Assembly: GCA_022360445.1 (NCBI GenBank)
Contig: JAKSCV010000094.1
Span: 1-32,061 of the forward strand
Source of the DNA: Gammaproteobacteria bacterium
Lineage (GTDB): Bacteria > Pseudomonadota > Gammaproteobacteria > UBA5861
Direction of reading: 5' to 3'
Length of the DNA stretch: 32,061 nt
Shown: positions 1 to 32,061 of the stretch, piece by piece
Layout: every line of letters begins with the position of its first letter
Position numbering within the stretch: the first letter of the stretch is position 1
Position numbers and translations under genes: made by a program
Notes under the pieces: model-generated
What the model was told of the DNA's origin: nothing
Database searches by the model: none
The model's input: the letters and a program-made list of their open reading frames with translations, nothing else

Positions 1-649
1 AGTCTTTCTGGCCAGGTTGAATCGCCAAAGCCTGTAGCGGCGCCCCTAGGCTCAGAGAAAGAGAAACAGCGGGGCTTCCTTCCACTCTCGGTGCAAGCCA
101 GGAAGCGGCCAGGTTGCCCGAGGGAAGGGGAAAAGGCAAGGCCACACAGCGGCTTTTTATCGTTGCCAAAAGTCTCCCAGGCCGACTGCTGAGCAGTAGA
201 AAAACGACTCCAGCAGGAGGCTCTTCGAGTATTTTCAAAAACCCGTTGGCCGCACCTAGGGTCATCCCATCAACGGGGTCAACAATAACCATACGCCGGT
301 CACTAAACTGGCCGGTTAACATGACTCTTTCAGCCAGCACTCGGACTTGATCTATCTTTATCGTTGACGTACCTTCTTCTGGCCCCAACAAAAAAAAATC
401 TGGGTGAACGCTTGACCCCAGCAAATGACAAGACTGACATTGTCCACATGGTGTTATGCTATCCGTTAACTGACCACATAACAGGGTTGCGGCCACTTGT
501 TGAGCAAAAGTGCGCTTCCCAACACCCATCGGACCATGAAGGAGTAATGCATGGGGAAAACGGTCTTTTGTGACACATGCGCGTAATACTTTCCACTGTT
601 TTTTATGCCAGGGCAAATCATCTGACAGTGAGCTCAGATTGGAATTCAT
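1..649 (-). CDS. holB: DNA polymerase III delta-prime subunit, 3'-truncated by window edge
   Basis: This is the N-terminal 216 residues of the clamp-loader delta-prime subunit, which helps load the beta sliding clamp during replication. Reading the minus strand from the ATG at 647-649 gives an uninterrupted frame to base 1. It shows a P-loop GPMGVGKRT (about 39-47), a four-cysteine zinc module (C58, then C68, C71 and C74 in CGQCQSC), the LKILEEPP motif (about 138-145) and the clamp-loader SRC motif (about 166-168). About 110 C-terminal residues should lie beyond the edge, judging from the usual length near 330. The start overlaps the tmk stop in an ATGA junction, so the two are translationally coupled, which is the normal gammaproteobacterial order. 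The P-loop looks intact, whereas in Escherichia coli delta-prime it is degenerate. Identification is secure; only the end is missing. Confidence 0.95.
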   Translation of the reverse strand, partial: MNSNLSSLSDDLPWHKKQWKVLRACVTKDRFPHALLLHGPMGVGKRTFAQQVAATLLCGQLTDSITPCGQCQSCHLLGSSVHPDFFLLGPEEGTSTIKIDQVRVLAERVMLTGQFSDRRMVIVDPVDGMTLGAANGFLKILEEPPAGVVFLLLSSRPGRLLATIKSRCVALPFPLPSGNLAASWLAPRVEGSPAVSLSLSLGAPLQALAIQPGQKD

Positions 650-1284
650 GCAACCTCTCGATTCAACCATGCGGTTAATTTTTCAGAAATTTCATACTTG
701 ACCTGATCAAGCGGTAAGCCGGCATCAATCACGCCAAACCGACCGGGCATTGCTTTTGCTCGTTGCAAATAACCTTGTCTGACACGCTCAAAAAAAGCCA
801 ACTCTTCGATTTCGAAACGATCAAGCTCGGCTCGCAAACCGGCACGGCATTTACCTATGGCGGGAGAGGTATCCAATAACAGAGTAAAATCAGGTTGTAG
901 ATTATCAAGTAGCCATGTTTCCAAATAAGCAATCCTAGCGCTATCGATGCCACGCCCTCCCCCCTGGTAAGCATAGCTTGCATCTGTAAAACGATCCGAC
1001 AGCACCCACTCGCCACGCTCAATCGCGGGGCGGATCACTTCTTCGACGTGTTGAACACGGGCGGCAAAAATCAGCAACAACTCAGCTGATGCAAGCAACG
1101 GCGTATTACCTTTATCTAAAAGTATGCTTCTTATTTTTTCTCCGATGGGGGTGCCTCCCGGTTCACGGGTCAGCAAAACTCGCTTACCGGCTGCTTCTAA
1201 ACACGCCTTTACCACCGCAAGATTGGTGGTTTTACCAACGCCTTCTCCGCCTTCAAGTGTTATAAATTTACCTTTTGCTTGCAA
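646..1284 (-). CDS. tmk: Thymidylate kinase
   Basis: dTMP kinase phosphorylates dTMP to dTDP with ATP in the cytoplasm, on the way to dTTP. The 212 residues match the family length. Visible features are the P-loop GGEGVGKT (12-19), the DR motif in SDRFTDASYAYQGGGRG (starting near 96) and a LID with basic residues in GKCRAGLRAELDRFE, as in the type II bacterial enzymes. The start codon is TTG (complement of 1282-1284). An in-frame TAA lies six codons upstream with no ATG or GTG between, and starting later would cut into the P-loop strand, so TTG is effectively forced. The gene follows mltG after 7 nt and overlaps holB by 4 nt, so it belongs to that operon. Confidence 0.96.
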   Translation of the reverse strand: MQAKGKFITLEGGEGVGKTTNLAVVKACLEAAGKRVLLTREPGGTPIGEKIRSILLDKGNTPLLASAELLLIFAARVQHVEEVIRPAIERGEWVLSDRFTDASYAYQGGGRGIDSARIAYLETWLLDNLQPDFTLLLDTSPAIGKCRAGLRAELDRFEIEELAFFERVRQGYLQRAKAMPGRFGVIDAGLPLDQVKYEISEKLTAWLNREVA

Positions 1285-1291
1285 AACAGGT

Positions 1292-2305
1292 TCACCGATT
1301 TAGTTGATATTTTCTCACTGCGGCATTATGTGCTTCTAAGGTTTTTGAAAAGTGGTGTCGGCCCTCCTGCCCGGTTGCAACAAAATACAGCTCACCTGTG
1401 ATATCAGGCTGTAATGCTGCACGGATCGCCGCTTTGCCTGGCAAACTGATCGGCGTGGGTGGGAGTCCGGTTCGTGTGTAGGTATTATAGGGCGTATCAC
1501 GCCTTAAATCTTTGCGTCGAATATTGCCATCAAACTGCTCTCCCATCCCATAAATGACGGTCGGATCCGTTTGTAGTTTCATTTTTTTCAACAAGCGTAG
1601 GGTAAAGACACCGGCTATTCTGGCACGTTCTTCGGCAAGCCCTGTTTCCCTCTCTATGATAGAAGCCAAGATTAAAGCGTCATAAGGTGTCTTGAGGGGC
1701 AGGTTTTCCTGTCGTTGAGACCATTCGATTTTCAGCGTTGTCATCAGAGCCTCATGAGCTCGTTGCAACAAGCTGACGTCTGTATCACCTTTCCGAAATT
1801 GATAGGTGTCTGGTAAAAACAAACCTTCCGGGTGGGCGTATTCCAAATTGAGTGTACTTGCTATCAACGTGTAATCATCTTTGGAGTTGTCCAGCTTCTG
1901 AATAAGCTGTTGATTCTCAGCAAGCGCCTTCAGTAAGTCACTGACACGCCAGCCATCAATAATCGTGAAGTTATATCGAGTCACGGCACCAGAAACAAAC
2001 TTGGAGAGCAACTCCTGCGGTGAAAGTGCAGTAGAAAACTGATACTCACCCGCTTTGATACGCCGAGCTTCTCCATTTAATCTTGCAAGTAACACGAAGT
2101 AAAGCGGTCTCTTTAAAATACCCGCTTCTCTAAGTTCAGACGCCACAGAGGAAACCGTTCCACCCGGTGGGATATCAAAGGTAACAGTCCTTGCCTCATC
2201 CTCAGCTTGCATTGGAGAAACAAGCCTATCATAGGCATCCCAAAGCAATACGCCGAATACAATTAAAGCAGTGAAGGCCACAAACAGTAAGCTTCTTTTG
2301 ATCAC
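1292..2305 (-). CDS. mltG: Endolytic murein transglycosylase MltG (YceG family)
   Basis: MltG cleaves nascent peptidoglycan strands within the chain and is thought to set glycan length, acting from the inner membrane into the periplasm. The 337 residues begin with a single membrane anchor (about 5-22). Next come a LysM-like segment around 40-90 and the YceG catalytic domain. The catalytic glutamate is E218 in ASIIERETG, followed by the family signature MKLQTDPTVIYGMG. The start is GTG (complement of 2303-2305) with a GAGG about 12 nt upstream; no ATG in this frame is better placed. It sits 75 nt after fabF, where many relatives have pabC, and 7 nt before tmk. A possible promoter in the 75-nt gap could drive mltG-tmk-holB separately from the fab genes. 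Confidence 0.95.
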   Translation of the reverse strand: MIKRSLLFVAFTALIVFGVLLWDAYDRLVSPMQAEDEARTVTFDIPPGGTVSSVASELREAGILKRPLYFVLLARLNGEARRIKAGEYQFSTALSPQELLSKFVSGAVTRYNFTIIDGWRVSDLLKALAENQQLIQKLDNSKDDYTLIASTLNLEYAHPEGLFLPDTYQFRKGDTDVSLLQRAHEALMTTLKIEWSQRQENLPLKTPYDALILASIIERETGLAEERARIAGVFTLRLLKKMKLQTDPTVIYGMGEQFDGNIRRKDLRRDTPYNTYTRTGLPPTPISLPGKAAIRAALQPDITGELYFVATGQEGRHHFSKTLEAHNAAVRKYQLNR

Positions 2306-2323
2306 TACACATGGCCCTCAGCT

Positions 2324-2353
2324 TGTATAACTTTTATGGTAGTAACCAATCAA
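2324..2353 (-). promoter_or_regulatory. Putative sigma70 promoter for mltG-tmk-holB
   Basis: On the minus strand a TTGATT hexamer (complement of 2348-2353) lies 18 nt before TATACA (complement of 2324-2329), in the fabF-mltG gap. It would start transcription just before the GTG of mltG. This is pattern matching only, and read-through from fabF is equally likely to express these genes. Confidence 0.35.
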
Positions 2354-2380
2354 AGATGCCCGAAAAACGACCTGCTTTTA

Positions 2381-3619
2381 CTATATTTTTTTGAAAACGA
2401 GTGTGCCATTTGTCCCCCCAAAACCAAACGAGTTGGAGAGGACAGCTTTAATTGGATGCTCCCTTGCGTCATTCGCAACATAATCAAGGTCACACTCAGA
2501 ATCAGGATTTTCCAGATTAATAGTGGGAGGAGCTACTTGATCACGTAAAGTCAAAATAGAAAACACGGCTTCGATCGCTCCCGCCGCGCCCAGTAGATGT
2601 CCTGTCATCGACTTAGTGGAACTCACCAATAGCTGGTCAGCATATGCTCCCATTGCACCTCTAATCGCTTGGGTTTCTGCAATATCACCAGCGAGTGTAG
2701 AAGTCCCATGCGCATTAATATATTGGATATCTTCAGGATTCAAACGCGCATTTTTCAACGCAGCAACCATGCATCGCTGAGCCCCTTCACCATTTGCAGA
2801 AGGCTGAGTCATGTGGTAGGCGTCTCCACTCATCCCAAACCCTACAAGTTCAGCATAAATATGGGCGCCTCGTGCTCGCGCATGCTCATATTCTTCGAGC
2901 ACCAAAACTCCTGCGCCATCCCCGAGCACAAAACCGTCTCGGTCTTGATCAAAAGGCCGACTCGCAGCTTCCGGATTGTCGTTACGCGTCGATAGCGCCC
3001 GGGCAGCACCAAACCCACCGAGACCCAACGGACACGTTGCCATTTCGGCGCCACCTGCGATCATGACATCAGCATCACCATACTGAATAATACGCGCTGA
3101 CTCACCGATATTATGGGTACCTGTTGTACAGGCGGTTACAATACAAAAGTTCGGCCCTTTAAAACCGTATTGAATGGATAAATTGCCTGAAATCATATTG
3201 ATGATCGTGCCCGGTACAAAAAACGGAGAGATTTTTCGCGCACCGCCATTGAGGTATGCTTGATGTTGTACTTCGATTTGCGGCAGACCACCAATGCCTG
3301 AGCCAATGGCAACACCCACCCGTTCAGCATTTCTCTCTGTCACCTCCAGACCTGAATCCTCAATAGCCTGGCTTGCGGCAGCGATACCATAATGGATGAA
3401 AACATCCATTTTTCGAGCATCTTTTTTTGTGATGTATTGACTTACATCAAAACCTTTAACAGACGCAGAAAATTTGGTTGTAAAATTTTCAACATCAAAT
3501 GATGTAATCTCGGCAGCGCCAGAATGACCGGCCAAGATATTTTTCCAGGCTGCCTGCACACTGTTTCCAACTGGGCTAATAATACCTAGACCAGTAATGA
3601 CTACTCGCCGTTTATCCAC
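2381..3619 (-). CDS. fabF: 3-oxoacyl-[acyl-carrier-protein] synthase II
   Basis: FabF condenses malonyl-ACP with acyl-ACP in fatty-acid elongation and is the enzyme that lengthens palmitoleate to cis-vaccenate at low temperature. The 412-residue length is typical. The Cys-His-His triad is visible as C164 in [11 protein letters not shown]304 in [11 protein letters not shown] and H341 in [13 protein letters not shown]; the C-terminal NSFGFGGTN motif is also present. The start is GTG (complement of 3617-3619), giving the expected N-terminus that leads into RRVVITGLG. It lies 96 nt downstream of acpP with a GC-rich hairpin between them. The stop is TAG. FabB would be the alternative, but the length and the operon with acpP favour FabF. 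Confidence 0.96.
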
Positions 3620-3662
3620 TACAAACTCTCAGTCACACCAAACACTTCATTGCAAACATCAA

Positions 3663-3683
3663 GGCCGCAAGATGGTTGCGACC
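3663..3683 (-). other. Intercistronic hairpin between acpP and fabF
   Basis: On the minus strand GGTCGCAA pairs with TTGCGGCC (8 bp including one G-U) around the 5-nt loop CCATC. No run of T follows, so it does not look like a classical intrinsic terminator. It could act as an attenuator, a processing site or an mRNA-stabilising stem that keeps acpP transcript more abundant than fabF transcript; that role is inference. Confidence 0.35.
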
Positions 3684-3715
3684 TGATTAAATTAAAAAAT
3701 TTGGAGAACTATGCC

Positions 3716-3955
3716 TTAAGCGTCAAGATGGGCATTGACGTAGTCTATCGCTTGCTGAACTGTCGTGATTTTTTCAGCCTCTTCATCAGGTATCTCACAT
3801 TCAAATTCCTCTTCAAGCGCCATAACCAGCTCAACGGTATCCAAGGAATCCGCACCAAGGTCCTCTACAAAAGATGCACCTTCTGTGACATCTTCTTCTT
3901 TAACACCCAACTGCTCAACAACAATTTTTTTAACGCGCTCTTCTATACTGCTCAT
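3716..3955 (-). CDS. acpP: Acyl carrier protein
   Basis: This 79-residue acidic protein carries growing acyl chains on a 4'-phosphopantetheine arm. The attachment serine is S37 in the [18 protein letters not shown] signature, and the rest is the usual four-helix sequence of ACP. The ATG (complement of 3953-3955) has GAGGT about 12 nt upstream. It lies between fabG and fabF as in most Proteobacteria. The 163-nt leader upstream is AT-rich and probably carries its own promoter, in keeping with the very high ACP levels cells need. Confidence 0.98.
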
Positions 3956-3993
3956 AGTTTGTTATACCTCAATTTAATTTGGCTTTCTCACTT

Positions 3994-4021
3994 AATACAA
4001 TCAATCAGCCATTGAAAACAA
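3994..4021 (-). promoter_or_regulatory. Putative sigma70 promoter of acpP
   Basis: Minus-strand TTGTTT (complement of 4016-4021) lies 16 nt before TGTATT (complement of 3994-3999); sliding one base gives GTATTA at 17 nt. It would leave a leader of about 30 nt before the acpP ATG. The AT-rich 163-nt gap supports a promoter here, but the exact hexamers are a guess. Confidence 0.35.
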
Positions 4022-4118
4022 CTGACTATTTTATGAAAAACAAGTAAATGCCACCAGTCATCAAGTAAATAAAAAATTAATTATTTTTCAATCCAAAACC
4101 TCATAGATTAAATTTCAT

Positions 4119-4862
4119 TTAATTCATATACATACCACCATTCACATGTAAAGTTTGCCCCGTGATATAACTTGCCTGGGGAGAGGCTAAAAATGCAACG
4201 GCATGAGCGATTTCATCTGTTTCACCCAATCTGCCCACGGGAACTGATGTCAAAAGCGCAGCTTTTTGTTCTTCGGACAAGGCGTCCGTCATATCCGAGG
4301 CAATAAAACCCGGTGCAATAACGTTGACGGTAATATTTCGACTAGCAATCTCTCGGGCCAATGATTTACTGAAGCCAATAATCCCCGCTTTCGCGGCCGC
4401 ATAGTTTGCCTGCCCTGGATTTCCTGCAACCCCAACAACCGATGAAATATTAATGATACGGCCATGCCTTGCCTTCATCATGCCCTTGAGAAAAGACTTC
4501 GTCACATGAAAAACGGAAGTTAAGTTGGTCGAAATAATATCTTCCCACTCCTCATCTTTCATTCTCATCATTAAGTTGTCCCGCGTGATACCCGCATTGT
4601 TAACTAAAACTGAGACCACACCATAGCGACTTGCAATGTCGGCGGCCAACTGGTTTACCGCACCACGATCATTGACATCAAGCCGAGACCCTTCGCCTTT
4701 AATTCCTGCGGCCTGAAACCGCGTTGAAATTTTTTCAGCACCCGCCTCAGATGTTGCTGTTCCGATTACTGTTGCACCTAGTTTGCCCAGCTCATCAGCA
4801 ATGGCTGCGCCAATACCACGGCTGGCGCCAGTGACAAATACAATTTCTTTTTCCCAAACCAC
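4119..4862 (-). CDS. fabG: 3-oxoacyl-[acyl-carrier-protein] reductase
   Basis: FabG reduces beta-ketoacyl-ACP to beta-hydroxyacyl-ACP with NADPH, the first reductive step of elongation. The 247 residues form a short-chain dehydrogenase fold. The Rossmann motif TGASRGIG is at 11-18, NNAG at about 88-91, and the catalytic Ser-Tyr-Lys at S141, Y154 and K158 (NISSVVG and YAAAK). The C-terminal GQTLHVNGGMYMN is characteristic of FabG. The start is GTG (complement of 4860-4862), abutting the TAA of fabD with no gap, so translation is probably coupled to fabD. Confidence 0.96.
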   Translation of the reverse strand: MVWEKEIVFVTGASRGIGAAIADELGKLGATVIGTATSEAGAEKISTRFQAAGIKGEGSRLDVNDRGAVNQLAADIASRYGVVSVLVNNAGITRDNLMMRMKDEEWEDIISTNLTSVFHVTKSFLKGMMKARHGRIINISSVVGVAGNPGQANYAAAKAGIIGFSKSLAREIASRNITVNVIAPGFIASDMTDALSEEQKAALLTSVPVGRLGETDEIAHAVAFLASPQASYITGQTLHVNGGMYMN

Positions 4863-5804
4863 TTATTTTTCTCCTCGGCAAGCAGACAAGGCTTTTTGTA
4901 GCGAGTTCATATCAAAAACAGGCAAAGCACCTAACCTTCTGTCAATGCGCTTAACCAGCCCTGAAAGTACTTTGCCCGGACCAAATTCAACAATCGTGTC
5001 AACACCACGAGTTTTCATCTCATGAACAGTCGCCGTCCAATAGACCGGACCATCCACATGGCGCCGCAGTGCACCTAGCATATCATCAAGAGTCTCGTAT
5101 ATTTTTCCCTCGAAATTCTGAACAACGGGGATGATGGGATCACTGGCAGCAATACTGTTTATCTTTTGAGCTAAAGGATCAGCCGCACAACTCATGAGAG
5201 AACTATGATTTGGCACACTGACAGGTAGCATGGTGGCCATTTTAGCGCCTTGTTTTTTCGCTTCAGAGACCGCCTTTTCCAGAGCATCCACATGTCCGGA
5301 AATAACAATTTGCCCGGGTGAATTAAAATTGACAGCTTCAACAATACGATCCCCACTCAGACTTTGACATAGGCTAATGACAACCTCGTCATCCAAACCC
5401 AGGATAGCGGCCATGCCCCCGGTTCCCTCTTCGACTGCTGAATTCATCAACTCACCGCGCAGCGCAACAATAGACATGGCATCAGCAAACGACAGAACCT
5501 TGGCAGCCACAAGGGCTGAGTACTCGCCCAAGCTGTGTCCGGCAACAATTTCAGGAGCAGGACCTTCCTCCTCTAACCAGACACGATAGGCTGCCACACC
5601 ACTGACGAACATGGCAGGCTGAGTGTATTTTGTGATTGTTAATTTCTCTTCAGGCCCTTGCTGGACCAGCGACCATAGATCATAACCTAAGACATCTGCC
5701 GCTTCTGTAAATGTCTGTTCAACAACCGGGTAGTTGTCGGCCAGCTCTTTCATCATCCCAACCGATTGAGCACCCTGCCCAGGAAAAACGCCTGCCAATT
5801 TCAT
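4863..5804 (-). CDS. fabD: Malonyl-CoA:ACP transacylase
   Basis: FabD moves malonyl from CoA to ACP, supplying extender units for fatty-acid synthesis. The protein begins MKLAGVFPGQGAQS; counting from this ATG (complement of 5802-5804) the catalytic residues are S91 in GHSLGEYS, R116 and H200 in VPNHSSLM. A TTG one codon upstream is a possible alternative start, but the ATG is the natural choice. Length is 313 residues, normal for the family. It follows dapB after only 37 nt and abuts fabG. The usual upstream partners plsX and fabH are not here, so the fab cluster has been split or rearranged. Confidence 0.95.
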   Translation of the reverse strand: MKLAGVFPGQGAQSVGMMKELADNYPVVEQTFTEAADVLGYDLWSLVQQGPEEKLTITKYTQPAMFVSGVAAYRVWLEEEGPAPEIVAGHSLGEYSALVAAKVLSFADAMSIVALRGELMNSAVEEGTGGMAAILGLDDEVVISLCQSLSGDRIVEAVNFNSPGQIVISGHVDALEKAVSEAKKQGAKMATMLPVSVPNHSSLMSCAADPLAQKINSIAASDPIIPVVQNFEGKIYETLDDMLGALRRHVDGPVYWTATVHEMKTRGVDTIVEFGPGKVLSGLVKRIDRRLGALPVFDMNSLQKALSACRGEK

Positions 5805-5841
5805 CAAAACTTCATCCCATCCGATTAGTTTGTTGATTTCG

Positions 5842-6645
5842 TTATTTCAAATCCAGAACATCGCGCATATCGTACATCCCTGGCGGACGATTAACGACCC
5901 AGCCCGCAGCACGCATAGCCCCTCTCGTAAACGTCATGCGACTGGAGGCTTTATGGACAATTTCAACACGCTCCCCCACACCGGCAAATAGCACGGTATG
6001 ATCACCAACAATGTCGCCGCCCCGTATCGTTTCAAAACCAATAGTCTTTTTATCACGCTCGCCGGTATGCCCTTCTCTGCCATACACCGCACAATCTTTC
6101 AGATCACGCCCTAATGTATCAGCGATGACTTCTCCCATTGCCAGTGCCGTGCCCGAGGGTGCATCAACTTTGTGTCGGTGATGAGCCTCGATCACCTCAA
6201 TATCGTAATCATCCGCCAAAACATGCGCCGCTTTTTCAAGTAAGTTCAGACACAGGTTAACACCAACACTCATATTGGCAGCATGCATAATGGGAATGTG
6301 GGATGAAAAATGCTTGATTTTTTTTCTTTCATTCTCGGTAAAACCCGTAGTACCAACAACAGCCGCTTTGCCATGCTCGGCACAGATGCTCAAAGCGGCC
6401 AAACTACCGGCTGGGCGTGAAAAGTCAACCACAACATCAAAGTGGTCAACTTCTCCGGCCAGGCTATCGGAAATTTTGACATTTAGTTCTTCATTGCCTG
6501 CAAGTAAGCCGGCATCCATGCCCAACAATTGGCTACCTTTTGATTCAATAGCAGCGCCTAAGCGGATGTTTGGGTACTCTTTTGCAGCTTCAATTAATGT
6601 TCGGCCCATTCGACCCGCTACGCCAATAACCGCCACCTTGACCAT
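5842..6645 (-). CDS. dapB: 4-hydroxy-tetrahydrodipicolinate reductase
   Basis: DapB reduces the DapA product with NAD(P)H in the diaminopimelate/lysine pathway, feeding peptidoglycan and protein synthesis. The 267 residues show the nucleotide-binding GVAGRMG (8-14), the GTTGF segment near 98-102 and the signature [15 protein letters not shown] with H155, H156 and K159. The ATG start (complement of 6643-6645) gives the standard N-terminus. It is 37 nt upstream of fabD, an uncommon neighbour, and probably forms the head of the dapB-fab transcript because 254 nt separate it from ligA. dapA lies about 19 kb away in this window, so the two lysine genes are not in one operon. Confidence 0.96.
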
Positions 6646-6899
6646 AAATTAACCTTTTGTGAGTGGTAAGCCCGTTTATTTTTCGCCGAGTGTCCAGTAT
6701 TTTCAATCAGCACCAAAACACATAAAACAAACATTAAAAAATAAATAGCCGCGCATTTTAACAAAAATGTGTACTTAAAAGCATAATTTTGTCATTTCAC
6801 CTTAATTCGAAGCATTGCGACTTCCCAAACCTTGGTCGGCGAGATCGCTTTCCAGGAAAAAGCAGGCATTGAGTGACATTCGTCAAATACATTTTCCTT

Positions 6900-9173
<2,274 letters not shown>

Positions 9174-10055
9174 TTACTGTGCGTGTTCCATGTACTCAGT
9201 CACACTGGCGTGTAATTCCTCAACGACCTTACCTGTCAAGCGTTGATGTGCGGCATCATAAACCTCGCCACCCAAGTCTTCCGCCAAAACGCGGGCTTCA
9301 CTAAGCATGACATCAAATGCAACATCGGCTGACAAAGGCCCCGGTAACTGCATGAACAGCGCGATACCAGGCGTCAAAAACCCATCCATTGTGTCGGGGT
9401 CAAACCAACCGGGCTCAACCAGGTTAATAATGCTGAAAACCACTTTCCCCTGATATCGTGAGTGGAAAATATCCATCTCACCAAATTCATATTCGCGTTC
9501 TTTGAACACCCGTAGAAGATCTTCACCTTTGAAAGAGCCCTCTTCTGACGCCTTGACATTTAAGCTGATAACCTTTTCGACAGCACGCTGGGGCTCATGG
9601 GCTTCAGTCACGTCATCACCGGCAAATGAATCAACGTCCAATAAGTTACCAATATCCATTTGAGCCGTTTCCTGAGCGCCTTCATCGGGCACCTCATCAG
9701 TGTCTATTTTTTCTGCCAATATCTGGTTTACTTTTTCATGTCCATGGACCAAATTGGAAACAACTGTGGTTTTCTGGTCGTCTTCGCTCAGTGCAGGCCG
9801 TGACTTTTTCTGCCGGGCATCCGGTATTGACTGCATATCCAGCTCAAACTTCAGCTCTTCCTCAGCAGGGAAAACAGGTTCACTGTTTGAGCCTTCCTCA
9901 GACACAGCAATATTATCGAACAGGGGATCGAGCCGGACATCCTCTTCTTGCCGCTTTTCAAGCCGTTTTTTCTGCGTTTTCCCTCGGCTCATGAGGTAAA
10001 CCAAAACTAACAATACGAGACCAGAGAAAAGTAAAATCCAGCGCAAATTTTCCAT
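9174..10055 (-). CDS. zipA: Cell division protein ZipA
   Basis: ZipA anchors FtsZ to the inner membrane and stabilises the Z ring; it is restricted to Gammaproteobacteria. The 293 residues start with one N-terminal membrane helix (about 4-22, RWILLFSGLVLLVLVYLMS) followed by a basic stretch (KTQKKRLEKRQEE). A low-complexity acidic linker spans about 38-150, and the C-terminal FtsZ-binding domain spans about 160-290. The ATG is the complement of 10053-10055. It lies between smc (137 nt upstream) and ligA (6 nt downstream), an arrangement seen in many gammaproteobacteria. The linker diverges, as expected for ZipA. Confidence 0.92.
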   Translation of the reverse strand: MENLRWILLFSGLVLLVLVYLMSRGKTQKKRLEKRQEEDVRLDPLFDNIAVSEEGSNSEPVFPAEEELKFELDMQSIPDARQKKSRPALSEDDQKTTVVSNLVHGHEKVNQILAEKIDTDEVPDEGAQETAQMDIGNLLDVDSFAGDDVTEAHEPQRAVEKVISLNVKASEEGSFKGEDLLRVFKEREYEFGEMDIFHSRYQGKVVFSIINLVEPGWFDPDTMDGFLTPGIALFMQLPGPLSADVAFDVMLSEARVLAEDLGGEVYDAAHQRLTGKVVEELHASVTEYMEHAQ

Positions 10056-10149
10056 AAATGATCATTCAGAATCTGATTCACGTGCTAACTATCGTAAACG
10101 CCTGCCCAGTGAAAGTACGGGTGGCCTGGGTCAACGCAAAATTGCACCT

Positions 10150-10179
10150 AGTGTAGTATGCTCCGCACTATATAACCAA
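10150..10179 (-). promoter_or_regulatory. Possible zipA-ligA promoter
   Basis: Minus-strand TTGGTT (complement of 10174-10179) is 18 nt before TACACT (complement of 10150-10155), in the 137-nt gap between smc and zipA. The gap length suggests zipA-ligA may have their own start of transcription. The match is modest. Confidence 0.25.
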
Positions 10180-10192
10180 TTGGCTAAGTCGC

Positions 10193-13100
10193 TCAAGCGC
10201 TCGCCATCTTTGCCGCTTCCTGCACATCCACAGAGACAAGCCGCGAAACGCCCGGCTCGTTCATGGTCACTCCCATTAACTGGCTGGAGAGTTCCATGGT
10301 CGCCTTATTGTGTGTGATGAAAATAAACTGAACCCGGTCAGACATTTCCCGAACCAGGTCACAAAAGCGCCCGACGTTCGCATCATCGAGCGGTGCATCC
10401 ACCTCATCCAGCATGCAAAAAGGAGCGGGATTCAATTCAAAAAAAGCAAAAACCAGCGCAACGGCCGTCAGCGCTTTTTCGCCACCAGAAAGCAGCTGAA
10501 TATGACTCACTCTTTTGCCGGGAGGCCTCGCCATTATAGATACCCCCGTGTCGAGCAAATTATCGCCTGTCAGTTCCAGCGAGGCTTGACCTCCCCCAAA
10601 TAAGCGTGGGAATAGGCCCTGCAGCCCCGTATTGACCTGATCAAACGTTTCCTTGAATTTGGACTTTGTCTCACGGTCAATTTTTGCGATGGCTCTTTCC
10701 AGTGTTTCCAACGCATCTGTGATGTCTTTGTGCTGCTGCTCAATCAGCTCCTGGCGCTTGAGCTGTTCCTGATATTCATCAATTGCCGCCAGATTAATCG
10801 GGCCTAGTCGCTCAATACGGACAACCGTTTCATTCAACCGAGCTTCATAATCCGTGCTTGAAACATTTGGCGCCAGTTCAGCCAGCAACTGGTCTTTGTC
10901 GTAACCAGACGCCGTAATCTGCTCCAGCAACGTCGCCCCGCGAACCTGTGACTCTTGAACCTCAAACTTTGCCTGGTTTAATTGTTCACGTACCTCATTG
11001 ACTGTGCTCTCTGCCCGCAAACGGTCCTGCTCCAATTGACGCAGCTGCTTTTCAAGCATTTCAACGGCATCACGCGCTGCGCTCAATTCCTGCTCCACAT
11101 GTAACCGTGATTCCAGCAAGGTTTCTAGCGATTGCGTGTGCTCGTTCATGGGCTCATCAGCCGCTAATAAAAGCGTTTCCAATTCTTCTCGCCGCGTTGA
11201 GGTGTGCACCAGCTGGCTTTGCATGCGTTCAATGTTTTGCTCTAAAGATGCCTGACTGGTCCGAAGCGCCTCCAAGCGCACAGCAATCTGCTGAGCCTGT
11301 TCCCGGTGCTGTTTTTCTTCTATTCGTGTATCCAACAACTGTGACTGCAAACGATCCCGTTCCTGTGACAATTGGTCGCCATCAGCTGCTAGACTTTCGA
11401 GGGTCTCCATCGCCTGCGCATGAGCGGCCCGACTTTCTTCGATGTCCAAAGCGCCTTGTTCAATCTGCTCCCGTAATTCTGCGACTTCCTGGGCAACGCG
11501 TCTTTGTCGTTCCACTGCCTGTTCTAGCCGCGAACGCTTGTCCCGAACCTGTGCGCTTTTATGGATTTGCTCCCGGTGGCTGTCGTTCAATTCCTTTTGT
11601 AGTTGCTCGCGTTGTGTGGCGACAGTACGTATCATCTCTGTTCGCATTTGGTGATCCGATTCGCCGGACTCCAGTTGCTCCCGAGCCTCATCAAGCTTTA
11701 TCTGAAGTCGCTTGATTTCACGTTCTCGCTCGAGGATACCGATGTCATCTTCCGCCTGGCCCACAACACGCAGCCAGTGCCGACCAACCCAGAAACCATC
11801 ACGCGTGACAATGGATTCTGTCATTGAGAAGTCTTCCCGTCTTTCTAAAGCTTCCGGCAAAGTTTCGGCCGTATAGACGCTTCCCAACCAGGAGAGGTCT
11901 GCGGATTGCGTGTGAACCTTGGCGAGTAAAGATCCTGCTTGCCCCTGACCGGATGCGCCCGTTTCAAGTAATATCAAATCTCCCTCAGGCTTATTATCCA
12001 GGCCCTCCCGAACTCCATCTAGGTGATCAATACAAATCGCCTCTAACGACTGGTGAAGAACGACTTGTACCGCTTTTTCCCATCCTGCCTCAACCTCCAA
12101 TTCCTGGGCAAGCCGGGGTTTAGACGACAATCCCTGCCGGTTGAGCCAATCTGAAAGCGATGAACTGGATGTGTTCAGTGCGGCTTTATTGATGGCTTCT
12201 AAAGCCATCAGTTGGCTATTCAAACCCTGAAATGCTTTTTGTTTCGCCGCCAATGCCTGCTCACCGGACTCCATTTCACCACGTAACTGCTTTATGCGAC
12301 GATCCAATTCATCAAACACTGCTTGCTTTTCAGCCAGCTGCTCAGATGCCAGTTGCTCCTCTTCAAGCGCTTGTTCGAGTGCTCGCTCTAACGCGGGTAC
12401 ATCAACCTGCCCTAACTCCGCCTCAATGCGCCCTTGTCGCTGCTTGTTCTGCGTAACATAACGCTCAAGTTGTTCAGCCCGGGTGCGTTCAATTTGCGCC
12501 TGTTGCGTCAATTGGTGATTGTGTTTGTTGTAATGATCCCAGCGTTGCTGCCAGGCGATCATTTTTTCTTCCGACGATTCCAGCGACGCGCCCGACTCGC
12601 TCTGTAAGTCAGATAACCGTTGGTACTCTGGTTCATTCTCCGCCAGCTGCTGCTTGACCTCTGCCAGCTTGACCTGGTCTTGCTCAATGTGGGTATTGGC
12701 TTCTTGCCAGGCCTGCGTTGCTTGAACCAATTCCTGCTCCTGTCGGCGTTTGGTATCCCGTGCATGCTGGATGGTTTGCTCAAGACGTGAAATATCGGCA
12801 CCAAGCTTGTAATACTGCCCTTGTATTTTGTTAAAGTGGTCATTGAGTTCAAGATGCTGCTCACGACAAGATTCAATATCCGCTTCATGCTTTCTCAACG
12901 CTACGCTAGCCTCTTCGAGCTTCAGCTCCCAGTCACGCACGGACTCTTTTTGGCTTTGTGCCTTGACCTGAAAATCCCGCCAGCCCAGCACCAGTAACTG
13001 AGCACGCAATTGGCGCTCCTGACTTTTGAGGACTTTGTATTTCTCAGCCGTTTCGGATTGGCGTTTGAGGCGATCCACCTGTTTTTCGATCTCTTCACTG

Positions 13101-13690
13101 AGATCATTCAGACGGTCAAGGTTTTCACGCGTATGGCGGATACGGTTTTCTGTTTCTCGGCGACGGTCTTTGTACTTTGAGATTCCGGCAGCTTCTTCAA
13201 GGTAAACGCGGATTTCCTCCGGTTTGGCTTCAATCAACCGTGAAATCATCCCCTGTTCAATGATGGCGTAACTGCGCGGACCCAGCCCTGTGCCCAAAAA
13301 AATGTCGGTAATGTCCCGCCTGCGGCAGCGGCTACCATTCAGAAAATAATGAGATTGGCCTTCACGGGTGACCTGCCGACGAACCGAGATCTCGGCATAT
13401 TGGGCGTATTCGCCTCCCAGACTGCCACTGGTGTTATCAAAGACCAACTCGACAGAGGCCTGAGCAACCGGCTTCCGCGCACTGGAGCCGGAAAAAATCA
13501 CATCCTCCATGGAGCCGCCTCGCAAGTGCTTGGCGGACGATTCGCCCATCACCCAGCGTACCGCATCTATGGTATTCGATTTGCCACATCCATTGGGCCC
13601 AACGATGCCGATGAGATTTGAAGGCATCTCGATGGTCGTCGGATCAACGAATGACTTGAAGCCTGCCAGCTTAATTTTACTTAGCCGCAT
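10193..13690 (-). CDS. smc: Chromosome partition protein SMC
   Basis: SMC is the ATPase of the bacterial condensin that compacts and segregates chromosomes, normally with ScpA and ScpB, which are not in this window. The 1165 residues have the full architecture: an N-terminal head with Walker A GPNGCGKSN (about 31-39), a long coiled coil, a hinge (about 515-645), a returning coiled coil, and a C-terminal head with the signature LLSGGEKALTAVAL and Walker B FCMLDEVDAPLDDAN. I chose the ATG at 13688-13690 because it yields the canonical beginning MRLSKIKLAGFKSF. An upstream ATG at 13732 would add 14 residues, but it overlaps a likely -10 element. The gene is divergent from the FGGY-fold gene. MukB is the alternative condensin in enterics, and this is clearly not MukB. 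Confidence 0.97.
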   Translation of the reverse strand: MRLSKIKLAGFKSFVDPTTIEMPSNLIGIVGPNGCGKSNTIDAVRWVMGESSAKHLRGGSMEDVIFSGSSARKPVAQASVELVFDNTSGSLGGEYAQYAEISVRRQVTREGQSHYFLNGSRCRRRDITDIFLGTGLGPRSYAIIEQGMISRLIEAKPEEIRVYLEEAAGISKYKDRRRETENRIRHTRENLDRLNDLSEEIEKQVDRLKRQSETAEKYKVLKSQERQLRAQLLVLGWRDFQVKAQSQKESVRDWELKLEEASVALRKHEADIESCREQHLELNDHFNKIQGQYYKLGADISRLEQTIQHARDTKRRQEQELVQATQAWQEANTHIEQDQVKLAEVKQQLAENEPEYQRLSDLQSESGASLESSEEKMIAWQQRWDHYNKHNHQLTQQAQIERTRAEQLERYVTQNKQRQGRIEAELGQVDVPALERALEQALEEEQLASEQLAEKQAVFDELDRRIKQLRGEMESGEQALAAKQKAFQGLNSQLMALEAINKAALNTSSSSLSDWLNRQGLSSKPRLAQELEVEAGWEKAVQVVLHQSLEAICIDHLDGVREGLDNKPEGDLILLETGASGQGQAGSLLAKVHTQSADLSWLGSVYTAETLPEALERREDFSMTESIVTRDGFWVGRHWLRVVGQAEDDIGILEREREIKRLQIKLDEAREQLESGESDHQMRTEMIRTVATQREQLQKELNDSHREQIHKSAQVRDKRSRLEQAVERQRRVAQEVAELREQIEQGALDIEESRAAHAQAMETLESLAADGDQLSQERDRLQSQLLDTRIEEKQHREQAQQIAVRLEALRTSQASLEQNIERMQSQLVHTSTRREELETLLLAADEPMNEHTQSLETLLESRLHVEQELSAARDAVEMLEKQLRQLEQDRLRAESTVNEVREQLNQAKFEVQESQVRGATLLEQITASGYDKDQLLAELAPNVSSTDYEARLNETVVRIERLGPINLAAIDEYQEQLKRQELIEQQHKDITDALETLERAIAKIDRETKSKFKETFDQVNTGLQGLFPRLFGGGQASLELTGDNLLDTGVSIMARPPGKRVSHIQLLSGGEKALTAVALVFAFFELNPAPFCMLDEVDAPLDDANVGRFCDLVREMSDRVQFIFITHNKATMELSSQLMGVTMNEPGVSRLVSVDVQEAAKMASA

Positions 13691-13730
13691 TGATGTACGG
13701 ATGACGTCCCTGAAGCCCAAAAACTCGCCC

Positions 13731-13761
13731 ATTGTATCGCGGGAAATGTTAATTGCTACAA
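13731..13761 (-). promoter_or_regulatory. Putative smc promoter, overlapping a divergent promoter
   Basis: On the minus strand TTGTAG (complement of 13756-13761) precedes TACAAT (complement of 13731-13736) by 19 nt. The -10 overlaps the upstream candidate ATG of smc, which argues for translation from 13690. The same bases form a mirror-image promoter for the plus strand. Confidence 0.4.
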
Positions 13762-13762
13762 T
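13732..13762 (+). promoter_or_regulatory. Putative promoter of the FGGY-cysZ-M23-atl unit
   Basis: TTGTAT (13732-13737) precedes TACAAT (13757-13762) by 19 nt. ATTGTA at 13731-13736 and TACAAT at 13757-13762 form an exact inverted repeat, so the two divergent promoters occupy the same DNA and probably compete for polymerase. The 19-nt spacers are longer than the ideal 17. Confidence 0.35.
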
Positions 13763-13795
13763 TTGGTAACACCTTCCACAACAGAATCACGCAAT

Positions 13796-15067
13796 ATGGC
13801 AGACACAACGCTTTATCTCGGCATTAGTTTAACTCCCAAGGATTGCGAAGCCGTCATCATTGACAATGATCAAAATCAGCAGGCCACAGCGAGCGTGGCA
13901 CTGCCTCATAGTCCGCTCACGGGAAAAGACGCACCGACTGCCTGGATCAAGGCCGTAGAAGCCATTTGCCAAGTCATTCTCCCGCAAGTAGACCGGAGAA
14001 AAATTGGGCACCTTAGCATCGTATCACCAACAGACGTGTTGCTACTGAGTGATGCGTTCGGCAATCCAGTCTCTTCCGTCTTAGGCCATGACTATCGTTG
14101 CAGCTATCCGCTGTATGCTCGCATCAGCCCGGCAATACCCGCTCAATCAGGTGCCGGTGGCGATAGCAGCAGCCTGTTTAAACTCCTTGAGTTACTCGAC
14201 GCCAGTGACGGGCAGTCGGTTCGCCCCATGCATCAATCAGAGTGGCTAACGGCAAAGCTCAGTGGTCAAAACGGTATCTGCAATGAGCACCAGGCAACAC
14301 GACTGGGTTATGACCCTGTTAAACAGCGTTGGCCTCGCTGGTTGGATAAACTTACTCAGGGCCAAGCAGTGCTGCCACAGGTAGTGATTCCTGGCACACC
14401 AATGGGCACACTGACACCTGCATTTGCACAAAAGCTCTCTTTGCCAGTTCATGTCCAAATAGTGGCTGGTACAACAAGTGAAACGGCTGAGTTTTTATCG
14501 ACAGGGCTTCATGACACGCCCCGAGCTATCACACGTTTTAACCCTTTTTTAACGCTACAAAACATGGCTTCTATGCCGGTTTTCTCCAGCGAGCACGGTG
14601 TCTATAGTCACCGCCTGGGGAGCCGCTGGCTGGTTCATGCCACATCCCACACAGGCATGACGGCTGTCTACCACTACCTGCCAGAGGCCGATGTTAATGC
14701 CCGGCTGGATCAGGTAAAGGCCAATCCTCTTTTAAACCTGGACCTCTACCCGCTGGTTGAAGCAGGCGAACAATTCCCGATTCGGAACCCTCGAATGCGT
14801 GCGGTGGTTAACCCCCGCCCGGATGATAATACGATATTCCTCCAGGCATTACTCGAAGCCCTCGCTGATGCCGAACACGATGGCTACTGGCTTTTACAGC
14901 GCTTGGGCAGCCGACCACCTGAGCAGGTGTACACATTTGAATCTGGCCCTGACCAGGGGGCATGGCTTAAAATCAGAGAACAAAAAATGAAGACCGAACT
15001 GTGTGCGTTGGAGACGAAACCCAACGCAGCTCTCGGCGCTGCACTGGTAGCGTCAGGTCACATGTAA
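13796..15067 (+). CDS. FGGY-fold sugar kinase homologue, predicted pseudokinase
   Basis: This 423-residue protein resembles the short FGGY-family kinases of the cyanobacterial/plant D-ribulokinase or xylulokinase-1 type. Matching landmarks are YLGI near the N-terminus, GYDPVKQRWPRWL (171-183), IVAGTT (222-227), GVYSHRLGSRWL (268-279), FPIRNP (327-332), NPRP near 339-342 and the terminal ALGAAL (412-417). The catalytic signatures are altered. The first-motif Asp is S11 (GISLTP instead of GxDxGT), the catalytic Asp of GTTD is S228 (GTTSET), and the nucleotide-binding Gly-rich GGG loop is replaced by FESGPDQG (381-388). Phosphoryl transfer therefore looks unlikely, and a binding or regulatory role is inferred. 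The ATG at 13796 gives the natural N-terminus; a TTG at 13763 is unlikely. It heads a unit with cysZ 29 nt downstream. Confidence 0.8.
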   Translation: MADTTLYLGISLTPKDCEAVIIDNDQNQQATASVALPHSPLTGKDAPTAWIKAVEAICQVILPQVDRRKIGHLSIVSPTDVLLLSDAFGNPVSSVLGHDYRCSYPLYARISPAIPAQSGAGGDSSSLFKLLELLDASDGQSVRPMHQSEWLTAKLSGQNGICNEHQATRLGYDPVKQRWPRWLDKLTQGQAVLPQVVIPGTPMGTLTPAFAQKLSLPVHVQIVAGTTSETAEFLSTGLHDTPRAITRFNPFLTLQNMASMPVFSSEHGVYSHRLGSRWLVHATSHTGMTAVYHYLPEADVNARLDQVKANPLLNLDLYPLVEAGEQFPIRNPRMRAVVNPRPDDNTIFLQALLEALADAEHDGYWLLQRLGSRPPEQVYTFESGPDQGAWLKIREQKMKTELCALETKPNAALGAALVASGHM

Positions 15068-15096
15068 ACTTACCGTTTAATAACTCTGGAACACGA

Positions 15097-15873
15097 ATGC
15101 TTGAACAGTTTTTTTTGGGGGCACACTATGTCGGCAAGGGCGCAGGCATCATTCAGCAAGCCAAATTACGCCGCTTTGTGATTATCCCGATCATTATTAA
15201 TTTGTTTGTATTTTTTGGGCTGATCTGGTTGAGTGGCTACTACTTTGCCTCGTTGCTCGATACTTTTCTGCCCGCCTGGCTCGACTGGGCAATCATTCAG
15301 TTTATTCTCTGGACCTTCTTCGCCCTCCTCGCGCTCGTCGTTTTTGCCTACACATTCACGCTGATCACAAACTTTATTGCCGCACCGTTTAACAGTTTGT
15401 TAGCTGAAAAAGTAGAGCGCTACCTCACGGGGCAAACGGTCGAAACGTCTGACTCTTTTTCTCAATTACTGAAAAGCATTCCCGTCACCATGGCGTCAGA
15501 GGTCCGTAAGCTGATTTACCTCGTTATGTGGATGATTCCATTGATTATCATCAGCTTTATTCCTGTACTGAATATTCTTTCGCCAGCGCTGTGGCTGATT
15601 TTCAGCGCCTGGATGCTTTCACTGGAATACACAGACTACCCCATGGGCAATCATGGTTATACGTTTGGCCGAATTAAAAAACGGATGAAAAAGTCACGCC
15701 CGCTGGCGCTTGGTTTTGGTGGAGCGCTGACGATCTTGACCTCAATTCCCTTGATCAACATTGTCGCCATGCCCATCGGCGTTGCCGGAGCAACGGCGCT
15801 TTGGGTGGATGTCATTTCCAAAACTGGGGACACGCCTACTCGTCACTCACAAGCATTACAAAGCACCGAATGA
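15097..15873 (+). CDS. cysZ: Sulfate permease CysZ
   Basis: CysZ (EI24/DUF540 family) is an inner-membrane sulfate channel supplying cysteine synthesis. The 258 residues match the family length of about 250. The protein opens with FFLGAHYVGKGAGIIQQAKLR, then membrane segments at about 28-48, 65-95 (continuous hydrophobic stretch), 145-180 and 205-240. It also contains the loop ITNFIAAPFNSLLAEKVE and the segment LSLEYTDYPMGNHGYTF, both typical of CysZ. The ATG at 15097 gives this N-terminus; in-frame codons further upstream would add an unrelated polar leader overlapping the previous gene. It follows the FGGY-fold gene by 29 nt and overlaps the peptidase gene by 4 nt (ATGA). No cys biosynthesis genes are nearby. 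Confidence 0.92.
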   Translation: MLEQFFLGAHYVGKGAGIIQQAKLRRFVIIPIIINLFVFFGLIWLSGYYFASLLDTFLPAWLDWAIIQFILWTFFALLALVVFAYTFTLITNFIAAPFNSLLAEKVERYLTGQTVETSDSFSQLLKSIPVTMASEVRKLIYLVMWMIPLIIISFIPVLNILSPALWLIFSAWMLSLEYTDYPMGNHGYTFGRIKKRMKKSRPLALGFGGALTILTSIPLINIVAMPIGVAGATALWVDVISKTGDTPTRHSQALQSTE

Positions 15874-16700
15874 AGACAAAACTCTTTTGGCTCTCCATAC
15901 TCCTTATTTTCAGCTCTTTCAGTACGCAGACCCATGCCCTGCCCGTCGAACAGCTGACGCCCGGCGGCGTTGCACTCGTCTCTCTTCCACCGATTGGGAC
16001 AGCAAAGCCCCGCGTACACTACAACCAGATTCCTGTGACGACAGTCCAACGCGAGACACATTGGGTCGCACTGGTCGGGATTCCATTGAATGCTCAATCG
16101 GGTCCGCACGAAATTGTGGCCCGATGGGGCAAAAACGGTCCCAAATCTCGCCATAGTTTTAAAGTGAACGCAAAAGCTTATCCTGAGCAGCGTTTAACGA
16201 TCAAAAACAAGCGGAAGGTGAATCCCAACCCCACCGATATGGAACGCATTCGCAAAGAGCAACAGCGTATCCGGCAAGCCCGGCATTCGTGGCAAAGCAC
16301 CACTCCGGCACTGACACTTCAACTGCCGGTGGTTGGCCGGGAAAGCAGCCCGTTTGGCTTACGCCGTTTTTTTAACAACCAGGCTCGAAAACCCCATGGC
16401 GGACTGGATATTGCCGCCCCAACAGGCACACCCATCTACGCACCTGCGGCAGGGCTGGTCGTGGAAACAGGCGACTATTTTTTTAGCGGAAATTGTATTT
16501 TCATTAATCATGGCCAAGGGCTTGTGACATTTTATGCCCATTTACATCGCATTGATGTCAAACCCGGACAAATGGTTCAAACCGGAGACAAAATCGGTGA
16601 GGTGGGTGCCACGGGGCGCGTGACCGGCCCCCATTTGCATTGGTCGGTTGGTTTAAACCGCATCTGGGTTGAGCCCAAGCTTTTTTTACCCACACCGTGA
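15870..16700 (+). CDS. Secreted M23-family metallopeptidase (LytM/NlpD-like)
   Basis: This is a predicted periplasmic zinc endopeptidase that would cut peptidoglycan cross-links. The 276 residues begin with a signal peptide (MKTKLFWLSILLIFSSFSTQTHA, cleavage near 23 after an AxA-like site). An N-terminal beta domain (about 25-100) and a charged helix (about 118-140) follow, then the M23 domain (about 155-270). Zinc and catalytic residues are visible as H176 and D180 in HGGLD, YAHLHRI (H224, H226) and GPHLHW (H255, H257). The set is complete, so it should be an active enzyme and not an EnvC/NlpD-type activator. The ATG at 15870 overlaps the cysZ stop, and its TGA overlaps the GTG of atl. Confidence 0.92.
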   Translation: MKTKLFWLSILLIFSSFSTQTHALPVEQLTPGGVALVSLPPIGTAKPRVHYNQIPVTTVQRETHWVALVGIPLNAQSGPHEIVARWGKNGPKSRHSFKVNAKAYPEQRLTIKNKRKVNPNPTDMERIRKEQQRIRQARHSWQSTTPALTLQLPVVGRESSPFGLRRFFNNQARKPHGGLDIAAPTGTPIYAPAAGLVVETGDYFFSGNCIFINHGQGLVTFYAHLHRIDVKPGQMVQTGDKIGEVGATGRVTGPHLHWSVGLNRIWVEPKLFLPTP

Positions 16701-17044
16701 CGTCTAAGCGGGATCAACAAACCGTTTATCAGACCGTCAAAAGGATTCCCCCTGGCTGTGTGGCGACCTACGGACAAGTGGCGGATTTAAGCAATGCCCC
16801 AGGACGAGCACGGTGGGTTGGGTATCTGCTACGGCAGTCACCACCCGAAGAAAAACTCCCCTGGCATCGCGTGGTTAATGCCAAGGGCCGGATTTCATTT
16901 CCAGAAGGTAGCGAGAAGCACACGATGCAACGCAGGCTGTTGGAGGAAGAAGGTGTGGTCTTTACGCAGGGAGTGATCGACCTCAAGCAGTTTCAATGGA
17001 TATTTTCTCTGCCCGACTGGTTATTCGGCCCACCACCGGAATAA
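16697..17044 (+). CDS. Alkyltransferase-like protein (Atl)
   Basis: Atl proteins resemble the DNA-binding domain of O6-alkylguanine-DNA alkyltransferase but lack the acceptor cysteine. They flag alkylated guanines for nucleotide-excision repair. The 115 residues contain the winged-helix segment and the altered active-site motif PWHRV, with W56 where alkyltransferases have Cys (PCHRV). Y25 (in TYGQV) and R39 (in GRARW) correspond to the base-flipping Tyr and Arg-finger described in Schizosaccharomyces pombe Atl1. The start is GTG, overlapping the peptidase stop by 4 nt (GTGA), so it is coupled to the upstream gene. It is the last gene of the plus-strand unit and converges on azlD. Confidence 0.93.
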   Translation: MTSKRDQQTVYQTVKRIPPGCVATYGQVADLSNAPGRARWVGYLLRQSPPEEKLPWHRVVNAKGRISFPEGSEKHTMQRRLLEEEGVVFTQGVIDLKQFQWIFSLPDWLFGPPPE

Positions 17045-17081
17045 AGCAGCTTGACCCAAACGGTGCCCATCACACATTTAA

Positions 17082-17097
17082 GGAGCCTCTGATTAAG
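17082..17097 (+). repeat. 16-nt dispersed repeat, copy 1
   Basis: GGAGCCTCTGATTAAG lies in the short gap between the convergent atl and azlD genes and includes the azlD stop codon. Its exact reverse complement occurs at 26331-26346, again next to the 3' end of a minus-strand gene. It may be the end of a decayed insertion sequence or of a miniature element; no transposase is present. Confidence 0.5.
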
Positions 17098-17416
17098 GCA
17101 TTCTAAGCAGAATAATGGCCCCTACCCCTGCAAGCAAAGACAGAATCAAATTACGCCGAAAGACAAAGTAAACCAGTAAAGCCAACCCACAAGCCAGCAG
17201 ACGTTCGTAAAGGTACGTCTGTTCCAAGGGGCCTGCAGGCAGGAAAATCATGCGTGACACCAGCGCCGCCAGCATGGCATAAGCAATACAACTCACCCAC
17301 CTAAAAATGCTGTCTTCAACGTTGACTCGAGTGGACATCAACACGCCAATTCCCCGCCAGAAATACGTCACCACAAAGGACCCGAGGATAAGCCACCAGA
17401 CTTGCTCACTGCTCAT
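17093..17416 (-). CDS. azlD: Branched-chain amino-acid transport protein AzlD
   Basis: AzlD is the small membrane partner of AzlC in exporters of branched-chain and similar amino acids. The protein is 107 residues with about four hydrophobic segments: WWLILGSFVVTYFWRGIGVL, a second near 32-52, a third near 65-82 and a C-terminal one ending in GAIILLRMP. The ATG at 17414-17416 is chosen because AAAGGAGG, an ideal ribosome-binding site, lies about 6 nt upstream. The longer in-frame option starting at 17446 lies inside azlC. It overlaps azlC by 11 nt, a typical coupled arrangement. The stop codon falls within a 16-nt dispersed repeat. Confidence 0.9.
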   Translation of the reverse strand: MSSEQVWWLILGSFVVTYFWRGIGVLMSTRVNVEDSIFRWVSCIAYAMLAALVSRMIFLPAGPLEQTYLYERLLACGLALLVYFVFRRNLILSLLAGVGAIILLRMP

Positions 17417-18128
17417 GGCCGCCTCCTTTGTTGCGTAACCGGGCATCTACAAAAAAAGCCAGTGTGCCGCCAACAAAGCCTGTGATCATTAAGCTCCACT
17501 GGGGAAACTGAAGGTAGACAAGCGGACCTAGAATGGCACCACAAATCACCGCAATGACAATCTCACGTTGACGGATATCAATGAATAACAGCATCCAGTA
17601 AATCGCCATTAAAAAAACCAAGCCAAGATTGATGTATGTGGGTAAATTCACCGCCAGTAAATAACCGACTCCGGTTAACACCGTGCCTAATATCCAAAGT
17701 GTTCCCCCCATACCTAATAAGTAAGGCAAACGCTCTTCTTCGTTCATTTTGGGGCAATCACGCATCGCCACGGCCCAAGGCGTAACTGCCACGAACTGGG
17801 CGGCCAGAAACAACCTCCAGCGTTGGGGAGCGCGGCCGCGAATAATGGGCAAAAGTGACACAACCATCGGTAAAAAACGCATATTGGTGATCATGACGGC
17901 TAGCAGAATCGCCGCCCCCGAGGCACTTACCAGATAAAGCTCGGCAAAAACAAGCTGTGACGGCAGTGCCCAGATGATGCCTGTTGAGGCAATAGCCATC
18001 CAACTGCTTAAGCCAGTCTCCCTTGCCAGTGCACCATAACCAATGCAGGTGGTTAAAATAATCATACCCTGCACACCGAGTGCGACTTGCATGCCTCCCC
18101 ACCATCCCCCCTTTATTTCTTCGCTCAC
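17406..18128 (-). CDS. azlC: Branched-chain amino-acid exporter subunit AzlC
   Basis: AzlC-family proteins form the larger membrane subunit of an amino-acid exporter (also the YgaZ/BrnF type). The 240 residues are strongly hydrophobic with about seven membrane segments. The recognisable regions are GVQGMIILTTCIGYGALARETGLS, IIWALPSQLVFAELY and the NMRFLPMVVSLLP segment, all conserved in the family. The start is GTG (complement of 18126-18128) with AAGGAG about 8 nt upstream. It is followed by azlD with overlap. The AzlC/AzlD pair is the full complement needed. The upstream 334 nt are shared with the divergent PhoX-like gene and could hold a regulator site, but I see no regulator gene nearby. 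Confidence 0.92.
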   Translation of the reverse strand: MSEEIKGGWWGGMQVALGVQGMIILTTCIGYGALARETGLSSWMAIASTGIIWALPSQLVFAELYLVSASGAAILLAVMITNMRFLPMVVSLLPIIRGRAPQRWRLFLAAQFVAVTPWAVAMRDCPKMNEEERLPYLLGMGGTLWILGTVLTGVGYLLAVNLPTYINLGLVFLMAIYWMLLFIDIRQREIVIAVICGAILGPLVYLQFPQWSLMITGFVGGTLAFFVDARLRNKGGGHEQ

Positions 18129-18462
18129 AGCAAAACTCCTTACTTACCTCTCCTGTTATCGAGGTGTTTTTTTATTTTATTTGGTCAGCCTTCTTCATCC
18201 GCCAGTATAACGGGCTACGCGCGCTTGCGTACGTTCTCAATACTGCACCATCTGCGTGAAAACAACAGAGTAGCCCGCGGATGAAATCACGAATCCAGCG
18301 GCTTATTTAATCGGATTGAAATATGCCCGGCGTAACGTTCTACGGTGAATTCATTGCAGCATTCAAAATTACGCTAAGTCCACTGATCAATTTGCTTTGC
18401 ACCGAATTCAACAACTCAGCCAAATCGAATGATTTTTTATTAGCCAGAGAATGGAGAATATT
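18129..18462. other. Intergenic region between azlC and the PhoX-like gene, with REP-like inverted repeats
   Basis: This 334-nt divergent gap holds no ORF that I can support. It must contain promoters for both azlCD and the PhoX-like gene, but I find no convincing pair of hexamers. It contains two inverted copies of a degenerate motif, GTAGCCCG plus CGGATGAA: one on the minus strand at 18194-18218 and one on the plus strand at 18270-18285. They resemble dispersed extragenic repeats of gammaproteobacteria. Confidence 0.5.
18194..18285. repeat. Inverted pair of REP-like motifs
   Basis: CGGGCTAC at 18211-18218 is the exact reverse complement of GTAGCCCG at 18270-18277. TTCATCCG at 18194-18201 is the exact reverse complement of CGGATGAA at 18278-18285. 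In the left arm the two blocks are separated by about 9 nt, while in the right arm they abut, so the structure is an imperfect long inverted repeat. Confidence 0.45.
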
Positions 18463-20334
18463 GTGATTTCTACTTTCAAAAAGAAGCCTTTAGCTTTACT
18501 GATCAGTACTATTCTGGTCAGTTCGACTTTAGCGCTAAGCAGCTGTGGCGATGATGGTGACAACGGGGTTGACGGCACCGATGGAGCTCCGGGACAAGAT
18601 GGTACCGACGGGGTTGACGGCGCCGATGGAGCTCCGGGACAAGATGGTGTAGACGGTACTGATGGAGCAGATGGCATCATAAACTACATCCCGCAGGGCT
18701 TGAAACGCCTGGCAACAGCTCCTTTAGGTGCCGAGTTCACGGGCATGTTCTTGAATACCGATGGTGCACTTTTCCTCAATACGCAACACCCAAGCAGCAG
18801 TAACACAGCCGCTGATGCCGATGGCAAAGTATTCAACAAAGGTACGGTTGGCGTGATCACGGGTATCAACTTCAATACCCTCGGTGACATGGCGGCGATG
18901 GATATGCCGATCATCACTGCTGATAAAGAAGTCGTAAAAACGGCCGTGGGCACTTATAAAGTCTTGGTTCAGCAAACAGATGCTCTGGCTGATGGCCATA
19001 CCATGGGAGACATCCTCGCTGCCGATGGCACAACGGTCATTAAAAATTCCAATGATCCTGACTTCAACGCCGCTGTTTCCGACGGTACCGGCGGCTATTA
19101 CTTGTACACCAACTGGGAAGACCGCCCAGGTAGCATGAGCCGGATTCAAATGTCGGCCGATTACAACACCGTCACAGCAGAAGGCATGCTGGACTTTTCT
19201 GCTGTAGATGGCACGTGGGTCAACTGTTTTGGCACACTCAGCCCCTGGGGTACGCCGCTCTCGGCCGAAGAACTCTACTTTGACAATACCGCCGATTGGT
19301 TTGACCCCGCTTACACCTATTTCAGTAACGCAGAAGCCATTGCCGAATACAAAGGCTACCCGCTTGATCGCAGTGGTAACTGGGGCAACCCGTATGACTA
19401 CGGCTACATCGTTGAAGTGGGCGTCAACGGAACCGTGGCCACGGCGAACGAAGCCAATGTCGAAGTGAATAAGCTGGAATTGATGGGCCGTTTCTCGCAC
19501 GAAAACCCTGTTGTCATGCCCGACCAGCGCACCGTTTTCCTAAGCGACGATGGCACAGGCGTGGTGTTCTTTAAATTCGTCGCCGATGTCGCAGGCGACA
19601 TGAGTGCTGGCAAGCTGTACGGGGCAAAAATCACTCAGGCCAGCGGCATCAAAGATCCGGCTGAAGCGGCACTTGGCATCGAGTGGATTGAGCTGGGTTC
19701 TGGCACTGAGGCAGCTATTGAAACAGCCATCGCCGAATATGACGGCACCTTTGCTGAGGCTAAATACATCACTGACCAGCAAATCAATGACTGGGCCGAA
19801 GCAAAAACAGGTACCGACATTGATGGTAACGGCAGCGTGGGCACAACCACTTTTACTGACAACCGCCCGGCTTTTCTGGAATCCCGTAAAGCCGCTGTTG
19901 CACTCGGTGCAACGGGTGAATTCCGCAAAATGGAAGGCGTTAATATCAACTATGGTTTAGCCAACACATGGTGGAATGCAGGTGCCGCAGACGGTACACA
20001 AGCCTATATGTACATGGCCATGTCGAGCTTTGACGCCACAATGGCTGACGATGCTGGCGACATTCAGTTGGATGGCACACACGGCAAATGTGGCGTTGTC
20101 TACCGCATGAAGCTCATGAAAAACGCGGACGGTCTGGTGGATGTCAACACAATGGTGCCTGCCATTGTCGGCGGCCCGTACTACGGCGACCGCAGTGTTA
20201 ATGAGTGCAGCGTGAACAACATTTCCAATCCGGACAACCTGGTGATTCTGGACGATGGCCGTGTACTCATCGGTGAGGACACAGGCAATCATGAAAACAA
20301 TGTGGTTTGGCTGTTCGACGATCCAGCGATCTAA
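18463..20334 (+). CDS. Predicted lipoprotein with collagen-like segment and PhoX-like (DUF839) domain
   Basis: The protein is about 623 residues. From the GTG at 18463 it starts MISTFKKKPLALLIST, a signal sequence ending in the lipobox LSSC (C28), so it is probably exported and lipidated. Residues 29-72 are about fourteen Gly-X-Y triplets rich in Asp (GVD, GTD, GAP, GQD), a collagen-like stalk. The remainder resembles PhoX/DUF839 proteins, whose characterised members are calcium- and iron-dependent phosphatases. Landmarks are RKAAVALGATGEFRKMEG, the acidic TDIDGNGSVG stretch and the terminal NPDNLVILDDGRVLIGEDTG. GGAG precedes the GTG by about 8 nt; an ATG at 18451 is an in-frame alternative with a weaker site. 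A hairpin and then the dihaem lipoprotein gene follow. Phosphatase activity is inferred only from the domain. Confidence 0.82.
   Translation: MISTFKKKPLALLISTILVSSTLALSSCGDDGDNGVDGTDGAPGQDGTDGVDGADGAPGQDGVDGTDGADGIINYIPQGLKRLATAPLGAEFTGMFLNTDGALFLNTQHPSSSNTAADADGKVFNKGTVGVITGINFNTLGDMAAMDMPIITADKEVVKTAVGTYKVLVQQTDALADGHTMGDILAADGTTVIKNSNDPDFNAAVSDGTGGYYLYTNWEDRPGSMSRIQMSADYNTVTAEGMLDFSAVDGTWVNCFGTLSPWGTPLSAEELYFDNTADWFDPAYTYFSNAEAIAEYKGYPLDRSGNWGNPYDYGYIVEVGVNGTVATANEANVEVNKLELMGRFSHENPVVMPDQRTVFLSDDGTGVVFFKFVADVAGDMSAGKLYGAKITQASGIKDPAEAALGIEWIELGSGTEAAIETAIAEYDGTFAEAKYITDQQINDWAEAKTGTDIDGNGSVGTTTFTDNRPAFLESRKAAVALGATGEFRKMEGVNINYGLANTWWNAGAADGTQAYMYMAMSSFDATMADDAGDIQLDGTHGKCGVVYRMKLMKNADGLVDVNTMVPAIVGGPYYGDRSVNECSVNNISNPDNLVILDDGRVLIGEDTGNHENNVVWLFDDPAI
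18564..18648 (+). repeat. Tandem 45-nt direct repeat coding for collagen-like triplets
   Basis: Two 40-nt blocks, 18564-18603 and 18609-18648, differ by a single base (A/G) and recur with a 45-nt period, which is 15 residues or five Gly-X-Y triplets. The near identity implies recent duplication and likely length variation between strains. Confidence 0.85.
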
Positions 20335-20360
20335 CACCTTGTTAGCGACGCATTAAGCCA

Positions 20361-20389
20361 TGTGGCAAGGTCGCTCTGGCCTTGCCACA
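20361..20389 (+). other. Intercistronic hairpin between the PhoX-like and dihaem genes
   Basis: TGTGGCAAGG (20361-20370) pairs perfectly with CCTTGCCACA (20380-20389) around a 9-nt loop. No T tract follows, so complete termination is unlikely. It more likely stabilises or partially terminates the upstream transcript, giving more PhoX-like protein than dihaem protein. That consequence is inferred. Confidence 0.55.
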
Positions 20390-20406
20390 GCTCTGAGAGA
20401 CAACCC

Positions 20407-22074
20407 ATGAATAAACTCATCTTGATCCTGTCATTCATAACGGCGATTATTGTCGCCTGTCAAAGCGATGATGACGACGAACCAATCAACAAACCCGATT
20501 TAAGCGTTATCAGCGGCCTGGTTTTTCCTCAAAAAATCGCACATGGTCCAGAAGGCGACCTGCGCGAAACCGAGTCACCACAGATCTACAATCCAGAAGC
20601 AGTTATTCCCCCGCAATGCTACACCAAGCATGACGCAGCATTTAATCCCTGTATGACCTGCCACCAAAGCTACCCCTACAAAAGCCGGCCCAATCAAATG
20701 GGTGATGGCAGCTTACAACGAGAATATGCCTTTTCCGACCTGGGGGTCGTAAATCACTGGTTAAATCTCTTCGAAGACCGTTCCAGTGCCATAGCAAACA
20801 TCACCGATCAAGACGTGATCGACTACATCTACACCGACAACTACACCCCTTTGATCAAACAACTGAACGAAACACCCGACTGGGAAGGCCCCATCCCAGC
20901 CATCGAAAACCTGCACCTGGGAAAACAAGCATTCGATGAACAGGGTTTCGCGCTCGATGGCAGTGGTTGGGTCGCGTTTAACTACAAGCCTTTGCCCAGC
21001 ACCTTTTGGCCAACCAACGGCTCGACAGACGATGTCATGATCCGCTTGCCGGAGAACTTTCGCGCATCGGACTGCGATAGCGAAGCCTTTTCGCGAGACA
21101 CCTACCTGGCTAACCTATCCATTCTTGAAGCGAGTATAAAAAGGCTGGACAGCATCAGCACGCCACCGATTGACGAAAACAAAGTCTGTACGGATTTGAA
21201 TGGAGACGAGCAGCTGACAACCGTGGAAAACATCAATCAATTAAGCCACTTCGTCGGCCAGGCAAGCGGTATCGAAACCGCTGACATGCTCTACCCGGTG
21301 GGCACGCAGTTCCTGCACACCGTGCGCTATGTTGGCATAACCGGAGATGGCGAAATTACCGTCTCCCCGCGGATGAAAGAAGTTCGTTACATGAAAAAAT
21401 TCCAGTTTTTTAACATCTCCCACCTCGCCTCCATGTACGGAAATGAACACCAGGAAAAAATTGATGGCTTGCTGCCTAAATACATCCACCGGGGAGACCA
21501 AGGCACAGACAACAGTTTTGGCTGGATGGTCCAAGGCTTTATTGAAGCAGAAGACGGCCACTTACGCCGGCAAACCCAGGAAGAACACCTGTTTTGCATG
21601 GGCTGCCATACCACCATTGGTTCCACCGTTGATCAAACCTTTGCTTTCCCACGTAAAGTCACCGGTGCGAAGGGCTGGGGGTACATCAACCTGAAAGGTA
21701 TGAGTGATGCGCCTAACGTCGATGGCCCGGGATATGGTGAAATCAAACACTATTTAAAAACCGTCGGTGGCGGCAATGAATTCAGAGAAAACCCGGAGAT
21801 CGTTGAACGCTACTTCAATCAAGACGGCACCGTAAACGAAGCGGCCGTAGACCAGGCCCGTGACGTTTATGAATTAATTACGCCCGGGCTGCGACGCGCG
21901 CTGGATTTGAATAAAGCGTACATGACAATCGTGCATGACCAGGACTTCATTCACGGCAGAGACGCCAACCTCGCACCGGCTGAAAATGTCTATCAAAGCG
22001 TCGACAACCACACCCCCGTATTGCCCGAAGGTAAAGCAGCCCATTGGGATATTCGTCTGCTCTGGCCTGAATGA
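20407..22074 (+). CDS. Unrecognised predicted lipoprotein with two CxxCH haem motifs
   Basis: I do not recognise a named family. The 555 residues start MNKLILILSFITAIIVAC, a lipoprotein signal with C18 as the likely lipidated cysteine, followed by an Asp-rich tether (SDDDDE). Two c-type haem-attachment motifs are present, CMTCH (82-86) and CMGCH (397-401), about 310 residues apart. Between them is an EF-hand-like calcium loop (DLNGDEQLTTVE, 263-274). No standard small cytochrome fold surrounds the motifs, so this looks like a large multidomain periplasmic redox or oxidase protein. The ATG at 20407 is chosen because it gives the signal peptide; an earlier in-frame codon would add a polar leader overlapping the hairpin. 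The gene is 72 nt after the PhoX-like gene, suggesting a shared task. A strong terminator follows. Confidence 0.8.
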   Translation: MNKLILILSFITAIIVACQSDDDDEPINKPDLSVISGLVFPQKIAHGPEGDLRETESPQIYNPEAVIPPQCYTKHDAAFNPCMTCHQSYPYKSRPNQMGDGSLQREYAFSDLGVVNHWLNLFEDRSSAIANITDQDVIDYIYTDNYTPLIKQLNETPDWEGPIPAIENLHLGKQAFDEQGFALDGSGWVAFNYKPLPSTFWPTNGSTDDVMIRLPENFRASDCDSEAFSRDTYLANLSILEASIKRLDSISTPPIDENKVCTDLNGDEQLTTVENINQLSHFVGQASGIETADMLYPVGTQFLHTVRYVGITGDGEITVSPRMKEVRYMKKFQFFNISHLASMYGNEHQEKIDGLLPKYIHRGDQGTDNSFGWMVQGFIEAEDGHLRRQTQEEHLFCMGCHTTIGSTVDQTFAFPRKVTGAKGWGYINLKGMSDAPNVDGPGYGEIKHYLKTVGGGNEFRENPEIVERYFNQDGTVNEAAVDQARDVYELITPGLRRALDLNKAYMTIVHDQDFIHGRDANLAPAENVYQSVDNHTPVLPEGKAAHWDIRLLWPE

Positions 22075-22086
22075 ACACAGGCATTC

Positions 22087-22122
22087 AAAGCCTCAGAGTA
22101 CAACGAACCTCTGAGGCTTTTT
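22087..22122 (+). terminator. Rho-independent terminator
   Basis: AAAGCCTCAGAG (22087-22098) and CTCTGAGGCTTT (22109-22120) form a perfect 12-bp stem around a 10-nt loop, ending in a short T run (TTTTT at 22118-22122). It ends the PhoX-like/dihaem transcription unit 12 nt after the stop codon. Confidence 0.88.
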
Positions 22123-22212
22123 CACAATAGGGCCTGCGCCCAATACGCAGCCGTTTTGCATTGCACGGCTTTAGCTTTACACTTAAGCAAACACCCTGCT
22201 TCTCTGGTAATC

Positions 22213-22881
22213 ATGATGACACCCCACATCCGGCTGATATCCGCAACTGCCATTTCCATTGAACCTGTTCAACAGGCCTTTCAGGCATTGTGGCCAGAAG
22301 CCCGGCTATCCAACTTGCTTGATGATTCTCTCCTGGATGACTTAAGAATCGCCGGCCACCTCACACCCGCTATTACCCACCGTGTTGACCAATTGGCGAC
22401 ACTCTCGGCCGAAGCCGGGGCGAGTGGAATTTTATTTACATGCTCAGCATTTGGTCCGGCGATTGAAGCGACTCGTGACAAGCTCGATATCCCTGTATAC
22501 AAACCTTACGAAGCTATGGTGTCGCACGCTGTTGCTAAAGGAGAGCGGTTAGGGTTAATCGCAACGTATGCGAATACGATTGACGAGATGCACGAAGCAA
22601 TACAGATCCAGTCAGAAGTTCTGACAAAACCGGTCCACCTCGAAACACGTCTGGCGAAAGAGGCCATTGACGCTCTTGAGTCCGGCGACCGAGAAACACA
22701 CGATGCGTTAATCGCCGAGTGTGCACGGGAATTACAGAATTGCGACACTCTCCTGCTGGCACAATTTTCCATGGCGCCTGCGGCCACAATAATTGAGCCG
22801 CAAGCGGGCCAAACCATTCTGACCAGCACCACCTGCGCGGTCGAATTGTTTAAGCAGCAACTGGGGCCATCATTTTTATGA
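22213..22881 (+). CDS. Asp/Glu/hydantoin racemase-family protein
   Basis: The 222-residue protein belongs to the Asp/Glu/hydantoin racemase superfamily, in which two cysteines act as acid and base on either face of the substrate. The likely pair is C77 in GILFTCSAFGPAIEA and C208 in LTSTTCAVELF, each placed as expected in the two pseudo-symmetric halves. The segment ERLGLIATYANTIDEM is also typical. The substrate cannot be told: aspartate, glutamate, hydantoin and maleate-type enzymes share the fold. The ATG at 22213 gives a natural start; a TTG at 22156 upstream is improbable. It stands after a strong terminator, so it probably has its own promoter. It converges with the metallo-beta-lactamase-fold gene, 17 nt away. 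Confidence 0.85.
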   Translation: MMTPHIRLISATAISIEPVQQAFQALWPEARLSNLLDDSLLDDLRIAGHLTPAITHRVDQLATLSAEAGASGILFTCSAFGPAIEATRDKLDIPVYKPYEAMVSHAVAKGERLGLIATYANTIDEMHEAIQIQSEVLTKPVHLETRLAKEAIDALESGDRETHDALIAECARELQNCDTLLLAQFSMAPAATIIEPQAGQTILTSTTCAVELFKQQLGPSFL

Positions 22882-22898
22882 CGGCATTGACGTACCGG

Positions 22899-23681
22899 CT
22901 AAAGAATTTCGTGCCAGACCGCCGTGCCTTTTTGCTGGCTAGACACACTCACCCGCTCATGAACCCGCTCGGGAACAGCCTCTAAAATAGCCGATTGCGC
23001 CTTTTCCGGCGTATTATTTTGTTCACTTAAGTGCGAAAGCACGATGTGCTGTAAACGGTCGTAGGTCATGCCGGCAAGGATCTCCGCCGCTTGCGGGTTC
23101 CCCAGATGCCCATAATCCCCGGTAATACGTGTTTGTAACGCAGGAGGATAGGGCCCGTCTTTCATCATCTCAATATCGTAATTACACTCAAGCAGAATGC
23201 CATCACAATCTTGAAGATTGCGTTGCACATAGGGCGTGTTTTTTCCAAGATCTGTCAGGAGCACAAGGCGTTTCGAACCCGGCGACTGAAAGGTGAACTG
23301 ACAAGGTTCAGCCGCATCATGCGGTACGGTAAAAGGCGTCACCTCTGCATCACCAATGTGCAGACACTCTCCCGCATGAAAGAGCTGCAACTGGGTGAGA
23401 TTTTTAACGTCCCTGGCTACACGGCGTGTCCCATAGCTCATCCAGACCGGGAGATTAAAACGGCGGGCCAGTGGAGCAACTCCTGAAAGGTGGTCACCAT
23501 GCTCGTGAGTGACGAGAATACCGGCCAGGCTACCCGGCTCTGTGACACCCAGCTGCGCAAGACGCTTGACGGTTTCTTTAATCGTGAACCCACAGTCGAC
23601 CAACAGGCAAGTATCTCCACAGGTGACTAGGGTACCGTTACCTTTGCTCCCACTACCCAGTGATGCAAAGCGAATACTCAT
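22899..23681 (-). CDS. Metallo-beta-lactamase-fold hydrolase (WalJ/YycJ-like)
   Basis: The 260 residues show the binuclear metal motif THEHGDH (H59, H61, D63, H64), an opening SLGSGSKGNGTLV and a terminal VLSHLSEQNNTPEKA, which are hallmarks of the YycJ/WalJ group. The family is annotated as phosphodiesterase or exonuclease-like hydrolases, and in Firmicutes it is linked to cell-wall and genome maintenance. Its role in Gammaproteobacteria is less clear. The ATG (complement of 23679-23681) overlaps the bamC stop by 4 nt, so the gene is coupled to dapA-bamC. In Escherichia coli, dapA-bamC is followed by purC; this window has the hydrolase in that place. Confidence 0.9.
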   Translation of the reverse strand: MSIRFASLGSGSKGNGTLVTCGDTCLLVDCGFTIKETVKRLAQLGVTEPGSLAGILVTHEHGDHLSGVAPLARRFNLPVWMSYGTRRVARDVKNLTQLQLFHAGECLHIGDAEVTPFTVPHDAAEPCQFTFQSPGSKRLVLLTDLGKNTPYVQRNLQDCDGILLECNYDIEMMKDGPYPPALQTRITGDYGHLGNPQAAEILAGMTYDRLQHIVLSHLSEQNNTPEKAQSAILEAVPERVHERVSVSSQQKGTAVWHEIL

Positions 23682-24757
23682 TGATCAAGTTGGGCTTGGA
23701 GTTTTTCCAATAAGGTTTTGGTGACCTCACGATCAAGTTGGCGACCCTTATCATCCGTTAAAATGAAATAGGTGCCAGCACTCTCTTCTTCCAGGTCCAG
23801 TATGATCGTTTTCCCGTCATTTTCTCGTAATAAGGTTAGCAGCTCTGCGTCGCTTTCCGCGCTTTCCGTGCGTTTTTCCAATAAAAGTTCAAGGCGCTGC
23901 TGCTCCAGATCCGCTTCTTCAACTGTGATCTCCAACGCATCCAGAGCGCGTAGTAACCGCGGCCAAAGTGCACTGGCTGGCTTTCGAACGAATAGGGTTA
24001 ACCCATTATCACCGGCTTCAAGCGCTGAGCTTTGCGTGATCTTTTCAAACGCCTGGCGAGACAGTATTCCCTGTGCTATCTGCTCTGTTGCACCCAGAAA
24101 GACGAGGAAGCGTTTGAGCATTTCAACTTCAACTTGGGGGTCATTCCTCAGAGAAAGCCCTTCCTGAAGAGTTTCCTGGGTATATTCATCTCGCTGTTCC
24201 AAATCCACCGCTTGCAGATGACTTAAAAAAATCCGGCTGCTTTGGCTGCCCTGCCGCTCGATGCGCATCGTAAAACGGTCAAAGTTGTCGCTGTCAAAAA
24301 AGTTTCCCAGTGTTTTGCGCAAAAAAGCTTTGAGCCCTTGTTTTGGAATCGGTTTGCCATCCCGTACCCACTCCGTTTCGATGAGACCGGTCAGTGGGTC
24401 TTTTTCTTCGAGGAGAAATGACTGGGATTCCCAGAATGCCAACATTTGCGGCCACAAAACGTCGGGTTCAAGATCCACTTCCAACCAATGTAGGCTCCCG
24501 CCCCGGCGCACAAAACGCACTTTTTCAAACTGGGGTAACAGTGTATTGGACGTGATAGTATTACCCACCCTGCCAGGTATGGTCAGCTGAACGGTTTTAT
24601 CAGGTCTTGCCAAGTCGGGCGGCACTTCTAAAGCCTCCGCGTCTTTGGCATTAACATAGGCTGTGTCGGGGCTGTCTCGACCCAAAAGACCGCAGCCATA
24701 CAAACTCGCTGCCAATAAAAAAATAACGCCTGTGGTGACTATTCGCTTAAGTGTCAT
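23678..24757 (-). CDS. bamC: Outer-membrane assembly lipoprotein BamC
   Basis: BamC (NlpB) is an outer-membrane lipoprotein of the BAM complex that inserts beta-barrel proteins. The 359-residue protein begins with a signal and lipobox ending at C22 (SLYGC), then a proline-containing N-terminal segment with EALEVPPDLARP (about 43-54) that in BamC contacts BamD. Two helix-grip domains follow (about 100-210 and 240-355). The ATG is the complement of 24755-24757. It lies 24 nt downstream of dapA, the classic arrangement, which strengthens the call given how divergent BamC proteins are. It is somewhat longer than the E. coli protein (344). Confidence 0.93.
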   Translation of the reverse strand: MTLKRIVTTGVIFLLAASLYGCGLLGRDSPDTAYVNAKDAEALEVPPDLARPDKTVQLTIPGRVGNTITSNTLLPQFEKVRFVRRGGSLHWLEVDLEPDVLWPQMLAFWESQSFLLEEKDPLTGLIETEWVRDGKPIPKQGLKAFLRKTLGNFFDSDNFDRFTMRIERQGSQSSRIFLSHLQAVDLEQRDEYTQETLQEGLSLRNDPQVEVEMLKRFLVFLGATEQIAQGILSRQAFEKITQSSALEAGDNGLTLFVRKPASALWPRLLRALDALEITVEEADLEQQRLELLLEKRTESAESDAELLTLLRENDGKTIILDLEEESAGTYFILTDDKGRQLDREVTKTLLEKLQAQLDQ

Positions 24758-24781
24758 TCCAAATGCCTAGTGATACGACGA

Positions 24782-25657
24782 CTAAATGACGCCCGCGTTT
24801 TTCAGCGCATCGTGTAATCGTTGATGATAGTGGGGAGCCAGTGGTGTTAAGGGTAGGCGAATACCTGTGTCGATGAGCCCCATTTGGTTTAATGCCCATT
24901 TGACAGGAATCGGGTTGGACTCTACAAAAAGATCGGTATGAAGATGGCCAATTTCTGCTTCGATCGCCTCGGCTGCCGAGCGGTTTCCTTCCCTCGCATA
25001 AGCACACATTGCTGCCATCTGTTTGGGGACAATATTGGCCGTTACAGAAATATCACCTTTGGCGCCCAGTAAAATACTTTCCATGGCGGTTGCATCATCT
25101 CCGCTGAGAACATCGAAGCCTTCACCGGTTTGATCCAATAACTCCCGTATGCGGTTCAGATTACCCGTCGCTTCTTTTATGCCAACGACATTATCAATCA
25201 CTGCGAGCCGAAAAACGGTTTCCGGCAGCATATCTACGGCAGTACGCCCAGGCACATTGTAGAGAATTTGGGGAATGGAAACGGCTTCGGCAATCGCACG
25301 ATAGTGTTGGTAAAGGCCTTCCTGTGTCGGCTTGTTGTAGTAAGGGGTCACCAGCAAGCAGGCATCTGCACCGTCTTCTGCTGCGCCTTCTGTCAGGTGA
25401 ATGGCTTCACTTGTTGAGTTCGCACCGGTTCCGGCAATGACAGGAATCCGACCCGCCACAAACTCGATCACCTTGCGGATAATGTAACGGTGCTCATCGA
25501 CATCAACGGTGGGGGATTCGCCCGTTGTGCCCACTGCAACAATCGCATCCGTGTTATTTTCAATATGAAATTCAATCAGCTTTTCAAGTGATTGTTCATC
25601 AACAGCGCCGTCTTCACGCATGGGTGTGACCAGTGCTACCATACTCCCCTGAAACAT
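24782..25657 (-). CDS. dapA: 4-hydroxy-tetrahydrodipicolinate synthase
   Basis: DapA condenses pyruvate with aspartate semialdehyde, the first committed step of lysine and diaminopimelate synthesis. The 291-residue TIM-barrel shows the Schiff-base lysine K161 in GIKEATGNL, the proton-relay residues T44/T45 in GTTGESPT, Y107 (TPYYNKPTQEG) and Y133 (ILYNVPGRT), and the carboxylate-binding R138. The ATG (complement of 25655-25657) is preceded by GAGAGG. A good promoter lies upstream. bamC follows after 24 nt. All catalytic residues are present, so it is expected to be active. Confidence 0.97.
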   Translation of the reverse strand: MFQGSMVALVTPMREDGAVDEQSLEKLIEFHIENNTDAIVAVGTTGESPTVDVDEHRYIIRKVIEFVAGRIPVIAGTGANSTSEAIHLTEGAAEDGADACLLVTPYYNKPTQEGLYQHYRAIAEAVSIPQILYNVPGRTAVDMLPETVFRLAVIDNVVGIKEATGNLNRIRELLDQTGEGFDVLSGDDATAMESILLGAKGDISVTANIVPKQMAAMCAYAREGNRSAAEAIEAEIGHLHTDLFVESNPIPVKWALNQMGLIDTGIRLPLTPLAPHYHQRLHDALKNAGVI

Positions 25658-25685
25658 AGAAACCTCTCACTAAAATCGTCTGGCA

Positions 25686-25714
25686 ATGGTACTTGCGTGC
25701 CTGTTTGAAGACAA
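25686..25714 (-). promoter_or_regulatory. Putative sigma70 promoter of dapA-bamC
   Basis: Minus-strand TTGTCT (complement of 25709-25714) is exactly 17 nt before TACCAT (complement of 25686-25691), giving a leader of about 20 nt before the dapA ATG. Spacing is ideal and the hexamers are fair. Confidence 0.45.
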
Positions 25715-25751
25715 GCTCTTGTAAAGCGCCTACGTCGATAAGGATACCTTC

Positions 25752-26225
25752 ATGAGCACTATTGAAATCGGCCATCAAGCCCCTGAGTTCACCTTACCTG
25801 CCACTGGCGGGCAAACTATTAATTTGAGTGACTTTCGGGACAAAAACGTGGTGATCTATTTTTATCCAAAAGACAGCACACCCGGTTGTACGACAGAAAG
25901 CCAGGATTTTCGTGACAACTATGATGTGTTTACTCAAGAAAACACCGTCATTTTAGGCATCTCGCGGGATAGCATCAAAAGCCACGAACGCTTCAAAGAA
26001 AAGCAAGCATTACCATTTGAGCTTCTGTCTGATGAAGAGGAAACCGTCTGTAATTTATTTGAGGTGCTCAAAATGAAAAATATGTACGGCAAACAGTTCA
26101 TGGGTATTGAGCGCAGTACTTTTTTGATTGATGCCTCTGGCACCTTCAGGGAAATCTGGAGGAAAGTGAAGGTCAAAGGACATGTTGAAGCGGTCCTGTC
26201 TGCCGTTCAAACAATCAACCGCTAA
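25752..26225 (+). CDS. bcp: Bcp/PrxQ-type thioredoxin-dependent peroxiredoxin
   Basis: The 157-residue protein is a peroxiredoxin of the Bcp/PrxQ class, reducing hydrogen peroxide and organic hydroperoxides in the cytoplasm. The active site is YFYPKDSTPGCTTES with peroxidatic C46, plus the preceding Pro and Thr of the PxxxTxxC motif. The partner cysteine that E. coli Bcp has five residues later is absent here (CTTESQDFRD). The only other cysteine is C100 in ETVC, so it is either a 1-Cys enzyme or uses a different resolving position. AAGGA lies 7 nt before the ATG at 25752. It is divergent from dapA with a 94-nt gap and stands alone. Confidence 0.93.
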   Translation: MSTIEIGHQAPEFTLPATGGQTINLSDFRDKNVVIYFYPKDSTPGCTTESQDFRDNYDVFTQENTVILGISRDSIKSHERFKEKQALPFELLSDEEETVCNLFEVLKMKNMYGKQFMGIERSTFLIDASGTFREIWRKVKVKGHVEAVLSAVQTINR

Positions 26226-26330
26226 GACCCGTCACTGTGATCCGAAATCTAAGCAACCTATGACTAAAACCATCGCCTTCGCTTTGCACCTTGCAACTGC
26301 ATGTTTCAGGTCGCGCAGAAACAGTGCGGA

Positions 26331-26346
26331 CTTAATCAGAGGCTCC
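26331..26346 (-). repeat. 16-nt dispersed repeat, copy 2
   Basis: The plus strand reads CTTAATCAGAGGCTCC, the exact reverse complement of 17082-17097. It lies 7 nt from the stop of the PerM-like gene in the 128-nt convergent gap after the peroxiredoxin gene. The rest of that gap shows no hairpin or ORF that I trust. Confidence 0.5.
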
Positions 26347-26353
26347 CTAACAT

Positions 26354-27442
26354 TTACTGTCCATTTCCCTGAGTAACCGGCCCCTCGCTATCCTGTTGTA
26401 TTTTCGGCCAAGTATTGAGAATCGCTTGAACGACCGTTGCCAGTGGGATAGCAAAAAACACACCCCAAATACCCCATATACCACCGAAAAAAACCACCGC
26501 AATAATAATTGCCAGTGGGTGGATATTCACGACTTCTGAAAATAAGACGGGTACTAAAACGTTACCGTCAAGAATTTGAATAACCTGATACGCCAACAGC
26601 AGATAGCCAAACTGAGCTGTCAGTCCCCACTGAAAGAACGCAATCAAGGCAATGGGAATTGTCACTGTAATCGCACCAATAAAAGGGATAATGACAGAAA
26701 TACCCACCAAAAAACTTAACAAAAGTGAAAAATTCAGTCCCATAAGGGCAAATGTCACATACGTTACAATCCAGACAATCATAATTTCGATAATCTTGCC
26801 ACGGATGTAATTGGCAATATTATCATCCACTTCACGCCACACTTTAATAATCAACGCACGGCGGGACGGCATAAAACGCCTGACCCAGACAAAAATTTTC
26901 TGTTTGTCTTTCAGGCCAAAGAAAATCATAAGTGGAATCAATACGGCATAAACAATCAAGGTAAAAACGTTGATCACATTCGCCACCGAATAGGTCAGCA
27001 CGGCTTGTCCCCACTCACCTACCTCGCGGCGCGCGTAAATGAAAAGATTTTGAATTTGTTCTTCGGTAAAAATGGCCGGATACATTTCCGGGAGCAACAA
27101 AAGCAGCCCCTGACCTTTTGAGATCATGCTGGGCATATCCGCAATAAGCTGGGAAACCTGGCGAGAAAGTACGGGAATCAAGCCAATCGCCAATCCCCAA
27201 AATAAGACTAAAAAGACGAGCATAACGATCGTCACAGCCCAGTTTCTGGGAATGCCTAGTTTAACAATCGGGCTAACAATACCTTCCAGCAGGTACGCCA
27301 AAATCAACGCCACTAAAACCGGTGCCAAAATATTACCAAACAAGAACAGTGCGATAGCAGACCCAATCAGCATCAATGCCAAGATAATGACCTGAGGGTC
27401 GGAAAAGTGCCGTTCATACCACTCTTTTAGCACGCTGAGCAT
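26354..27442 (-). CDS. AI-2E family transporter, PerM-like
   Basis: The 362-residue integral membrane protein belongs to the AI-2E transporter (PerM/YdiK/TqsA) family. Hydrophobic segments occur at about 17-50 (two helices), 62-90, 140-175, 205-245 and 250-325. It carries the family-typical VGISVIIPFIGAITVTIPI and a terminal FGGIWGIWGVFFAIPLATVV. The actual cargo of such proteins is mostly unproven; AI-2 export, sodium/proton exchange and permease roles have been proposed. The start is the ATG at 27440-27442 with AGGAAG about 9 nt upstream; a 19-residue upstream extension is not supported. The gene is divergent from the EAL-HDOD gene. Confidence 0.88.
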   Translation of the reverse strand: MLSVLKEWYERHFSDPQVIILALMLIGSAIALFLFGNILAPVLVALILAYLLEGIVSPIVKLGIPRNWAVTIVMLVFLVLFWGLAIGLIPVLSRQVSQLIADMPSMISKGQGLLLLLPEMYPAIFTEEQIQNLFIYARREVGEWGQAVLTYSVANVINVFTLIVYAVLIPLMIFFGLKDKQKIFVWVRRFMPSRRALIIKVWREVDDNIANYIRGKIIEIMIVWIVTYVTFALMGLNFSLLLSFLVGISVIIPFIGAITVTIPIALIAFFQWGLTAQFGYLLLAYQVIQILDGNVLVPVLFSEVVNIHPLAIIIAVVFFGGIWGIWGVFFAIPLATVVQAILNTWPKIQQDSEGPVTQGNGQ

Positions 27443-27564
27443 GGTGTAACTTCCTGAAAAAACAATTGGAATTAGGGAAACGTAACAAGACCTCTTCACG
27501 TATTAATTTAGCAAATTGCTCGACGGCCCGTTGGGAAATTCATTTAATAACAGAAGAAAACACT

Positions 27565-27590
27565 TAAAGAGGACTGAAAAACGTCGATAT
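27565..27590 (+). promoter_or_regulatory. Weak sigma28 (FliA)-like promoter upstream of the EAL-HDOD gene
   Basis: TAAAGAGG (27565-27572), a 10-nt spacer, then GTCGATAT (27583-27590) resembles the flagellar sigma consensus TAAAGTTT-N11-GCCGATAA with one nucleotide less spacing. It would fit a motility-linked c-di-GMP gene, but the match is incomplete. Confidence 0.2.
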
Positions 27591-27654
27591 AGACCCTATC
27601 TAAAGAGTGTTCGAGAAACATGGCCGGATACACCCAAAAGGATTAAATTTCAGC

Positions 27655-28866
27655 ATGTCACATTACTTTATCGGAAGACAGCCCATACTGGACAATCATC
27701 TGAAGCTCCATGGCTATGAGCTCTTATTCCGCAACACAGAACAAAATTCCGCTAAATTCAAGGACGGCGATGCAGCAACGGCTAATGTGATGCTAAACGC
27801 GTTCACTGAAATTGGTCTGGAAAATATCGTTGGGGATAAACTCGCCTACATAAATATGACACGACAGTTTTTGACCAATACCGAGTTACTGCCGTTTACT
27901 CCTGGCCGGGTTGTACTGGAAGTACTTGAAGACATCCAAGTGGATGAAACACTAGTCACAGCCCTTGAAGTCCTACTGGGCCAAGGCCATACCATAGCAC
28001 TGGATGATTTTCGTCACAGTCAAAATTTCGAGCCCATCATCGACCTTGCGCAAGTTATAAAAATCGATGTTCACCAGATGGAAGACGGCGAAATCGAATC
28101 ACAAGTTGAAAAATTACGACCTTATGACGTTGACTTGTTAGCCGAAAAAGTCGAAACCCAGGAACAATACGATAAACTTAAAGCATTGGGGTTCAAATAT
28201 TATCAAGGCTACTTTTTTGCCAAGCCTTCAATTATTAAAGGTAAAAAAGTTGCTGCAAACAAAGTTGCTGTCGTGCAGCTAATTGCAAAACTATCTAACC
28301 CACGGACAGAAGTAGGACAAATTCAAACACTCATTAAACGCGATGTTGCGATGAGTTATCGCATTTTACGGATTGTTAACTCGCCTCTTACAGGTGTGAG
28401 ACGAACGATTGACTCTATTGATCAAGCCGTTATTTTACTGGGTCGGCAGGCAATAAAAATGTGGGCAACCGCATTTGCGCTGGCCGACATTGAAGATAAA
28501 CCGATCGAACTGATGAAAATCGCACTCATCAGAGCGAGAACATGCGAGCAACTCGCTTCGGCAAAGTCCCTCCATGGGAAAGAGTCATTCTTTACTGTCG
28601 GCATGTTTTCGGTCTTAGACGCCATGATGGATATGAAGATGGAAGACATTCTAAAAGAGCTTCCACTGGAAAACGACATTCTCGACGCTTTGCTGAAACG
28701 AGAAGGATTGATGGGGCAAGCACTCAACTGTACTTTAGCTCTCGAAAGCCAGCACCCTGAAAAAGCAACGTTTGCTGATCTGGAAGGCCAGACTCTCTCC
28801 GAAGCCTATCTGGAAGCGCTATCGTGGGCTGATCAATCACTCGGAGCCATTCGTCAACGGCCCTGA
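27655..28866 (+). CDS. EAL-HDOD signalling protein (YuxH type)
   Basis: The 403-residue cytoplasmic protein has an N-terminal EAL domain (about 1-195) and a C-terminal HDOD domain (about 200-400), the YuxH/CdgJ arrangement. The EAL signature is ELLFR (22-26). Several phosphodiesterase residues are present: N67, E89, D117/D118, K136, E164 and Q184. Loop 6, however, reads DDFRHS where active enzymes have DDFGTG, so catalysis is doubtful and a c-di-GMP-binding or protein-interaction role is more likely. HDOD domains scaffold signalling proteins without phosphohydrolase activity. The ATG at 27655 has AAGGA about 12 nt upstream and gives the conventional start FIGRQPI. An earlier in-frame TTG/ATG leader is unsupported. 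It is 190 nt before pntAa with no obvious link. Confidence 0.88.
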   Translation: MSHYFIGRQPILDNHLKLHGYELLFRNTEQNSAKFKDGDAATANVMLNAFTEIGLENIVGDKLAYINMTRQFLTNTELLPFTPGRVVLEVLEDIQVDETLVTALEVLLGQGHTIALDDFRHSQNFEPIIDLAQVIKIDVHQMEDGEIESQVEKLRPYDVDLLAEKVETQEQYDKLKALGFKYYQGYFFAKPSIIKGKKVAANKVAVVQLIAKLSNPRTEVGQIQTLIKRDVAMSYRILRIVNSPLTGVRRTIDSIDQAVILLGRQAIKMWATAFALADIEDKPIELMKIALIRARTCEQLASAKSLHGKESFFTVGMFSVLDAMMDMKMEDILKELPLENDILDALLKREGLMGQALNCTLALESQHPEKATFADLEGQTLSEAYLEALSWADQSLGAIRQRP

Positions 28867-28876
28867 CAAAACAGTA

Positions 28877-28905
28877 TTGACTAAAGCCCACTCAGCTCAC
28901 AATAC
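28877..28905 (+). promoter_or_regulatory. Possible promoter of the pnt operon
   Basis: TTGACT (28877-28882) is 17 nt before CAATAC (28900-28905). The -35 is near consensus but the -10 is poor. It lies in the 190-nt gap before the transhydrogenase genes, which must contain their promoter or read-through from the EAL-HDOD gene. Confidence 0.25.
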
Positions 28906-29056
28906 CGAAGAGAAGACTTCAAATTCCGCGTCACACACGTTAGTATGCGCCCCTGTGCCGGTTTCTATTTGGCAACCTACAACCCATCAATTTTCTGCAT
29001 CCCCTCATACGAACAGTTCTGAGGTTGCAAGCAAAACCTGACGGAAGCTTATTGCT

Positions 29057-30469
29057 ATGCCTATAAAGATTGCTGTATTAAAAGAAATCGCTGAGGGCGA
29101 ACGTCGCGTCGCGATAGACCCCAGCGTTGCTGAACGCCTGGATAAACTCGGGGCAAGTATATCAATACAAACACAAGCTGGTACAGCCAGTGGCTTTCCC
29201 GACGAAAAATATGAAAAAGCCCAGATTGCGGCCAGCGTCAAAGACACGCTTCAAAACGCGGATATCACCTTAAAAGTCCAACCGCCCACATTGGAAGAAG
29301 TTGACGAAATTCCCGATGGAACCTTGCTGATCAGCTTCATTCAGGCACACAGTAACAAAGCTCTGGTTGAACGCTTGGTCAATAAAAATATTACGACCCT
29401 GGCGATGGAGCTAGTTCCCCGTATTACACGTGCACAAGCCATGGATGCACTCTCATCCCAAGCCACAGTTGCCGGCTACAAGGCAACACTGATTGCCGCT
29501 CAACTCGCACCCAAATTATTCCCCATGCTCACAACCGCAGCGGGAACACTAAGACCTGCAAAAGTCGTCATTATTGGTGCCGGTGTCGCAGGATTACAGG
29601 CTATTGCAACCGCACGGCGACTGGGTGCACAAGTTGAAGCGTATGACATTCGACCGGATGCTAAAGAACAAGTGGAGTCCCTCGGAGCTAAACTGATTGA
29701 CACAGGCGTCAACGCCGCTGGAGAAGGCGGATACGCCCGTGAATTGACCGGCGAGGAAAAACAACAGCAGGCCGAGGCACTGGCCAAGCACCTCACTAAG
29801 GCCGATGCGGTCGTCTCCACTGCTGCAATCCCGGGCCGACCAGCCCCCAAAATTATCACTCAATCGATGGTTGAGGCCATGCCAGCCAGTTCCGTTATCG
29901 TCGATCTTGCGGCTGAAACAGGTGGTAACTGCGAACTGACCCAACCGGGGAAAACCATTGAATATTCCGGTGTTATCATCAGCGGCCCTCTGAATCTAGC
30001 CAGTCAAGCACCTCTTCACGCCAGTGAAATGTATGCCAAAAACCTGCTCAACTTACTGTCTTTGTTCGTTGCTGACGGTGAAATGAATATGGACCTGGAA
30101 GATGCTGTGATTGACGGCTGTCTGTTAACACATCAAGGCCACGTACATCACGAACCAACACGCACGCTGCTGGGCATGTCTCCTAGCGCAGAAAAAGAAG
30201 ATACCGCACCGGTAGAGGAGACAAACGCTGATCGCCCCATGTTTTTGGCACAACCCGAAAACGGAGAGGCAGATGATCTGAAAACAATCAACGGTATTGG
30301 CCCGGTGCTTGAAGAAAAACTGCATGAACTTGGTATTTTCCATTTTAAGCAAATTGCCGAATTTACCGACGAAGACATTGCCAGAATTGACCAATTTCTG
30401 AATTTCAAAGGCCGGATCCAACGTGAAGAGTGGGTCTCTCAAGCCAAGAAAATAGTTGGAGACGAATAA
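29057..30469 (+). CDS. pntA: NAD(P) transhydrogenase alpha-1 subunit with C-terminal HhH domain
   Basis: This is the NAD(H)-binding domain I subunit of proton-translocating transhydrogenase, which exchanges hydride between NADH and NADP using the proton gradient. Residues 1-375 match domain I: KEIAEGERRVAI near the N-terminus, YKATLIAAQ (141-149), the Rossmann loop GAGVAGLQA (174-182), and DLAAETGGNCELTQPG (283-298). The split (three-gene) form usually ends near 380. Here a charged linker (about 376-403) leads to an extra 65-residue domain, DDLKTINGIGPVLEEKLHEL onward, with GRIQREEWVSQAK at its end. That pattern is the helix-hairpin-helix domain (COG3743-like) seen at the ends of some NuoE and other proteins. 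The stop overlaps the start of pntAb (TAATG). Confidence 0.93.
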   Translation: MPIKIAVLKEIAEGERRVAIDPSVAERLDKLGASISIQTQAGTASGFPDEKYEKAQIAASVKDTLQNADITLKVQPPTLEEVDEIPDGTLLISFIQAHSNKALVERLVNKNITTLAMELVPRITRAQAMDALSSQATVAGYKATLIAAQLAPKLFPMLTTAAGTLRPAKVVIIGAGVAGLQAIATARRLGAQVEAYDIRPDAKEQVESLGAKLIDTGVNAAGEGGYARELTGEEKQQQAEALAKHLTKADAVVSTAAIPGRPAPKIITQSMVEAMPASSVIVDLAAETGGNCELTQPGKTIEYSGVIISGPLNLASQAPLHASEMYAKNLLNLLSLFVADGEMNMDLEDAVIDGCLLTHQGHVHHEPTRTLLGMSPSAEKEDTAPVEETNADRPMFLAQPENGEADDLKTINGIGPVLEEKLHELGIFHFKQIAEFTDEDIARIDQFLNFKGRIQREEWVSQAKKIVGDE

Positions 30470-30756
30470 TGGAAGGGTTTGTTGCACTGTATATTTTTAT
30501 GCTGGCTGGTTTCACTGGCTATGAAGTTATCTCAAAGGTCCCGGTTATCCTCCATACGCCTATGATGTCGGGTTCAAATTTTATCCACGGCATCGTCCTG
30601 GTCGGCGCTATGGTTGCGCTGGGCCAAGCTGAAGGGTTCTGGCAGCTGCTCATCGGTTTTGTTGCTGTTTTCCTGGCAGCTGGCAATGCGGTCGGTGGCT
30701 ATGTTGTCACAGAGCGGATGCTTGAAATGTTCAAATCCACCAAGGAGAGCAAATAA
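30469..30756 (+). CDS. pntAb: NAD(P) transhydrogenase alpha-2 (membrane) subunit
   Basis: The 95-residue protein forms part of membrane domain II, the proton channel of the transhydrogenase. It has three hydrophobic helices: FVALYIFMLAGFTGYEVI (about 3-20), NFIHGIVLVGAMVAL (about 36-52) and FWQLLIGFVAVFLAAGNAVGGY (about 57-78), with the family motif VPVILHTPMMSGSNFIHGI between helices one and two. The ATG shares its A with the TAA of pntA and its own TAA shares an A with the ATG of pntB, so all three are translationally coupled. In E. coli this part is fused to PntA; here it is separate, as in Rhodospirillum-type enzymes. Confidence 0.95.
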   Translation: MEGFVALYIFMLAGFTGYEVISKVPVILHTPMMSGSNFIHGIVLVGAMVALGQAEGFWQLLIGFVAVFLAAGNAVGGYVVTERMLEMFKSTKESK

Positions 30757-32061
30757 TGTCAGGCTCCGTATTCATTGATATTGCCTACTTTGGCGCTGCT
30801 GTTCTTTTTATTCTCGGCCTAAAGCGCATGGGGTCGCCTGTTACGGCTCGCAGCGGGATTATGTGGGCAGGTGCCGGCATGGTCATTGCCACACTGGTAA
30901 CCTTTTTCCACGCGCAAATTGAAGGTAATTACTTCTTAATGATCCTGGCAATTGCCTCAAGCGGTTTTATCGCTTGGACCAGTGGCAAAAAAGTAGCTAT
31001 GACAGATATGCCACAAATGATTGCGCTCTACAACGGCATGGGCGGTGGTGCAGCGGCAGCCATTGCTGCCATTGAACTGATGAAAGATGTCGAGCATACC
31101 GGCGTTGCACAGGCACTGGCTGTTACAGGCGCGATTATTGGTTCAATCGCCTTTTCCGGGTCATTGATTGCTTATGCCAAGCTCCAAGGCATTATGAAAA
31201 AAGTGTATCGCTTTCCCATGCAACAACTGGTAAATCTCGTGCTCTTTGCAGTCATCATCGTCCTTGCGATTAGCTTGGCGGTCGCCGATCACCCGAACGG
31301 CCTCGCCCTGTTCCTGATGTTTGCATTGGCATTGATCTTTGGCATTTTAATGACGGTTCCAATTGGTGGAGCCGACATGCCTGTGATTATCTCGTTGTAT
31401 AACGCACTGACTGGGCTCGCTGTTGGTTTTGAAGGCTTTGTCCTGGGCAACCCTGCGATGATGATTGCCGGTATCGTTGTTGGCTCGGCAGGCACCTTGT
31501 TGACCCAGTTAATGGCTAAAGCTATGAACCGCCCACTGAGCAATGTGCTTTTCTCCAGCTTTGGCTCGGACGACGATGAAGCTGCAACTGAAGGTCCTAC
31601 AGGCTCAATGAAATCGATTGACGCAACGGACGCGGCCATTCAGATGGCTTATGCTGAAAAAGTCGTCATTATCCCGGGTTATGGGATGGCCGTTGCCCAA
31701 GCTCAACACAAAATTTGGGAACTGACAGAACTACTGGAAGAAAAAGGCGTGACTGTCAGTTTTGCCATTCACCCTGTTGCTGGCCGTATGCCGGGGCATA
31801 TGAATGTCCTTTTGGCTGAAGCCGGAGTACCTTATGACAAAATCTACGACCTGGATGAAATCAACAACGATTTTGTGAACACCGACGTTGCACTGGTTAT
31901 CGGTGCAAATGACGTTGTCAATCCTGCTGCCCGTGAGGACAAAAGCAGCCCAATTTACGGCATGCCTATCCTTAACGCGGATAAGGCCAAAAACGTTATT
32001 GTCATTAAACGTGGGCAGGGCGCCGGTTTTTCCGGGATTGAAAACCACCTCTTTTTCCGCG
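30756..32061 (+). CDS. pntB: NAD(P) transhydrogenase beta subunit, 3'-truncated by window edge
   Basis: PntB supplies the remaining membrane helices and the NADP(H)-binding domain III. The frame from the ATG at 30756 stays open to the window end, about 435 residues of the usual 460-480. Hydrophobic helices fill about 1-275, including GMGGGAAAAIAAIELM, VPIGGADMPVIISLYNALTG and AVGFEGFVLGN. Domain III follows with the nucleotide-binding GYGMAVAQAQ, the HPVAGRMPGHMNVLLAEAGV motif, the GANDVVNPAA motif and IKRGQGAGFSGIEN near the end. All expected signatures are present. Coupling to pntAb is by a TAATG overlap. Confidence 0.96.
   Translation, partial: MSGSVFIDIAYFGAAVLFILGLKRMGSPVTARSGIMWAGAGMVIATLVTFFHAQIEGNYFLMILAIASSGFIAWTSGKKVAMTDMPQMIALYNGMGGGAAAAIAAIELMKDVEHTGVAQALAVTGAIIGSIAFSGSLIAYAKLQGIMKKVYRFPMQQLVNLVLFAVIIVLAISLAVADHPNGLALFLMFALALIFGILMTVPIGGADMPVIISLYNALTGLAVGFEGFVLGNPAMMIAGIVVGSAGTLLTQLMAKAMNRPLSNVLFSSFGSDDDEAATEGPTGSMKSIDATDAAIQMAYAEKVVIIPGYGMAVAQAQHKIWELTELLEEKGVTVSFAIHPVAGRMPGHMNVLLAEAGVPYDKIYDLDEINNDFVNTDVALVIGANDVVNPAAREDKSSPIYGMPILNADKAKNVIVIKRGQGAGFSGIENHLFFR

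Follow-up and report, generated by a model that had tools for sequence, protein, structure and literature searches.

Two probable ribulose-kinase pseudoenzymes maintained in a gammaproteobacterial lineage without detected RuBisCO

The closest solved relatives of the protein described here are the FGGY sugar kinases SePSK of Synechococcus elongatus and AtXK-1 of Arabidopsis. In SePSK, the substitutions D8A, T11A and D221A each strongly reduce activity, S243 is a beta-phosphate ligand, and the residues that bind D-ribulose (S72, D221 and S222; D8, S12, G13 and R15) and ATP (including S243, G376 and N380) have been named (PMC4880283). For phosphoribulokinase (PRK), the second enzyme of interest, the ligands of ribulose 5-phosphate are H45 and K165, R168 contacts ATP, and phosphate is bound by Y98 and H100 (PMC5241800). 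NADH activates class I PRKs and AMP inhibits them (PMC4806589).

We analysed the 32,061 nucleotides of contig JAKSCV010000094.1 (assembly GCA_022360445.1, lineage UBA5861), henceforth referred to as the window. An intact open reading frame (ORF) of 423 amino acids, with confirmed coordinates, lies in the following setting:

10193..13732, minus strand: smc, the divergent neighbour, found class-wide beside the kinase
13796..15067, plus strand: probable FGGY pseudokinase of the SePSK/AtXK-1 (D-ribulokinase-like) subfamily, 423 aa, assigned by homology and predicted structure
15100..15873, plus strand: cysZ (EI24 family), the next gene in the unit
15870..16700, plus strand: M23 peptidase, overlapping the cysZ stop
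16697..17044, plus strand: Ogt/alkyltransferase-like DNA-binding-domain protein, overlapping the M23 stop

This arrangement is as the first-pass annotation had described it. The last gene encodes a protein of 115 amino acids that matches PF01035 only and is Ogt-like, possibly alkyltransferase-like. Farther along the window, positions 18451-20334 encode a PhoX-like secreted protein with N-terminal collagen-like GxDG repeats after a lipoprotein-type signal. It is followed on the same strand (20362-22074) by a large protein that has a pair of CxxCH haem-binding motifs and matches no Pfam family.

We assessed the identity of the ORF product by homology and predicted structure. SePSK (PDB 5htn) matched residues 7-419 with an E-value of 7e-54 (phmmer), and the best solved relatives over the whole length were SePSK (5e-54 to 7e-54) and AtXK-1 (3e-48). 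The AF2 model, built with 100 sequences, has the two-domain FGGY fold with a pLDDT of 94.4, and Foldseek ranked SePSK structures first (TM 0.86, 30% identity). The first-pass annotation had recognized the length and fold landmarks of a D-ribulokinase/xylulokinase-1-like kinase and had proposed a structural comparison with the cyanobacterial enzyme; both the homology and the model bear it out. The protein nevertheless scores below the Pfam gathering thresholds (FGGY_N, 16.1 vs 28.8 bits; FGGY_C, 19 vs 27 bits), and NCBIfam matched it under the cut-off only. The weakest decade of the model, residues 381-390, is the ATP loop (pLDDT 71).

We mapped the SePSK residues onto the window kinase by alignment. 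The five degenerate motifs are:

13826..13837, plus strand: phosphate-1 motif S11-L-T-P14 (consensus D-x-G-T)
14012..14038, plus strand: DGTS motif LSIVSPTDV, residues 73-81 (consensus IAVDGTSGT)
14465..14485, plus strand: phosphate-2 motif AGTTSET with S228, residues 224-230 (consensus AGTTDST)
14525..14551, plus strand: SLGST strand AITRFNPFL, residues 244-252, covering the SePSK S243 position
14936..14968, plus strand: adenosine loop and flank FESGPDQGAWL, residues 381-391 (consensus xGGGAxNxAW)

All three catalytic residues are replaced (SePSK to window: D8 to S11, T11 to P14, D221 to S228). In the adenosine GGG loop, G375 and G376 have become E382 and S383, G377 is kept as G384, and the adenine-stacking W383 is retained as W390. 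Further replacements are S12 to K15, R15 to E18, D69 to V76, T71 to P78, S72 to T79 (Ala in the congeneric species described below), K163 to R169, S222 to E229, N278 to H285 and N380 to Q387, and the SLGST strand reads RFNPF (S243 to P250). The DGTS, NNALK, SLGST and GGASNSG motifs are likewise degenerate. The losses thus extend to the D-ribulose ligands of SePSK and to its ATP ligands S243, G376 and N380. The structural core (GVYS, PLxxxGExFP, FLQxLLExLxxxE and others) is retained. Among 98 positions that are ≥90% conserved in orthologues, 45 are lost in the window kinase, and ligand motifs are hit hardest, with 27 of 34 such positions lost vs 18 of 64 elsewhere (Fisher p 1e-6, with motif windows chosen from the paper and the alignment after the alignment was seen).

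None of the usual marks of a functional kinase, namely the catalytic Asp/Thr/Asp, the GGG loop and Pfam matches above threshold, is found in this protein. The replacement of kinase signatures by S11, P14, S228 and the FESGPDQG loop, reported from the first reading of the sequence, is confirmed by the SePSK mapping and the orthologue alignment, and the pseudokinase call is supported. More motifs are lost than it had listed. We infer that the protein is probably devoid of catalysis. That it is still an active kinase, drawing a catalytic Asp and an ATP loop from other positions, is hardly credible. The fold is intact and the adenine pocket retains G384 and W390, but all three activity-critical residues together with K163, S243 and N380 have been replaced at once, and the alignment has no gap near the motifs that could bring a neighbouring Asp into register. 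The retained W390 and G384 may still permit weak nucleotide binding.

To place the window kinase among its relatives, we surveyed 369 genomes of the class and detected the FGGY kinase family in 147 at E < 1e-15. The kinase alignment was made from 116 fetched loci and comprises 114 orthologues, the window kinase and that of its congener. Among the 114 orthologues, conservation rounds to 1.00 for D11 and D228 and to 0.99 for T14 (window numbering), and none carries the window residue at any of these positions. The loss of the catalytic set is confined to the window genome and its sole congener (a UBA5861 genome, G001; locus L146). The conservation of S11 and S228, raised as a check in the first-pass annotation, therefore extends to the congener and to none of the 114 other orthologues. 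The two genomes are the only ones of their order in the survey, and a contig search for more members of the pseudokinase clade found the congener alone; the pseudokinase state is described from these two congeneric species, with draft genomes ~97% complete. We rejected an assembly or annotation artefact, since the independent congener genome has the same ORF and the same losses. An active second FGGY kinase as a replacement was also rejected, as no second FGGY_N match was found in the window genome.

We then asked how the altered gene is evolving. The two kinases are 88% identical and differ by one single-codon gap, and both are free of stops and frameshifts. By parsimony, the key losses would predate the split of the two species. 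Because these losses are common to both, dN/dS measures constraint on an already altered kinase. The ratio, which rests on this one species pair, ranges from 0.16 (NG86, 95% bootstrap 0.11-0.23) to 0.25 (YN00/ML), the purifying selection expected of a maintained pseudoenzyme. Neighbouring genes give 0.03-0.23 (NG86) for the same pair, and the kinase is one of the faster-evolving genes in the window. Divergence from the rest of the family is large: the median identity of the window kinase to active members is 32%, compared with 49% among active members themselves, and the stem branch of the window and congener kinases is 1.79 substitutions per site, where end branches have a median of 0.33. A protein in slow decay, its role lost with the Calvin cycle and heading to a pseudogene, could show such a long stem, a comparatively fast rate and an identity to orthologues below that of any active member. 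We nonetheless consider decay very improbable, because both reading frames are open, the dN/dS interval lies well under 1, and structural-core positions and a confident fold are kept. Maintenance rather than decay, as first proposed from the sequence, agrees with the intact ORF in both species, the common losses, the constraint and the high-confidence fold.

The neighbourhood of the gene is old. Across the 116 loci, smc lies divergently upstream of the kinase at 102, followed on its far side by zipA and ligA. At 60 loci cysZ occurs near the kinase, mostly directly downstream. M23 is beside the kinase at only six loci, the congener among them, and the Ogt-like gene was found elsewhere only in the congener. 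The proposal that the surroundings be checked for conservation is thus answered in favour of smc and cysZ and against M23. The smc/kinase/cysZ locus of the window is the ancestral class-wide locus, so lateral acquisition of the window kinase is not supported; homology, fold and this locus together place the protein by descent among SePSK/AtXK-1-like FGGY kinases. The first-pass annotation had also read the neighbourhood as a hint of a non-enzymatic role. This reading does not hold, because the same genes surround class kinases that keep their catalytic residues, which makes the neighbourhood uninformative on the point. A promoter scan near the window kinase found nothing.

The SePSK-like kinase tied to the smc/zipA/ligA locus (116 loci, L046-L161) co-occurs with PRK and RuBisCO, a link for which our literature search found no prior report. 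In the 369 class genomes, 134 have both the kinase and RuBisCO (PF00016), 13 the kinase alone, 42 RuBisCO alone and 180 neither (odds ratio 44). Taking one genome per family (158 families), which is the only correction made for kinship, the corresponding counts are 58, 4, 18 and 78 (odds ratio 63, p 6e-22). A PRK homologue is present in all 62 kinase-bearing families and RuBisCO in 58 of them. This co-occurrence suggests that the family is likely a Calvin-cycle companion in the class; by analogy with SePSK activity, it might, for example, return D-ribulose to ribulose 5-phosphate. No RuBisCO match (PF00016) was found in the window genome or the congener, both drafts. We rejected the rule that RuBisCO loss always kills the kinase, because intact kinases without detected RuBisCO exist in several lineages (e.g. 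G003 and G353); RuBisCO loss does not force kinase loss, and the link, though strong, has exceptions. The same rule for PRK was rejected as well, as the PRK P-loop is intact in seven of the sampled genomes elsewhere that lack RuBisCO (G069, G086, G087, G139, G171, G251 and G347), indicating that PRK-like enzymes are otherwise used there.

The window genome has a single PRK-family gene, which is also degenerate and lies outside the window:

Contig C88, 137907-138773 (locus L166, 3405-4274), minus strand: the only PRK-family gene of the window genome

Its product, hereafter the pseudo-PRK, aligns end to end with Rhodobacter sphaeroides PRK (PDB 1a7j; E 1.6e-77). The P-loop GSSGAGTST has become GSLEVGSPA, and D42E, H45Y, Y98L, H100K, K165R, R168L and D169A are replaced at positions that are ≥95% conserved in other aligned PRKs; we take D42 and D169 to be the catalytic residues. 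The congener PRK has the same changes, with its 3' end masked. Between the two species, dN/dS is 0.06-0.10, indicating strong constraint. The AF2 model has a pLDDT of 86.7; the decade holding the P-loop is one of its two weakest, and the best fold match of the model is 1a7j (TM 0.90, 43% identity). The gene is flanked by trmB or thiG, as are intact PRK genes at 4 of 32 loci. Equivalents of R31, R234 and R257, presumably the allosteric arginines of class I PRK, are kept by alignment, which makes an energy-state sensor conceivable for the pseudo-PRK. RuBP, the product of PRK, harms cells without RuBisCO, according to PMC8388818, citing Rhodospirillum rubrum and Escherichia coli work, and to PMC7463662. 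PRK inactivation fits these reports, and such harm in the absence of RuBisCO plausibly explains the loss of PRK activity.

We consider it likely that two ribulose kinases linked to the Calvin cycle turned into maintained pseudokinases, binding rather than catalysing, in a lineage without RuBisCO. The window gene would descend, at its present locus, from a D-ribulokinase-like FGGY enzyme that was linked to smc and associated with the Calvin cycle. On the genus stem, the phosphate-1, phosphate-2, sugar and adenosine motifs would have been lost, with RuBisCO absent and the sole PRK of the genome apparently inactivated as well. Without PRK and RuBisCO, the product of a ribulokinase-like activity has lost one use. 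The two-domain fold would have been retained under continuing purifying selection, and this combination suggests that the protein most likely acts through surface binding of another molecule, as a scaffold, adaptor or regulator. Such binding could continue a non-catalytic interaction already present in the active kinase, and perhaps in PRK too.

A binding or scaffold role appears likelier than sugar sensing, because the residues that would bind D-ribulose, and most of those for ATP, have been lost. A D-ribulose sensor was disfavoured in particular, as both SePSK D-ribulose sites are replaced. Of the two roles offered in the first-pass annotation, metabolite sensing is accordingly weakened where the old ligand is concerned, and scaffolding stands as possible. 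The protein could instead be a re-purposed enzyme or small-molecule binder whose cleft was rebuilt for another ligand or reaction, which we regard as unlikely. S11, P14, R169, S228, E229, E382 and S383 are common to both species, W390 and G384 are kept, and a two-domain fold is predicted, all in favour of a rebuilt cleft; the phosphate-binding strand, however, differs between the species (N249/T, F251/A), and confidence in the model is lowest at the ATP loop. Returning to maintained pseudokinases, we entertain, with considerable doubt, that the active kinase and class I PRK of autotrophic relatives share a non-catalytic function, for instance within a single protein assembly or signal path. 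After RuBisCO loss, this function alone would have been retained, and both dead proteins would be kept for it and act together.

The genus thus offers a natural separation-of-function case, in which two ribulose(-phosphate) kinases have lost their catalytic residues while fold and constraint are kept and RuBisCO is not found. It also draws attention to a kinase that has received little notice, a likely companion of the Calvin cycle encoded at the smc locus in many autotrophs, and non-catalytic roles of these kinases become testable.

We compared the window kinase with known systems. Our literature search turned up no relevant report of FGGY or PRK pseudoenzymes in bacteria. The vertebrate testis glycerol-kinase-like proteins Gykl1/Gk2, reportedly without glycerol kinase activity, share with it the idea of an FGGY-fold pseudoenzyme and differ in subfamily and organism. 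SePSK/AtXK-1 (PDB 5htn/5htr) resemble it in full-length homology, two-domain fold and length, whereas D8/T11/D221, the GGG loop, K163, S243 and N380 of SePSK are replaced and the G377 and W383 equivalents kept. The pseudo-PRK is likewise similar to R. sphaeroides class I PRK in sequence and fold, and the P-loop and D42/H45/K165/R168/D169 are lost in the window genus. The 114 class-wide smc-linked FGGY kinases have the same locus, orientation and length as the window kinase at ~32% identity; their catalytic motifs are intact and almost all of them occur with PRK and RuBisCO, whereas in the window genus RuBisCO is absent and PRK is not intact.
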